A stretch of 64,000 bases of DNA from an uncultured Clostridia bacterium (lineage in GTDB: Bacteria; Bacillota; Clostridia; Oscillospirales; Acutalibacteraceae): assembly GCA_945863885.1 (NCBI GenBank), contig CAMAZY010000003.1, forward strand, positions 62,001-126,000, given 5' to 3'. Both the position numbers and the translations under genes were made by a program. Positions 1 to 64,000 of this stretch are shown here, piece after piece. Positions within the stretch are counted from its first letter, which is position 1, and every line of letters begins with the position of its first letter. The notes beneath the pieces were generated by a model, which saw only the letters and a list, made by a program, of their open reading frames with translations, was not told the DNA's origin and did not search any database.

Positions 1-1
1 C

Positions 2-1984
2 AAATTCGACGAAAACGGTGGGATTCCGCTTGACGAGGTCGAAAAAGAGGAAAGCATCGTCAAACGCTTCAAGACGGGTGCCATGTCCTACGGCTCGATT
101 TCGCAGGAGGCGCACGAGTGCTTAGCCCGGGCAATGAACGAAATCGGCGGAAAATCGAACTCCGGCGAGGGCGGCGAATTACCGGCAAGGCTCAAATCCG
201 ACTGTTGCAGCGCCATTAAGCAGGTCGCTTCCGGTCGCTTCGGTGTGACGAGCGAATATCTTAACAGCGCAAAGGAAATTCAAATCAAAATGGCGCAGGG
301 CGCAAAGCCCGGCGAGGGCGGTCATCTTCCCGGCAAAAAGGTTTATCCGTGGATTGCCAAAACAAGATATTCGACCCCGGGCGTATCACTGATTTCTCCC
401 CCGCCCCATCATGATATTTATTCTATCGAGGACTTGGCACAGCTTATTTACGACTTAAAGAACGCCAACCGTGACGCAAGAATTTCGGTCAAACTTGTTT
501 CCGAATGCGGCGTCGGTACGATTGCCGCCGGTGTTGCCAAAGCCGGCGCACAGGTTGTCCTCATCTCCGGCTACGACGGCGGAACGGGCGCCGCTCCGAA
601 AAGCTCGATTCACAACGCCGGACTTCCGTGGGAATTGGGCGTTGCGGAAACGCATCAGACACTGATCCAGAACGGACTTCGCTCCCGTGTTATCATCGAA
701 ACCGACGGCAAGCTGATGACAGGCCGTGACGTGGCAATCGCCGCGATGCTCGGAGCCGAGGAATTCGGCTTTGCGACTGCTCCGCTTATCTGCATGGGCT
801 GTATGATGATGAGAGTGTGTAACCTCGACACCTGCCCGGTCGGTATTGCGACACAAAACCCCGAGCTTCGCAAACGCTTCAAGGGCAAAAAGGAATATGT
901 TGTCAACTTCATGTACTTTATCGCCCGTCAGCTTCGTGAAATCATGGCAAAGCTCGGCGTTCGTACGGTCGACGAGCTTGTCGGCAGAAGCGACTTACTG
1001 AAAGTCCGTGACAAAATGATTACCTCCCGTGCGTCCAAGGTTGATATGTCGGCGATTATCAACAATCCCTTTGAGGACAAAGCACAGCTTCATTTTAATC
1101 CCAAGGACGTATTTGACTTCAAGCTTGACGAAACGCTTGACGTAAAGGTGCTTCTTCCGGCTCTCGAACCGCATTTCAAAAAGAAAGAAAAGGCTTCGGT
1201 CAGCACCGAAATTACGAGCACCAACCGTACCGCCGGTACGATTTTGGGTTCGGAAATCACCAAACGGTTCGGCAACACGCTTCCCGAGGACACCTACACC
1301 GTCTCATTCAAAGGCGGAGCCGGTCAGTCGTTCGGCGCGTTCATTCCGAAAGGACTCACGTTACGGGTTGAGGGCGACAGCAACGACTATTTCGGAAAAG
1401 GTCTTTCCGGCGGTAAAATTGCGATTTATCCGCCGAAAAACGCCGTATTCAAGCCCGAAGAAAATATCATCATCGGTAACGTTGCTCTTTACGGCGCCAC
1501 GGCAGGCAGCGCTTTTGTTGCCGGTATCGCCGGTGAACGCTTCTGTGTAAGAAATTCGGGTGCAACGGCGGTTGTTGAGGGTGTCGGCGATCACGGCTGC
1601 GAATACATGACGGGCGGCATGGTTGTTATCCTCGGCGAAACCGGCAAAAACTTTGCCGCCGGTATGAGCGGCGGTATTGCGTATGTTCTTGACGAAAAGC
1701 ACGACCTTTATTTAAAGGTCAACAAGGATATGATCACCATGCAGCTCCTTAAAGAAAAATACGAATTTGAGGAGCTTTTCGACCTGATTTCCCGTCACTA
1801 TAAGGAAACCAAGTCCCCGAAAGCAAAACGGATTCTCGACGACTTCGACTTTTACAAAACGCAGTTCAAGAAAATCGTTCCCGTCGACTACGCAAAAATG
1901 CTTCAGTCCATCTCCGTCATGGAGGAAAAGGGCATGAGCCGTGAGCAGGCGGAAATCGAAGCGTTTTATTCAAGCATAAAGTAA
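2..1984 (+). CDS. gltB: Glutamate synthase large subunit, C-terminal part (5' truncated by window edge)
   Basis: Open reading frame continues upstream of the listed ATG at 83 to the window edge; FMN/3Fe-4S motifs ([35 protein letters not shown]) and C-terminal GXGXG beta-helix ([21 protein letters not shown]). Confidence 0.95.
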
Positions 1985-1996
1985 GGAGGCACAAAA

Positions 1997-3478
1997 ATGG
2001 GTAAAGATACAGGATTTTTAGATTATGAAAGAACCGGCAACCGTTCAGTGCCGCCGCTTGAGCGCATCAAAAATTTCAATGAGTTTCATATTCCGCTCTC
2101 CCCCGAGGAAAGAAAGGAACAGGGTGGCCGCTGTATGAACTGCGGCGTACCGTTCTGTCAGTCGGGCATGGTGCTCTCCGGCATGAGAACCGGCTGTCCG
2201 CTTCACAATCTCATTCCCGAATGGAATGATGAGATTTACAACGGCAACATCGGTCATGCACTGTCCCGGTTACTAAAAACGAACGACTTCCCCGAATTCA
2301 CCGGAAGAGTCTGCCCCGCCCTTTGCGAATGTGCGTGTACCTGCGGCTACAACGGCTCGCCTGTCACCGTCAGATACAACGAGCTTGCCGTGATTGAATA
2401 TGCGTACAAAAACGGGCTGATGAAAAGCGAAGAACCGACGGTCAGAACCGACAAACAGGTCGCCGTTGTCGGCTCGGGTCCTGCCGGTCTTGCCGTAGCG
2501 GACAGACTCAATCAAAGAGGTCACCTTGTCACCGTTTTTGAACGGGACGACCGACCGGGCGGACTTTTAATGTACGGAATCCCGAACATGAAGATTGAAA
2601 AAGACGTTATCGAACGAAGAATCGAGCTAATGAAAAAGCAGGGCGTAAAATTCGAGACGAATTACAATGTCAACAGCAAGTCCAAGGCGCAGAAGCTTCT
2701 TTCCGACTATGATGCCGTTGTGCTTTGCTGCGGCGCGAGAAAGGCAAGAAACATCTTCAAAGAAGAGCAAAAGGCAAAGGGGATCTATTATGCGGTTGAT
2801 TTTCTTGCAAGTACAACGAAAAGTCTGCTTGAAACGAATCTTAAGGACGGTACTTTCATCAGTGCCAAGGATAAAGACGTTGTCATCGTCGGCGGCGGCG
2901 ACACCGGCAACGACTGTGTCGGCACGTCCATCCGTCACGGCGCAAAGAGCGTAACCCAGCTTGAAATGCTTCCCGAACCGCCCGAAGAAAGGCCGGAATC
3001 GAATCCGTGGCCGGAATATCCGAAGTCAAAAAAGACCGACTACGGGCAGGAGGAAGCGATTGCCGTGTTCGGACACGACCCGAGAATATACAGCACAACG
3101 GTCAAGGACATCATAACCGACGAAAACGGAGAAATCAAAAGCCTTATCACCGTCAAGCTCGAGGGCAAAAAAGACCCCGACACCGGCAGACTTCAATTTG
3201 TTCCCGTAGAGGGAAGCGAAACGGAAATCCCGTGTCAGCTTCTTCTGATTGCCGCCGGCTTCTTAGGCTGTGAGGATAAGACAGCGTCCGTCTTTACGGC
3301 AAAGCTGACCAACCGGAATGTCATCGAAGCAAGCGGCTTTCAGACCGAAAACCCGAAGCTGTTCGCCGCCGGTGACTGCAAAAACGGTCAGTCACTTGTT
3401 GTCTGCGCCATAGCGGACGGCAGAGAGTGCGCCAAAGCGGTAGATAATTACCTAATGGGCTACACCAACATGATTTAA
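1997..3478 (+). CDS. gltD: Glutamate synthase small subunit
   Basis: N-terminal Cys-rich Fe-S region (CMNCGVPFCQ...CPALCECACTCGYN), GSGPAGLAVADRL FAD motif; directly follows gltB with RBS aaggaggc. Confidence 0.95.
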   Translation: MGKDTGFLDYERTGNRSVPPLERIKNFNEFHIPLSPEERKEQGGRCMNCGVPFCQSGMVLSGMRTGCPLHNLIPEWNDEIYNGNIGHALSRLLKTNDFPEFTGRVCPALCECACTCGYNGSPVTVRYNELAVIEYAYKNGLMKSEEPTVRTDKQVAVVGSGPAGLAVADRLNQRGHLVTVFERDDRPGGLLMYGIPNMKIEKDVIERRIELMKKQGVKFETNYNVNSKSKAQKLLSDYDAVVLCCGARKARNIFKEEQKAKGIYYAVDFLASTTKSLLETNLKDGTFISAKDKDVVIVGGGDTGNDCVGTSIRHGAKSVTQLEMLPEPPEERPESNPWPEYPKSKKTDYGQEEAIAVFGHDPRIYSTTVKDIITDENGEIKSLITVKLEGKKDPDTGRLQFVPVEGSETEIPCQLLLIAAGFLGCEDKTASVFTAKLTNRNVIEASGFQTENPKLFAAGDCKNGQSLVVCAIADGRECAKAVDNYLMGYTNMI

Positions 3479-3491
3479 AGCAAGCAAATAA

Positions 3492-3535
3492 AGAATCCCG
3501 CAGACAGCAAAAGTTGAAAGCCGTCTGCGGGATTA
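3492..3535 (+). terminator. Hairpin terminator after gltD
   Basis: Perfect inverted repeat AATCCCGCAGAC ... GTCTGCGGGATT. Confidence 0.7.
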
Positions 3536-3576
3536 CTATTGTCTGCGAGTGTGTGTCAATCCGGACAAAAAAGAAA

Positions 3577-3615
3577 AACCTCATTTTCACAGCAATACAC
3601 AATGAAAATGAGGAA
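3577..3615 (-). terminator. Rho-independent terminator after rplL
   Basis: On minus strand CCTCATTTTCA-loop-TGAAAATGAGG followed by TTTTTCTTTTTT. Confidence 0.85.
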
Positions 3616-3630
3616 AAGTTACAAGTAAAC

Positions 3631-4008
3631 TTATTTAAGAGTAGCCTTAGCGCCGACTTCTTCAAGCTTAGCCTTAGCAGCTTCAGCGTCGTCCTTGCTC
3701 ATAGCTTCCTTAAGAACCTTCGGTGCACCGTCAACGGCTTCCTTAGCTTCCTTAAGGCCAAGACCGGTGATCTCACGAACAACCTTGATAACCTTGATCT
3801 TCTCAGCGCCTACTTCGGTAAGCTCAAGATCAAACTCAGTCTTCTCTTCAACAGCAGCGCCTGCGTCAGCAACCGGACCGGCAGCAACAACAGCGGCAGC
3901 GGCGGATACGCCGAATTCATCCTCAACAGCGTGAACGAGATCTGCAAGCTCGAGAACTGTGAGTGTCTTTAACTCTTCAATAATAGCAGTAATTTTTTCT
4001 GATGCCAT
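3631..4008 (-). CDS. rplL: Ribosomal protein bL12 (L7/L12)
   Basis: [47 protein letters not shown]. Confidence 0.98.
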
Positions 4009-4059
4009 GGTATTTTACCTCCAATGAAAATAAATGTAAAATTTGTTTGCTTCCGTCGC

Positions 4060-4602
4060 TTATTCAGCGGGAGCTTCTTCGGGTGCTGCTTCTTCTGCGG
4101 GAGCAGCTTCGCCGTCCTTGTCAACGATTGCCTGAATAGCACGGGCAAAAGCGGAAATCGGAGCCTGGAATGCGCCGAGAACCTGAGCAAGGAGAACTTC
4201 ACGTGACGGCAGCTTAGCAAGACCGGTCACTTTGGCAACATCGATAACTTCGTTATCAAGGAAGCCGTTTTTGATTACAAAATCTTTGTGTGTGTCGGCG
4301 AACTTGCAAAGAATGCGAGCTGCGGCGACATAATCATCTGCACTTGTGGCAATAGCGGTTGTTCCGTCAAGAACGGTTTCAAGACCGCTCAGCTCGGTTG
4401 AAGCGATTGCAAGACGAAGAAGCGTGTTCTTCACAACCGTGTATTCAACACCGGCCTCACGAAGCTCTTTACGAAGTGCGGTGTCGTCGGTTACGTTGAT
4501 ACCCTTGTAATCTACGATAACGCCTGCGCAAGAAGCGTTGAGTCTTTCAACAAGCTCGGCTACTACCTGCTTTTTCTGTTCCAAAACCTTAGCGCTTGGC
4601 AA
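4060..4602 (-). CDS. rplJ: Ribosomal protein uL10 (probable TTG start)
   Basis: LPSAKVLEQKKQVVAELVERL...VVKNTLLRLA; aggaggtgaattcatcTTG gives a better start than the upstream ATG. Confidence 0.95.
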   Translation of the reverse strand: MPSAKVLEQKKQVVAELVERLNASCAGVIVDYKGINVTDDTALRKELREAGVEYTVVKNTLLRLAIASTELSGLETVLDGTTAIATSADDYVAAARILCKFADTHKDFVIKNGFLDNEVIDVAKVTGLAKLPSREVLLAQVLGAFQAPISAFARAIQAIVDKDGEAAPAEEAAPEEAPAE

Positions 4603-4624
4603 GATGAATTCACCTCCTGAAATA

Positions 4625-4781
4625 TTTATCCCTCGGGTGTACAAAAGGAAAGTGCCTTCCCTTCATAACCGAAGAAAAGGCACAACATTATAGTCAAAAA
4701 ACTTTAATGCTGATTGTTCCTCGGCAGGCGGCATGAGCCTTTAAGTGATACACCTGCTGTCTTAGGGCTGACAGCTTGAAT
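4625..4781 (-). ncRNA. L10 leader (autoregulatory rplJL leader)
   Basis: Between the -10 and rplJ; contains the CTAAGACAGCAGGTG ... CCTGCCGAGG pairing typical of the L10_leader family, then a hairpin (aaggcac...gtgcctt) before rplJ. Confidence 0.8.
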
Positions 4782-4810
4782 ATTATACTACACACGGCAC
4801 GCCGTGTCAA
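4782..4810 (-). promoter_or_regulatory. Sigma-A promoter of rplJL (TTGACA-N17-TATAAT)
   Basis: Perfect consensus hexamers on the minus strand: TTGACA cggcgtgccgtgtgtag TATAAT. Confidence 0.85.
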
Positions 4811-4824
4811 GCATATTTGAAAAA

Positions 4825-5532
4825 TTAGTTTGCTGAAGCGGCGGAACCAACCTTGTTCGGGTTGATTCTTACGCCCGGGCCCATTGTTGCGGAAACAACG
4901 CAGGAACGGATGTACTGACCCTTGGCAGCGGCGGGCTTAGCCTTGATGATAGCGTCAAGAAGCGTATTGAAGTTTTCAAGAAGCTTCTCAGTACCGAAGG
5001 AAGCCTTGCCGATCGGACAGTGAATGATGTTGGTCTTATCAAGACGGTACTCGATCTTACCGGCCTTAGCGTCGGTGACAGCCTGCGCTACGTTCGGCGT
5101 AACGGTACCGGCCTTGGGGCTGGGCATCAATCCGCGCGGACCGAGAACCTTACCGAGACGACCTACAAGACCCATCATGTTCGGTGTTGCAACAGCAACG
5201 TCGAAATCCATGAAACCGCCCTGAATCTGAGCTACGAGATCCTCAGCGCCTACGATATCTGCGCCTGCGGCTTCGGCAGCCTTTGCGTCGTCACCCTTAG
5301 CGAAAACGGCGACACGAACGGTCTTACCGGTTCCGTGCGGAAGAACAACGGCACCTCTGACCTGCTGGTCAGCGTGACGAGAGTCAACGCCGAGGCGGAT
5401 ATGGGCTTCGATGGTTTCGTCGAACTTTGCGGTAGCGGTCTTAACGGCGAGGTCAAGAGCTTCCGCAGATTCAAAAAGTACAGCTTTATCGTAAAGCTTT
5501 ACATTATCAAGATATTTTTTACCATGTTTCAT
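4825..5532 (-). CDS. rplA: Ribosomal protein uL1
   Basis: [15 protein letters not shown]...[37 protein letters not shown]. Confidence 0.98.
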
Positions 5533-5588
5533 AATCTTATATCCTCCTATAGAGTGGTTAATCGGATTTTTCCTCCCACCCGGAAGCG

Positions 5589-6014
5589 TTAGTCAGCGAC
5601 TACAACGCCCATGCTGCGAGCCGTTCCGGCAATCATGCTCATGGCGGCTTCGATGCTTGCTGCGTTTAAGTCACGCATTTTCTGCTCTGCAATCTTTCTA
5701 ACCTGCTCACCGGTAATTGTTGCGACCTTCGTCTTGTTGGGTACGCCTGAACCGCTTTCGATTCCGCAAGCCTTCTTGATAAGAACGGCTGCCGGCGGAG
5801 TCTTTGTAATGAAAGTAAATGAGTGGTCGGCGTATACTGTGATGACAACGGGGATAATCAGACCGATGTCATTCTTTGTGCGCTCGTTGAATTCCTTGGT
5901 GAAAGCCATGATGTTGACACCGTGCTGACCGAGAGCCGGTCCTACGGGCGGTGCCGGAGTTGCCTTACCTGCGGGAATCTGGAGCTTAATTAAACCTACA
6001 ACCTTTTGAGCCAT
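5589..6014 (-). CDS. rplK: Ribosomal protein uL11
   Basis: [43 protein letters not shown]; start moved to the ATG after ggaggtgc. Confidence 0.97.
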
Positions 6015-6132
6015 TTTTGTTTGCACCTCCAAATATATGTGGTTGATGGCGACTTGACTGAAAATTGACAAGTCTCCCACAGGGGATAAATCCCCTCGCA
6101 TAATTTAAACGGCAATGCCGCAAATTATCGCA

Positions 6133-6705
6133 TTAAAGTGTTGCAACTTCAACCTCGTTGAGACCGACGACGGCGGGCGTTTCTCTTCCGAACATCGAAA
6201 TAAGAACCTCGACCGTTTCGTTTTCAAGGTCGATACTGCTGACGATTCCGGAAAATCCGCTCAGTGAGCCGTCAACAATATTGACAAGGTCTCCTTCCTT
6301 GAAGTTGACTTCGATTCTTCTCTGTTCGATTCCGAGGGAATAAACCTCTTCATCGGTCAGAGGTACCGGTTTGCTTTCGGGACCGACAAAACCCGTGACG
6401 CCTCTTGTGTTACGAATCACATACCAGGCGTCGTCCGTCATGGAAAGCTCTTCGGTGTCGCTGCCCTCCCGGGTCTTATAGACACAGGCAACCTTTACCA
6501 TAACGTAGCCGGGAAGAAGCTTGTGTTCAACTTCCCTTTCCTTACCGTCTTTGATTTCCTTGACCGTCTCCATCGGGATTTTCACCTCGAAGATCTGATC
6601 CTGCATCTGACGGTTTTCAACGACTGTCATAATGTTTGAGGCCACTTTGTTTTCGTAGCCGGAATAGGTGTGTACTACAAACCATTTGGCGTTATTTTCT
6701 GCCAA
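6133..6705 (-). CDS. nusG: Transcription termination/antitermination protein NusG
   Basis: KWFVVHTYSGYENKVASNI...LLPGYVMVKV...VRNTRGVTGFVG. Confidence 0.97.
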   Translation of the reverse strand: MAENNAKWFVVHTYSGYENKVASNIMTVVENRQMQDQIFEVKIPMETVKEIKDGKEREVEHKLLPGYVMVKVACVYKTREGSDTEELSMTDDAWYVIRNTRGVTGFVGPESKPVPLTDEEVYSLGIEQRRIEVNFKEGDLVNIVDGSLSGFSGIVSSIDLENETVEVLISMFGRETPAVVGLNEVEVATL

Positions 6706-6728
6706 TCGTTACACCTCCTGCTTGCTGC

Positions 6729-7277
6729 TTATTCAGCCTTTTGTGTTGTTTCGGCAACCGTTGTTTCCTCGGTCGAAGCTTCTTCGGCTGTTGTCTTTTC
6801 AGCTTCCGTCGTGCTTTCCTCGGATTTTTCGGTCGTCGTATCCTTTTCGCCGGAAGCGGCTGTTGTTGCGCTTTCGTCTTCTTCGTGGTCGTGATCGTGC
6901 TCGTCGGCGGTTGTCGCCTCGGCGGAAGTCGTTGTATCATCACGGCTCGCAAGCTTCTTGAGGCCTGTGATACCGGCGGAAAGTCCCTGATCGATTCCGA
7001 AGATGACAACTGAAACGATTGCAACCACAAGGATTACAACACCTGTACTTTTGAGAACGGTTTTGGCATCGGGCCAGACGATCTTTTTGGACTCCCCTTT
7101 GAAATCCTTGAAGAAACGTTTTGCACCCTTGCCCATACGAACGAAAACGTTCGGCTTATCTGACTTCTTGCCGGAGCCTTTTGCGGCCTTGGCAACCTTC
7201 TCGGCAGCTTTGCTCTCGCCGGTTGCGGTCTTGTCAACCTCGGAGGCCTTGCCGGATTTCTTTTCCTTGTCAGCCAT
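6729..7277 (-). CDS. secE: Preprotein translocase SecE with long Thr/Glu/His-rich C-terminal tail
   Basis: Core FKDFKGESKKIVWPDAKTVLKSTGVVILVVAIVSVVIFGIDQGL; position between rpmG and nusG. Confidence 0.92.
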   Translation of the reverse strand: MADKEKKSGKASEVDKTATGESKAAEKVAKAAKGSGKKSDKPNVFVRMGKGAKRFFKDFKGESKKIVWPDAKTVLKSTGVVILVVAIVSVVIFGIDQGLSAGITGLKKLASRDDTTTSAEATTADEHDHDHEEDESATTAASGEKDTTTEKSEESTTEAEKTTAEEASTEETTVAETTQKAE

Positions 7278-7295
7278 TAACGTTACCTCCCCGTA

Positions 7296-7445
7296 TTATT
7301 TTGTTTCTCTGTGGAGAGTGTGCTTCCTGCAGAATCTGCAGTACTTGTTCATCTCCAGCCTGTCAGGACTATTCTTTTTGTTTTTCATAGTGTTGTAGTT
7401 GCGCTGCTTACACTCGGTGCAAGCCAAAGTAACGCGTACTCTCAT
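7296..7445 (-). CDS. rpmG: Ribosomal protein bL33
   Basis: [52 protein letters not shown] ggaggtgc. Confidence 0.96.
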
Positions 7446-7554
7446 GAACGGCACCTCCATTATAGGATTATTTGGCTTCGGACGGGTTGTCCGAACGTAA
7501 GACCTCCCTCCGTTAAAGGGCACAAAAATAAAGCCCTCTACAAGAGGTAGATTG

Positions 7555-7583
7555 ATTCTACCACACATTGACGTTTCCGTCAA
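7555..7583 (-). promoter_or_regulatory. Promoter for rpmG-secE-nusG-rplKA (TTGACG-N17-TAGAAT)
   Basis: TTGACGgaaacgtcaatgtgtggTAGAAT on minus strand. Confidence 0.7.
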
Positions 7584-7608
7584 GAGTTTTTTCAAAGTTT
7601 TCAGAAGT

Positions 7609-7865
7609 TTATTTTAAGTCGAGTTCGCCGCCGAAATCGCTGTCCGCCCGGATATTCGGCTCGTAGTTTTCGTTCTGCCATACCTTGACGTAGTCAATAA
7701 GAAAGTCGCTGTTTTCTCCGCTGAAAGAACCGATCTTCTGTCCGTGCGGTCCGTATTCGTTGCCCGCATCGATTTCAACCGTCAGGCGTAAAAACTCCTT
7801 GACCTTTGACACGCCGCCGTAAGAGCCGCACTGAGGATTTTTTTAGCGTTTTGAAAGCGTTTCAT
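7609..7865 (-). pseudogene. Internally deleted secreted glycosidase (GH16-like) remnant
   Basis: RBS (aaaggagat) and signal-peptide-like start MKRFQNAKKILSAALTAA, then out-of-frame C-terminal GH16-like segment LRLTVEIDAGNEYGPHGQKIGSFSGENSDFLIDYVKVWQNENYEP. Confidence 0.65.
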
Positions 7866-7934
7866 TTTCTTCGGATCTCCTTTGCTTTATCATTTATAGG
7901 TAGTGTACAGGAAAATGAGGAAAAAAAACAACGG

Positions 7935-9431
7935 TCAGTTAGTAAAAAGCCGGCTGTAAAGCAGATCGAAAAAGGCTCCGGCTTCGCTGTCGGGCAGATA
8001 TGTCGGATATATCACCGTGTTCCCCTTAACGGTCATACGGTCAACTCTGCGGATTTCGCCCGTCACACCGTCTTTGTATTCACAGTAATATACCTCGTCC
8101 CATTTTTCGTCGGACTTATCAAGCTTAATAGTGTTTTTGTATTCCATATCCGAAACGGCATTTTCAATATAGTGGTTTCTCATTGATGGGCTGTCGCTGA
8201 CAAAAACCTGATACCGGATCTCCCAGACGTCATTTTCACAGGCATCGTCTGCGCAATAGGATATTACAGTATACTTCTGAAAGAATCTTGTTGCGTCACA
8301 ATCGAATGAATCTTTCGCCGTCTGTTTGTCGCAGCCGAAGTCGGAAACAGAAACCAGTGCTTCTTCTTTCGTCAGCATTTTGTCCTTTACCGAAGCGGAC
8401 AGACTGCTTCCTGTCAACATTGACACAGCCGAAACGGCGGCGAACACGCATACCGCACCGAGTGCGGCAAGAGCCCGTCTTTTTCGATAGTGATAAAGCG
8501 GCAGGTCAAAGCCCTTGCCGGTCAGGGCGGCATAAACGAAAATGGCGGCAGGCAAAGAAAAGAACATACTGCAAACCGCACGGTAGGAAGTATCAAAATA
8601 TCCGCCGTCAAAATAAATATACACCCCGAAAAGCAGCATACAACCGCAACTATATACAGCGTTTTTGATACGGTATTGTTTTTCGGCCTGTCTGATATCT
8701 AAAAACTCAATTCTTTCGTTTCTGTCGATATGCCGCTTTTGCTTTGTGTACCAGCAAAGAAAAAACGTAGTAAGAAAAGCCAGAGAAATCAGCCACATCA
8801 GCAAAATCGCAAGATCTGTAATGTTTTCGGAATTAAAAAGTGTGAATTTGCCCAGACTGACGTCAGACAACACATCAACCATAACAAAGCTAAGATAGAA
8901 CAGCGGCCATGCCATCATTTCAATGATATTTCTTTTCACATTTTTTCTCGCCGCAAAGGAAAGCGTCTGACGGTCGTCGGTCATAATCGGATCGGCGTTT
9001 TTGTCCAAAGTACGGAAGATATATAACTCGTCGATCTCCTTGTCAAAGGCCGCAAGCTTCCACCCGGCGCCCTTACAAAGCTCAACAAACTCTTTATTCA
9101 GCCCGTCGGAGCGGCTTTCGTCCTTAAAAACCACGCAGGAATAGCGGACAGTTCTCGGCTCGCTCTTTTCGAAGTAAAATTTATTCCGGTTAAACTCCCG
9201 AAGCCGAAGCCCCTCTTTTTCTGCATTTTCAAGGTACTGCTCCAAAGCGGTGAGCTCGGTATAATCGTAATTCACCGTGCGCTTGACGGGGTCGTACTCG
9301 TAGTCGGATTCTTCCCGGTATTCGTCGGGGTCGAAACCGGCATCAATATCGGTATCAAAATCGGGATTATAATGGTAGACAGCGTTTTCGCTATCCTTGT
9401 TTTCAAATTCCACAAAAGTCACTCCTTTCAT
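7935..9431 (-). CDS. DUF2812-type membrane protein
   Basis: N-terminal soluble domain plus several TM segments, cotranscribed with a PadR regulator (overlapping start/stop). Confidence 0.65.
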   Translation of the reverse strand: MKGVTFVEFENKDSENAVYHYNPDFDTDIDAGFDPDEYREESDYEYDPVKRTVNYDYTELTALEQYLENAEKEGLRLREFNRNKFYFEKSEPRTVRYSCVVFKDESRSDGLNKEFVELCKGAGWKLAAFDKEIDELYIFRTLDKNADPIMTDDRQTLSFAARKNVKRNIIEMMAWPLFYLSFVMVDVLSDVSLGKFTLFNSENITDLAILLMWLISLAFLTTFFLCWYTKQKRHIDRNERIEFLDIRQAEKQYRIKNAVYSCGCMLLFGVYIYFDGGYFDTSYRAVCSMFFSLPAAIFVYAALTGKGFDLPLYHYRKRRALAALGAVCVFAAVSAVSMLTGSSLSASVKDKMLTKEEALVSVSDFGCDKQTAKDSFDCDATRFFQKYTVISYCADDACENDVWEIRYQVFVSDSPSMRNHYIENAVSDMEYKNTIKLDKSDEKWDEVYYCEYKDGVTGEIRRVDRMTVKGNTVIYPTYLPDSEAGAFFDLLYSRLFTN

Positions 9432-9745
9432 CTCAGTCCCTCCATAATCTCCCTGCCGTCGTTTGACAGGCGGCTGAGTCTTTCATATTCCTCCCGAAGA
9501 GCGGCTTTGCCGTTTTCGGTGATGATGTAGCGTTTTGTGCCCAAAGTTGCGTCCGTTCGCCGGATCAGTCCGTTCTGGGCGAACTTATCAAGCATGGTAT
9601 AAAGCGTGCCCGGACCAATTGTGACCCGTGAGCCGGAAATCTCTTTTACGGCGTTCATAATCTCGGCTCCATACCGCTCCTTTGTCAGCGCAAGCAAAAC
9701 ATAATACATCGGCTCTGACAAAGTCTGCAAGGCTTTTCGTGGCAT
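9428..9745 (-). CDS. PadR family transcriptional regulator
   Basis: LSEPMYYVLLALTKERYGAEIMNAVKEISGSRVTIGPGTLYTMLDKFAQNGLIRR. Confidence 0.92.
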   Translation of the reverse strand: MPRKALQTLSEPMYYVLLALTKERYGAEIMNAVKEISGSRVTIGPGTLYTMLDKFAQNGLIRRTDATLGTKRYIITENGKAALREEYERLSRLSNDGREIMEGLR

Positions 9746-9770
9746 CGTGCCGCCCTCCTTTCCCGTCGGA

Positions 9771-9827
9771 TTATCGTTACACGATATTTCACGGTTTCAT
9801 TATAATATCGTTACTCGATATTGTCAA
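9771..9827 (-). promoter_or_regulatory. Autoregulatory promoter/operator of PadR operon
   Basis: TTGACA-[ATATCGAGTAACGATAT]-TATAAT with the palindrome exactly filling the 17-bp spacer, and a second copy (AATATCGTGTAACGATAA) downstream of the -10. Confidence 0.8.
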
Positions 9828-9889
9828 GTTGTGCGGCAAAAAATTCTGAAAAGTACAGACCTTTCACAGGCAAGCCGTCGGTTGTCATA

Positions 9890-10051
9890 GGCAAGCTCTA
9901 AAATCTCAAGGCGTTTGGCATAGTGCCCAAATGATGTCGGCTTTTAGGCAAAATGAAGCAGGAATACTCTGTGTATTTCAAGGATTTTTAACGACAAAGA
10001 CGGCATTAGTTGGGCATTATGACAAATGCCGGGATGTTTTTAGAGGTTGCC
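9890..10051 (+). ncRNA. Candidate structured leader RNA, copy 1 (extended apical stem)
   Basis: GGCAAGCTCTAA ... TTAGAGGTTGCC outer arms; GGCAT/ATGCC inner stem; shares conserved core with 27168-27232. Confidence 0.6.
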
Positions 10052-10061
10052 ATAAAAAAAG

Positions 10062-10088
10062 CTCCGGCATATACTGCTACTGCCGGAG
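10062..10088 (+). promoter_or_regulatory. SD-sequestering hairpin
   Basis: Perfect 8-bp inverted repeat CTCCGGCA-N11-TGCCGGAG; the 3' arm contains part of the SD GGAGGTG of the ORF at 10097. Confidence 0.7.
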
Positions 10089-10096
10089 GTGATGAA

Positions 10097-10270
10097 ATGA
10101 ATCCTTGCGAACTGACGGCGTCGATAACCGCAATTGCGAATATGTTAGCCGGTAAGCTGACCGTTGACGAGCTGAGTTCGCTCGGAGCCGTTCTCACGCA
10201 GCTCGGCGACACACTGGCAACAATTGCAACCCAAAAAGGCATTTGCGAAGAAAGAGCGGAACGCATATAA
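10097..10270 (+). CDS. 57-aa small protein (resembles the Clostridial small-protein family I recall as DUF6774)
   Basis: MNPCELTASITAIANMLAGKLTVDELSSLGAVLTQLGDTLATIATQKGICEERAERI; RBS GGAGGTG 8 nt upstream. Confidence 0.75.
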   Translation: MNPCELTASITAIANMLAGKLTVDELSSLGAVLTQLGDTLATIATQKGICEERAERI

Positions 10271-10331
10271 GGAGGAAAAGAGGCAAGAACGCCGCCCGGG
10301 TCGATCGGACGGCGTTTGCTTATTATTTTGC

Positions 10332-11702
10332 TTATAATATGGAAAAGGCTTTTCTGACCTCGGCGGCTTTTCCGCAGGTAAGCTTGCCCTCAGGGCAGAC
10401 ACCCGTCGAGTAACAGCTCGGGCCGTAAAACGAGAACAGCTCCGGCTCAGCCTTGCGAAGTTTTTGTAATAGCTCAACGGAAAAAGTCCGGATCTCCCAT
10501 TGGGCACGGTTACAAGAACGAAGCTTCATGAACAAAAGAAGCTCCCGTCCGTTCATCGTCGTCACAAAGTCGAGTGTGTTTCCGCTTAAAAGGCAATAAA
10601 CGGTCTCACCGTCCGAATAGCCTTTCGCCCGCATTTTTTCGTACAAAGAGGCGGTTTTATCGAAAGCCGAAACGTATTTATCAAGAAGACTTTCGTTATC
10701 CTTTACGCTTTCGGGAATAATATAGCTGTCTCTCTTGCAGGAAGCAAGCGACGGAATTCCGATGCTCTGAATCCGATGACGGGTAAAATGCGTAAGCGTC
10801 GAAAGCGAAACGTCGTTGAAGCGGACAGTACAGCAAACCGCTTCGAGCGCACGGCTTCTTGTAAGAGAAACCGCCTCGGCGATAATCTGCTTTCTTTTTT
10901 CGGGGTCGCTGACAATCTTTTTAATCTCCGCCGAGGGCAGGTTCATGCTTTCGATCAGCGCGAACTCCGCCACCCGTTCGGCGCAGTCCGGCGTCAGCGC
11001 CAGCAGCTCGACGCTTTCACGAAGTCCGTCGGGTTCTTCGCTTCCGGGAATATCAAAAGTAAACGTATCGGTGTATTTTCCGTACTGAGTCTCAAAGTCA
11101 CAGAAAATTCCCGGTGCGGCTTTTTTACAATCCTCAAGAAGCTTCTTTCCGAGTCCATAGATTTCGGGGAAGCTTCTGCCACGTCCGAAAAGCATCGCCC
11201 GTAAGACGTTTATCAGTTCTCTTCCGCCGAGAGAGCAAAAAAAGTTGCTGTAAAAGCAGTAGGGCAAAACGAAGCGTGCGTCCTCTTTGGCGATTCCGTT
11301 TTCACACAATTCGGAGTAAAGCGCAAAAAGCGAATCCATGTGCGCTTTGTATTCTTTTTCGTCGTCTTCGCTTTTGAAATCCGGAAGATAATATCCGCTG
11401 TCGGAAAAATCGACATAGCGGCGGCTTTTTACGGTAAAGCTTGCGAGCCGGAATTCAATCATGAACTGTTCGACAACAACCGACACATTTTCAAAAGCGA
11501 GATTAAAAAAGATATGCTCGACCGTCGACGTGTGTCCCGACGAAGTGACCTTTGCAATCAACTTTGCGTTCTTTTCGGCGTCCATAGAACGGTCGAAAAT
11601 TTCAAGTGCCGTTCCCGACTGGGTTGAAATTCTACCCGCCGCAGCACAGACGCTCTCACCGCAGTCGGTGATTCCGATAATCTTGATTTTTCCGTTCGTC
11701 AT
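10332..11702 (-). CDS. thyX: FAD-dependent thymidylate synthase, tandem two-domain ThyX
   Basis: N half SSGHTSTVEHIFFNLAFENVS...EFRLASFTVKSRRYV; C half RHRIQSIGIPS (RHRX7S) ... CNRAQWEIR. Confidence 0.85.
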   Translation of the reverse strand: MTNGKIKIIGITDCGESVCAAAGRISTQSGTALEIFDRSMDAEKNAKLIAKVTSSGHTSTVEHIFFNLAFENVSVVVEQFMIEFRLASFTVKSRRYVDFSDSGYYLPDFKSEDDEKEYKAHMDSLFALYSELCENGIAKEDARFVLPYCFYSNFFCSLGGRELINVLRAMLFGRGRSFPEIYGLGKKLLEDCKKAAPGIFCDFETQYGKYTDTFTFDIPGSEEPDGLRESVELLALTPDCAERVAEFALIESMNLPSAEIKKIVSDPEKRKQIIAEAVSLTRSRALEAVCCTVRFNDVSLSTLTHFTRHRIQSIGIPSLASCKRDSYIIPESVKDNESLLDKYVSAFDKTASLYEKMRAKGYSDGETVYCLLSGNTLDFVTTMNGRELLLFMKLRSCNRAQWEIRTFSVELLQKLRKAEPELFSFYGPSCYSTGVCPEGKLTCGKAAEVRKAFSIL

Positions 11703-11871
11703 ATTCGTCCTCCCGATTTACAACCATACTTTCTATATACCTTATCATATTTTATCGGTGAATACAAGGAATCCGGGCATTTTTGTTGAAAAAAACGGAC
11801 ACTCGTCTGCTTGAAAAAGCCCCGGCTTCATGATAAAATAGCCGAAAACACGCTTCAAAGGAGGCAGGCAC

Positions 11872-12498
11872 ATGAAATTTTCTTATGACCGTCCGGGCTT
11901 TGTTGATATCATCCGCATCGCCGACAACATCAGAACGGATATCCGCTACTTCGGCGAAAACAATTTTGTCGGAAGACGAATCGACGGTTATCGGCGGCCG
12001 CTGGCTCTTTTGGCCGAAGAAGCCGCAAAGGCACTCAAAGCGGCGGCGGCTTCTTTAAAAGAAAAAGGCTTCGGTCTTGTTGTTTTCGACGCCTACCGTC
12101 CGCAAAAGGCGGTCGACTGCTTTGTCCGTTGGGCAAAGGACGAACAAGACGACAAGATGAAGCCGCTGTTTTATCCCGACATGGACAAGGCGAAGCTGTT
12201 TTCACTCGGCTTTATCAGCCCGCAGTCGAGCCACAGCCGGGGAAGCACCGTTGATCTGAGTCTTTTTTCGCTTGAGACAGGCAAAAACATAGATATGGGC
12301 TCGGACTTTGACTTTTTCGGTGAAATCTCCCGTTCGGACTGCCGGGAAATGCTTACGGACAAGCAGTTTGAAAACCGACGGCTTTTAAAAAGCGTCATGA
12401 CCGAAGCCGGATTTGACCCACTCCCGGAGGAATGGTGGCATTTTACGCTCAGAGACGAACCGTATCCCGACACGTATTTTGATTTCGACATTGAATAG
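11872..12498 (+). CDS. D-alanyl-D-alanine dipeptidase, VanX/M15D family
   Basis: VVFDAYRPQKAV, SSHSRGSTVDLSLF and EEWWHF metal/catalytic motifs. Confidence 0.9.
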   Translation: MKFSYDRPGFVDIIRIADNIRTDIRYFGENNFVGRRIDGYRRPLALLAEEAAKALKAAAASLKEKGFGLVVFDAYRPQKAVDCFVRWAKDEQDDKMKPLFYPDMDKAKLFSLGFISPQSSHSRGSTVDLSLFSLETGKNIDMGSDFDFFGEISRSDCREMLTDKQFENRRLLKSVMTEAGFDPLPEEWWHFTLRDEPYPDTYFDFDIE

Positions 12499-12600
12499 AC
12501 AAAAAAATCTTACAATTCAGTTATTTAAGTTGATAATTTCGCTTTTTATGATATAATATATCAGTTAAACTATGCAACTTTGCTTTTTCGGAGGTTCATT

Positions 12601-12948
12601 ATGATAAAACGCAAGGAAGACATGAAAATCACCGTCAGAGAAAACATGAGGGGCGGCGACGGACAAGCCGTCATTACCGATGTTTTAAACAAGGGCGAAT
12701 ACAACGGTCATGCAAGACTGTTAGGCACCATCACGCTTGAGCCCGGCTGTTCGATCGGTCCGCACATTCACGAAAACGAGGAAGAGGTCTTTTACATCAT
12801 CGACGGCGAGGCCGTTTACAACGACAACGGCGAAGAAAAGACGCTTTACAAAGGAGACAGCTGTGTCTGTCTCGGCGGTCAGACCCATTCCATCGCCAAC
12901 CGAACCGATAAAACGCTTGTTTTCTTCGCCGCTATTCTTACCTATTGA
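12601..12948 (+). CDS. Cupin-domain protein
   Basis: PGCSIGPHIHENEEEVFYIIDGEAVYNDNGEEKTLYKGDSCVCLGGQTHSIAN. Confidence 0.88.
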   Translation: MIKRKEDMKITVRENMRGGDGQAVITDVLNKGEYNGHARLLGTITLEPGCSIGPHIHENEEEVFYIIDGEAVYNDNGEEKTLYKGDSCVCLGGQTHSIANRTDKTLVFFAAILTY

Positions 12949-12970
12949 TTGCTGAAAGGATAAGCACTTT

Positions 12971-13645
12971 ATGGGAAAACTGATTGTAATTGAGGGTCTT
13001 GACGCCAGCGGAAAAGGAACGCAGGCCGAGATTCTTTTAAAAAGACTTCAGGAAGGCGGAAAAGAGGCTTTCGAAATCAGTCTGCCGAACTACGACGACG
13101 AGTCGAGCGCCCTTGTTAAAATGTATCTGCGAGGAGACCTCGGCGACAAGCCGTCGGACGTCAACGCATATGCGGCTTCGACGTTTTATGCTGTTGACCG
13201 CTACGCAAGCTTTAAAAAAAGCTGGGGCAAGGAATATGACAACGGAAAGATCATCGTTGCCAACCGCTACACCACCTCCAACGCCTGCCATCAGATGACA
13301 AAGCTTAACGAAAGCGAATGGGACAGCTATCTTTCGTGGCTGTTTGATTTTGAATACCGGCTTCTCGGAATACCGAAGCCCGACTGTGTAATTTATCTCG
13401 ATATGCCGGTCGAAATTTCGCAAAAGCTTCTGATGAAGCGGTACGACGACGATGAAAGCAAAAAAGACGTTCACGAAAAAGACGTTGCTTATCTCAAAAG
13501 CTGTCACAAGGCCGCCGATTATGCCTGTAAAAAGCTCGGCTGGAACCGCATTTTGTGCAGTGAAAACAGCGAGCCGAGAACCATTGAGGCAATTGCCGGC
13601 GACATTTTCACCGTTTTAGAAAGGAAGTCCTTTTTTGATGATTGA
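12971..13645 (+). CDS. tmk: Thymidylate kinase
   Basis: MGKLIVIEGLDASGKGTQAEIL P-loop; DRY...ANRYTTSNACHQ. Confidence 0.85.
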   Translation: MGKLIVIEGLDASGKGTQAEILLKRLQEGGKEAFEISLPNYDDESSALVKMYLRGDLGDKPSDVNAYAASTFYAVDRYASFKKSWGKEYDNGKIIVANRYTTSNACHQMTKLNESEWDSYLSWLFDFEYRLLGIPKPDCVIYLDMPVEISQKLLMKRYDDDESKKDVHEKDVAYLKSCHKAADYACKKLGWNRILCSENSEPRTIEAIAGDIFTVLERKSFFDD

Positions 13646-14528
13646 TTTTCATCGTGTAACTCTTCAAGATAAAACTTGGATTGAAAAGAAGCTAAAAAAA
13701 AGTGAAACCAAAAGCTGTGAATACTGCTTCGGAAGCATTTTCGGCTACGACGCCGTGATGGAAATCTATGTTGCCGAATATGAGGGCTGTCTTGTCACAA
13801 AATGCGTGCTTTCCGACGGCTTTATCTCCTACTGCTGTCCCTTCGGTGACGGTGACATTCAAAAAGCGCTCGACGCCGTGATTGAGGACGCCGAAAAAAG
13901 CGGCGCCAAAAGTGATATCTTCGGCATGAACGAAAAAACGGCAATCGCTTTCAATGAAAAATACCAAGGTAAATATGAAGCTGTTGCGGACAGGGATTCG
14001 TTTGATTATGTTTATCTTGCGTCCGATTTAAGCTCGCTTACCGGTAAAAAATATCAGCCGAAGCGAAATCATATTTCCTATTTTAACCGAAACTACGAAT
14101 GGACTTACGAAAAAATCACAGCCGAAAACATTCCCGACTGTCTTGAAATGAGCCGTCAATGGCTTCAGGAAAGCACAAGCGACAGCAAGGACGACCTTGA
14201 AAACGAGCTGAAGATTATCACGAGAGTCTTTGATAACTACGATGCCCTCGGCTTTACCGGCGGCCTTATCCGGGTCGGCAAAAAGGTTGTCGCCTACACG
14301 ATGGGTGAACCGCTTTCGGACGTGATGTTCTGCGTGCATTTTGAAAAGGCATTTGCGGATATCAGAGGCGCCTATCCGATCATCAATCAGCAGTTTGTCA
14401 AAAACGAGCTTGGCCGATACACCTATGTCAACCGGGAGGACGATGTGGGAGCGGAGAACTTAAGAAAAGCGAAGCTGTCGTATCACCCTGCCTTTATGAT
14501 TGAAAAATATACCGTGAGGATCAAATAA
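13635..14528 (+). CDS. DUF2156 (phosphatidylglycerol lysyltransferase C-terminal-like) protein
   Basis: YQPKRNHISYFNRNYEWTYEKIT...YPIINQQFVKNEL...YVNREDDVGAENLRKAKLSYHP. Confidence 0.85.
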   Translation: MMIDFHRVTLQDKTWIEKKLKKSETKSCEYCFGSIFGYDAVMEIYVAEYEGCLVTKCVLSDGFISYCCPFGDGDIQKALDAVIEDAEKSGAKSDIFGMNEKTAIAFNEKYQGKYEAVADRDSFDYVYLASDLSSLTGKKYQPKRNHISYFNRNYEWTYEKITAENIPDCLEMSRQWLQESTSDSKDDLENELKIITRVFDNYDALGFTGGLIRVGKKVVAYTMGEPLSDVMFCVHFEKAFADIRGAYPIINQQFVKNELGRYTYVNREDDVGAENLRKAKLSYHPAFMIEKYTVRIK

Positions 14529-15298
14529 TGCTGATTTCACCCGAGAAAAAATATCAAAACGATTTGTTTACTCTTTGGAAAACCTGCTTCGGTGACGAGG
14601 ACGGCTATATTGATCTCTTTTTCCGTAAAGAATACGAGCACTGCAAAACCTTTGCCCGGTTCGAGAACGATACAATCGTTTCCGCTCTTTATCTTCTTGA
14701 CTGTTTTATTTCTCTTAACGGAAAACGGTATGACGGCTATTATCTTTATGCGGCGGCGACAAGACCCGAAAGCCGGGAAAAAGGATACATGGCGGCTCTG
14801 ATAAGAGAAGCCCAACGGTTTGCCGAAAAGGAAGGCAAGTCGTTTATTGCTCTCGTTCCCGGGGAAGAGTGGCTTTACGCTTATTACCGGAAGTTCGGCT
14901 TCGAAAAAGAAATGTACAAATACCGGACCGAAAACAAACCCGAGGCAGCTGTCAGCCGAAAGCCTGTCAAAAGCGAAGATTATCTTGCTTTTCGCCTTTC
15001 GTTTCCGAATGCTCTTCAGTTTGAAACAACCGAATTTTCCTATGTTTCGGACTGTTACGGCTATATAAATGCCGCCTTTTATGACAGTGGAGACAGTCTT
15101 TTGATTTCCGACGGAAAAACCGTTTTTGAATATTCAGGAAACGAAACGTTCGCAGGAAAGGAAAAAGAAATTTACGGCATGAAGCCGCTTTCGGGCGAAT
15201 CCGAAAAAATCGTTTTCGGTCAGCTTTACTTTACTTCGGAACAAACGGCGGAAAAATTCAAAACCGCCGAAATCTATATGAACAACGCACTCGATTAA
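14528..15298 (+). CDS. GNAT family N-acetyltransferase
   Basis: YLYAAATRPESREKGYMAALIREAQRFAEKEGKSFIALVPGEEWLYAYYRKFGFE. Confidence 0.85.
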   Translation: MLISPEKKYQNDLFTLWKTCFGDEDGYIDLFFRKEYEHCKTFARFENDTIVSALYLLDCFISLNGKRYDGYYLYAAATRPESREKGYMAALIREAQRFAEKEGKSFIALVPGEEWLYAYYRKFGFEKEMYKYRTENKPEAAVSRKPVKSEDYLAFRLSFPNALQFETTEFSYVSDCYGYINAAFYDSGDSLLISDGKTVFEYSGNETFAGKEKEIYGMKPLSGESEKIVFGQLYFTSEQTAEKFKTAEIYMNNALD

Positions 15299-15302
15299 GG
15301 AT

Positions 15303-15854
15303 GTGACAAAATTGATTTACTGTTTTCTTGCCGACGGCTTTGAAGAAGTCGAAGCCATCTCCCCTATTGATATGTTAAGACGTGCCGGCGCCGAGGTTAA
15401 AACGGTCGGCGTCACCGGAAAAATCGTCACGGGCTCCCACGGGATCCCCGTCGAAGCCGATATCACCGAAGACGAAATTTCGCTTGATGCCGGTGTGCAG
15501 GCCGTGATTCTTCCCGGCGGAATGCCCGGCACGCTCAATCTTGAAAAAAGCGAAACGGTAAAAGAGGCTGTACGCTTCGCCGCCGGAAACGGAAAGCTTG
15601 TCTGTGCCATCTGCGCCGCTCCGTCGATCCTCGGTCACATGGGACTGCTTGACGGAAAAGAGGCCATCGCCTATCCGGGCTTTGAAAAAGATTTGATCGG
15701 TGCTTCGGTTTCTGCCAAGTATGTTGTACAAGACGGAAACTTCATCACCGCAAAAGGAGCCGGTGTCGCCGTCGATTTCGGGCTCGAGATCGTCTGTGCA
15801 CTTTTCGGAAAAGAGGCTTCAGACAACATCAGAAAGTCCATTCAATGCTTATGA
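15303..15854 (+). CDS. DJ-1/PfpI family protein
   Basis: FLADGFEEVEAISPIDMLRRAG...AVILPGGMPGTLNL...VCAICAAPSILGHMGLLDG. Confidence 0.93.
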   Translation: MTKLIYCFLADGFEEVEAISPIDMLRRAGAEVKTVGVTGKIVTGSHGIPVEADITEDEISLDAGVQAVILPGGMPGTLNLEKSETVKEAVRFAAGNGKLVCAICAAPSILGHMGLLDGKEAIAYPGFEKDLIGASVSAKYVVQDGNFITAKGAGVAVDFGLEIVCALFGKEASDNIRKSIQCL

Positions 15855-16432
15855 GTGAAAAAGCACATCTTCGCAAAAAGTATCTTGCAGTCAGAAAAAG
15901 CCTTTGCAGAAAAGGCGAAAAAGACAAAGCGATTTTTGACCGACTTGTTACGGTCAATGAAATCAGACAGGCCGATCTCATTTTAGCGTACGCTTCTTCT
16001 CCGATAGAGGTTGACACATACCGATTTATCGAATATACTTTAAGGAAAGGCCAAAAGCTCGCCTTACCGGTATGCCGTGAGGATTCAAACGAAATGACCT
16101 TTTATCTGATTGAAAGCCCTGACTGTCTGATTCCCGGAAAATACAAGGGAATCCCGGAGCCGGATAAAACAAAATGCAAAAAATGTGAAATCACCGGGCA
16201 TACGGTCTGCATTGTCCCCGGATTATCATTTGACCGCAGCGGATACCGGCTCGGCTTCGGAAGAGGCTATTATGACCGGTTTCTTTGTGAAAACCCCGTC
16301 TTTACGGTCGGGCTTTGCTATGAAGACTGTTTAAGCGAAAGTCTGCCATTTGAACAGCATGACAAACAGGTATCGGTCATTGTGACCGAAAATGAAATAT
16401 ACAAGGAGAATGTCTATGGACGAACGAAATAA
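15845..16432 (+). CDS. 5-formyltetrahydrofolate cyclo-ligase
   Basis: LPGLSFDRSGYRLGFGRGYYDRFL-type motif (VPGLSFDRSGYRLGFGRGYYDRF). Confidence 0.93.
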   Translation: MLMSEKAHLRKKYLAVRKSLCRKGEKDKAIFDRLVTVNEIRQADLILAYASSPIEVDTYRFIEYTLRKGQKLALPVCREDSNEMTFYLIESPDCLIPGKYKGIPEPDKTKCKKCEITGHTVCIVPGLSFDRSGYRLGFGRGYYDRFLCENPVFTVGLCYEDCLSESLPFEQHDKQVSVIVTENEIYKENVYGRTK

Positions 16433-17999
16433 TAACGGTTTCGGCGGAAAGCCGGACGCACCGTCAGGCTTCGATTCTTACTATAATAAGCCGCAGAAAA
16501 AAGCCGGCAGCTTCCAGGTGCATATTGACGGCATTACCGATTCCGCGCCGAAAACACCGGCTGAGCCGAAAAAGCCGGCCAATCCGTCGGCATCGGGAGC
16601 GGCCCGCCCGACACAAGGACAGCCTTCGGCACAAAAGAAACAGTTCAGCGTCAATATTCCCGAAAACAAGCCGAAAAAAAGACCGGCCAACGCTTCGGCT
16701 TCCGCATCAAAAGCATCAAGAACCAACGCCGGAAAAAGACCGGCCGCCAAATCAAAGTCGGCAGCTTCCGCCAAAAAGAGCCCCCAAAAGGCGAATCAGA
16801 AAGGCGGAACAAAAAAGACCACATCCCGTCAGGTTCTGACCCCCGAACAGCAAAAACGGCAAAAAGAACAAAGACGATACAATTTTACAAAAGGTCTTTT
16901 GATCGCCTGCGCCTGTATCATTTTTATTGTGACCTTTACGGCTGCGCTGTCTACCCTTGCGCTTTCTACGGTCAACGACATTCTTGCCATCAACAAGGAT
17001 GAATCGACCTCCGTTTCCATTGTTATTCCCAAGGAAGCGACGGATTTTGATTCTGTTTACGAAATTCTTTGCAATAACGGACTCATTAAGAGAAAGAAGA
17101 TCTGTCGGCTGTTTTGTCAGTTCAGACATTACGACGAGTATTACAGCTCCAGTCAGAAGAAAAATGTTCCGGTTAAATATGAGCCGGGTGTCTATTATCT
17201 TGAAACCGGAAGCGGTATTGAAACGATGCTTGAAACAATCAAAGCCGACCGCAACGTTTCAAAAGACACGGTTACACTTACCTTCCCCGAAGGCTGGTCA
17301 ATCGCTCAGATCTTCGAAAAGATCGAAAAATACGGTGTCTGCACCGCCGACAAGCTTTATGCCAATTTAGACATCGTCGGTCAGCAGTTCGATTTCTATA
17401 ATAAAATACCGGCTACAACCGGCCGCTATCTCAAGGCCGAAGGTTATCTTTATCCCGACACCTACGATTTCTATATCGGTGAAAACGCAAGCTCCGTTCT
17501 TAAGAAGCTTTTCAACAATTTCCAGAAGAAATGGGATAGCGAATGCACCAAGAAAGCCAAGCAGTTGGGTCTTACTGTCGATCAGGTCATGATTATCGCC
17601 TCCATTATTCAGCGTGAGGCAAAAGACAAGACCCAGATGGCGGATATTTCATCGGTCATTCACAACCGTCTTGCCGACAAAGCAACGTATCCGCTTCTTG
17701 AAATGAACTCGACCAAGGATTATATCACCTCACTTAAGAAATATAATCTTTTCAACGATTCCTATTATTCCATTTATCTCGATTCCTACAACACATACAG
17801 TGCCGAGGGACTTCCTCCGGGCGCAATCTGCAATCCGGGTCTTGACGCAATTCACGCCGCACTCAACCCGAACGATACGGATTACTACTTCTTCTGCCAC
17901 GACGAAAACGGCAACATTTACCTTGCCGTCACCGCCGCCGAGCATCAGGCAAACACCGAACGGCTTCTTCTTTACGGCGGAGGAACAAATGAACAGTAA
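16416..17999 (+). CDS. mltG: Endolytic transglycosylase MltG
   Basis: TM segment; FPEGWSIAQIFEKIEKYG, AEGYLYPDTYDF, MIIASIIQREAKD, LPPGAICNPGLDAIHAALNPNDTDYYFF. Confidence 0.93.
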   Translation: MDERNNNGFGGKPDAPSGFDSYYNKPQKKAGSFQVHIDGITDSAPKTPAEPKKPANPSASGAARPTQGQPSAQKKQFSVNIPENKPKKRPANASASASKASRTNAGKRPAAKSKSAASAKKSPQKANQKGGTKKTTSRQVLTPEQQKRQKEQRRYNFTKGLLIACACIIFIVTFTAALSTLALSTVNDILAINKDESTSVSIVIPKEATDFDSVYEILCNNGLIKRKKICRLFCQFRHYDEYYSSSQKKNVPVKYEPGVYYLETGSGIETMLETIKADRNVSKDTVTLTFPEGWSIAQIFEKIEKYGVCTADKLYANLDIVGQQFDFYNKIPATTGRYLKAEGYLYPDTYDFYIGENASSVLKKLFNNFQKKWDSECTKKAKQLGLTVDQVMIIASIIQREAKDKTQMADISSVIHNRLADKATYPLLEMNSTKDYITSLKKYNLFNDSYYSIYLDSYNTYSAEGLPPGAICNPGLDAIHAALNPNDTDYYFFCHDENGNIYLAVTAAEHQANTERLLLYGGGTNEQ

Positions 18000-19251
18000 T
18001 CCGTCGATAACACTTCCCGAACTTCTCGCCCCCGCCGGCGATATGGCAAGACTGAAAGCGGCGGTACAATTCGGTGCGGACGCCGTCTATTTAGGCGGAA
18101 GCATTTTTGGTATGCGGACCGCACCCGAAAACTTTTCGGACGAGCAGCTTGCGAAGGCCGTTGACTACTGTCACGAAAGAAACGTCAAGGTGTATCTTGC
18201 CTGCAATGTGCTTGCACGAAGCGACGAATTTGAAGTGCTTCCGGAGTTTTTGAAAAACGCAAAGGACAGCGGGGTTGACGGTCTGATTATTTCGGACTTA
18301 GGCGTCATGGACTACGCAAAAAGATACGCTGAGGGTGTCGAAATCCATATTTCCACTCAGGCAGGTGTTGTCAATTACGCAACCGCAAACGTGCTTTATC
18401 AAATGGGAGCTAAACGAATCGTCCCCGCCCGTGAACTGTCGCTTTCGGAAATTGCCGGATTGAGAGCCAACATTCCCGCCGACATGGACATCGAATGTTT
18501 TGTTCACGGGGCGATGTGCGTTTCGTTTTCGGGAAGATGTCTTATCTCAAACTATCTTGTCGGAAGAGACTCCAATCGCGGTGACTGCGCACAGCCGTGC
18601 CGGTGGAAATACAGTCTTGTTGAGGAGACACGACCCGGCATGACTTTTCCCGTTGAACAGGACAAAAACGGCACCTACCTTTTCAACTCCAAGGATATGT
18701 GCATGATTGAGCACATTCCCGAGCTTGTCAAAGCCGGCATCACCAGCTTTAAAATCGAGGGCAGAGCGAAATCGGAATACTATGTTTCGGTCGTTACCAA
18801 CGCCTACCGTGCCGCCTTGGACGCTTTTAAGGAAAATCCGACCGACACGTTCAGGGTTGACGACTGGATCAAAGACGAGATGAGAAAAGTCAGCTACCGT
18901 GACTACTGCACCGGCTTTTATTTCACCTCACCGTCCGAGGACGCTAACATCAGCTACAAGGGCGGCTACAACCGGGAATGGGACGTTGCCGCCGTCGTTG
19001 ACAGATGGGAAGACGGCGTCGCCTACTGCACCCAACGCAACCGCTTTTTTGAAAAGGACACGCTTGACGTGCTCGAAAAAGGCAAAAAGCCTTTCACGGT
19101 TGTTGCAGACGGGCTGCGCAACGAAGCCGGTGAAGCCATCGAAAGCACGAACAAAGCGATGATGAAGTTCAGCTTCAACTGCCCTGAACCGCTTTGCGTC
19201 GGAGCGATTCTTCGAAAAAAACGGGAAGAAAATCAAAGAGTTATCATTTAA
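17989..19251 (+). CDS. U32 family peptidase (start shortened; overlaps mltG stop)
   Basis: LPELLAPAGDMARLKAAVQFGADAVYLGG...ELSLSEIAGLRANIPADMDIECFVHGAMCVSFSGRCLIS. Confidence 0.93.
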   Translation: MNSNPSITLPELLAPAGDMARLKAAVQFGADAVYLGGSIFGMRTAPENFSDEQLAKAVDYCHERNVKVYLACNVLARSDEFEVLPEFLKNAKDSGVDGLIISDLGVMDYAKRYAEGVEIHISTQAGVVNYATANVLYQMGAKRIVPARELSLSEIAGLRANIPADMDIECFVHGAMCVSFSGRCLISNYLVGRDSNRGDCAQPCRWKYSLVEETRPGMTFPVEQDKNGTYLFNSKDMCMIEHIPELVKAGITSFKIEGRAKSEYYVSVVTNAYRAALDAFKENPTDTFRVDDWIKDEMRKVSYRDYCTGFYFTSPSEDANISYKGGYNREWDVAAVVDRWEDGVAYCTQRNRFFEKDTLDVLEKGKKPFTVVADGLRNEAGEAIESTNKAMMKFSFNCPEPLCVGAILRKKREENQRVII

Positions 19252-19264
19252 TACTTGCTTTTTT

Positions 19265-19295
19265 CTTTCGGATGGTGTATAATGCTGTCCGAAAG
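19265..19295 (+). promoter_or_regulatory. tRNA-Ala promoter with perfect 8-bp dyad flanking the -10
   Basis: TTGCTT-N17-TATAAT; CTTTCGGA-N15-TCCGAAAG. Confidence 0.65.
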
Positions 19296-19301
19296 TGAAA
19301 T

Positions 19302-19377
19302 GGGCCCGTAGCTCAGCTGGGAGAGCGTACGGTTCGCATCCGTAAGGTCGAGAGTTCGATCCTCTTCGGGTCCACCA
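19302..19377 (+). tRNA. tRNA-Ala (anticodon CGC)
   Basis: 76-nt cloverleaf, anticodon loop TTCGCAT, G3:U70 identity pair, encoded CCA. Confidence 0.95.
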
Positions 19378-19450
19378 AATGTGTATTGGACGAACACCTA
19401 CTTTTTCAGCGGCGGTTTCGCTGTGAAGTGTTTGCTCTGATACAAGTAGA

Positions 19451-19482
19451 AAGAACCAAGGTCGTAGCGGCTTTGGTTCTTT
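19451..19482 (+). terminator. Hairpin terminator downstream of tRNA-Ala
   Basis: AAAGAACCAA ... TTGGTTCTTTT inverted repeat. Confidence 0.7.
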
Positions 19483-19568
19483 TGTTGGTTTATCGGTATT
19501 GAGATCATTTGCTATATGTGATATAATTAATTCAAATGTACACCATATTGTAGAAAGGAATATAAACA

Positions 19569-20543
19569 ATGAAAAAAATCCTTGCAACAGCACTATTGCC
19601 TGCATTGATAATTCTATTTGCCGGTTGCAATTCAGCAAAAAAAGTAGATTTATATATCAATAACAACGAGCCAAATTTAGATTATCAGTTTGTTGAAAAA
19701 GATCTAAATGAGAAGGATACATATGTTGAGATAATTCAATTGTCTGTTTGGACTAAGTCTGTATACGAAAATATACGTATAAACTTTAGCAATAATTCAA
19801 TTCAAAATTATATTAATAGCAAAAAAATCCCGAATAAGTACTATGATACAATAAAGAACAATGAGCAAATATTCTATAATGACTTGGACGAATATATTAA
19901 TACAGTATTAAAAAAGATTTTATATAACAGTAAAATAGAAGATTCTCAAAAGAATTTGATTTTAGATGAATTTGATCTACAAACTTTATATCGAGTCGGA
20001 CTGACCAAAGAAGCATTAGATAAAGGAGATCATGTGCGTTTTTTTAAGAATGCGTTAGGATATGAGTCACCAAATCTCAACTATAATATGCAGATAAAAA
20101 TTTTTTATTCATTGTATCCTGAAGACATTATCAAAGGCATATCAAAAACTCTTGATAACAGTTGTGTTACTCCAAGCGAACTGAATACAATAAAAGAGTT
20201 TCTTATTAATATCAATAAATATGACACTTTTTGTGATAGAATTAATATGATTCAGGAGGAACTAAATGGTATTTATAAGAATGATAATTCTATATCTGGT
20301 TCATCAGATTACAGTTTAATCAAAGGTGCAAATGGAACATACACCTATAGGTGTCAAAAGAAGTGCAACGAATCATGCAAGTATTGCGGAAATAGTTGTA
20401 TTAAAGGCAGAGAAACTTTTGGTGCAACCTGTACTCATGAATACAGTGCTAATTCTCCTATAGGATGGATAGGATGTCCTTTATGTGGCGACATAGACAA
20501 TGATTATTGGTGGGATTGGTATGACAAAAAATTAAAAGAATAG
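19569..20543 (+). CDS. Lipoprotein of unknown function with C-terminal Cys-rich module
   Basis: Lipobox LLPALIILFAGC; C-terminus CQKKCNESCKYCGNSCIKG...CTHEYS...GCPLCGD; AT-rich relative to neighbours. Confidence 0.75.
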   Translation: MKKILATALLPALIILFAGCNSAKKVDLYINNNEPNLDYQFVEKDLNEKDTYVEIIQLSVWTKSVYENIRINFSNNSIQNYINSKKIPNKYYDTIKNNEQIFYNDLDEYINTVLKKILYNSKIEDSQKNLILDEFDLQTLYRVGLTKEALDKGDHVRFFKNALGYESPNLNYNMQIKIFYSLYPEDIIKGISKTLDNSCVTPSELNTIKEFLININKYDTFCDRINMIQEELNGIYKNDNSISGSSDYSLIKGANGTYTYRCQKKCNESCKYCGNSCIKGRETFGATCTHEYSANSPIGWIGCPLCGDIDNDYWWDWYDKKLKE

Positions 20544-20637
20544 GAAACTTGTCAAGATGATGACCCAAATGAATAATGGCGTTGCCAGCTTGTGCAAATG
20601 GTCGTTTTTTTCCGCACATAAAGTCATCTCGCAAAAC

Positions 20638-20669
20638 GAACAAGTCCGGCAAAAAACCGGACTTGTTCA
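20638..20669. terminator. Bidirectional terminator between convergent genes
   Basis: AACAAGTCCGG-caaaaaa-CCGGACTTGTT. Confidence 0.8.
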
Positions 20670-20684
20670 TTTTATATTCTTTTC

Positions 20685-21323
20685 TTAGAACTTCTTGTGA
20701 ATCGCACTCTCTCTCACATTGACAAGATAGGTGTTGTTACCGCTGCCTTTCAGTTTGTACACTTCTTTTTTCGAAACATCATCCACGGCTTTATTCTTTT
20801 GCTCGTTATATCTCTTTATGGTTGTCTTGAGATATGACGGTGTACCGAGACCCTTGATCTTCTTTGTTGAAACAAGATTCCACATTTTTTCCGCAAAATA
20901 TGTGCAATTCTTTGAAACGGACCATGTGTTATGGGTGTTGATGAAGTCGCTGAGCTTCTTTACCTCGGCCTTTGTAATTCCCTCTGTAAGCGAAACTCTG
21001 CTTTTATAATTAAAATGGTTCACGATATAGCTGTCAAGATTATAATATACACCTTTTCCCTCTTTGCGGGTGTTAGAATAGGTTCCGACGGAAACCGCTT
21101 TGCCGGGTTCAAGCTTATACGCGCCTATCGTAAGTGTTTCATCCGACTTGTTTTCAAAGTATATCCAGGCATGACCTTTGTCAAACATTGCGGCATACGA
21201 GAATACCGTAATCGTTGCCACATCCTCGTTCTCGCCCTTAGCGAGTGCACTCATCGGTGCAAATGCTGCCAACGCAAACATAACGACAAGTAAAAGGCTG
21301 AGAAGTCTTGTTCTTTTTTTCAT
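20685..21323 (-). CDS. Secreted protein, possible permuted NlpC/P60-like fold
   Basis: Signal peptide MKKRTRLLSLLLVVMFALAAFAPMSALA; GHAWIYF and NCTYFAEKMWN resemble His and Cys motifs of permuted papain-like enzymes (inference). Confidence 0.55.
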   Translation of the reverse strand: MKKRTRLLSLLLVVMFALAAFAPMSALAKGENEDVATITVFSYAAMFDKGHAWIYFENKSDETLTIGAYKLEPGKAVSVGTYSNTRKEGKGVYYNLDSYIVNHFNYKSRVSLTEGITKAEVKKLSDFINTHNTWSVSKNCTYFAEKMWNLVSTKKIKGLGTPSYLKTTIKRYNEQKNKAVDDVSKKEVYKLKGSGNNTYLVNVRESAIHKKF

Positions 21324-21629
21324 AATATATATCCCCCTTGTTTTTTATCATATTGTATTATACTATATGACAAAAATTGAATGCAAGAAACAAACTCCAC
21401 AAAATATCAGCATAAATTTTTGATGATACCAAGTCACAAATTAAGCAATCGAATTCCCGATAAGTAAAGCCATAGTCAAGAGCTTTTTTATTGTCCTATT
21501 TCACCCAAGCTTGTTCCAGTATCCTTATAGCATCAATTATTCATAAGCAATGTGTCATTTCCACTTGCAATAACGCACAAAAACAGGTATTATTAGAAAG
21601 AACCAAATAATTCCATTCAGGAGGCGGTT

Positions 21630-22082
21630 ATGAACACCTTTTATTTTTCCGATGAAAGCGATAAAAAGTATGCCCTTGCCTGCCTTGCCTTTGCCAAAAA
21701 GCTCGGGCTGATTGACGACAGCAGTCTTGACGCCGTGGCAAAGCGGTGCAAGGCCGAAAACGAACAAAGAAGCGAAATGCTCGAAAAAGGCGAAACCGTA
21801 TACGGACTGACCCGGTTTTCTCTGACGGCGTATCTTGATTACGAGCTTACAAGGTTCCGACTTGATTTTGTCAGCGAAAAAGACGAAATCAAAAAGAATT
21901 ATCACTATGCCCCGATATCCAAAAAGGAAAGAAAAGCCTTTTATAAAAACAACCGGGATCTTTTCACAAGATATTCAGGCGATAAATTCCGCTTCAGAGA
22001 AGTTGAGATGATCATCGAAAAAAAGATGAGAGAGGAGGAATATGAAAATGCAGTCAATAACCTATTATGTAAGCTCCCGTAA
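21630..22082 (+). CDS. Hypothetical protein, overlaps next gene
   Basis: ORF with RBS aggaggcgg; overlaps the 22048 start. Confidence 0.6.
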   Translation: MNTFYFSDESDKKYALACLAFAKKLGLIDDSSLDAVAKRCKAENEQRSEMLEKGETVYGLTRFSLTAYLDYELTRFRLDFVSEKDEIKKNYHYAPISKKERKAFYKNNRDLFTRYSGDKFRFREVEMIIEKKMREEEYENAVNNLLCKLP

Positions 22083-23340
22083 CGGAAACGACAACAATGA
22101 CGGACTGAGCGAAAAAACACCGTTTGCTTCTCTCGATAAAATCAATCAGATCAGGATCAATCCGGGTGATAAAATTCTTTTTGAAAAAGGCTCGGTATTT
22201 GCCGGCGAGTATCTGCACTTGAAAGAATGCGGCGATATCAGCGGTGATGCGATTGAAATTGCCTCTTACGGCGAGGGTGACACGATGCCCCGGATTGACG
22301 CGGACGGCACGGGCGTATGGTATCAGGATTACCGAACCGTTCTTGATAATCCCTGCCATGTATATAAAGGTGATGTTTCTTCGGCGGTTTTGCTGTATGA
22401 CTGCGAGAATATTACAATCCGGGATATTGAAATCACGAATCGGGACAGCGAAAAATCTCCCGAGGAATACTCAGCGGCTCATAAAATCGACCGAACCGGG
22501 CTTGCCGTTGTCGCACAGAACCGGGGAACGCTTCATAATATTACCGTCGATGCCCTTTTTGTGCACGACATAAGCGGCAATGTTTATAACAAGCACCTGA
22601 ACAACGGCGGCATCTATATGACCTGCTTAAAGCCCGACGACGAAAACAAAACCGGCATCGCAAGGTACGACGGCGTGACGGTGAAAAACTGCTTTGTGAA
22701 AAAAGTCAGCCGCTGGGGAATCGCTGTCGGCTACACTTACCGGCACAAGGAATTTGCGACCAAAAAGCTTTCGGAAGACACCTTTAAAAAGTACGGCAAC
22801 GAGAATATTTTGATTTGCGGAAACTATGTAAAGCTTGCCGGCGGCGATGCGATTACGCCGATGTATGCGCTGACGCCTTTAGTCGAGCATAACGTTTCGG
22901 ACAGCTGTGCTTGTGAAATGAATGACAGGTTCTACCGGTATCCCGAAAAGAGAATGGGCAAGGTTGCGGCGGCAATCTGGCCATGGAAGTGTAAAGATGC
23001 GCTTTTCCGCTTCAACGAAGCAGTTGACACCAAGCTCAATCAGGACGGTATGGCATATGATGCGGATTCCGGCGACGGCACGATTTACGAGCAAAACTAT
23101 TCACGGCTCAACGAGGGCGGCTGCGTGATGTTCTGCTTACAGGAAGCGATTCACAACACGTTTACGAACAATCTCAGCTACGACGATTTAGGCGGCACGA
23201 TCAGCCCTTGCAGCAACCCCGACGCCTACATCGCAAACAACCGTTTCTTTGTCAGAAAGGGTGTTCCCTTTAAGCGCAGAAAGATGCGAAACGGCAAGGT
23301 AACGCTTCAGAACAACGAAATTATCACAATAGAAAAGTAA
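22048..23340 (+). CDS. Right-handed parallel beta-helix protein
   Basis: YYVSSRNGNDNNDGLSEKTPFASLDKINQIRINPGDKILFEKGSVFAGEYL; repeated beta-helix-like rungs. Confidence 0.8.
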   Translation: MQSITYYVSSRNGNDNNDGLSEKTPFASLDKINQIRINPGDKILFEKGSVFAGEYLHLKECGDISGDAIEIASYGEGDTMPRIDADGTGVWYQDYRTVLDNPCHVYKGDVSSAVLLYDCENITIRDIEITNRDSEKSPEEYSAAHKIDRTGLAVVAQNRGTLHNITVDALFVHDISGNVYNKHLNNGGIYMTCLKPDDENKTGIARYDGVTVKNCFVKKVSRWGIAVGYTYRHKEFATKKLSEDTFKKYGNENILICGNYVKLAGGDAITPMYALTPLVEHNVSDSCACEMNDRFYRYPEKRMGKVAAAIWPWKCKDALFRFNEAVDTKLNQDGMAYDADSGDGTIYEQNYSRLNEGGCVMFCLQEAIHNTFTNNLSYDDLGGTISPCSNPDAYIANNRFFVRKGVPFKRRKMRNGKVTLQNNEIITIEK

Positions 23341-23356
23341 AAGAGAGGATCATTTT

Positions 23357-25543
23357 ATGGCAAACAAAAAAGGCAGGGTTACCATTCCGACCGATATGGA
23401 CGTGGTAAAAGAAACGCTTGAAATTATGGATATCTGGGGCGCAGATGCCATCCGTGACTGTGACGGAACCGAATTTCCGCAGGAGTTGAAGGACGCCGGC
23501 GGAAAGGTGTACGCCACCTACTACACCACCCGTAAAGATAACGAATGGGCAAAGGCAAACCCGGACGAGGTTCAGCAGATGTACATCATGACTCCGTTTC
23601 ACACCGCAACGGAAGACAAGCTCGAAATTCATCTGATGGATCATCTTTATCCCGATATGCTCAAGGTCAACAGCTACGACGATATCACAAGATGGTGGGA
23701 GGTTATCGACCGCACGACCGGTGAGGTTGTCCCGACCGATCATTGGTCGTATGACGAAGAAAGCGGCAATGTCATAATCAGCACAAAGCCGTTTCATGAG
23801 TATACGGTAAGCTTTCTTGCCTATATCATGTGGGATCCCGTACATATGTACAATGCCGTTGTCAACAACTGGGACATCGAGCCGCAGATCACCTTTGACG
23901 TCCGTCAGCCGAAAACAAGGGCGCACTCGATGAAAAGACTGCGCAAATTCCTTGACACGCACGAGTATGTCGATGTTGTACGGTTTACAACGTTCTTTCA
24001 TCAGTTTACGCTTGTGTTTGACGAGCTGGCAAGAGAAAAATTTGTTGACTGGTACGGCTACACCGCCTCCGTCAGCCCCTATATTTTAGAGCAGTTCGAA
24101 AAAGAGGTCGGCTATCCGTTCCGCCCCGAATTCATCATCGATCAGGGCTATATGAACAACACCTACCGCATTCCCTCGAAAGAGTTCAAGGACTTTCAGG
24201 CTTTCCAGAGACGGGAGGTCGCAAAGCTTGCCAAGGAAATGGTTGACATCGTTCATGAATACGGCAAGGAAGCAATGATGTTCATGGGCGACCACTGGAT
24301 CGGCATGGAGCCGTTCATGGAGGAATTTGAATCCATCGGTCTTGATGCAGTTGTCGGAAGTGTCGGCAACGGCGCAACCCTCCGCCTTTTCAGCGATATC
24401 AAGGGCGTAAAATATACCGAAGGACGCTTTTTGCCCTACTTCTTCCCCGATGTTTTCCACGAGGGCGGCGACCCGATCGCCGAAGCCAAGGTCAATTGGG
24501 TAACGGCAAGAAGAGCCATTCTCAGAAGCCCGATTTCCCGTATCGGCTACGGCGGCTATCTTAAGCTTGCGCTTCAGTTCCCCGATTTTGTTGACTATAT
24601 CAAAGACGTCTGCGACGAGTTCCGTACGCTTTACGACAACATCTGCGGCGTAACACCCTACTGCGTCAAGAAAGTTGCTGTTCTCAACTGTTGGGGCAAA
24701 ATGCGTGCCTGGGGCAACCACATGGTGCATCATGCGCTTTATTACAGACAGAACTATTCCTATTTCGGCATCATCGAAGCCTTAAGCGGCGCACCCTTTG
24801 ATGTAAAATTCATCAGCTTTGACGACATGAAAAAAGACCCGAAGCTTCTTGACAATTTCGATGTTATCATCAATGTCGGCGACGCCGATACCGCACAGTC
24901 GGGCGGCGAATACTGGGCAGATGAAGAAATTCTCACCGCTGTGAGAAGATTTGTCTACAACGGCGGCGGCTTCATCGGTGTCGGGGAACCGGCGGCGCAT
25001 CAATGGCAAGGCAAGTTCTTCCAGCTTGACGACATTCTCGGCGTTGAAAGAGAAAACGGCTTAACCTTAAACACTCGCCGCTACAACACCGAGGAGCACA
25101 GAGATCACTTTATTCTTGCCGACGCCGACGGTGAAGTCGATTTCGGCGAGGGCAAGAAAAACATTGTTGCGCTTGACGGTACGACCGTTCTGATTCAGAC
25201 AGCCACCGAGCTTCCGTTTGCGGTCAGACACGCCGAAGAGGTTCAGATGGCGGTAAGAGAATTCGGAAAGGGCCGTGGCGTTTACATCAGCGGACTTCCC
25301 TACTCGTTCAAAAACAGCCGTGTGCTGTACCGTGCGATTCTCTGGAGTGCTTCGGCGGAAGACGAGCTTTATCGCTGGTACTCAACGAACTATAATGTCG
25401 AGGTACACGCCTACGTCAAAAACGGCAAGTACTGCGTTGTCAACAACACCTACGAGCCGCAGGACACGACCGTTTATGTCGGCGACGGCACAAGCATCAA
25501 TCTTCACTTAGAAGCGAACGAAATCAAGTGGTATCAGATTTAA
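23357..25543 (+). CDS. 1,3-beta-galactosyl-N-acetylhexosamine phosphorylase (GH112)
   Basis: GRVTIPTDMDVVKETLEIMDIWGADAIRDCDGTEFP; TFFHQFTLVFDELAREKFVDWYGYTASVSPYILEQFEKEVGYPFRPEFIIDQG. Confidence 0.93.
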   Translation: MANKKGRVTIPTDMDVVKETLEIMDIWGADAIRDCDGTEFPQELKDAGGKVYATYYTTRKDNEWAKANPDEVQQMYIMTPFHTATEDKLEIHLMDHLYPDMLKVNSYDDITRWWEVIDRTTGEVVPTDHWSYDEESGNVIISTKPFHEYTVSFLAYIMWDPVHMYNAVVNNWDIEPQITFDVRQPKTRAHSMKRLRKFLDTHEYVDVVRFTTFFHQFTLVFDELAREKFVDWYGYTASVSPYILEQFEKEVGYPFRPEFIIDQGYMNNTYRIPSKEFKDFQAFQRREVAKLAKEMVDIVHEYGKEAMMFMGDHWIGMEPFMEEFESIGLDAVVGSVGNGATLRLFSDIKGVKYTEGRFLPYFFPDVFHEGGDPIAEAKVNWVTARRAILRSPISRIGYGGYLKLALQFPDFVDYIKDVCDEFRTLYDNICGVTPYCVKKVAVLNCWGKMRAWGNHMVHHALYYRQNYSYFGIIEALSGAPFDVKFISFDDMKKDPKLLDNFDVIINVGDADTAQSGGEYWADEEILTAVRRFVYNGGGFIGVGEPAAHQWQGKFFQLDDILGVERENGLTLNTRRYNTEEHRDHFILADADGEVDFGEGKKNIVALDGTTVLIQTATELPFAVRHAEEVQMAVREFGKGRGVYISGLPYSFKNSRVLYRAILWSASAEDELYRWYSTNYNVEVHAYVKNGKYCVVNNTYEPQDTTVYVGDGTSINLHLEANEIKWYQI

Positions 25544-25556
25544 GAGATAAGTAAGT

Positions 25557-25622
25557 ACGGCTGTAAAGCTTGCCTGAACCGGATTCGGTACATCGGCAGC
25601 TTTACAGCCGGTTTTTCTTTTT
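25557..25622 (+). terminator. Terminator after GH112 gene
   Basis: CGGCTGTAAAGCT...AGCTTTACAGCCGGTTTTTCTTTTTT. Confidence 0.85.
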
Positions 25623-25633
25623 TGGTTTGCGGC

Positions 25634-26206
25634 TTATAACAAAATCGGTTCAAGCTGTCTGCCTTCAACCGCCGCCATCGCCGCAGGCAGCGTCTTTTCA
25701 AAGTCACAGACAACCGAAAACGGCTTCTTTTCATAATCGTCCTGCTTCATCGGGATAAAGAAGAAATGACGATAGGCTAACAGTGTGCCGATACTTTTAG
25801 CGCTGATGCGCAGTGCGTCGTTTGTCGAAACGCCGATCAGCACCGGCCGCTTGTTTCTCAGATGTGACTTGACCGCAAGCGTAACGGGCGTATCGTATAT
25901 GCCCGCCGCCAACTTTCCGAGGGTGTTGCCCGTACAGGGAGACACAATCAGAAGATCGAACATCTTTTTCGGTCCGATCGGCTCTGCGTCTTCAATCGTT
26001 GCGATGACTTCGTTTCCCGTTATTTCTTCCGCCCGTTTGATAAAATCTTCCGCTTTCCCGAATCGGGTGTCGGTCAGAAAGGCATAATAGGACATGATCA
26101 CCTGCGTTTTAATTCCCGAAGCGACAAGCTTTTCAAGCTGTCGGAACGACTTTTCAAACGTACAAAACGACCCGGTCAGCGCATAGCCGAAGCAAAGATC
26201 AGACAT
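25634..26206 (-). CDS. dpaB: Dipicolinate synthase subunit B
   Basis: MSDLCFGYALTGSFCTFEKSF...LLIVSPCTGNTLGKLAAGIYDTPVTLAVKSHLRNKRPVLIGVSTNDAL. Confidence 0.93.
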   Translation of the reverse strand: MSDLCFGYALTGSFCTFEKSFRQLEKLVASGIKTQVIMSYYAFLTDTRFGKAEDFIKRAEEITGNEVIATIEDAEPIGPKKMFDLLIVSPCTGNTLGKLAAGIYDTPVTLAVKSHLRNKRPVLIGVSTNDALRISAKSIGTLLAYRHFFFIPMKQDDYEKKPFSVVCDFEKTLPAAMAAVEGRQLEPILL

Positions 26207-27050
26207 TTTCCTCCCCTCCGGTTTCAAAAAGTCGATTTCTTATCGAGCGATAAATCGCCTCAGCCGCAGACGTACCGCAGTATTTTCCCGGAAGCGATGG
26301 TGCTGGCAGATACTGCTTTTTCAGTTTTTCAAAGTACTCCGGCTTAGCCCCGTACGGCTTTGACGCAAGCTCAAGGTAAAGGGCACTGTCTTTCATTAAG
26401 CCGATTTCCCGTTCACAAAAGACATGAGCCGGCACAGTGTTGAAGATAAAATCGAAAATCCGGATAACCGACCCGAGGTCATAAATATCGAGCACCTTGT
26501 ACCCCAACGCATAAGCGGTTGCCTTTTGCGCTTCGTTTCTTGCGGCGACGTAGACATCAAGACCGACACGGCTCAGCAGTTCGGCTGTCGCCCTTGCCAC
26601 CCGTCCGAAGCCGGTGACAAGTGCTCTCTTTCCGACGAGATACTCATCTGTGTTGTCAAGTGTCAGCCGCAGGGCACACTGTGCCGTCAGAAAGGCGTTC
26701 CGGCTTTTAAACGCTTCGTCGGTATAGTAATCGAAATACGGTATGTTCCTTTCATCAAGCTTCGTTTTCAAATTCTCCCGTATGATTCCGGCAAACAGCA
26801 TCTTCCTTTCATCAAGTCCGTCAATAACCCTTGCAAGAGGTATTGTAAGTTCGCTTTTGTCGGAATAAACTTTGTTTCCGTCCCGACTTACCGGAAGCGG
26901 AAGCATAACCGCCTGCGCTTTTTTTATAGCCGAATCAAGCTTCATCGCCTGCTCCGGTTCGGTGATACTTTCAACGTCGTATTGATCTGATTCAAAAAGC
27001 TTTTTCATCTTCCTTTGCCTTTCGTCACCGCCTAAAATCAGTATTCTCAT
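26199..27050 (-). CDS. dpaA: Dipicolinate synthase subunit A
   Basis: MRILILGGDERQ...VMLPLPVSRDG...KRALVTGFGRVARATAELLSRVGLDVYVAAR. Confidence 0.93.
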   Translation of the reverse strand: MRILILGGDERQRKMKKLFESDQYDVESITEPEQAMKLDSAIKKAQAVMLPLPVSRDGNKVYSDKSELTIPLARVIDGLDERKMLFAGIIRENLKTKLDERNIPYFDYYTDEAFKSRNAFLTAQCALRLTLDNTDEYLVGKRALVTGFGRVARATAELLSRVGLDVYVAARNEAQKATAYALGYKVLDIYDLGSVIRIFDFIFNTVPAHVFCEREIGLMKDSALYLELASKPYGAKPEYFEKLKKQYLPAPSLPGKYCGTSAAEAIYRSIRNRLFETGGEENV

Positions 27051-27080
27051 AACCTATGCCTCCCCAATTAGCAGCAATAC

Positions 27081-27106
27081 ATCTTATGCGCAAAAAGAAT
27101 AGTTGT
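27081..27106 (-). promoter_or_regulatory. Candidate sigma-K (or sigma-E) promoter of dpaAB
   Basis: AC-N16-CATAAGAT(GTA) upstream of dpaA on the minus strand. Confidence 0.5.
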
Positions 27107-27123
27107 GAATTTTCCGAAAAAGG

Positions 27124-27152
27124 TTTACTATTCCGGCTTTTTGCAATATAAT
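27124..27152 (+). promoter_or_regulatory. Sigma-A-like promoter upstream of the murC leader
   Basis: TTTACT-N17-TATAAT. Confidence 0.6.
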
Positions 27153-27167
27153 AATGGGTAAGCAATA

Positions 27168-27232
27168 AGCAAGCTCTAAGAACTCAGGCGTTTGGCATTT
27201 TGACGCATGCCGGGACGTTGTTAGAGGTTGCC
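27168..27232 (+). ncRNA. Candidate structured leader RNA, copy 2 (minimal hairpin) upstream of murC
   Basis: GCAAGCTCTAAGAACTCAGGCGTTTGGCAT-TTTGACGC-ATGCCGGGACGTTGTTAGAGGTTGCC; near-identical core to copy 1. Confidence 0.6.
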
Positions 27233-27246
27233 GATAAAAATCAGGG

Positions 27247-28632
27247 GTGAATTTCATGTACGAAATTGATGATATTTTAAAGAAAATCAAACACATTCAT
27301 TTTATCGGTATCGGCGGCTCGGGAATGTGTCCGCTTGCCGAAATTTTACATAACAAGGGCTACCTCATTACCGGCTCGGACAACAATCCCGGCGACAACA
27401 TCGACAAGCTCCGCTCACTCGGTATCAAGGTCACCATGGGGCAAAAGGCGGAAAACATTGAGGGAGCGGAAATGATTGTTTACACCGCCGCCCTTTTAAG
27501 CGACAACCCGGAGCTTTGCGCCGCCAAAGCAAGCGGTATTCCGACCTTTGAACGCTCGAAGCTTTTCGGCGCCGTCACAAGAAAGTATTCAAACTGCATC
27601 GGCGTTTGCGGAACCCACGGCAAAACCACCGTCACCTCCATGCTCACGCAGGTTCTCATCATGGCCGACAAGGATCCGACAGCGGTTATCGGCGGAAAGC
27701 TTCCGCTGATTGACAGCCACGGCAGAACGGGCAACACCGAAACCATGGTTTGTGAAGCGTGCGAATTCGTCGATACGTTTCTTGACCTTTCGCCCGACGT
27801 TGCGGTCATTCTCAACATCGACGAGGATCATCTTGACTACTTCAAAACGCTCGACAACATCATCAAGTCGTTTCATAAGTTTTCGCTTCTGACAACCAAC
27901 ACGCTGATTTTCAACGGCGACGACGAAAACACCTGCAAAGCTGTCGACGGCATCGACAAAGCAAAAATCACGTTCGGATTCAGCGAAAAGAACGACTACT
28001 ATCCCGAAAATATAGCCTATAATCGCGGCTCGTTCGGCGAATTTGACGTCATGTACAAGGGCGAAAAGCTGACAAGACTTTCGCTGAAAATCCCCGGCAA
28101 GCACAACATCTTAAATGCACTTGCCGCCTTTGCCGCCGCCGTCAACGCAGGCTGTACGGCTGACGAGTGCAAAAAAGGAATCGAAAGCTTCACGGGTGCC
28201 GGCAGACGGTTTGAAATTTTGGGTGAAATTAACGGCATCACGATTGCCGACGACTATGCCCACCATCCACATGAGCTGGAAGCGATTCTCAACGCCGTCA
28301 TGAAAATGGGCTATAAGACCGTCTGGGCGGTTTTTCAGCCGTTCACCTATTCGAGAACCAAAATTCTTTTTGACGATTTTGTCCGTGTTCTCGGCATCCC
28401 CGACCGCCTTGTCATGACCGAAATCATGGGTTCGAGAGAGAGAAACACCTATAATATTTACACCAAGGATCTCGCCGACAAGATTCCCGGAAGCGTCTGG
28501 TTCAACACCTTTGAGGAGGTTACGGACTACATTGTCAAAAACGCAGAAAGCGGCGATATCGTCATCACCCTCGGCTGCGGCGACATTTACAAAGCGGCAA
28601 AAATGATCGTCAGGGAGCTTGAAGCAAAGTAA
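27247..28632 (+). CDS. murC: UDP-N-acetylmuramate--L-alanine ligase
   Basis: IHFIGIGGSGMCPLAEIL; GVCGTHGKTTVTSM; DDYAHHPHELEAIL. Confidence 0.95.
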   Translation: MNFMYEIDDILKKIKHIHFIGIGGSGMCPLAEILHNKGYLITGSDNNPGDNIDKLRSLGIKVTMGQKAENIEGAEMIVYTAALLSDNPELCAAKASGIPTFERSKLFGAVTRKYSNCIGVCGTHGKTTVTSMLTQVLIMADKDPTAVIGGKLPLIDSHGRTGNTETMVCEACEFVDTFLDLSPDVAVILNIDEDHLDYFKTLDNIIKSFHKFSLLTTNTLIFNGDDENTCKAVDGIDKAKITFGFSEKNDYYPENIAYNRGSFGEFDVMYKGEKLTRLSLKIPGKHNILNALAAFAAAVNAGCTADECKKGIESFTGAGRRFEILGEINGITIADDYAHHPHELEAILNAVMKMGYKTVWAVFQPFTYSRTKILFDDFVRVLGIPDRLVMTEIMGSRERNTYNIYTKDLADKIPGSVWFNTFEEVTDYIVKNAESGDIVITLGCGDIYKAAKMIVRELEAK

Positions 28633-28702
28633 AAATTTTCCGGGTATCGGACGCTTTCGCCCGGCAATAATACTAACGGCGAAAGGTTCAAATGCGTTTG
28701 CG

Positions 28703-28736
28703 GACTTTCCGCCGGAAAACAGCGGGAAGTCCGTTG
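28703..28736 (+). terminator. Hairpin downstream of murC
   Basis: CGGACTTTCCGC ... GCGGGAAGTCCG near-perfect inverted repeat. Confidence 0.45.
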
Positions 28737-28844
28737 TTTCGAAAACCAAAGGATCGGGTCAGCCGGTCCTTTTTCTGTTTCATTTATATGCTTCACCCTC
28801 AGAAAAACCACGGCAGAGTCATTTCCCGCCGTGGCCTTATCGTT

Positions 28845-29384
28845 TTATTCTTCCATCTGCTTACCCAAGAAGCCCGCCGCAACCTGCACCAGCTTGATTT
28901 CGGTCTGATTGGGCTTATCGCCGCTTCCGTTCGTCAGCACCATCACGGCGCCCATGACGTCGCCCGAACCGATGATCGGATACATCACGCCGACAGCCCG
29001 GTCAAGTCCGTCGCAAAGCAGCATTTCGATTTTTTCGTCGCCTGCAACATAGCCCGTCCGTCTTTCCATATAGCTTTCGATTACGGGCAAAATGCGTTTT
29101 TCCATCACTTCTTTTTTCGGGATTCCCGCCGACGCAATAACATGGTCACGGTCACAGATAATCGCCGGAAGACCGGTCGAACGGTTCAGAACTTCGACGT
29201 ACTGCTTGGTATACGGTCCGAGTTCACCGAGCGGTGAGTACTTTTTGAAAATCACTTCGCCGTCGGCATCGGTGTAAATCTCTAACGGGTCGCCTTCTCT
29301 GATACGCATTGTCCGGCGGATCTCTTTCGGAATCACAACCCGTCCGAGGTCGTCAATGCGTCTGACTATTCCTGTTGCTTTCAT
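28845..29384 (-). CDS. spoVT: Stage V sporulation protein T
   Basis: MKATGIVRRIDDLGRVVIPKEIRRTMRIREGDPLEIYTD AbrB domain plus GAF-like C-terminus. Confidence 0.95.
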   Translation of the reverse strand: MKATGIVRRIDDLGRVVIPKEIRRTMRIREGDPLEIYTDADGEVIFKKYSPLGELGPYTKQYVEVLNRSTGLPAIICDRDHVIASAGIPKKEVMEKRILPVIESYMERRTGYVAGDEKIEMLLCDGLDRAVGVMYPIIGSGDVMGAVMVLTNGSGDKPNQTEIKLVQVAAGFLGKQMEE

Positions 29385-29520
29385 ATCGTAATCTCCTTTG
29401 AAATCATATCGCACATCTATTATCTGTAAACAAAGGAGATTTATACTGAAAAACTGTCATTTCGGGAAGGTAGTTTAGTATGAAGCCGGATATGCATTTT
29501 TTCCTGTTCAGTCATTCTTA

Positions 29521-29667
29521 TTTTGCTTAGCAAGCATGATGTCTTTCCAATCCGAAACATCGCATTGATCATCATAATTACTACCGACCGCTACCACTGT
29601 CCCGTCTCATTTCAGTCCGACCGTGTGATATTCTCCCGACGCAACGGCAACAATGTCCGTCCAATTT
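29521..29667 (-). pseudogene. RCC1-repeat protein remnant
   Basis: Minus-strand translation WTDIVAVASGEYHTVGLK*DGTVVAVGSNYDDQCDVSDWKDI with in-frame TGA. Confidence 0.7.
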
Positions 29668-29797
29668 TATGATCCATAAAATCACCTTACTTATTATAAT
29701 AAGGATATTGTAATACGATTGTAATTTATAGTCAAAAAAAAAGCAGTAGCCTTTCAAATACAAAAATATCTAATTATGCGGAAATCACAGATTTATA

Positions 29798-29826
29798 TTG
29801 ACAAATTATGCGACAAGTATTATACT
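29798..29826 (+). promoter_or_regulatory. Promoter of XRE/ImmA pair with candidate operator repeats
   Basis: TTGACA-N17-TATACT; AATTATGCG at 29772-29780 and 29804-29812. Confidence 0.6.
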
Positions 29827-29887
29827 CTTATTATCAAATTGATTAACTTTTATTATTACCAATTTATTAAACGAAGGAGCGTTTGGA

Positions 29888-30433
29888 ATGAATCATGACG
29901 GAAGTTGGAACCTGACAAAATCCGAGCAGGAAATGTATATCAACGACCTTACCGAAAACCTGGCTTCTTTGAGAGCGAAAATCGGAATTTCTCAAGGCGA
30001 TCTTGCAAACCTCATCGGAGTATCAAGGCAAACGTATTCCTCTATTGAAACGGGAAGCAGACCGATGTTGTGGGGCACATATCTTTCGCTCCTGTTTTTC
30101 TTTTATTGCAACTCGGTTTCACGGAAAATGCTTAAAGATTCGGGCATATTCCCGAAAGAATTATTGGAAACCTTCAATTACGGAGAGCCCTTATCGGTAA
30201 TGGATGGACTCGCAGGAATCCCCGAAGAAATCACGGAAAAGCTCGACAAGGCAGCTTACCAATCGATCAGAACCGTTGTCATGCTGGAATACGCACGGTG
30301 TACCCAGCTTCCCGGCGAGGCTGTTGTCAAATCGTTTGACGGCGTTTCTTTCCGGGAACCGCAGCACAACGAAAAAGTAGCAAAAGCATTGAAAGCCATA
30401 AAAGAAAGCAGGCAAAAGAATGACGAACAGTGA
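29888..30433 (+). CDS. XRE-family HTH regulator
   Basis: LRAKIGISQGDLANLIGVSRQTYSSIETGSR. Confidence 0.85.
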   Translation: MNHDGSWNLTKSEQEMYINDLTENLASLRAKIGISQGDLANLIGVSRQTYSSIETGSRPMLWGTYLSLLFFFYCNSVSRKMLKDSGIFPKELLETFNYGEPLSVMDGLAGIPEEITEKLDKAAYQSIRTVVMLEYARCTQLPGEAVVKSFDGVSFREPQHNEKVAKALKAIKESRQKNDEQ

Positions 30434-31091
30434 AATCGGACAAAAAGTAAAACAGTTTCTTGAATCCTCGCACCTGCAAAACAATGACTATCCGTCTTTG
30501 ATTAAAGCTGTTGAAGAACTGGGATACACTGTCATTGAATTCAATTCCTCCTACAATGACGAAAACACGCAAACCGTTCTGGAGGAACTGAATTTATCGG
30601 CTTTTATCAAGAAATCGAAAGGGTTTACCTATTCTTTCGACGAGTATCGGCTGATATTTATCAACGAGTCGCTGTCGAAACATGAAAAGCAAATTGTGCT
30701 GTCCCATGAAATCGGACATATCGTATGCGGCCATCTCATATCAAGCCCCGCCAACAGTCAGAATGTTCAGGAAGAATATGAAGCAAATGAATTCTCTCAT
30801 CAGCTTTTGAATCCGTCGAAAAAAGTCAGATTCTCCGTATTTACATACAAACATAAAAAAGCAATCATCGCAGCGGTTCTTGCGATCGTCCTTGTATTAA
30901 GCAGTACGGGAATCGTCCTGACTGTACAAAAGCAAAGAAGCTATTACGGTGAGTATTATGTTACATCGGCCGGGAAAAAATATCATGAAAAAAACTGTAT
31001 TTTTGTGAAGAATAAGACCAATGTCCGGCGGCTGACCAAGGACGAATTCAACTCCGGCGAATATGAGGCCTGCGAAATCTGTTTGCCGTAA
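30420..31091 (+). CDS. ImmA/IrrE metallopeptidase with TM helix and C-terminal Cys/His module
   Basis: LSHEIGHIVCGHL; TM AIIAAVLAIVLVLSSTGIVL; YYVTSAGKKYHEKNCIFVKNKTNVRRLTKDEFNSGEYEACEICLP. Confidence 0.85.
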   Translation: MTNSEIGQKVKQFLESSHLQNNDYPSLIKAVEELGYTVIEFNSSYNDENTQTVLEELNLSAFIKKSKGFTYSFDEYRLIFINESLSKHEKQIVLSHEIGHIVCGHLISSPANSQNVQEEYEANEFSHQLLNPSKKVRFSVFTYKHKKAIIAAVLAIVLVLSSTGIVLTVQKQRSYYGEYYVTSAGKKYHEKNCIFVKNKTNVRRLTKDEFNSGEYEACEICLP

Positions 31092-31122
31092 GAGTCTGAA
31101 GAAAAAAGGGTAACTGACGGGT

Positions 31123-31392
31123 TTGTCCCGTTTTATGCCTGTCTCAAAGAAGGCGGAGAGGCAGGCCGCTCTGAAGAAACAGCTTGCGCAGGAAATCGCT
31201 ACCCTTTCCGAAAAGCGAAACAGTCTGCAAGGTCAGGTTGAAATCGATAGAGCAGCCAGACAACAGGCGGTTGACCAAAAGGCCGCTCCGTTCCTCCAAA
31301 AGAAGGGCGAACTTCAAAGTCAGCTGGTTGCCGCCATCAACAGAATCAATGCAATTGCTGCTGAATTCGAAAAAGATCCTGAAGAATCCTGA
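31123..31392 (+). CDS. Small coiled-coil hypothetical ORF
   Basis: ORF only; Lys/Gln/Ala-rich helical composition; no convincing RBS. Confidence 0.3.
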   Translation: MSRFMPVSKKAERQAALKKQLAQEIATLSEKRNSLQGQVEIDRAARQQAVDQKAAPFLQKKGELQSQLVAAINRINAIAAEFEKDPEES

Positions 31393-31478
31393 TTCCGGTT
31401 CAGGGCGTCCCGCCTTTTCGGTATATGTCTCAACGTCGGGCATCATACCGCTTTCTATGATTTCTCCATTACCCCATA

Positions 31479-31519
31479 AAACGCAATCGCTAAAAGTCTT
31501 CCGGCTTTTAGCGATTGTC
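31479..31519 (+). terminator. Hairpin terminator
   Basis: CAATCGCTAAAAG-tcttccgg-CTTTTAGCGATTG. Confidence 0.6.
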
Positions 31520-31580
31520 TTCTATTATCCCGTTTTCCTCTGTCGTTCAAGCGTCCTTCATGAACCCGATTCACTCCGGA

Positions 31581-31922
31581 TCAGAAATTAAACCCGTTAT
31601 AACCCCAGTGCGAGACTTCTTCGTACTTGACATAGATGCAGTCGGAACGGATACCGAGCGTTTCGCTTATAATATTACATACCGTCTCGGTCATATTATC
31701 GTACTGGGAGTCACTTGCTTTTCCGAAAAGCGCAATATCGACAAAAACAAGCTCCTCGTCGCTTTCGCCCTTGAACCACATACGGCAGTTGTCCTCAAAG
31801 TTCAGCATCAGCCACTGCTCTCCCTTTCCGAGGCAGGTAATGGCTTTTCCGAGCTTTGTTTTCAGTTCGGTTTCGGCTTCTTTTGAAATTGTGGCGGTTG
31901 TTTTCGTGTTGATGAACGGCAT
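31581..31922 (-). CDS. MIF/tautomerase-family protein
   Basis: MPFINTKTTATISKEAETELKTKLGKAI...YVKYEEVSHWGYNGFNF; catalytic Pro2 conserved. Confidence 0.85.
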   Translation of the reverse strand: MPFINTKTTATISKEAETELKTKLGKAITCLGKGEQWLMLNFEDNCRMWFKGESDEELVFVDIALFGKASDSQYDNMTETVCNIISETLGIRSDCIYVKYEEVSHWGYNGFNF

Positions 31923-32093
31923 TTTTTAGCCCTCCTTAAGTTTGATAGTATAAATTTATCATATTGCGGATAAAAAATCCATAAAATCATGAAAAATTTG
32001 ACCTTTTATATTTTTTGTGATATAATGATAAATCATTATGCTTTCACAGTATATGAAATTATTTTTTCTTTTTGAAAGGAGTAACAATCCGTT

Positions 32094-33440
32094 ATGGATG
32101 ACCCCGGAAGTATTATCCTGAAACTCGTTTTACTGTTTGTTCTTGTTCTTGTCAACGCATTTTTTGCGATGAGCGAAATTGCAATTATTTCGCTTAACGA
32201 CAATGTCATCGAAAAGAAAGCCGAAGACGGCGTCAAAAAGGCCCGTCAGATTATGAAGCTCACCGAAAACCCGAGCAATTTTCTATCTACCATTCAGATC
32301 GGTGTAACACTTGCCGGATTTCTGACCTCGGCATCGGCTTCTCAAAGCTTTGCGACGATGCTCGCCGGCGCAATTTCCAAATTGAATCTTCCGATTCCGA
32401 CGTCGGTTATCAGCGGCTTTTCCGTTGTAATCATTACCATTATCATGTCCTATTTTTCGCTTGTTTTAGGCGAGCTTGCGCCGAAGCGAATGGCGATGCA
32501 AAAGCCCGAAGCCATCGCATACAAGGTTGTCGGAATTCTTCTTGTTGTGAAAAAGATCACTTCTCCGTTCGTCAAGATTCTTTCCGCTTCAACGAACCTT
32601 ATTGTCCGCCTGTTCGGCTTTGATCCGAACGCCGATGAAGAAGGAGTCACCGAAGAGGAAATCCGCATGATGGTTGACGTCGGTCAGGAAAAGGGCGTTA
32701 TTGAGGATATCCAAAAGGAAATGATTGACAACATCTTCGAATTCGACGATATTGACGTTTCGGATATCATGACGCACCGGACGGATATGTGCGCTGTCGA
32801 GGACACCGACAGTCTTGAAGAGGTCGTTTCAATTTCGATTGAGTACGGTTACTCAAGAATCCCGGTTTTCCACGAGGATCCCGATAACATCATCGGCATT
32901 ATCTATATCAAGGATCTGCTCAAATACGTTTCCGGCTCGCTCCCGAAAGACATCAAGCCTGCGGACGTCATGCGTGAGGCCTATTATGTTCCATTCAGCA
33001 AGAGCTGCGGTCAGCTTTTCAATGAAATGACCGAGAAGCGGATTCAGATGGCGGTTGTTGTTGACGAATACGGCGGCACGGCCGGTATCATTACCATGGA
33101 GGACTTAATCGAAGCCATCGTCGGAAACATCCGGGACGAATACGACGACGAGGACGAGGAAATCGTCGAGGTTGACGAAAATACCTTTACTATTGACGGT
33201 ACGGCGTATATCGAAGAGGTCAACGAGCTTGTCGGCGACGTGATTCCCGAGGGTGATTATGACACCTTAGGCGGCTTCATCATCAGTCAGCTCGGCTTTC
33301 TTCCGAAGGACGGCGACATGAACTGTGTCACCTATGAGAACCTGAAATTTACGATTTTAAACGTTGAGGATAAACGAATCGGAAAGGTCAAGGTTGAAAA
33401 AATGCCGACCGAGAACAGTACTCAGCCGGAAGAAGAATAA
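32094..33440 (+). CDS. HlyC/CorC-type CNNM-CBS transporter
   Basis: CNNM TM domain, tandem CBS (DIMTHRTDMCAVE) and CorC_HlyC domain. Confidence 0.92.
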   Translation: MDDPGSIILKLVLLFVLVLVNAFFAMSEIAIISLNDNVIEKKAEDGVKKARQIMKLTENPSNFLSTIQIGVTLAGFLTSASASQSFATMLAGAISKLNLPIPTSVISGFSVVIITIIMSYFSLVLGELAPKRMAMQKPEAIAYKVVGILLVVKKITSPFVKILSASTNLIVRLFGFDPNADEEGVTEEEIRMMVDVGQEKGVIEDIQKEMIDNIFEFDDIDVSDIMTHRTDMCAVEDTDSLEEVVSISIEYGYSRIPVFHEDPDNIIGIIYIKDLLKYVSGSLPKDIKPADVMREAYYVPFSKSCGQLFNEMTEKRIQMAVVVDEYGGTAGIITMEDLIEAIVGNIRDEYDDEDEEIVEVDENTFTIDGTAYIEEVNELVGDVIPEGDYDTLGGFIISQLGFLPKDGDMNCVTYENLKFTILNVEDKRIGKVKVEKMPTENSTQPEEE

Positions 33441-33481
33441 TCAAAACGGGAATCGGACACAGAAATCCGGTTCCCGAACTT

Positions 33482-34744
33482 TTATTCAAAATAAAATGCT
33501 TTTGCCGCATGGGAATGAAGACTTACCGTAAACGGTGAAGCGGATTTTATCCGTTCTTCCGTCCAAAGCTCAATACCCTTCGGATTATTCTTTATGCCGA
33601 GGCTTTGGGGGTCAATTTCAAGCTTTCCGTCGCTGTCGCCCAAATTGAAAGCGGCAAGATACGTTCCCTTTTCGGCACTGTCGGCGGTCCAGATGACATA
33701 TTCGTTGCCGTCCGGAGCGTTCCACCGCTTTGCCTGCTTGGCACGGCGTGAATTTTTGTGCATTTTCAGTATTTCGGTGTTTGTCAGAAGTCCGAGCGTA
33801 AAGTCGTCGTTCTTCGTCAGCTCCCCGCCTATCATGAGCGGCGAGCGGAATATGGACCAAAGCGTCATCATCGTCATTTGCTCGTCCTTCGTGAAGCGCG
33901 TCCGGTTTTCGGGCGAATAGACCTGATTGATTGCACCGACAGGAAGCATATCTGCGTCCGGGAAGCCGCCTTTTCCGCAAAACGGCGCCCACTTCTCTGC
34001 CCGTTCGAACATGGCATACAGGTCGTCCCACCTGTCCCAGAAGTCGTCGGTCATGCGCCACATATCGGCGTATTTTCCGTACAAATCGGCTTTTTCTAAA
34101 ATTGCAGGACCGGGAGAGAGACTGAGCACCATCTCCCTGCCGCAGTTTTTCACGGCTTCACTTATTAAAATCAACTCGTCCTCGGCGTGAGACAGCTCTC
34201 TTGCGATATCATCGCACTTGATAAAGTCAACGCCCCACGAGGCGTACAGCTCGAAGAGGCTTTCGTAGTATTCCCTTGCGCCCTCTTTCTTGGCATCAAC
34301 GCCGTACATATCGGTATTCCAATGACAGATGTCGTCCGTTTTGGCAATCTCACGGGGCAAGGCGGTACTGTTTTTGATTCCGGTATTGCCGTGAACCGCC
34401 TGTCTCGGAATGCCCCTCATGATATGAATTCCGAATTTCAGCCCTAAGGAATGAACAAATTCCGCAAGTGGAGCGAAGCCCTTGCCGCCGCATGAAGACG
34501 GAAAGCGGTTTTCGGCGGGAATCAGACGGGAATATTCATCCATGCAAAGCGGGGCAAAAGCGTTGTACGAATGCGATTTTGCCGCCGGTTCATACCACTG
34601 AATGTCGACGACGATGTACTCCCAGCCGTAGGGCTTAAGATATTTTGCCATATAGTCGGCGTTTTTTCTGACCGCCTCTTCCGTGACCGCCGCACCGTAG
34701 CAATCCCAGCTATTCCATCCCATAGGGGCTCTTTCAAGCTTCAT
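33482..34744 (-). CDS. GH27-family alpha-galactosidase-like glycosidase
   Basis: RAPMGWNSWDCYGAAVTEE; VDFIKCDDI; WRMTDDFWDRW. Confidence 0.85.
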   Translation of the reverse strand: MKLERAPMGWNSWDCYGAAVTEEAVRKNADYMAKYLKPYGWEYIVVDIQWYEPAAKSHSYNAFAPLCMDEYSRLIPAENRFPSSCGGKGFAPLAEFVHSLGLKFGIHIMRGIPRQAVHGNTGIKNSTALPREIAKTDDICHWNTDMYGVDAKKEGAREYYESLFELYASWGVDFIKCDDIARELSHAEDELILISEAVKNCGREMVLSLSPGPAILEKADLYGKYADMWRMTDDFWDRWDDLYAMFERAEKWAPFCGKGGFPDADMLPVGAINQVYSPENRTRFTKDEQMTMMTLWSIFRSPLMIGGELTKNDDFTLGLLTNTEILKMHKNSRRAKQAKRWNAPDGNEYVIWTADSAEKGTYLAAFNLGDSDGKLEIDPQSLGIKNNPKGIELWTEERIKSASPFTVSLHSHAAKAFYFE

Positions 34745-34842
34745 TTGTGTCTTCCTTTCCTGTTTTGTTTTCCTTTATTTGTCTTGAAAAAATCAGTTTA
34801 GACTTGTATAATCAATTTATACTCGATCTTCCGGAGGATATC

Positions 34843-35910
34843 ATGATTCTGTTTTTACTGTTTATTATAATGACCGCCTTTGTCGGTCTCAAAGCGGCAA
34901 AGCCCGGCGAATTCTTCGACGACTATATGACAAGAGAAAACACGACCGCCGTAAACGGGCTTTTTGTCCTTTTGATTTTCTTAAGCCACGCCGAAGGATA
35001 CATTCAGGCAAGCGGTGCACTCGACAACGCCTATCTGACCTTTAAAAACAATATGCTTCAGCTCGTTGTGGTATCGTTTTTATTCTATTCGGGCTACGGC
35101 ATCATGGAGTCAATCAAGCACAAAGGACAAGCCTATGTCCGTTCGATTCCGGCAAAACGCTTTTTCAAGGTGTATTACCGTATGGTCATCTGCGTGTGTC
35201 TGTTTATCGTCTTAAACCTGATTCTCAGGCAAAACTACGGCTTAAAAAGAACGCTTCTCGCCTTTACGGGCTGGACGGGCATCGGCAACAGCAATTGGTA
35301 CATTTTCGTCATTCTTGTCTTGTATCTTTTTGTTTTCTTGTCGTTCTCGGTGTTCAGAAAGCATCTTTGGCCGGGCGTAATTATCACGACCGTACTTTCG
35401 GCTGCGCTTGTGCTCGTTCAGATAAAGCTCGGACGAAAGGGCTGGACCTACAATACGGTGATGCTCTTTCCGACCGGCATGATTTTTTCGTTAGCCAAAG
35501 AGCCGTTCGAAAAAATCGTAAAACGAAACGATTCGTTCTGGTTTCTGTCCGTCGGAGCGATTGCCGCCGGCTTTACCGCTCTCCATTATCTTGAGCCGAA
35601 AAACATCGTCACCTATTCCCTTTGGGCAATTTTCTTCATGATGCTTTTAGTCTTGCTCACGATGAAAATTCAGCTTAAGAACCCGATTCTTTCCTGGTTC
35701 GGCTCCCATGTTTTCAGCGTGTATATGCTTCAGCGAATCCCGATGATATTCCTGTCCTATATCGGATTCAACGAAAAAAACAAGTATGCTTTTGTTGCGG
35801 TAAGCTTTGCGGCGACGGTGATTTTATCGTATTTCTTTGAAATGATCACCGAAAAAACCGACGCTCTGCTATTCAAAAAAGCGAAAACGGACAACCGCAC
35901 AAGCGCTTAA
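34843..35910 (+). CDS. Acyltransferase-3-like membrane protein
   Basis: Multi-TM; NGLFVLLIFLSHAEGYIQ; start moved to ATG after ggaggatatc. Confidence 0.75.
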   Translation: MILFLLFIIMTAFVGLKAAKPGEFFDDYMTRENTTAVNGLFVLLIFLSHAEGYIQASGALDNAYLTFKNNMLQLVVVSFLFYSGYGIMESIKHKGQAYVRSIPAKRFFKVYYRMVICVCLFIVLNLILRQNYGLKRTLLAFTGWTGIGNSNWYIFVILVLYLFVFLSFSVFRKHLWPGVIITTVLSAALVLVQIKLGRKGWTYNTVMLFPTGMIFSLAKEPFEKIVKRNDSFWFLSVGAIAAGFTALHYLEPKNIVTYSLWAIFFMMLLVLLTMKIQLKNPILSWFGSHVFSVYMLQRIPMIFLSYIGFNEKNKYAFVAVSFAATVILSYFFEMITEKTDALLFKKAKTDNRTSA

Positions 35911-36626
35911 TGTCTTGTGTCGTCCTCAAAGCATTCACAAAACCTTGCGGCAAAGGAAACAGGCTGACCGCCCGCATATAAATGAGACGTATCCCCGAAG
36001 GCATTGATCCGGAAAACGGCAATGCCTTCTTCTCTTTCCTCGGTGATTGCCGTTGTGACACTTGTCGGAAGCGCAACAAAGTTATGCCACAAAAGCATCG
36101 GCGACATACCGATCAGATGAGACAGAATGACGCACTCCACGCCGAAATGACAAAATAGCACGATTTTGTCGTGATTGCTTCTCTCGGCCCGGAAAATCCG
36201 TCCGTCATGAACATAGCCGTGCTTTTTCAAAAGCGCATCGAGTCCGTCACAGACCCGTTTGTATTCCTCTTTAACGTTCACGGTTTTCATCAAGGCAGTA
36301 TCGTACCACTTTTCGCCGTAGTAGTCATCAATTCCCGTCCAGTCAGACGGCAGTCTGTCCCAGCACTGTTCGGGCGGCTTGAGCGGACCTGTTTTCACCT
36401 TTCCCTCAAATTCACGAAGCCAGTCGAGCGTTTCTGCCTTTTTCGAAACAAGCTTCAGCGTATAGGAGGCCGTCTTTTGCGCTCTTCCCAACGGGGAACA
36501 GTAAAAATAGTCGGCGTTTTCCTTTTCCAAGCGTTTTGCCAAAAGCTTCGCTTCTTTTTTGCCCTCTTTTGTAAGAGAGTCAAGCACATAATCCGGGTCG
36601 CCGTGGCGAACGATAATCAACTGCAT
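35907..36626 (-). CDS. Histidine phosphatase family protein
   Basis: LIIVRHGDPDYVLDSLTKEGKKEA; LFCHFGVECVIL. Confidence 0.9.
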   Translation of the reverse strand: MQLIIVRHGDPDYVLDSLTKEGKKEAKLLAKRLEKENADYFYCSPLGRAQKTASYTLKLVSKKAETLDWLREFEGKVKTGPLKPPEQCWDRLPSDWTGIDDYYGEKWYDTALMKTVNVKEEYKRVCDGLDALLKKHGYVHDGRIFRAERSNHDKIVLFCHFGVECVILSHLIGMSPMLLWHNFVALPTSVTTAITEEREEGIAVFRINAFGDTSHLYAGGQPVSFAARFCECFEDDTRH

Positions 36627-36674
36627 AATCTTTTCCTTTCAGTATTTTGTCAGCAATACACGGGTAAAGGCTTG

Positions 36675-37112
36675 TCACGCAAGTGCACTTAAAATCCGTC
36701 TAAGCGTTCGTTCAAAAGCCCTGTCCTGCTGGGCGGTTCTCTTCGGCGGACCTTTGAGATGCTTTTTGCTCATTCTTGCCTTTTTTGCGGCGTACCGTGA
36801 CGCCAGAAGCGAATCAATATTGAACGCTGTGATTTCAAGTCCGTTCTGTGTCAGCACGCTGCCTTTTTTCGAAAGCACCATCGCCGCAAGGCCGTAATCC
36901 TGCGTCACAACAAGGTCGCCCGATTCAATGAAATTCACAATCGCAAAGTCCGCACTGTCCGCCCCTTTATCGACGGTGACGGTTTCGACGCCGTCAAAAT
37001 GAAATTCATGGCTCGTATCACAAAAAACCACAGCCGGTATGCCGTATTCTTTTGCAACGAAAACGGTCAGCCGCACAACGGGACAGCCGTCGGCATCAAT
37101 CAGGATTCTCAT
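36675..37112 (-). CDS. YaiI/YqxD (DUF188) family protein
   Basis: MRILIDADGCPVVRLTVFVAKEYGIPAVVFCDTSH...DLVVTQDYGLAAMVLSKK. Confidence 0.92.
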   Translation of the reverse strand: MRILIDADGCPVVRLTVFVAKEYGIPAVVFCDTSHEFHFDGVETVTVDKGADSADFAIVNFIESGDLVVTQDYGLAAMVLSKKGSVLTQNGLEITAFNIDSLLASRYAAKKARMSKKHLKGPPKRTAQQDRAFERTLRRILSALA

Positions 37113-37267
37113 ATCGTCTTCACCCTATCATACTTTGTTTTCAGTATATCACAACGAGCCGAAAATGCAAGTGAGAATATGAATGTCAAATCAAAACTGA
37201 AAAAAATCCCCGCAGACGCACCGTTCTGCGGAGAATCAATTTTTACACGGCTTCGGCCGTCAGTCGA

Positions 37268-38326
37268 TCAGAATCGCAGGCTCTTATCCTCACCGATGCC
37301 ATACATTCCGTCGAGTATGTATTTGTTGCCGTCGGGGTCACAGACAAAGCCCGAAAGCTCTCCGAACGTGATGTGGTAATTGATGTCAATAACGCCCGCC
37401 GGAACACGCATCAGGAAGCGGTCGCCAATATCAAAAATAATATCGGTCATTCCGTAAACGTCCTTGATCCGCCATTTGTTATAGCTTAAATGCTCAAAGC
37501 GCACGGGGGTCAGAAGCGTTGTCCTGCCCTCGAACCAGATCAGGTTTTCGTTGTAGTCATTCTGGTTAACGGACTGATTTCTTGTCAGGTTGAAGCCGAA
37601 ATACTGCATCTTGCCGTCAATCTCTTTTTTACCCATAGTCGTTACCCAATCGTAGTGCGACTTATACGGATAATAGCCTCTGTGGTCGTCGATGATGGCG
37701 GTGCTGTTTTCGTCGGCTTCGTAGCGTTTGCCGTTGACCTCGATATAGCCTGTGACCTTAAAGAGATCCTTTTGAGAATAAAGCGGTCTGTTGTCGCCGA
37801 ACGGAATCGAAACAATGCTCGGAAGCGAAACCCGGTCAAGCTGAACGTCATAGCTGATGCAGCCGCTCTTGTCATCGCTTGCCGTACCTCTTACAAAGGC
37901 CTGCCCTTTTTCAAAAAAGTTGCTGCAGCGGAAATGAACCACCTTGCCCCTCGATTCGGTCGGATCGCCGTTGAGCAGTGTCTTTGAAATTACGGCGTCT
38001 TTTTTCGGGAGCATATCCTGCCAATAGATCAGCTTTCTCTTCGCTTTATCATAGCAGATTGTAAGTCCGGTACCAAAAATACCCATATCGCACACAGCGG
38101 TCAGCACGATTATGTCCTGAAAATGAAGTTCAATTGCCTCCCAAAGAGTAAGGCGAAGCTTGTTAAAGGCGTTCGGAAGCGCAGACGGACGGTCAACGCT
38201 CAAGAAATCCATTCTTTGAAATTCCTTGTCAAAGGTTCCGAAATAAGCTCTTCCGCTCGGATCGACAATGTTCGTCGGCGTCGGCACCGCTTTTCTTTTT
38301 TCGGAAAGCACATCATTAAAGTTCAT
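37268..38326 (-). CDS. DUF2804-family protein
   Basis: MNFNDVLSEKRKAVPTPTNIVDPSGRAYFGTFDKEFQRMDF; INYHITFGELSGFVCDPDG. Confidence 0.75.
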   Translation of the reverse strand: MNFNDVLSEKRKAVPTPTNIVDPSGRAYFGTFDKEFQRMDFLSVDRPSALPNAFNKLRLTLWEAIELHFQDIIVLTAVCDMGIFGTGLTICYDKAKRKLIYWQDMLPKKDAVISKTLLNGDPTESRGKVVHFRCSNFFEKGQAFVRGTASDDKSGCISYDVQLDRVSLPSIVSIPFGDNRPLYSQKDLFKVTGYIEVNGKRYEADENSTAIIDDHRGYYPYKSHYDWVTTMGKKEIDGKMQYFGFNLTRNQSVNQNDYNENLIWFEGRTTLLTPVRFEHLSYNKWRIKDVYGMTDIIFDIGDRFLMRVPAGVIDINYHITFGELSGFVCDPDGNKYILDGMYGIGEDKSLRF

Positions 38327-38384
38327 GGTATTTCTCTCCTTTTGGTAATATCGTTTAATAATATTATACATCAGTCAAAAAAAA

Positions 38385-38399
38385 TGTCAACTGTTGACA
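38385..38399. promoter_or_regulatory. Palindrome in divergent DUF2804/ABC-exporter intergenic region
   Basis: TGTCAAC-T-GTTGACA; includes minus-strand -35 TTGACA-N16-TATAAT. Confidence 0.6.
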
Positions 38400-38512
38400 A
38401 GGTTTAAGTTGACTGGATGCTGTTAGGCATGATATAATTCTTTCGCCTCAGCAATCCCAAAATATCAGACTGCTTCAACCCGGTCTGAGAAAAAGAAAGG
38501 AATTGCAAAAAA

Positions 38513-40306
38513 ATGAAAAGCAAAACACTTTTCGAAAACCTTAGGTACATGCTGCAAAACTGGAGAAAGTGGGACAGCAAAAGCATTATAATTTTCTTTT
38601 TGCGTGTGCCTGCCCTCGTGCTCCAACCCATTCTCACCGCCTACATACCGAAAGCAATCATTGACTGCATCAACCAAAGCGTGTCCGTAAAAGAGCTTAC
38701 CGTCACTGTTGCTCTTTTAAGCGTCGGTGTTGCTATGACAACATGGCTCGGACCGTTTTTACAGGAACTGCTTTCGGGGTCGGCAAGAGTGATCCGTATG
38801 CGCTATGCGGTCAAGGCGTTCGAAAAAAATCTGACGGCGGATTACATGAAAATCGAATCTCTCGAGGGCAGAGAGAAAAACAAACGGGCGGCGGAGTTTT
38901 ACCAAAGCTATTATTCGGCGGCGTCCGACTTTATCGAGACGCTCAATCAGGCTGTGGTATGCATCATCGGCGTGCTGGCTTCGATGGCACTGATTTACAA
39001 AATCAACGTCCTGATGATTCTGCTGATTCTTTCGACGTGCGTCGGGGAGTTTTTCATTCTCCGCTTTCTCAACGCCCGTGAAAAAAGCGTCAAGAACGAA
39101 AGAAGCTCGGTTTTCGTCAAGCTCGATTATTATTACGAGCAAAGCCGCAGCGGCGAAGCGGCAAAGGATATCCGTCTTTACGGCTTTTCCGATTACTTCA
39201 TCAGCCTTTATGCCCGGCTTGTCAGCCGCCTTGAACAAATCGTTTCAAAGTACACCGGTCAAAGTGCAAGCGTCAGCGGCGTCCGGGCTTCCCTCAATCT
39301 TATCCGGGAGACCGTCGCCTACGCTTATCTTGTTTATCTCGTTACGGCGGGACGGCTCGGCGTGTCGGACTTCATTTTTTACTTCGGCATCATTACGGGC
39401 TTTTCGAACTGGATTATGAGCCTTGTTTACAGCTATTCGAATATCGAACGCTGCTGTAACGACTGCGAAGCGTACCGGAATTTTGTTGAAGATGCCGACC
39501 CAAGCCCTGACAGCGGCAGGAAAGCCGCATTCCACTCCGTCGACAGCATTACCTTTCAGTCTGTCTTTTTCCGTTATCCCGAAGCCGACGGCGACACGAT
39601 TTGCGATATGTCCTTTACCGTGAATAAGGGCGAAAATATTGCAATCGTCGGCGAAAACGGAGCCGGAAAGACGACCGCCGTCAAGCTTCTTTGCGGTCTT
39701 TACCGCCCGACAAGAGGCAAAATTATCATCAACGGCGAAAACTCGGCCGACCTTTCCCGTGACAGTCTTTTTTCGCTTTTCGCTCCCGTTTTTCAGGATT
39801 CGGAGTTTATGCCGATGACGGTTGCACAGAACATATCCGCCGAATTTGACTGCGACAAGAAAAAGCTTTATGACGCTTTCGAAAAAGCCGGTATCAAGGA
39901 GAAAATTCTTGCCCTGCCCGAGCAGGAGAACACACCGATGATTAAGGATGTCTTTAAAAATGCGGCGGAGTTTTCCGGCGGCGAAAAGCAGAAGCTTCTT
40001 TTAGCAAAAGCGATTTATAAAAACGCACCCGTTCTGATTCTTGACGAGCCGACAGCAGCGCTTGATCCGATTGCCGAAAACGAGCTTTACTTAAAGTACA
40101 GTGAAATGACAAAGGAAAAAATCTCGTTCTTTATTTCGCACCGCCTGTCCTCCACCCGCTTTTGCGACAGAATCTTTTTTATCAAGGACGGCAAAATCGC
40201 CGAAAGCGGAACGCATGACGAGCTGATGGCGAAAAACGGCGAGTACAGCCGTATGTTCCGGATTCAAAGCTATTACTACCGTGAGAACGGGGGTGATGCC
40301 GTATGA
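38513..40306 (+). CDS. ABC transporter, fused permease/ATPase (subunit 1)
   Basis: GENGAGKTTAVKLLCG; FSGGEKQKLLLAKAIYKNAPVLILDEPTAALDP. Confidence 0.93.
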   Translation: MKSKTLFENLRYMLQNWRKWDSKSIIIFFLRVPALVLQPILTAYIPKAIIDCINQSVSVKELTVTVALLSVGVAMTTWLGPFLQELLSGSARVIRMRYAVKAFEKNLTADYMKIESLEGREKNKRAAEFYQSYYSAASDFIETLNQAVVCIIGVLASMALIYKINVLMILLILSTCVGEFFILRFLNAREKSVKNERSSVFVKLDYYYEQSRSGEAAKDIRLYGFSDYFISLYARLVSRLEQIVSKYTGQSASVSGVRASLNLIRETVAYAYLVYLVTAGRLGVSDFIFYFGIITGFSNWIMSLVYSYSNIERCCNDCEAYRNFVEDADPSPDSGRKAAFHSVDSITFQSVFFRYPEADGDTICDMSFTVNKGENIAIVGENGAGKTTAVKLLCGLYRPTRGKIIINGENSADLSRDSLFSLFAPVFQDSEFMPMTVAQNISAEFDCDKKKLYDAFEKAGIKEKILALPEQENTPMIKDVFKNAAEFSGGEKQKLLLAKAIYKNAPVLILDEPTAALDPIAENELYLKYSEMTKEKISFFISHRLSSTRFCDRIFFIKDGKIAESGTHDELMAKNGEYSRMFRIQSYYYRENGGDAV

Positions 40307-42144
40307 AGACCGCCAAAACCGTTCTCGAAGCCTTCCGGGAAATGCAGCGGCTCGAAAAAAGGCTGATTCCCGCCTGTCTGATTGTTGCGGTCATCGGGGC
40401 GGTAAGTCCGTTCGTCAACATCAAGGCTACGTCCGTGATTATCGACCAACTTGACAGCGACGCCGGCATGAAACAGCTTATGTTTTACATCGCCGCCGCA
40501 GTCATCATCAACTTTGTTCTCTTTTTCTTAAACAGCTTTTTGGGCGATATGTTCTATATGTACCGCTCCATGCTTTATAACCGTGAACTTCAGGCCGTTG
40601 CGTCAAAGCTTTATTCGGTTGAGTTTAAAAAGACCGAAAACGCCCTTTTCAAGGAGCTTTTACACAAGCACTCTGAGGCGCAGAACCGTGTCTTTTCCGC
40701 ATTTTCTCAGTTTTCGTGGATGCTTCGTGACTTCGTTTCGGGCTTTTTGACACTCATCATATCGCTTGTTTTCATTTTTCCGCTTTTCAAAATCGGACTG
40801 ACGAAGACGGGTGAAAGCTTTTTCGAAAAGCCGGTATTTCTGCTGAGCATTTTTGCGGCTATTGCCGTCATGGCGGCGATTATTTTGGTTGTCGCCCTGA
40901 AGATGAACAAGCAATGGTTTTTAGCCTCCGACGAATATTCACGGCTCGACCGCCTGTTCTATTTCTTTCTTGAAAAGTTCAAGGACTACAAAACCGGCAA
41001 GGATTTCCGCCTTTACCGTGAGCAGGAGCTGATTGAAAAAATCGCCGCCGACAGTCTTTTGAACGACGGCGAAAAGGTGCTCAAAAAAGCGTCGGTGAAT
41101 TCGGCGAAATCAAGCTCGTTTGTTGCGCTCTTAGGCTCGCTTGTCGGATTCGGGATTTATCTTTTTATCGGCATCAAAGGGCTTTTAGGCTCGTTTTCGA
41201 TAGGCTCACTCGTGCTGTACTGCGGCTCGTTCATGCAGGTCATTTCCGGCATCATGAAAATGGCGGCAACCTTCGGAAAAACCGCCGAAATGGTGCCGCT
41301 TGTCAACTACTATTTCGAAATTATCAATACAGAGGACGACATCCGATACGGCGAAAAAACGGTTGACAGCGAAAACGGAATCGACATCGAGTTTCAAAAC
41401 GTCTCGTTCACCTACCCCGGCTCAGACAAAAAAGCGCTCGACAAGGTAAGCCTTACCATCAAAAACGGCGAACACCTTGCGGTTGTCGGACGAAACGGAA
41501 GCGGCAAGACGACCTTTATCAAGCTTCTTTGCCGCCTGTACGACCCGGACGAGGGCGAAATCCTGATTAACGGCGAGAACATCAGGCGGTATTCGAAAGA
41601 AAGCCTACTGAAGCTTTTCTCTCCTGTCTTTCAGGACTTTGCGGTTTTCGCTTTTTCGGTTTCGGAAAACCTTTCTGCGTCGGGGGAGTACGACAGCGAA
41701 AAGCTGGAACGAGCACTCAGGGAAGCCGATATTTTCGAAAGAGTCGAAAAAATGCCGCAAAAGGAAAAGACCTGTCTATTTAAATCGCTCGACAAAAACG
41801 GTGTTGACGTTTCGGGCGGTGAACAGCAGAAAATCGCACTCGCCCGTGCGCTGTACAAGGATTCACCCGTTGTGGTTCTTGACGAGCCGACGGCGGCGCT
41901 TGATCCGATTGCGGAAAACGAGATTTACAGCCGTTTCAATTCCTTTACAAAGGACAAAACCGCCATTTATATTTCGCACCGGCTTTCAAGCTGTGTATTC
42001 TGTGACCGTGTAGCCGTATTTGATAAAGCGAAGCTTATTGAGACGGGAGCACACAAGGAGCTTTTGGAAAAAGGCGGAAAATACGCCGCCCTCTGGAACG
42101 CACAGGCACAGTACTATTGTCAGAATTCAGAAAACAGAAAGTAG
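40303..42144 (+). CDS. ABC transporter, fused permease/ATPase (subunit 2)
   Basis: GRNGSGKTTFIKLLCR; VSGGEQQKIALARALYKDSPVVVLDEPTAALDP; overlaps subunit 1 stop. Confidence 0.93.
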   Translation: MKTAKTVLEAFREMQRLEKRLIPACLIVAVIGAVSPFVNIKATSVIIDQLDSDAGMKQLMFYIAAAVIINFVLFFLNSFLGDMFYMYRSMLYNRELQAVASKLYSVEFKKTENALFKELLHKHSEAQNRVFSAFSQFSWMLRDFVSGFLTLIISLVFIFPLFKIGLTKTGESFFEKPVFLLSIFAAIAVMAAIILVVALKMNKQWFLASDEYSRLDRLFYFFLEKFKDYKTGKDFRLYREQELIEKIAADSLLNDGEKVLKKASVNSAKSSSFVALLGSLVGFGIYLFIGIKGLLGSFSIGSLVLYCGSFMQVISGIMKMAATFGKTAEMVPLVNYYFEIINTEDDIRYGEKTVDSENGIDIEFQNVSFTYPGSDKKALDKVSLTIKNGEHLAVVGRNGSGKTTFIKLLCRLYDPDEGEILINGENIRRYSKESLLKLFSPVFQDFAVFAFSVSENLSASGEYDSEKLERALREADIFERVEKMPQKEKTCLFKSLDKNGVDVSGGEQQKIALARALYKDSPVVVLDEPTAALDPIAENEIYSRFNSFTKDKTAIYISHRLSSCVFCDRVAVFDKAKLIETGAHKELLEKGGKYAALWNAQAQYYCQNSENRK

Positions 42145-42203
42145 AAATCAGACTCCCGGACTGTCACTTGCAGGCAGTCCGGGAGTTGTTTTACAAATTT
42201 CTT

Positions 42204-44147
42204 TTACGCTTTCTGCGTTTCAAAAAGGCTCGACCAGTTTTCATAATACTCGTACTGCTTCATCAGTTTTCTTGCCTGAATGTAGTCGTACGCCTTCTTG
42301 TGGAACGTGTCAAGCTCCTTGGAAGCCGCTTTCAGGGCGGCCGTTTTCGCCTTGATGTTTTCCCTGGTGTCCTCGGGCATAGCATTCGCTTCGTTGTATC
42401 TGTCCAGCGTCGGCTCGCTTAAGCCGTAAAGCTCCTCGACCGTGTGAGAAAGAAGCTCTCTCGCCTTTTCGGTTTTCTTCACCATGTCGGGCTGATTGAA
42501 ACGGTCTTTTTCGTCGATAATCAGCTTCTGCGCTTTGAGTAACCGCTTCAGCTTCCGCTTTTCCTTGCCGGAGACTGTTTCGATTCTTTGTTGATTTTCT
42601 TTGTACTGTTCGACCGCATTGGCGTAGATTTTCTGCGCATTTTCAAGCTGACCGTCGGAAAGATTGCCCGTTGCGTAGTCCTCAAGAGCCGCTCTGATTT
42701 TCAGCACGGCAATATGCGCCTCATGATCCTCTTCAGTCAGGTCGTACATCGTCAGAAGCGGAATCAGCGAAAGAATATAGCCGACAATCGTAATCACAAT
42801 CATCGCCTTTGCCATCGGCTCACGGAAAGCGGCGTTATAAAGATCGTCGTAGTTGTTCGTCAGTCCGAAATGCTTCGTAATCACAAGGTTCTGAATACAA
42901 TAGGTAATGCCCATCGTGACAAACGTTCCGATAAAGCTTACCACCTGACCTAAAAGTCCCTCAAGCCGTTCGCCGGTCTTATACTGCTGATAGTCGAGGA
43001 TATCCGCATTGATAGCGCCGTCGCTGATGAGCGGGAAGGTCATGAAAAAGCCGCGAAGCCAGGTAAATACGAACAATGCCCAGATATTACGGATACAAAG
43101 AAGCATACCGATCATGCTGACAATGTTGCAGACGGTATAGAAAACAACAAGGTTTTTCTTGCCGATCTTTCGGATAATAATCGGCGCTAAGAACATTGCC
43201 GGGGTCGCCGCCATACCGAGAATCGTCGTGAGCGTGCCGTTGAGCACGCCCTGCTTTTCCGTTGTCAGATTCAGCATATCCTTGATTCCGTAATAAAAAT
43301 ACCAGGTCGTGACGTTGCCGATACCCATCTGGAAAAATACGAACCAGGAAGAAATTGTTCTTGACCATGTGTACTTATTTTTTGCGCCGGACAGGATGCC
43401 CTTTAAAAACGGCACTTTCGGCGTATAGTCCTTGGAAACGATAATTCGCTCTTGTGTACCCGTATAGGACAAAAAGCCGAGAAAGACACCGAAAATTCCG
43501 AAAGCCGGCATAATGATCCGGTACGCCGTGATATGCTCCAAGCCGCCCGTAAAGCCGGCGATGATCGGAACGAACAGTCCCGTGATACTCGGAGCAAGCG
43601 AAAAAACGAACGTCGAAATCGAAATAACGTCTGCTCTTTCGGTCGAGTTCGGGCTCATGACCTGAACAAGAGTCGTATACGCCTGTTCATAAAACGGATA
43701 GCAAAGCTGAAGCGCAATATACACAACAAAAAGCGACCAGAGCTTTGCATTATACGTCATCGACTCGAACGGCAACAGGGCAAAACCGGTTGTCAGTAAA
43801 ACCGTCGGGATTCCGGCATAAAGAAGATAGGGACGGAATTTGCCCTTTTTGCTTCTCGTGTTGTCTATAATCATACCCCGAAGCGGTACAATCAGAAGAT
43901 TCAGTACCGTCGCAATCAGGCTTAAATTGACAAGGTCGTCATTCTTAAGACCGAGAGCCGAACCGGCAAGCAGATTTGTTCCCGAAAGTCCGATATAGTA
44001 CGCAACGGCGATAACAAACTTGACGCCGATACCGCCGACGGAATACGCCATGATTTCCTTGTACGGAATATATCTGCCTTCGGGCGGTGTATTCCAATGG
44101 GTTTTAACAGAGCCGACAAGCCCCTTTGCTTTTTCAACTACATTCAT
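42204..44147 (-). CDS. GPH-family (MFS_2) sugar transporter with C-terminal cytosolic extension
   Basis: LSLIATVLNLLIVPLRGMIIDNTRSKKGKFRPYLLYAGIP; 12-TM pattern. Confidence 0.85.
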   Translation of the reverse strand: MNVVEKAKGLVGSVKTHWNTPPEGRYIPYKEIMAYSVGGIGVKFVIAVAYYIGLSGTNLLAGSALGLKNDDLVNLSLIATVLNLLIVPLRGMIIDNTRSKKGKFRPYLLYAGIPTVLLTTGFALLPFESMTYNAKLWSLFVVYIALQLCYPFYEQAYTTLVQVMSPNSTERADVISISTFVFSLAPSITGLFVPIIAGFTGGLEHITAYRIIMPAFGIFGVFLGFLSYTGTQERIIVSKDYTPKVPFLKGILSGAKNKYTWSRTISSWFVFFQMGIGNVTTWYFYYGIKDMLNLTTEKQGVLNGTLTTILGMAATPAMFLAPIIIRKIGKKNLVVFYTVCNIVSMIGMLLCIRNIWALFVFTWLRGFFMTFPLISDGAINADILDYQQYKTGERLEGLLGQVVSFIGTFVTMGITYCIQNLVITKHFGLTNNYDDLYNAAFREPMAKAMIVITIVGYILSLIPLLTMYDLTEEDHEAHIAVLKIRAALEDYATGNLSDGQLENAQKIYANAVEQYKENQQRIETVSGKEKRKLKRLLKAQKLIIDEKDRFNQPDMVKKTEKARELLSHTVEELYGLSEPTLDRYNEANAMPEDTRENIKAKTAALKAASKELDTFHKKAYDYIQARKLMKQYEYYENWSSLFETQKA

Positions 44148-44304
44148 CTCAACATCTCCTTCGGAGTATCCCTGACGATTATTTTACCATGAAACAGCAG
44201 TCAATCTCCATTCACTTAGTGCATAAAAAAGAACGGCAAAATTTAACTATTTTGACAACAAAAAAAGGGCGGCGAAATGCCACCCCAAAGTATTCTGATT
44301 TCTG

Positions 44305-45546
44305 TTACTGCTTTGCACCGTCGTCGAACATTTCGAGCGCTTTCACGGAAGCGGCGAAGCAGTTGGCAAGGCCTTCCTCGTTCATGTTGTCATAGGTGTC
44401 TCTTCTTGTGTGATAATAGGACTCAAGCTTGTGATTGAGACCCGTAACGCCCGTGGCTCTGAAGCCTGCCTGTGCGAATGCGGCCGAATCGGTTGCACCG
44501 CCGAGAGGAGGTACCCAACCCTTTTTACAGGGAATATCAACCGCCTTGGCGGCTTCCATAAACAGGTCGGAAACATCCTTGTCAGCCTTGACCGTACCGT
44601 TGAGGTCACGATAGTTCGTCATCAGGAATTTCGGGTCGTGAATCGTATCATATGAGAAGATGAAGGTCGGAACGTCCTTGAAGTCGTCCTTGTGCTGTTC
44701 GCACCATGCCTTGGCACCTCTTAAGCCTGCTTCCTCGGAGCCGGTCAGAACAACGCCGATTTCGGTGTTTTCAAGCTCGATACCCTCATCCTTAAGTGCC
44801 TTGAGAATGGCAATACCCATATAACAGCCGGAAAGGTTGTCGTTTGCACCGTCAACAACCCGGCGGTAGTTGACCATGAAATAAAGTCCGATGAAGAACG
44901 GAACAAAGAGAAGTCCCCAAAGACCGACCTTTGTCAGCGTGCTGTCAAGGGAAGCGACACCGAAGCCGACACCGTTTTTGGCAACGTTAACGATAGCAAG
45001 AATCAGATAGAAGAAAGCACCGCCGAAGCCGAGAATAGCGTGACCTTCGAAGCCGACACCACCCAAGGCGTAGTTAACCGGCCATTCCCATGCAGCGTCC
45101 GGGTGACCGTTGAAGATGATTCTTCTCTTGGTTTCGCCCTTGCACTTTTTAATAGCGGTAACGTTATGACCGGTCTTTTCCTTGAAAAGCGGGTCAAGAA
45201 GCTTTTTATAAACGCCGAACTCGGCAAGAACAAGAAACAGTCCGATTACGATTGCAATAATCGAAACGATCGGGCAGAAAAAGTAAGCAACAACAGCGAT
45301 GAGAACGAGCGTCATCGTGTAATAAAGCCAGCCGTAAAAGGCGCCGGGATGCTCTTTGAAGGACTCAACCTCTGCGCTGTCGCAGCCGCAGTCCTCTTTT
45401 AAGACCTTTGCCATGTATTCGCAGGCCTGCTGTTCACCCTTGGAGCCGGGATTTCTTTTTTCAAAGGTCTTGCAGATATGGGTGATTTCGTCAACCATAT
45501 ACTTGGCGGCCCAGTTCTTTTTGTCAATGATTTTCTTGAGATCCAT
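44305..45546 (-). CDS. M28-family peptidase with embedded TM segments
   Basis: IIFNGHPDAAWEW; DGANDNLSGCYMG; LTGSEEAGLRGAKAWCEQH; hydrophobic stretches between ligand motifs. Confidence 0.85.
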   Translation of the reverse strand: MDLKKIIDKKNWAAKYMVDEITHICKTFEKRNPGSKGEQQACEYMAKVLKEDCGCDSAEVESFKEHPGAFYGWLYYTMTLVLIAVVAYFFCPIVSIIAIVIGLFLVLAEFGVYKKLLDPLFKEKTGHNVTAIKKCKGETKRRIIFNGHPDAAWEWPVNYALGGVGFEGHAILGFGGAFFYLILAIVNVAKNGVGFGVASLDSTLTKVGLWGLLFVPFFIGLYFMVNYRRVVDGANDNLSGCYMGIAILKALKDEGIELENTEIGVVLTGSEEAGLRGAKAWCEQHKDDFKDVPTFIFSYDTIHDPKFLMTNYRDLNGTVKADKDVSDLFMEAAKAVDIPCKKGWVPPLGGATDSAAFAQAGFRATGVTGLNHKLESYYHTRRDTYDNMNEEGLANCFAASVKALEMFDDGAKQ

Positions 45547-45838
45547 AAAAATTCCTCCCACTCAAATAAAAAAGGAAGACATTCTCTTCTATGGGAACGT
45601 CCTCGTCCTTACGATATGATATGTTATCATTTTGTTATAAATTTGTCAAGATTTTGCTTTATTTTTATATACTTTTCCGTTACGCAAAAGAACGAAATGT
45701 CGCTGAATTTTTATTAAAAATTATTAAAAGCACTCTTTTTTCAGATTCGCTTTAAATTCGTGCGCCGATACTTGTAGATTCAAATAAAATATGATATGAT
45801 AATATGTCAAAGTATATACGAAAGGTCAAGTTAACTCC

Positions 45839-46702
45839 ATGCTCAACGTACTTTTTGTCTGCACCGGCAACACCTGCCGAAGCCCGATGGCAAGCGCCAT
45901 ACTCAATCATATTGCAAAAGAGCGAAATTACAATATCCGTTCATCAAGTGCAGGACTTGCCGCCTTTTCCGGTGACGAAGCGAGCGAAAACGCCGTCAAG
46001 GCACTTTCCGAAATCGGGATTGACCTCTCGTCCCACCGTTCAAGACCCGTCAATCCGTATCTGCTTTTTGAAAGCGACTATATTGTCGGCATGAGTCCGT
46101 CGCACATCAATGCGCTTTTGCCTTATACCGAAAAGGACAAGCTTCTTTGCTTTCCGGGCGGGATTCCCGACCCGTACGGCGGCGATATCGAAACTTACCG
46201 CAAGACGAGAGACAAAATCAAAAGCGGGATTGAAGAAATGCTCCCGTTGTTTTGTGAAGTCAGAATTAGGCCGATGAGCGAAAAGACTGTTGATGCCGTG
46301 GCGGCACTTGAAAAGGAATGCTTTTCCGTGCCGTGGAGCCGCAAATCAATCGAAGAGGAGCTGACGAACGATACGGCACACTTTTTTGTCGCCGAACGAT
46401 TCGGAAGCGTCATCGGCTATATCGGAACGAACATCATCGCCGACGAATGTTATATCACGAACGTTGCCGTCACACAAAAAGAGCGCAGACAAGGCGTTGC
46501 ACAGGCACTTCTTGAAAAGGCCGAAGAAACAGCAAAGGAGCACAATTGCCGGTTCATCACCCTCGAAGTCAGACCGAGCAACGAAGCGGCCATTTTGCTG
46601 TACACGAAGCAAGGCTACCAAAAATGCGGACTTCGGAAAAACTATTATACCGCTCCCGATGAGGACGGACTGATTATGACAAAATATTTCAGCGAGGAAT
46701 GA
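45839..46702 (+). CDS. Fusion of LMW (YwlE-like) phosphatase and RimI-type N-acetyltransferase
   Basis: LFVCTGNTCRSPMASAIL phosphatase loop, DPYGG acid loop, then RimI GNAT (ECFSVPWSRKSIEEEL...ERRQGVAQALLEKAEE). Confidence 0.9.
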   Translation: MLNVLFVCTGNTCRSPMASAILNHIAKERNYNIRSSSAGLAAFSGDEASENAVKALSEIGIDLSSHRSRPVNPYLLFESDYIVGMSPSHINALLPYTEKDKLLCFPGGIPDPYGGDIETYRKTRDKIKSGIEEMLPLFCEVRIRPMSEKTVDAVAALEKECFSVPWSRKSIEEELTNDTAHFFVAERFGSVIGYIGTNIIADECYITNVAVTQKERRQGVAQALLEKAEETAKEHNCRFITLEVRPSNEAAILLYTKQGYQKCGLRKNYYTAPDEDGLIMTKYFSEE

Positions 46703-46706
46703 AAAA

Positions 46707-47729
46707 ATGAAAATATTAGCAATTGAATCGTCCTGTGACGAAACCGCAGCCGCCGTTGTCGAAAACGGAAGGAAGGTACTTTCAAGCGTGATTGCATCAC
46801 AGGTCAGCGAACATATTATCTACGGCGGCGTTGTCCCCGAAATCGCCTCACGGCGGCATGCAGAAGCGATCAGCGGCGTTGTCGGTCAGGCACTCAGTCA
46901 GGCAAACCTTACGTTAGCCGACATTGACGCCGTTGCGGTCACCTACGGACCGGGACTGATCGGGGCGCTTCTTGTCGGCGTCAACTACGCAAAATCGCTC
47001 GCCTACGCTTCGGGTCTTCCGCTGATTCCCGTTCACCATCTTCGCTCTCATATTGCGGCGAACTACTTATGCCACGAAGACCTTGAACCGCCGTTTTTCT
47101 GCCTTGTCGTTTCCGGCGGACACAGCCATCTTGTAAAAGTCAACAGCTATACCGACTACGAAATTATCGGCAAAACGAGAGACGACGCAGCGGGCGAAGC
47201 CCTTGACAAGGCGGCACGAAGTATGGGATTACCCTACCCCGGCGGCTTAAATCTTGATAAAATTGCGAAAGACGGCAACCCGAAAGCGTACCGTTTCCCC
47301 CACCCGAGAGTTGACGGTTCTCCGTTCGACTTCAGCTTTTCGGGGCTGAAAACGTCCGTCATCAACACGATTCACAATGCGAAGCAAAAGGGCGAAGAAA
47401 TCAATATTCCCGACCTCGGTGCATCGTTCATGAACGCCGTTGTGGATTGTCTTTGCTCGAACACCGAAAAGGCCGCCGAACAGTTCGGCTTTCACAAAAT
47501 TGTTCTTGCCGGCGGCGTCAGCGCCAATTCCGTTTTACGCCGGCGCATGAACGAAATCTGTAAAAAACACGGCTGGTCGCTCTATATGCCCGAGCTTTCG
47601 CTGTGCGGAGACAATGCCGCCATGGTCGGCGCACAAGGCTATTACGAATACCTGAGCGGCAACACGGCTGAACTTTCCCTCAACGCCTACGCCGGACTTT
47701 CGATTGATGAAAGCCCAAGGAACAAATAA
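46707..47729 (+). CDS. tsaD: tRNA N6-adenosine threonylcarbamoyltransferase TsaD
   Basis: LAIESSCDETAAAVVENG; GVVPEIASRRHAE; LAGGVSANSVLRRRM. Confidence 0.97.
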   Translation: MKILAIESSCDETAAAVVENGRKVLSSVIASQVSEHIIYGGVVPEIASRRHAEAISGVVGQALSQANLTLADIDAVAVTYGPGLIGALLVGVNYAKSLAYASGLPLIPVHHLRSHIAANYLCHEDLEPPFFCLVVSGGHSHLVKVNSYTDYEIIGKTRDDAAGEALDKAARSMGLPYPGGLNLDKIAKDGNPKAYRFPHPRVDGSPFDFSFSGLKTSVINTIHNAKQKGEEINIPDLGASFMNAVVDCLCSNTEKAAEQFGFHKIVLAGGVSANSVLRRRMNEICKKHGWSLYMPELSLCGDNAAMVGAQGYYEYLSGNTAELSLNAYAGLSIDESPRNK

Positions 47730-47776
47730 TCTCGTCAGCTTGTGAATATATAACTCTATGAAAGGAAGTGTACTTC

Positions 47777-48991
47777 ATGAAGCACAACAAATCAACCGCA
47801 AAAGTATTCACCGCCGTTATCACGCTGTTTCTCCTGACCGTTTCGCTTGCTGTTTTTGCCTCAGCGGAAGACATCACGGTATCGGCACCTACGTTCAGGC
47901 TTGTTTCGTCAACCACTCAATCAGTCAAAATCGCATGGGAAACGACCGATGAAGTTTACTGCTTCAAAGTCTACAAGATGAACAATGAAACAGGAAAATA
48001 CGAAACCGTGTACAAAGGTCGGAAAACGGAAATGACCGTTGACGGACTTTCGCCGGGAACGGAATATCTTTTTGCCGTACGGGCCTATATCATTGCCGAC
48101 GCAAAGACCTATAAAAGCAGTCTCATTAAGCTTACCTGCAATACGAAGCTTGACACCGTAAAGGGAATCAACCAAAGTGAAACCACTTCCACATCACACC
48201 GTCTCACATGGAAAAGAATAGACGGAGCGGACGGTTATCAGATTTATTTTTACAACACCGAAAAGAAAAAGTATGTTTTGATCGGTCAGACATCAAAAAG
48301 CACCTGCAAGCTGACCGGACTTTCAAGTGCATACACCTATACATACAAAATCAGAGCGTTCAGTCTCAAAAAAGACGGAAGCAAGCTATATGCAAAAGCG
48401 TCCGCCGCATTTAACGCCGTCACCCTGCCGGCCGCTGTCACTTCGTTCACCGCTTCATCGGTTACGACAAGCTCGTTTAATCTGAAATGGAGTGCCGCAG
48501 AAAGAAGCGACGGATACCGGATTTATGAGCAGAACCCGGAAACCAAGAAATACACCGCCATCTCAACCGTTAAAAACATTGACTCGCTCAGCCTGTCTTC
48601 AAAAGCATCCGCACACAGCTATACCTACGTCATCAGAAGTTATGCTAAATTAAACGGGAAAACCTATTTCAGCGAAATATCAAAGCCTCTTACCGTCACA
48701 ACCAAGCCCGTCACACCGACCGCAAAGATCAAAGCCGACCTTCCCGGAAACGGCAACATCAAGGTTGAGTGGTCAAAGGTTGAGGGCGCCGACGGCTATC
48801 TGATCTACATCTCAGACAGAAAAAACAGCGGCTTTGTTCTTAAGAAAAAAGTCTCCGCCAAAACACTCGAATATACCCTTACGGGACTGAGCACAAGCAA
48901 GATCACCTATATCAAGGTGAAAGCCTTTGTATCGGTCGGCGACAAAATGGTATACAGCGCCAATTCAAAGCTTATCGGTGCGAAAGCGTAA
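47777..48991 (+). CDS. Secreted fibronectin type III repeat protein
   Basis: Signal peptide; repeated FnIII-like units (VKIAWETTDEVYCFKVYKM..., HRLTWKRIDGADGYQIYFY..., FNLKWSAAERSDGYRIYEQ..., IKVEWSKVEGADGYLIYIS...). Confidence 0.88.
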   Translation: MKHNKSTAKVFTAVITLFLLTVSLAVFASAEDITVSAPTFRLVSSTTQSVKIAWETTDEVYCFKVYKMNNETGKYETVYKGRKTEMTVDGLSPGTEYLFAVRAYIIADAKTYKSSLIKLTCNTKLDTVKGINQSETTSTSHRLTWKRIDGADGYQIYFYNTEKKKYVLIGQTSKSTCKLTGLSSAYTYTYKIRAFSLKKDGSKLYAKASAAFNAVTLPAAVTSFTASSVTTSSFNLKWSAAERSDGYRIYEQNPETKKYTAISTVKNIDSLSLSSKASAHSYTYVIRSYAKLNGKTYFSEISKPLTVTTKPVTPTAKIKADLPGNGNIKVEWSKVEGADGYLIYISDRKNSGFVLKKKVSAKTLEYTLTGLSTSKITYIKVKAFVSVGDKMVYSANSKLIGAKA

Positions 48992-49077
48992 AACGGTTCT
49001 CCGTCCGTAACCTGTCCGTAGCCGTGAAATAAAGTAACGTTACGGCGTCTATCGGTCGCAAGCCCAAACCATGCAAA

Positions 49078-49116
49078 AAAATTCCGCAATCCCAAAAACA
49101 AAGGAATTGCGGAATA
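49078..49116 (-). terminator. Terminator of tRNA-Lys
   Basis: Minus strand ATTCCGCAATTCC...GGGATTGCGGAATTTTTTT. Confidence 0.85.
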
Positions 49117-49121
49117 CGCTG

Positions 49122-49197
49122 TGGTGATCCATCGGAGATTCGAACTCCGGACACCTTGATTAAAAGTCAAGTGCTCTGCCAACTGAGCTAATGGATC
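49122..49197 (-). tRNA. tRNA-Lys (anticodon TTT)
   Basis: gatccattagctcagttggcagagcacttgacttttaatcaaggtgtccggagttcgaatctccgatggatcacca. Confidence 0.96.
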
Positions 49198-49291
49198 TTG
49201 TCAAACAGCAGTACCTATCATATACTATAACCCCAAAAATGTCAAGCATTTCAGACAAAAAAAGCCAAAAGATTTTAAAAGGAGCAACAAG

Positions 49292-50407
49292 ATGATTCTG
49301 ACAAATCTGCAATATGTCGACGGGAACTACGAAATCCGTCCCGGAGCGATTCACATTCGTGACGGTGTCATCACGTCTTTTCAGGACAACGGCGAAAAGG
49401 ACAGCATGAGCATGGGCGGACTTCTTGCCCTGCCCGGGTTTATCGATATCCACACCCACGGCGGAAGCGGTGCCGATGCCTGCGATAAAACAAAAGAGGC
49501 TTATGAAACGCTGTCAAAGCATTACGCAAGACACGGCGTCACGTCCTTTTGCCCGACGACGATGACGCTTCCGATTTCTCAGCTGAAAGAGATTTTCGAA
49601 GCCATCGAAAGCTATAAAGGCAAGGAACCTGCCGCTTATATTCAGGGCATCAACATGGAGGGTCCCTACGTTTCAAAGAACAAATGCGGTGCACAAAATC
49701 CCGATTATATCGTGCCGCCTGACGCCGAAGAATTTCTTGAATTGTCAAAAATCAGCAAGGTCTGTCTTGTCGATGTTGCCCCCGAAACAAAGGGAGCGTT
49801 CGACTTTGCGGAAAAAGTCAGCCCGACCTGCGTTTGCAGTATTGCGCACACAGATGCCGACTACGGCACGGCAAAGGAAGCGATAGTGCACGGCTTTTCT
49901 CACGTCACACATTTTTATAACGCCATGTCGGGCCTTACGCACCGTGCGCCCGGTGTTGTCGGTGCCGTTTTTGAGGACGACACGGTCACGGCGGAGCTGA
50001 TCTGCGACGGATTTCATTTGAGTCCGGCGGCGGTTCGTATCGCCTTTAAGGTTTTAGGCGCCGACCGCTGTGTCGCTATCAGCGACTCATTGAGCAGTGC
50101 GGACTTTCCCGACGGTGAATACATGCTCGGCGGTCAGAAGGTCATCGTCAAGGACGGTCATGCCCACCTTGAAAACGGTACGATTGCCGGAAGTACGGCG
50201 AACCTGTTTGACGAATTCCGAAACCTCTTGTCGTTCGGAATCGACTTCAAAACGGCTTTAAAGGCTTGCAGTGAAAACCCGGCACGGGTCATCGGAGCTT
50301 TTGACTGCTGCGGAAGCCTTGAAGAGGGAAAAAACGCCGACATCATCTTCGTTGACAGCGAGATGAACTTAAAGCACGTCTTTGTCAAAGGTAAAATGAT
50401 TTTTTAA
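49292..50407 (+). CDS. nagA: N-acetylglucosamine-6-phosphate deacetylase
   Basis: LPGFIDIHTHGGSGADACD; NMEGPYVSKNKCGAQNPDYI; ATHFYNAM-type motif (VTHFYNAMSGLTHRAPG). Confidence 0.94.
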   Translation: MILTNLQYVDGNYEIRPGAIHIRDGVITSFQDNGEKDSMSMGGLLALPGFIDIHTHGGSGADACDKTKEAYETLSKHYARHGVTSFCPTTMTLPISQLKEIFEAIESYKGKEPAAYIQGINMEGPYVSKNKCGAQNPDYIVPPDAEEFLELSKISKVCLVDVAPETKGAFDFAEKVSPTCVCSIAHTDADYGTAKEAIVHGFSHVTHFYNAMSGLTHRAPGVVGAVFEDDTVTAELICDGFHLSPAAVRIAFKVLGADRCVAISDSLSSADFPDGEYMLGGQKVIVKDGHAHLENGTIAGSTANLFDEFRNLLSFGIDFKTALKACSENPARVIGAFDCCGSLEEGKNADIIFVDSEMNLKHVFVKGKMIF

Positions 50408-50477
50408 ATGATTGAAAAAGACACAATTGTGTGATATGATGTATGAGATTTCATGTAAAACGAAAGGATTGATATAA

Positions 50478-51686
50478 ATGAAATATGTTGTTGTACTTTG
50501 CGACGGTATGGCGGACTACCCTGTTCCGGCTCTCGGCGGAAAAACGCCGATGATGTGCGCAAAGAAACCGAATATCGACCGCCTTGCCAAAACGGCTGAG
50601 GTCGGACTCGTCCGCACGGTCGCCGAAGGGCTCAAACCCGGCAGTGACGTCGCCAACATGAGCGTTATGGGCTTTGACCCGAAAAAATATTACACCGGCC
50701 GTTCGCCGCTTGAAGCGGTCAGCATCGGTGTGAAGCTTTCCGACGACGACGTGACGCTTCGCTGCAACCTTGTCACGCTTTCCGATGAGGAAGCCTATGA
50801 GGACAAGACGATGGTTGACTACTCAGCCGGCGACATCAGCACCGCCGAAGCCCGTGAAATCATCAAGTCCGTTCAGGAATTTTTCGGCAACGAGATTTAC
50901 ACCTATTACGGCGGCGTCAGTTATCGCCATTGCCTTGTTGTTCACGGCGGCACAACGGAGTTAGGCTCCATGACACCTCCGCACGATATCAGCGGAAGAG
51001 TTGTCGGCGAATACCTTTCTAAAAGCGAAAACGCCGCTCCTCTTATCGACATGATGAAACGAAGCTATGATTTTCTCATGAAGCACCCGGTCAACATCGA
51101 AAGAATGAAGCGGGGTGAAAAACCGGCGAACTCAATCTGGCTGTGGGGCGAAGGCAAAAAGCCCGGACTTCCGCTTTTCGAAGACCTTTTCGGAAAGACC
51201 GGTGCGGTGATCTCGGCGGTTGATCTGTTAAAGGGAATCGCCATTTGCTCGGGTATGTCAACGCCCGAGGTTGAGGGAGCAACAGGTTATATTGACACAA
51301 ACTTCGAGGGCAAGGCCGAAGCCGCCGTCAAAGAGCTTCAAAGCGGCAAGGATATGGTTTATATTCATCTCGAAGCGCCCGACGAATGCGGTCACCGCAA
51401 CGAGCCGGGAAACAAGGTTCGCTCCATTGAGCTGATTGACCAACGGGTTCTTCCGATTGTACTCGAAGAGCTTGAAAAATACGACGACTACAAGGTCATG
51501 ATTCTTCCCGACCACCCGACACCGATTGTCACCAAAACGCACGCCGCCGACCCGGTGCCGTACCTGATTTATCAAAAATCGAAACCGCAAGCCGGCGTCG
51601 ACACCATCAACGAGGAAACCGCAAAAGCCACCGGCATATTCGTCGACGACGGTCCGTCGCTCATGCCGCACTTTTTAAATGACTGA
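50478..51686 (+). CDS. apgM: 2,3-bisphosphoglycerate-independent phosphoglycerate mutase, archaeal (ApgM) type
   Basis: YVVVLCDGMADYPVPALGGKTPM; PGSDVANMSVMGFDPKKYYTGRSPLEA; HLEAPDECGHRNE; LPDHPTPI. Confidence 0.92.
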   Translation: MKYVVVLCDGMADYPVPALGGKTPMMCAKKPNIDRLAKTAEVGLVRTVAEGLKPGSDVANMSVMGFDPKKYYTGRSPLEAVSIGVKLSDDDVTLRCNLVTLSDEEAYEDKTMVDYSAGDISTAEAREIIKSVQEFFGNEIYTYYGGVSYRHCLVVHGGTTELGSMTPPHDISGRVVGEYLSKSENAAPLIDMMKRSYDFLMKHPVNIERMKRGEKPANSIWLWGEGKKPGLPLFEDLFGKTGAVISAVDLLKGIAICSGMSTPEVEGATGYIDTNFEGKAEAAVKELQSGKDMVYIHLEAPDECGHRNEPGNKVRSIELIDQRVLPIVLEELEKYDDYKVMILPDHPTPIVTKTHAADPVPYLIYQKSKPQAGVDTINEETAKATGIFVDDGPSLMPHFLND

Positions 51687-51697
51687 GAAAACAAAAA

Positions 51698-51740
51698 ATT
51701 TCACCGTAAAGAGCTTTTTCGTTCTTTACGGTGTTTTTTT
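51698..51740. terminator. Terminator between convergent genes
   Basis: CACCGTAAAGAgctttttcgTTCTTTACGGTG TTTTTTT. Confidence 0.85.
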
Positions 51741-52296
51741 ACTTGATGCGTCTGTAAATATTCTCAAGTCTGCCGATTCTTCCGAACGACTGACTCATGA
51801 GCAGATTGATTGCAGGCCTCACCGGTTCACAGTCCGTAAACCGCAGCGCACTTCGGCAAAGCCTCGCTATGGCTCTGTCAAGAGCGATACTTCTTCGGAT
51901 ATAATCGAGATTGATATCGTTATCCTCCACAATCTTGCAGACGCTGTCGCTGTAACGGGCTAAGAGTGCGTTCACGCTTTGACCATATAGCCGATTCTGC
52001 CTGTTCGTATCGACTTCGCAAAAGCCCTCCACCTCACTGACCGCTTTGCTGTACGCCCGGCTTTCGTCCTCGGCAATAAGAGCAAAAGACTCAATAGGGA
52101 GATAGGTAGTAAAGCGTAAGATATTTTTTGCGTTTTCACCGACCGCCGCATTCATAAGCATTGACTGACACACAAACTGACAGCAGGCGGTAAGGTCGCT
52201 GTCGACACGGGAAAGGTCTTCTTTCATATTTTCGTGTATGTCGTAAAACCGGTCAAGATAATCGACCGCAACACGGCTTAGCTTATGGCTGTTCAT
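51739..52296 (-). CDS. Hypothetical alpha-helical protein
   Basis: ORF with upstream aaagcgatg context; no family recognised. Confidence 0.6.
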   Translation of the reverse strand: MNSHKLSRVAVDYLDRFYDIHENMKEDLSRVDSDLTACCQFVCQSMLMNAAVGENAKNILRFTTYLPIESFALIAEDESRAYSKAVSEVEGFCEVDTNRQNRLYGQSVNALLARYSDSVCKIVEDNDINLDYIRRSIALDRAIARLCRSALRFTDCEPVRPAINLLMSQSFGRIGRLENIYRRIK

Positions 52297-52390
52297 CGCT
52301 TTCCTCCGATTCTCATATTTCTTGCTTCATCATATGAAAAATCGGGTCAAACGGTGATTGAATACAAATTCCGGGCTAAAACTTTATCAA

Positions 52391-53476
52391 TTATATTTTT
52401 GCAAGCTGAGCATTTTTATACGCTTCGTCGTCTGTCACTTCTTTGATGATACTGATGCGTTCCGGGAACTCGATCGGAATATTCTCATCTCTCAATTCGA
52501 TTTCCATGATAGCCTTGTCGTCCCAAAAAGGATAAACATCGATCTCGAAATACTGATTCTTGTATGTCAGACAGTATCTTGTTTTGCGGATCTGCCGTCT
52601 TGACGTATCCGCATCCATCAACAGCCTTAAATACTCTTTCTGTGAAAGTCTGCGTTCGGTTTCCACCCTTTTGATGTCCGTGATCTTTCGCTTGGTTGTC
52701 TGAAAATAGATATAATTTCCGTCGACGCCTCTCTGACGGACACGGACTTCATCGCCCGAATCACTTTTGATGTAGGTCTGAATGATTTCAATTTTTTCGC
52801 AGGATTCAACAGATTCAAGCCATTCGATATCGGGATATTCGATTAAAAACTTCCGTTCGATTTCAAGCGGCTCAGGCTCACCCAAAAAGGAAGCGATTTC
52901 CGCAATCAGACGTTTGATTTTGTTATCAAAATCCGAAGAATTGTCGATCACTCTGAAGTGCGGATGTCCCGTCCATGCGTTGATGATTTTGTCGTCCAAC
53001 ACAGCCGCCTGTTCGGGCGTCTCCGTTCTTGACGCATTATTGGCTGTTGTATAATATTCTTCTGCACCCTTTGCGGCGGTAACAAGATGAAAAACCGCAT
53101 CATAATTATCCCGCAGTTCCACTTCATTTGCGCCTATTTCGTCAAGGACAGAAAGAAACACCTGCGCCGGCATATAGGCTTTATTGTCCAGTGCGCCACG
53201 GTCACAGACAATCAGGATCTTCTCTTTTTTCATCGTCCCGGCCGCTTCTTCAAAGGCTTTTTCCTTTTCCAGCTGCAGCTTCAGCTGAACCTTCTGATAG
53301 TCAATATTCGTACCGCAAGTCCACGGTGCCACACCCCCGGAAATCAGTTCTGTGGCTGTTTCGTGAATAAACAGAACCGCATAACCTAACTGTTCAAAAA
53401 AGTCCTGAAGCCGGCTCATAGCCGTTGACTTACCGGCACACGGTCCGCCGGTAATGACGATTTTTGTGATATCCAT
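52391..53476 (-). CDS. AAA_28-type P-loop ATPase fused to CYTH domain
   Basis: IVITGGPCAGKSTAMSRLQDF P-loop; C-half EIERKFLI...EVRVRQRG...TERRLSQKEY...FEIDVYPFWDDKAIMEIELRDE. Confidence 0.88.
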   Translation of the reverse strand: MDITKIVITGGPCAGKSTAMSRLQDFFEQLGYAVLFIHETATELISGGVAPWTCGTNIDYQKVQLKLQLEKEKAFEEAAGTMKKEKILIVCDRGALDNKAYMPAQVFLSVLDEIGANEVELRDNYDAVFHLVTAAKGAEEYYTTANNASRTETPEQAAVLDDKIINAWTGHPHFRVIDNSSDFDNKIKRLIAEIASFLGEPEPLEIERKFLIEYPDIEWLESVESCEKIEIIQTYIKSDSGDEVRVRQRGVDGNYIYFQTTKRKITDIKRVETERRLSQKEYLRLLMDADTSRRQIRKTRYCLTYKNQYFEIDVYPFWDDKAIMEIELRDENIPIEFPERISIIKEVTDDEAYKNAQLAKI

Positions 53477-53635
53477 TTATTATTCCCCTTTCACGATTTT
53501 CTCTTTCTGCGGATATTTCACACATCTTCTTCATTGATATAAACCAAATTCGGCTTTCCGTTCAACCGGAGGCTGGCGAACGGAGAAGCCGAATCAGTTT
53601 TGTTTTATGCCGGAAACGGCATAGTGAAATATATC

Positions 53636-55135
53636 TTATTTTTCGTTATAACCGAAGTAGATGTCCTCGTCATAGACGTTGTTTTCGTCCGGGCTGTGGT
53701 GAGCGTACCAAACCTGTGCAAAGAACGGGTTGACCTTGGCAATTTCGTCGTATTTCCACGGCATCGGGAGACATTCGGGACACCAGTGACCGCCCTTGAG
53801 AACAAGGTTCGGAGACATTTCGAACTCGTGACCGCAGGCGCACTTCCACTTGATCGGTGTGTACATATCCTTGCCGAGCTTCTTGGAGACACACTCGCCG
53901 CCTCTGAATTCGGCTGCCTTTTGCATATCGGCGATGGTAAGCTTATCGAAGGGCTTGCTTTCGTCGTAGCCGTGGTCAAGATAGCTCATCTCGAACTTGT
54001 CGGGAATCACAACCTCGAAGTCCTTCCACGAGCCGATTGCATTATATTTATCAATCGAGCCGTAGTAAGCGGTAATTCTGTCTTTCATGCCGTTTTCAAT
54101 CCATGCCTGTGTACCGAAAAGAGCGGTTTCCGCAATCGGCTTCATCATGTACTTCTTGATGAGCGGAAGCGGAGCAAGACCGGAAAGCTTGAAGTAGAAC
54201 GGAGCCTGCTTGGAAAGTCTCTTGAAGTAATCCTTAACGGGAAGATTCTCTCTGAAGTGGAGATATTCTTCGAGCTTGTCGGCATCGGTGTACCACTGAC
54301 CGTGGAAATTCTGAAGCGTGAACCAGTTCGGCTCGAAAATCTTCTTGACAACGTCGTCGCCTCTCATGCCGATGGCGTTGAGAAGATACCGTTCGAATTC
54401 ATAGTTGGTAAGACGGTAGTCAGGACCGGAGCTGATGTTGTAGAAATTACGCCAGAACTCTTCGGGAACTCTCGAGTTACAAACCTTTGCGCAAAGACGT
54501 CCGCTGTCTTCTACCGTTGCCCATTCGAGCATACCGTTGATGGGAACGTGATACATGATCGGTTCCATGTTGTAAAGAATATCGGGATAAAGAATACCGG
54601 TCTGACGAAGCGATACCCAATATTTAAGACCCGAATCGGCAAGAAGACCTTCTGCGATGGTCTTACTGATTGCGTAATGGTCATAAATGCTGATCTGGAT
54701 CGGGTCGCCGGTTCTGCCCCAGTGAACGGGAGCGTTTCTGTCGCCGGTTTGTGCAACCGTACCTATGTATACTACTTTAACGGCATCGGGATCGGGCTGA
54801 GCCTTGACAGCGTTGATGATGTTCTTCATTGCGGTGATGTTGGTGAACATCGTCTTTTTCGGATAGTAGTCAGCAGCAGGAGAAACCAGTCCGCCGACAT
54901 GAATGACGAAATCCGCACCGGTTACGCAGGCAAGAACATCTTCATATACCGTAAGGTCGCCCCAGTAAAGCGTGACATGGGGATCGTTTACATACGGAGC
55001 AAACTTGTCTCTGTTCTTCTTACTGTCACGGTTGAGGACAACAATGTTGTATAAGTCACGTCTTTTGTAAAGCTCCTTGAAGCCGGCAAAGCCCATGTTG
55101 CCGGAAGCGCCGGTAAGGAAAACTGTCTTTTTCAT
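53636..55135 (-). CDS. NAD-dependent epimerase/dehydratase with C-terminal treble-clef-like zinc module
   Basis: VFLTGASGNMGFAG Rossmann; YAISK; C-terminal RGGECVSKKLGK...IKWKCACGHEFEMSPNLVLKGGHWCPEC. Confidence 0.85.
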   Translation of the reverse strand: MKKTVFLTGASGNMGFAGFKELYKRRDLYNIVVLNRDSKKNRDKFAPYVNDPHVTLYWGDLTVYEDVLACVTGADFVIHVGGLVSPAADYYPKKTMFTNITAMKNIINAVKAQPDPDAVKVVYIGTVAQTGDRNAPVHWGRTGDPIQISIYDHYAISKTIAEGLLADSGLKYWVSLRQTGILYPDILYNMEPIMYHVPINGMLEWATVEDSGRLCAKVCNSRVPEEFWRNFYNISSGPDYRLTNYEFERYLLNAIGMRGDDVVKKIFEPNWFTLQNFHGQWYTDADKLEEYLHFRENLPVKDYFKRLSKQAPFYFKLSGLAPLPLIKKYMMKPIAETALFGTQAWIENGMKDRITAYYGSIDKYNAIGSWKDFEVVIPDKFEMSYLDHGYDESKPFDKLTIADMQKAAEFRGGECVSKKLGKDMYTPIKWKCACGHEFEMSPNLVLKGGHWCPECLPMPWKYDEIAKVNPFFAQVWYAHHSPDENNVYDEDIYFGYNEK

Positions 55136-55293
55136 TTTTACCACCTTTTCCGTTAAAAATTTTAAGAATCCTTTTTAGACATTCTATCGTAAAAAGTATA
55201 CAACATATCTACACAACATTTGTTAAAGATTTGTTAATTATTTTATCAAAACCCGGTAAACCGTTTTTGTCAATTCTATGTATAATTATTATA

Positions 55294-55405
55294 GACATAG
55301 TGTTTTGCACGACAATTTGTGCAAAATCGCAATTTTTTTCAAACAAATACAGCTTTTCTGCATCAAAAGCCGTATTTTATTTTTGCGAAATCAAAACACT
55401 GTGTC
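55294..55405 (+). ncRNA. Candidate structured 5' leader (nested inverted repeats)
   Basis: GACATAGTGTTTTG / CAAAACACTGTGTC outer arms (one G-U), inner CGCAA/TTGCG-type and AATACAGCTTTT/AAAAGCCGTATT stems, GCAC/GTGC mini hairpin. Confidence 0.45.
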
Positions 55406-55470
55406 ATAATTTGTGCCCTTTATGGGTATATGTTCAAAATTGTTCAAAAATTCAAAGAAGGAGTATCAAC

Positions 55471-56073
55471 ATGAACGAAAAAAAGAAACTCACCATCATC
55501 AGTAAACCGCCGAAGGGCAAAATGACCGGACTTCTCATCGTCTTTGCCTGGATCATTCTTTGGAATATCATCTATCAGGCGTGTCACGACATTCTGACCT
55601 CGGGTTCCATTCAGGTAATCAACTGGTCTTTCTTCATCAGCGTCACGATTTTCTTCATGCAGGAGGAGCTTACCTATAAAGAGCGCTTCTGGCATACGCT
55701 TTGCGGCGGTGCCGTCGGACTTCTGATTGCCGCCGGAGTCGTAAAGGGCTGTGTCGCTTTGATGGGTGCCGGTTTAGAACACTTTCCTGCTATCTGTATT
55801 ATGTTGGTCATCGCTATCGCCGCACTGATCCTTCTTCATCCGTATTTGCCGATGTTCTTCAACAACGTAGGCTTCTGCTATTTCATCATTTCGCTTATCA
55901 ACAGCAAAGAAACGATTTCTTCTCTTCCAAGCAATCTTCTCTCTCTTCTTCTCGGCAGCATCATCTTAAACCTCGGCTGCAGCGCACTGCTGACCCTTTA
56001 TATCAACAATAAAAAGAAAAAGGCGATCGCCGCTGCTGCAAAAGAAAAAGAAGCCGCTGCCGCAACCGAATAA
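55471..56073 (+). CDS. Multi-TM membrane protein of unknown function
   Basis: RBS gaaggag before ATG at 55471; several hydrophobic segments. Confidence 0.75.
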   Translation: MNEKKKLTIISKPPKGKMTGLLIVFAWIILWNIIYQACHDILTSGSIQVINWSFFISVTIFFMQEELTYKERFWHTLCGGAVGLLIAAGVVKGCVALMGAGLEHFPAICIMLVIAIAALILLHPYLPMFFNNVGFCYFIISLINSKETISSLPSNLLSLLLGSIILNLGCSALLTLYINNKKKKAIAAAAKEKEAAAATE

Positions 56074-56168
56074 AAACACAGCCGGGCTCAGTTGACGTCC
56101 GGCTTTTTTACTGTCCGAAAACAAAGCTACCGCCTCAAATGAAGCGGTAGTTGATTTTTCACTATCTA

Positions 56169-57935
56169 TTAAAAGGTAAGCTTACGGTTCATTTCCTTAA
56201 CCGTTTCCTCGTCAAGCTTTACGATTTCACGGTCATAGGTCAGCATACCGTTAACCTCAAATTCAACGTCGGAAACCTGCGTGTAGACGGAGGCGGAAAG
56301 TCCCTTTTTCATCATCGGGATTACCTGATGCTCATGAAGCTTGCGATACGCCTCGGTCAGGCTTTCACGGGATTTATACATCTGATAGCCGAAGGACTTG
56401 CTCTTGTTCCAGACATGACCGTCGAGAATCTGACTGTATCCGCCGTACTCGCTCAAAACGAACGGTCGTCCGTCATACTTCGGAGCGGTGACAGGAAGAA
56501 TGTAGCGGTGAATACTGCGGAGATCACAGCCTTTCTGGTCATACCAGCCGCTTGCGTGGTCAACGATTCTTGTCGGATCCTTCTGCTTGATTTCGTCGCC
56601 GATTCTCTTGGCGTCGAACTGTCCCCAACCCTCATTGAACGGAACCCAGCAGCCGATTGACGGGTGATTGTACAGAAAATCAATCATATCGTTCATTTCT
56701 TCCTCGAACTGGACACGCCATTCAAGCTTGTCACGGTTGAAAGTCTTATAAGCGTTGTCCTTTTTTGTGAGATTCACAACCGGCGACAAAAAGCCGTAAA
56801 AATTCGGAAGAACACCCGCATGGAAGGTATTGAGCGCCTTGCCGCCGCTTACCATATCCTGCCAGACGATCATGCCGAGACGGTCGCAGTGATAATACCA
56901 GCGGTCAGGCTCAATCTTGATGTGCTTACGAAGCATATTAAAGCCGAGATCTTTCATCTTTTCGATATCATAAATCATCGCTTCGTCGGTCGGAGCGGTC
57001 ATCCCGCCGTCGCTCCAATAGCCCTGGTCAAGAAGTCCCTTTTGGAAATACGGCTCATTGTTCAGGAAGATACGGTTATAGCCCTGATATTCACCGATAC
57101 TGAACTTTCTCATGGCAAAATAGCCTTTGACAGAATCGACACGGTTATCCTTGTCCGTAAGTTCGAGGACAAAATCATACAAAAACGGGCTTTCGGGCGA
57201 CCAGAGCTTCGGGCTTTCGATTTTTACCGCTTCGTCCGCCGAAATCTCACCCGCAAAGACAGTCGTCCCGCCGTCAAGAACGGTCAGCTTCAGCGTACCC
57301 TCACCGTTGATATCCGTCTTGATGCTGATGGTTTCGCTGTCAATATCGGGCGTCAGCTTATAGCCCTTAATGTAATTTTCGTTGACCGCCTCAAGCCATA
57401 CGGTTTTCCATATACCGCTTGTCGAGGTATACCAGAAGCCGTGCGATTCGCTCGCCTGCTTGCCCCGGTTTTGCCAGCCGTCGTCCGTCGGGTCAAAGAC
57501 ACGGACAACAAGCTCGTTTTCACCGTTCTTGAGCGTATCGGTAATATCGAAGCTGAACGGGCAGTAGCCGCCGGTATGCGCACCGACCGGCTGTCCGTTG
57601 ACGAACACCTTACATTCCCAGTCAACGGCACCGAAATGAAGAAGAACCCTTTTGCCTTTGAATTCGTCAGGCAGCGTGAATGTCTTTTTATACCAAAGAA
57701 TCTCATCACTTTTCAGCCTTTTGCAAACGCCGGAAAGACAGCTTTCAATCGCAAACGGCACACGGATTTTGCCGTCATAGCTTTCGCATTTTTCGCAGTC
57801 CGAGCCGGTCACGGCATAATCAAACATTCCGTTGAGATTCAGCCACGGTTCTCTTACCATCTGCGGTCTCGGATATTCGGGCAAGGGATTGTCGCACATC
57901 GCTTCGCTTGCCCATCTCGTTGATAATGTCATCAT
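56169..57935 (-). CDS. GH2-family glycosidase (beta-galactosidase/glucuronidase-like)
   Basis: REPWLNLNGMFDYAV; VDWECKVFVNGQPVGAHTGGYCPFSFDIT; GFNMLRKHIKIEPDRWYYHCDRLGMIVWQDM; CWVPFNEGWGQFD. Confidence 0.92.
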   Translation of the reverse strand: MMTLSTRWASEAMCDNPLPEYPRPQMVREPWLNLNGMFDYAVTGSDCEKCESYDGKIRVPFAIESCLSGVCKRLKSDEILWYKKTFTLPDEFKGKRVLLHFGAVDWECKVFVNGQPVGAHTGGYCPFSFDITDTLKNGENELVVRVFDPTDDGWQNRGKQASESHGFWYTSTSGIWKTVWLEAVNENYIKGYKLTPDIDSETISIKTDINGEGTLKLTVLDGGTTVFAGEISADEAVKIESPKLWSPESPFLYDFVLELTDKDNRVDSVKGYFAMRKFSIGEYQGYNRIFLNNEPYFQKGLLDQGYWSDGGMTAPTDEAMIYDIEKMKDLGFNMLRKHIKIEPDRWYYHCDRLGMIVWQDMVSGGKALNTFHAGVLPNFYGFLSPVVNLTKKDNAYKTFNRDKLEWRVQFEEEMNDMIDFLYNHPSIGCWVPFNEGWGQFDAKRIGDEIKQKDPTRIVDHASGWYDQKGCDLRSIHRYILPVTAPKYDGRPFVLSEYGGYSQILDGHVWNKSKSFGYQMYKSRESLTEAYRKLHEHQVIPMMKKGLSASVYTQVSDVEFEVNGMLTYDREIVKLDEETVKEMNRKLTF

Positions 57936-58097
57936 CTTGTATTTCCTCCTGAAAATGTACACTTTTGTATCCTTTTCATTTTATACCACCTGTGAGAATA
58001 AGTCCATAGATTTTTTCAATAAAATCTGTGGCTTGAAACTGACAAAACGCACAAAAAACACCGCACCCGATTCAGGTGCGGCAATAGAATTTGCAAT

Positions 58098-59708
58098 TTA
58101 CTGTTTTTCGCTAAGCCAGGAACGCATGACCCAGCCCGTTACGCCGTGCGTGGTGTCCGTAACGTAAACCCAGCCGCTATTACTGCTGCTGTATCCGGTC
58201 ACCTTGACGGGGAAGCCGTAGGAAACCGAACGTACGCTTGCGGCGTCCATTTCGGGAGCCTTACGCAGTCTTACGCCGATATCAATATTGACATACATCG
58301 TTTTCGGGTTCGCATATTGCTTGTCGGGTTTGACAAGATCCGGTACAACGACCGTTTCTTCAGCCTGCGGTCTTGTCTTGGAAATATAGCTGTTGCTGAC
58401 CCAGCCGTAAACGCCGTAACGGTCACTTCTGACATAGGTAAAGCCGTTCTGACTCTTTCCATACACCGTCAGCGATTCGCCGAGAGATACATAAACAACA
58501 CGGCTTGACGACTGGTTCGGCTGACTTCTCATCGTAAGGCTGCCGGTAGTAACGTATACCTTATAGCGTTCGGAAGAAGCTAAATATGTCTTCGGCTTTT
58601 CGACCTTATCCGTTCCGAAGCCGTACGGATCGGTCGTTGTGGACGGCTTTGTCGTGGTCGTCGGACGGGTTGTCGCAGTCGGCTTTTTCGTCGTAGTCGG
58701 TTTTTTCGTCGTGGTCGGACGGGTTGTTGTCGTTGTATATCTCTTTGTCGTTGTCGTATAGCGTTTTGTCGTGGTCGTCGTTTTTTTTGTTGTCGTAGTC
58801 ACACGGGTAGTGGTGGTTTGCTTTTGCGTCGTCGTTTCCTTTGACGGCTCAGTAACGCCCTCGGTCACCTTTTCGGTCGTTTGTTTTTCAGTCGTTTCCT
58901 TTTCGGCTGTCTCTTTTTCAGTCGTCTCCTTGTCGGTGGTCTCCACCGTGGTGTTTTCCGTTGTTTCGCTGTTCGCTTCGCTTGTCGGCTTAGTCGTTGC
59001 CTTTTCCTTTTCCGTATCGATGGTCTCGGACTGTGAGGTTTCGGCATTGACGGGAACCTTGCTGAAATTGTTCTTAATCATGGTCACGGCGCCGGCGGTA
59101 ACGGCAACAATCGCAACGATCAGAACCGCAATAATAATGCTGTTGCGCTTGGACTTCGAGGCGGTGACATACATGTCGTCAAGGCCGTCGTCCTCCTGTT
59201 CCATGCCGTCGTCGTTATCCTGCTCGGCACTGACGCTTTCCTCTTCCTCAGCGTCTTCGTATTCATCATTCGCCGACTCGTGTACATTTTCTTCTTCATA
59301 AGCCCCTTCGTCGCCGTCATAGCCTTCGTCCTCTTCAAGGCCGCCGTCTTCGGTATACTCGTCTTCAAAATCGGACTTCTCGTTCCTGACACCGGTTTGA
59401 TTTTCACCGGCTTCGCTGTCTTTTTCGTTATACTCAACAACCGGAACAATCTGTTCCGTTTCGTCCGCTTCCAACTCATACGGTACATTGCTGTCTGTAT
59501 CTTCGGCCGGCGCTTCACCGTCGGCTGAAGGCTCGTGTACCGTTTCGGCGTCGGTAATTTCCGGCTGTCCGCCGGATACTTCACGGGCATTGTCATGATT
59601 TTCCGAAGAAGCCGGAGCCTCCTCGTTTTCGAGGCTTGTTATCATTCCGCAGTTTTCGCAAAAACCGGAACCGGGCTCAAGCTCATGACCGCAATTTGGA
59701 CATTTCAT
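58098..59708 (-). CDS. Zinc-ribbon/TM protein with Thr-rich linker and two SH3-like domains
   Basis: MKCPNCGHELEPGSGFCENCG; acidic region; single TM; Thr/Lys repeats; two SH3b-like repeats. Confidence 0.85.
   Translation of the reverse strand: MKCPNCGHELEPGSGFCENCGMITSLENEEAPASSENHDNAREVSGGQPEITDAETVHEPSADGEAPAEDTDSNVPYELEADETEQIVPVVEYNEKDSEAGENQTGVRNEKSDFEDEYTEDGGLEEDEGYDGDEGAYEEENVHESANDEYEDAEEEESVSAEQDNDDGMEQEDDGLDDMYVTASKSKRNSIIIAVLIVAIVAVTAGAVTMIKNNFSKVPVNAETSQSETIDTEKEKATTKPTSEANSETTENTTVETTDKETTEKETAEKETTEKQTTEKVTEGVTEPSKETTTQKQTTTTRVTTTTKKTTTTTKRYTTTTKRYTTTTTRPTTTKKPTTTKKPTATTRPTTTTKPSTTTDPYGFGTDKVEKPKTYLASSERYKVYVTTGSLTMRSQPNQSSSRVVYVSLGESLTVYGKSQNGFTYVRSDRYGVYGWVSNSYISKTRPQAEETVVVPDLVKPDKQYANPKTMYVNIDIGVRLRKAPEMDAASVRSVSYGFPVKVTGYSSSNSGWVYVTDTTHGVTGWVMRSWLSEKQ
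58640..58960 (-). repeat. Low-complexity Thr-rich coding repeat
   Basis: Degenerate tandem units such as TTTKRYTTTTKRYTTTTTRPTTTKKPTTTKKPTATTRPTTTTKP. Confidence 0.85.
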
Positions 59709-59970
59709 ATCTATATCACTCCTATAATTTATCATAATCTGCCATTTTATATAATATAGCACACCGTCCGCCTTATTTCAAGTCAAGTAAATAAATAAAA
59801 TATTAACTTTGACGATACACAAACAAATACAGCTTCGCTCCTGTCTTATGAAAAAGCCTTTGCTTCCGGCTTTCGCATGTGATATAATAACAGCCGCAGT
59901 CGAAAACGATCCAATAAAACAGGGCAGAGATAAGTAATGACAGGGAAAGACAAAAGAACCAAAACAGCAA

Positions 59971-60135
59971 CTGTGTTTCAAGTACGTCAGCCTTCTTGTG
60001 TTCCCATACGGGATCCCCGAACTGATTTCGGTTGCCGTAACGGCGGGAATGCATATATGGAGAAGAAATATGCTGCTTTCGATATTCATCGGCACGGTTG
60101 GCTACATGGTTCTTGTTCAGTTTGTGTTTATCTGA
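59971..60135 (+). pseudogene. AzlD-like (branched-chain amino acid exporter small subunit) C-terminal remnant
   Basis: Frame without ATG start: LCFKYVSLLVFPYGIPELISVAVTAGMHIWRRNMLLSIFIGTVGYMVLVQFVFI*; in-frame TGA upstream at 59938. Confidence 0.65.
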
Positions 60136-60353
60136 TGGGTACGGTTTGCAGATTTTGGGAGAAAAGAAGAAAAACCGACAGACAGCAGGTTTTAGATTTT
60201 AGGGAAGCTCTGAATCAATCTGCGCAGGCATCCTGATGAATTTCTATCAAGCACCGCGCCCCGGCATCGGCGTCGCCCGGCGGCAAAACAAAAATTTACT
60301 TTTATAAATTCAATTATGTTTCAAAAAATATCATCGTAACGGAGGTGACATAA

Positions 60354-62201
60354 ATGAATGAAAACGAGCCGGTTTTTGATACCGCCGAAGAAAAGGAACC
60401 GGATTTTATTACCCTCAAACAAATGCTCAAAGCCAATGCTGCAAGATACGCTATTAGAAAAGCTTTTCTTGTAAAAGACGAAAGCGGCGAAATCAACAGC
60501 ATTTCCTATAAAAAATTTTCATCTCACGTCGATTCTCTCGGAACCGCCTTAACCGAAAAACTCGGTCTTAAAAATTGCCATATCGGACTTTGCGCAAAAA
60601 ACTGCTATGAATGGTGCGTTTCGTATTTTGCCGTAAGCTGCGGAACAGGTGTTGTCGCCGCAATCGACCGCGAGACTATTATTCCCGAACTTTTCAATAT
60701 TATTGAATTCGCCGAGCTTCAGGCAATCATTGCCGATAAAAGAGTAACCGAAAAGCTTATCGAGAATTCCGAGAAGCTTCCGCAAGGCTTTCTCATTATC
60801 TGCATCGATGACTATGACGATGAACGGGTGATTTCGTTTCACGCTCTGATTGATGACGGAAAAGCTTTAATCAAACAGGGCGTAACCGCCTTTTCGGACT
60901 GCGAGATTGACCCCGATACAATGTCCGTTTTGCTCTTCACGTCGGGAACGACCGGAATGGCAAAAGGCGTCATGCTCTCCCACCGTAATCTGTGTTCGGA
61001 TATATACGGTACCCTCAGCAAGGTTAAAATCAACTACGACGACTCGACGCTTTGCGTTTTACCTCTTCACCATGCCTATCAGGCAATCGTCATGCTTGCG
61101 ATTATTGCCATCGGCGGCTCGGTAAGCTTTTCTCAGGGGCTTCGGCACGTCGTCGAAAACTTAAACGAATATAATCCGACTGTTTTTGTTTCCGTTCCGC
61201 TGATGCTCGAAAAAATGCATAAAAAAATCGTTGAGCAGTTAAGCAGTCAGGGTGCTTTCAAAAAGGCGTTCACTGCCGGGAAAGCCAAGTCTTTCTTTTC
61301 AAAGATCGGAAACAAAGACACGAAAAAGCGCATTTACTCACTTGTTCATGCCGTTTTCGGCGGCAATCTTCGTATGATTATCGGCGGAGCGGCAATGTTC
61401 GACCCCGACGTGGCAAGAGATTACGAAGCCTTCGGTTTCCCTGTGATTATCGGCTACGGGCTTACGGAGTGCTCACCCATCGTAATCTGCAATTCGACCG
61501 ACGACCCGACCCCCGACAGCGTCGGCAAGCCGATCGGCTACGCCGAAGCGCAGATCTTTAAGCCGGACGAGGACGGAATCGGTGAAATCATCGTCAAAGG
61601 CCCGATGGTCATGCTCGGCTATTATAAAAATCAGGAGGAGACCGACAAAGTCATCATAGACGGCTGGTTTCATACGGGCGACCTCGGCTATGCGGACGAA
61701 AACGGAAATTATCATATAACGGGCAGAAGCAAGAACGTCATTGTCACCAAAAACGGCAAAAACATCTATCCCGAAGAACTTGAGTATTATCTCAACAGTG
61801 ACCCCGCCGTTCTGGAATCGCTGATATTCGGTTCGGAAGGCTCACGATCCGACCCGCAGGTCACGGCAAAGGTCGTACCCGACGAGCAGGCAATCAAAAA
61901 GAAGCTGAAAAAAGATAAGCTGACAAGTCAGGACATTCAGAAAGCGATTGTCGAAGCGGTAAGAAAGCTCAACCGCCGTCTGCCCTCGTATAAGAGCATC
62001 AAAAAAATCAACATTGAAACAAACGAGCTTGAAAAGACCTCGACGCACAAGCTGAAACGTAACTATTCGAAAGGCAAGCGCAAGTACCAAAACGTAAAGG
62101 AAAACGAAAACACACAGTCCCCGGTTCAGCAGGAAAACCCCGCCATTCAGACAGAAATCTTAAACGAACCGGAAAACGGCGAAAACGAGAATAACGCTTA
62201 A
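60354..62201 (+). CDS. AMP-dependent synthetase (acyl-CoA ligase family)
   Basis: LLFTSGTTGMAKGVMLSHRNL; YGLTECSPIVICN; GWFHTGDLGYADENGNYHITGRSKNVIVTKNGKNIYPEELE. Confidence 0.94.
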   Translation: MNENEPVFDTAEEKEPDFITLKQMLKANAARYAIRKAFLVKDESGEINSISYKKFSSHVDSLGTALTEKLGLKNCHIGLCAKNCYEWCVSYFAVSCGTGVVAAIDRETIIPELFNIIEFAELQAIIADKRVTEKLIENSEKLPQGFLIICIDDYDDERVISFHALIDDGKALIKQGVTAFSDCEIDPDTMSVLLFTSGTTGMAKGVMLSHRNLCSDIYGTLSKVKINYDDSTLCVLPLHHAYQAIVMLAIIAIGGSVSFSQGLRHVVENLNEYNPTVFVSVPLMLEKMHKKIVEQLSSQGAFKKAFTAGKAKSFFSKIGNKDTKKRIYSLVHAVFGGNLRMIIGGAAMFDPDVARDYEAFGFPVIIGYGLTECSPIVICNSTDDPTPDSVGKPIGYAEAQIFKPDEDGIGEIIVKGPMVMLGYYKNQEETDKVIIDGWFHTGDLGYADENGNYHITGRSKNVIVTKNGKNIYPEELEYYLNSDPAVLESLIFGSEGSRSDPQVTAKVVPDEQAIKKKLKKDKLTSQDIQKAIVEAVRKLNRRLPSYKSIKKINIETNELEKTSTHKLKRNYSKGKRKYQNVKENENTQSPVQQENPAIQTEILNEPENGENENNA

Positions 62202-62295
62202 GCAGACAGCCACCCGACGGATGAACCGACGGGTGACTGTCTTTTTCTATTCTTAATCTTTTCTTAAAAGCGGACTGACATTCAGATACTGCCTT

Positions 62296-64000
62296 TTATT
62301 CTACGTCCTGAAGAGCGTCATAGCCTTCCTCGCCCGTTCTGACCTTGACTACGTTTTCAACGTCATAGACGAAGATCTTTCCGTCGCCGATGTTGCCGGT
62401 GTAAAGAACGGATTTCGCCGTTTCGATAACGGTTCTGACGGGCACCTTGCTGACAACGATGTCAACCTGAACCTTCGGAAGCAGGTTAACGTCCTGCTTG
62501 ACGCCTCGGTAATACTTGGTGTTGCCGATCTGCGTGCCGAAGCCGAGAACGTGGCTTACGGTCATGCCCGTGATACCGATTTTAACCATTGCGGATTTAA
62601 GAGCCGCAAAGCGTTCCTCTTTCATGATGATTTCAATCTTCGTCAGCTTCTGCTCGCTGCCCGAAGACTCAAGATCCGTTCCGGGTGCAACCGTTACGGG
62701 AACGGCAACAGCCGGGTCAACCGTACCGGTTACTTCCGCCGCTTCTTCAATCTGAATCGGGTTGACGGTCGGCATAAAGTCGGCGTAAGCACTGACAAGT
62801 CCGTGTTCGGGAAGGTCAAGACCGGAGATTTCCTCTTCGGCGGTGACACGAAGTCCGATGGTCTTCTTGATAATCATAAATACGATGGTGATAGCCGCCG
62901 CACCCCATGCAAGCGTTGCCGCAACGCCGAGGCACTGGATACCGATGAACTTGCCTCTTGACATACCGGCATCAGCGAGCCATGAATTGGAAGCAAACAC
63001 GCCGGTAAGAATCGTACCGAGCGCACCGTTGATGCAGTGAACACCGACAGCACCGACGGGGTCGTCAACCTTGAGAACCTTATCGACAAACTCGATACCG
63101 AAAACAACCGCAAAGCCGGAGCACATTCCGATCACAGCCGCCGCCCACGGTCTTACGCAGTCACAGCCTGCTGTGATAGCAACAAGACCGGCAAGCGAGC
63201 CGTTGAGCGTCATGGACACGTCTGGCTTTTTGTAACGGATCCAGGTGATAATCATAACCGTGCAGGTCGCAACCGCAGCGGCAAGGTTGGTGTTGAAGAA
63301 GACAAGACCGGCAAGTTCCGCTGCACCGCCCGTCATCGAAACGGTCGAGCCGCCGTTGAAACCGAACCAGCAGAACCAGAGAATGAATACGCCGAGAGCG
63401 CCGAGGGTGATGCTGTGACCGGGGATGGCATTCGGGGTGCCGTCCTTGTTGTACTTACCGATACGGGGGCCTAAGATAGCCGCACCGACAAGGGCGCAGA
63501 CACCGCCGAGCATATGAACCGCCGTTGAGCCGGCAAAATCGTGGAAGCCGAGCTGTGAAAGCCAGCCGCCGCCCCAGATCCAATGTCCCGAAACCGGGTA
63601 AATAATCAGGCTGATTGCCGCCGAATAAATGCAGTAAGCAGAGAATTTTGTCCGTTCTGCCATGGCGCCGGAAACGATCGTCGCCGCCGTTGCACAGAAC
63701 ACAGTCTGGAAAATGAAGAAAGTAAAGAAGCTTACGCCGTCGGGAAGAATCTCGGCGTAGTCGCCCCTTGTGAAAAAGTCGATGCCGCCGAAAACGGCCG
63801 ACTGTGTGCCAAACATGATTCCGAAGCCGACAAGCCAGTAAAGCGGCGTGCCGATAGAAAAATCCATAAGGTTTTTCATGATGATATTACCGGCGTTTTT
63901 TGAGCGGGTGAAGCCGGTTTCGACCATGGCAAAGCCTGCCTGCATGAAGAAAACCAAAGCCGCGCCGATAAGTGTCCACATTGTGTTAACATCAGAAAAT
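62296..64000 (-). CDS. amt: Ammonium transporter fused to C-terminal PII domain (5' truncated by window edge)
   Basis: Amt: GAALVFFMQAGFAMVETGFTRSKN; PII: LTKIEIIMKEERFAALKSAMVKIGITGMTVSHVLGFG...YYRG...LLPKVQVDIVV...GKIFVYDVENVVKVRTGEEG; frame open to window edge. Confidence 0.93.
   Translation of the reverse strand, partial: FSDVNTMWTLIGAALVFFMQAGFAMVETGFTRSKNAGNIIMKNLMDFSIGTPLYWLVGFGIMFGTQSAVFGGIDFFTRGDYAEILPDGVSFFTFFIFQTVFCATAATIVSGAMAERTKFSAYCIYSAAISLIIYPVSGHWIWGGGWLSQLGFHDFAGSTAVHMLGGVCALVGAAILGPRIGKYNKDGTPNAIPGHSITLGALGVFILWFCWFGFNGGSTVSMTGGAAELAGLVFFNTNLAAAVATCTVMIITWIRYKKPDVSMTLNGSLAGLVAITAGCDCVRPWAAAVIGMCSGFAVVFGIEFVDKVLKVDDPVGAVGVHCINGALGTILTGVFASNSWLADAGMSRGKFIGIQCLGVAATLAWGAAAITIVFMIIKKTIGLRVTAEEEISGLDLPEHGLVSAYADFMPTVNPIQIEEAAEVTGTVDPAVAVPVTVAPGTDLESSGSEQKLTKIEIIMKEERFAALKSAMVKIGITGMTVSHVLGFGTQIGNTKYYRGVKQDVNLLPKVQVDIVVSKVPVRTVIETAKSVLYTGNIGDGKIFVYDVENVVKVRTGEEGYDALQDVE

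Follow-up and report, generated by a model that had tools for sequence, protein, structure and literature searches.

The window analysed here, 64,000 nt from the genome of an uncultured Clostridia bacterium, contains two hairpins with matching arms, and the question they raise is whether such a repeat is a cis-regulatory RNA or a small dispersed hairpin element, the two readings offered in the initial annotation. Our results show that it is a small mobile hairpin (MITE) of a gut-type bacterium and not a cis-regulatory RNA. Copy 1, at positions 9890-10051 (+ strand), is the whole mobile element, a palindrome of 162 nt delimited by BLAST, by its fold and by an empty site in the sister species G020. 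Copy 2 (27168-27232, + strand) is a 65-nt mini form that lacks the apical module and lies in the 5' region of murC; the coordinates and arms originally assigned to both elements were verified. The fold of copy 1 spans both ends and is more stable on the + strand (-71.8 kcal/mol) than on the other (-46.9 kcal/mol). The element has sharp ends, GGCAACCTCTAAAAAC ... GTTTTTAGAGGTTGCC, with terminal inverted repeats (TIRs) of 16 bp: in copy 1 the left one reads GGCAAGCTCTAAAATC (9890-9905, + strand; GGCAACCTCTAAAAAC is the family consensus) and the right one GTTTTTAGAGGTTGCC (10036-10051, + strand). The left copy of the target site, CATA, is at 9886-9889 (+ strand), and the right one, (C)ATA at 10051-10054, is one base short or shared.

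The hairpin had been described as present twice; both copies are real, but the actual number in their own genome (G000; 2.6 Mb in 67 contigs) is about 50. A 181-nt query gave 58 BLAST matches there, whole elements being mostly 80-94% identical with boundaries at the same two bases, and the TIR pattern, with up to three mismatches allowed, occurred 81 times as against three for a reversed control. The copies come in three sizes: mini forms of 57-67 nt, the 162-nt form, which is the commonest, and a 437-nt form enlarged by two extra hairpins that are inserted close to the tip. Copy 2 retains the outer 32 and 33 nt, the apical stem being absent, and is an internal-deletion derivative of the full element; similar mini forms are found at four other loci in the same genome (L063, L066, L067 and L068) and at two in G020. 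In the 437-nt form, the inner cassette of L052 and L057 is opposite in orientation to that of L056, which is the outcome expected from recombination between its inverted arms.

That the element was inserted, and is therefore mobile, follows from the combination of its TIRs, its target duplications and the empty site. An exact 4-bp duplication flanks 19 of the 45 full copies in its own genome and G020 (the mean for shuffled flanks is 3.5), and none of the 45 is flanked by a 5-bp duplication. At the G020 site that is syntenic with copy 1 there is no element: GCTGTCATA is followed immediately by GTAAAGAACTCCGG, and the site is flanked, as copy 1 is, by the padR promoter region and the DUF6774 gene. 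G020 itself has about 30 copies and is the sole such carrier among 33 related species searched; at the genus level, the family is present in numbers in only 2 of 34 genomes. A search of 394 genomes from the order for the exact TIR 16-mer gave only the element's own genome, plus one chance match, and in viral contigs the 16-mer gave chance matches, the element being absent. The repeat is thus short and non-coding, has dispersed copies, TIRs and a fixed-length target duplication, and is missing from a site in a relative, all of which are properties of MITEs. The proposal of a small dispersed hairpin element was borne out by the roughly 50 dispersed copies and their ends. The refuting conditions set at the outset gave a mixed picture: further copies exist in a related genome and covariation is present, Rfam has no match, and the element is a MITE. 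TIRs together with target duplications of fixed length indicate double-strand transposition by DDE transposases acting in trans. No TIR pair was found around a transposase in the element's own genome, G020 or R. flavefaciens FD-1, a PF01609 search of seven genomes gave few matches, none with matching ends, and the searches of carrier genomes by TIR sites and PF01609 brought up no IS whose ends match. Autonomous parents of MITEs are often lost, and a parent with the same ends is usual rather than required.

In other genomes, weak matches to copy 1 fell mainly in its centre, and several of these loci form large palindromes in which the arms are unrelated and the apex has the same sequence as in copy 1, AAGGCAAAAA-n-C-GCAGG-[stem-loop]-CC-GAG-n'-ATTTTTAACGnAG. 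Searching 295 genomes of the order with a pattern for it gave matches in 7, and the reversed control gave none. A covariance model, R1, built from 13 sequences of other genera or genomes and none from the element's own, found copy 1 as its sole match in the window (9932-10007, + strand; 44.8 bits, E=9e-10). This apical module, CnAGGC-[A5..T5 stem]-AACGnnG, is a stem interrupted by two internal loops, both asymmetric and conserved (CnAGGC/AACGnnG and GCA/GA); in copy 1, the conserved AGGC of the 5' side lies at 9946-9949 and the conserved AACG of the 3' side at 9990-9993 (both on the + strand). In the GTDB species collection, the pattern matches listed include, on the Bacillota side, Ruminococcus, Oscillibacter, Eubacterium and Pseudoflavonifractor, as well as Saprospiraceae, Draconibacterium, Mariniphaga and Aquimarina, and also Pseudoalteromonas, Neisseria dentiae, Sulfurimonas and Aliarcobacter; nearly all of the matches put to the covariance model were confirmed by it. 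The module is therefore found in differently ended mobile hairpins of Bacillota, Bacteroidota, Pseudomonadota and Campylobacterota. In 24 selected carriers the model gave between 1 and 147 hits per genome; high-copy carriers have 147 or 114.

Most of the matches in these other hosts form the apex of a palindrome that is about 130-165 nt long and has host-specific ends: AGAACCTGTCCACATAGG in R. flavefaciens, ATACCAATCCGCTTAATTAAG in Pseudoalteromonas, TTAGAGCCTGTTTAG in uncultured Clostridia, GGGCGTATCTGAAAAC in Ca. Heritagella, GTGCTCTGTCAAGAT in Saprospiraceae and CTAGGGCGTGTAGTCAGAA in Neisseria. The target duplication is TNA in 13 of 15 R. flavefaciens copies and CTAG at the Neisseria copy. 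Judged from these sequence comparisons, the ends are far younger than the tip. The earlier description of a conserved core with a variable tip has to be turned around, since the tip of copy 1 is what distant bacteria conserve and copy 2 has lost it by deletion. The 437-nt forms and some other loci have two or three modules, each topping its own stem, a variation that would fit a binding site of variable number. The own genome contains one more hairpin with this apical module, seemingly unrelated to the first (L380, 878-952, + strand; G000:C9:48277-48351; 51 bits). Pseudoalteromonas sp. MMG007 has three tandem modules in one orientation (L256, 6065-6342), two of them with AATAA/TTATT replacing AAAAA/TTTTT.

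The structure of the module is supported by overwhelming covariation. In an alignment of 13 sequences (A2), made from sequence and not fitted to the model, 31 double-change cells were counted against 9.7 after shuffling, with a covariation score of 0.30 (slid controls, 0.13 or less). For 79 distinct model matches, whose alignment is fitted to the model and thus leans towards it, there were 494 double-change cells against 170 shuffled and a score of 0.63 against 0.16 or less for the slid controls. The covariation that had been proposed as a check is hence present.

The arms indicate which strand is folded. A plain DNA palindrome should have as many G.T as A.C mismatches on a given strand. When arms only were aligned, with a score symmetric for G.U and A.C and with the core left out, the module-bearing strand of 72 elements had 257 G.U and 72 A.C. 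An earlier test with the core included had given only 270 against 217, a weak bias because the fixed core loops contribute constant mismatches, and it was after seeing this result that exclusion of the core was chosen. After grouping the arms by similarity into 31 clusters, whose independent origin is not proven, G.U exceeded A.C in 29 and the reverse held in one; the G139-type cluster is without bias. The excess of G.U argues that the fold of the module strand has been selected, as RNA or as single-stranded DNA, and one specific strand thus appears to be kept foldable. RNA is not proven by this, because G.T is well tolerated as a mismatch in DNA too. Of the original designation as a structured RNA element, then, a covarying structure kept across phyla stands, and its RNA nature is the less certain part, with single-stranded DNA as the alternative.

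Within the element's own family, the stem cells show 314 G.U against 21 A.C, but substitutions private to single copies show 16 against 13 and look neutral. Taken by themselves, these singletons give no sign of selection, and purifying selection on inserted copies is rejected. From the neutral private mutations we infer that selection acts in propagation and not in situ: the biased stems and the unbiased private changes together argue that the fold is kept in the lineage that spreads, while copies, once inserted, decay.

We consider it probable, with good confidence, that copy 1 is a non-autonomous MITE of an unnamed superfamily whose members have a common apical module, different ends and a strand that is kept foldable. 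For copy 1, mobility would have been supplied in trans: a transposase recognising the TIRs would have moved it as double-stranded DNA, duplicating 4 bp of the target. The superfamily would consist of palindromes of about 150 nt in several bacterial phyla, with one module in common, and the different ends of its members suggest that different host transposases are probably used. The module strand would be kept foldable when single-stranded, most likely as an RNA hairpin, a constraint that would act on the lineage as it propagates rather than on single copies after insertion. The hairpin is likely to have a role in the life cycle of the element itself, for example by providing a site for binding or processing through which it is copied or tolerated, but the module cannot be strictly needed for movement, because mini forms without it recur. 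More tentatively, the superfamily may be defined by an RNA module whose folded strand is selected in propagation and to which the ends of different transposases have been joined repeatedly, a SINE-like, RNA-dependent parasite; we regard this stronger version as possible rather than probable. If true, bacteria would harbour an analogue of those parasites that need their RNA in order to spread.

The strong covariation would agree with a leader or 3' element that acts on its neighbours and has spread by duplication, and the surroundings of the two copies in the window are suggestive: copy 2, as read by eye, has a promoter-like sequence on one side and the murC start codon on the other, and a small gene lies directly downstream of copy 1. 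However, elements stand in no fixed position or orientation to any gene class. By a simple ORF caller, the flanking genes were both sense in 9 cases and both antisense in 16 in the element's own genus, and 18 and 13 in other hosts, which is random orientation and makes a role of the sense strand in the mRNA of host genes unlikely. In addition, TIRs, target duplications and the empty site in the sister species make insertion evident, and private mutations of single copies have no bias towards keeping pairs. The proposal of a cis-regulatory RNA family is therefore already largely refuted, and we consider it very improbable.

A different objection is that the selected single strand is DNA, a folded substrate of the kind used in IS200/IS605, REP or attC systems. 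A strand-specific fold with conserved loop bases, the tolerance of DNA for G.T, and the lack of orientation bias with respect to genes, by which transcription of host genes is not the driver, would all agree with it, but TIRs and duplications of fixed length (4 bp, TNA, CTAG) are the usual marks of double-strand DDE transposition and are not characteristic of such systems, and we think it unlikely. It could also be argued that this is an ordinary MITE, a fossil palindrome whose fold is unselected and whose common tip reflects simple descent, and its dispersal, non-coding sequence, TIRs, target duplications and decaying copies all speak for such an origin. Neutral descent would hardly produce compensatory changes at nearly every pair between phyla with invariant loop bases, and hardly a wobble bias towards one strand in 29 of the 31 clusters; this explanation too we hold to be highly improbable.

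No named family had been recognised in this element, and the comparison with Rfam 15, at the gathering cut-off and at relaxed E-values, likewise gave no credible match. Topic and sequence-string searches of the open-access literature found no earlier description; single host-specific families may possibly have been named before. To our knowledge, the Correia/NEMIS, ERIC, YPAL and RUP families are each restricted to a few genera. Our element resembles these palindromic bacterial MITEs in its length (100-250 nt), non-coding sequence, TIRs, short target duplication and many intergenic copies, in a transcript that would form one long hairpin and in the existence of internally deleted forms (PMC10969869). 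It differs in having an apical module common to differently ended families across phyla and a one-strand wobble bias, neither of which is described in the passages of that review examined (PMC10969869). We therefore file it as a palindromic MITE, the conserved apical module across differently ended families being new in the literature searched.

Within the IS5 family, the IS1031 group duplicates TNA and the IS5 group YTAR. The TNA duplications of R. flavefaciens and CTAG of Neisseria would fit MITEs derived from these groups, whereas the 4-bp duplications of the family in the window are mostly not YTAR. REPs measure 20-40 nt, have neither TIRs nor a duplicated target, and rely on the tyrosine transposase RAYT. 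The likeness to REP/REPIN lies in dispersed palindromes for which the single-stranded hairpin matters (cf. PMC3116915, PMC2817692). At 162 nt and with a 4-bp target duplication, copy 1 falls outside both the size of REPs and their lack of duplication. Integron attC sites have a strand-specific fold, conserved extrahelical bases and variable arms, and are without TIRs or target duplication; our element is like them in its strand-specific fold, conserved unpaired bases and variable arms, and unlike them in its TIRs and target duplication.

Bacterial MITEs are usually regarded as passive leftovers of ISs, each local to a few species. A selected, covarying, strand-specific module in at least four phyla would mean that many palindromic MITEs have a common working part, and the long-standing question of why bacterial MITEs are so often palindromic is now directly testable. 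The covariance model is also a search tool able to label large numbers of unannotated intergenic repeats.

Several observations concern the surroundings of copy 1. Its right end (GGTTGCC plus one flanking A) gives a -35-like TTGCCA 17 nt ahead of TATACT, a promoter-like site before the DUF6774 gene (10047-10075, + strand; 10/12), and this -35 is missing from the empty site of G020; the inserted end may thus possibly have created an outward promoter. A hairpin, CTCCGGCA...TGCCGGAG (10064-10090, + strand), overlaps the ribosome-binding site GGAGGTGAT of the same gene, is retained in G020 and might control translation. On the other side, two palindromic repeats, TATCGTTAC[AT]CGATATT (9772-9822), surround a perfect TTGACA-17-TATAAT promoter before padR and are probably the PadR operator. 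Elsewhere in the window, an ordinary ribosomal protein L10 leader (RF00557, 61.5 bits) is found at 4637-4784 on the - strand.
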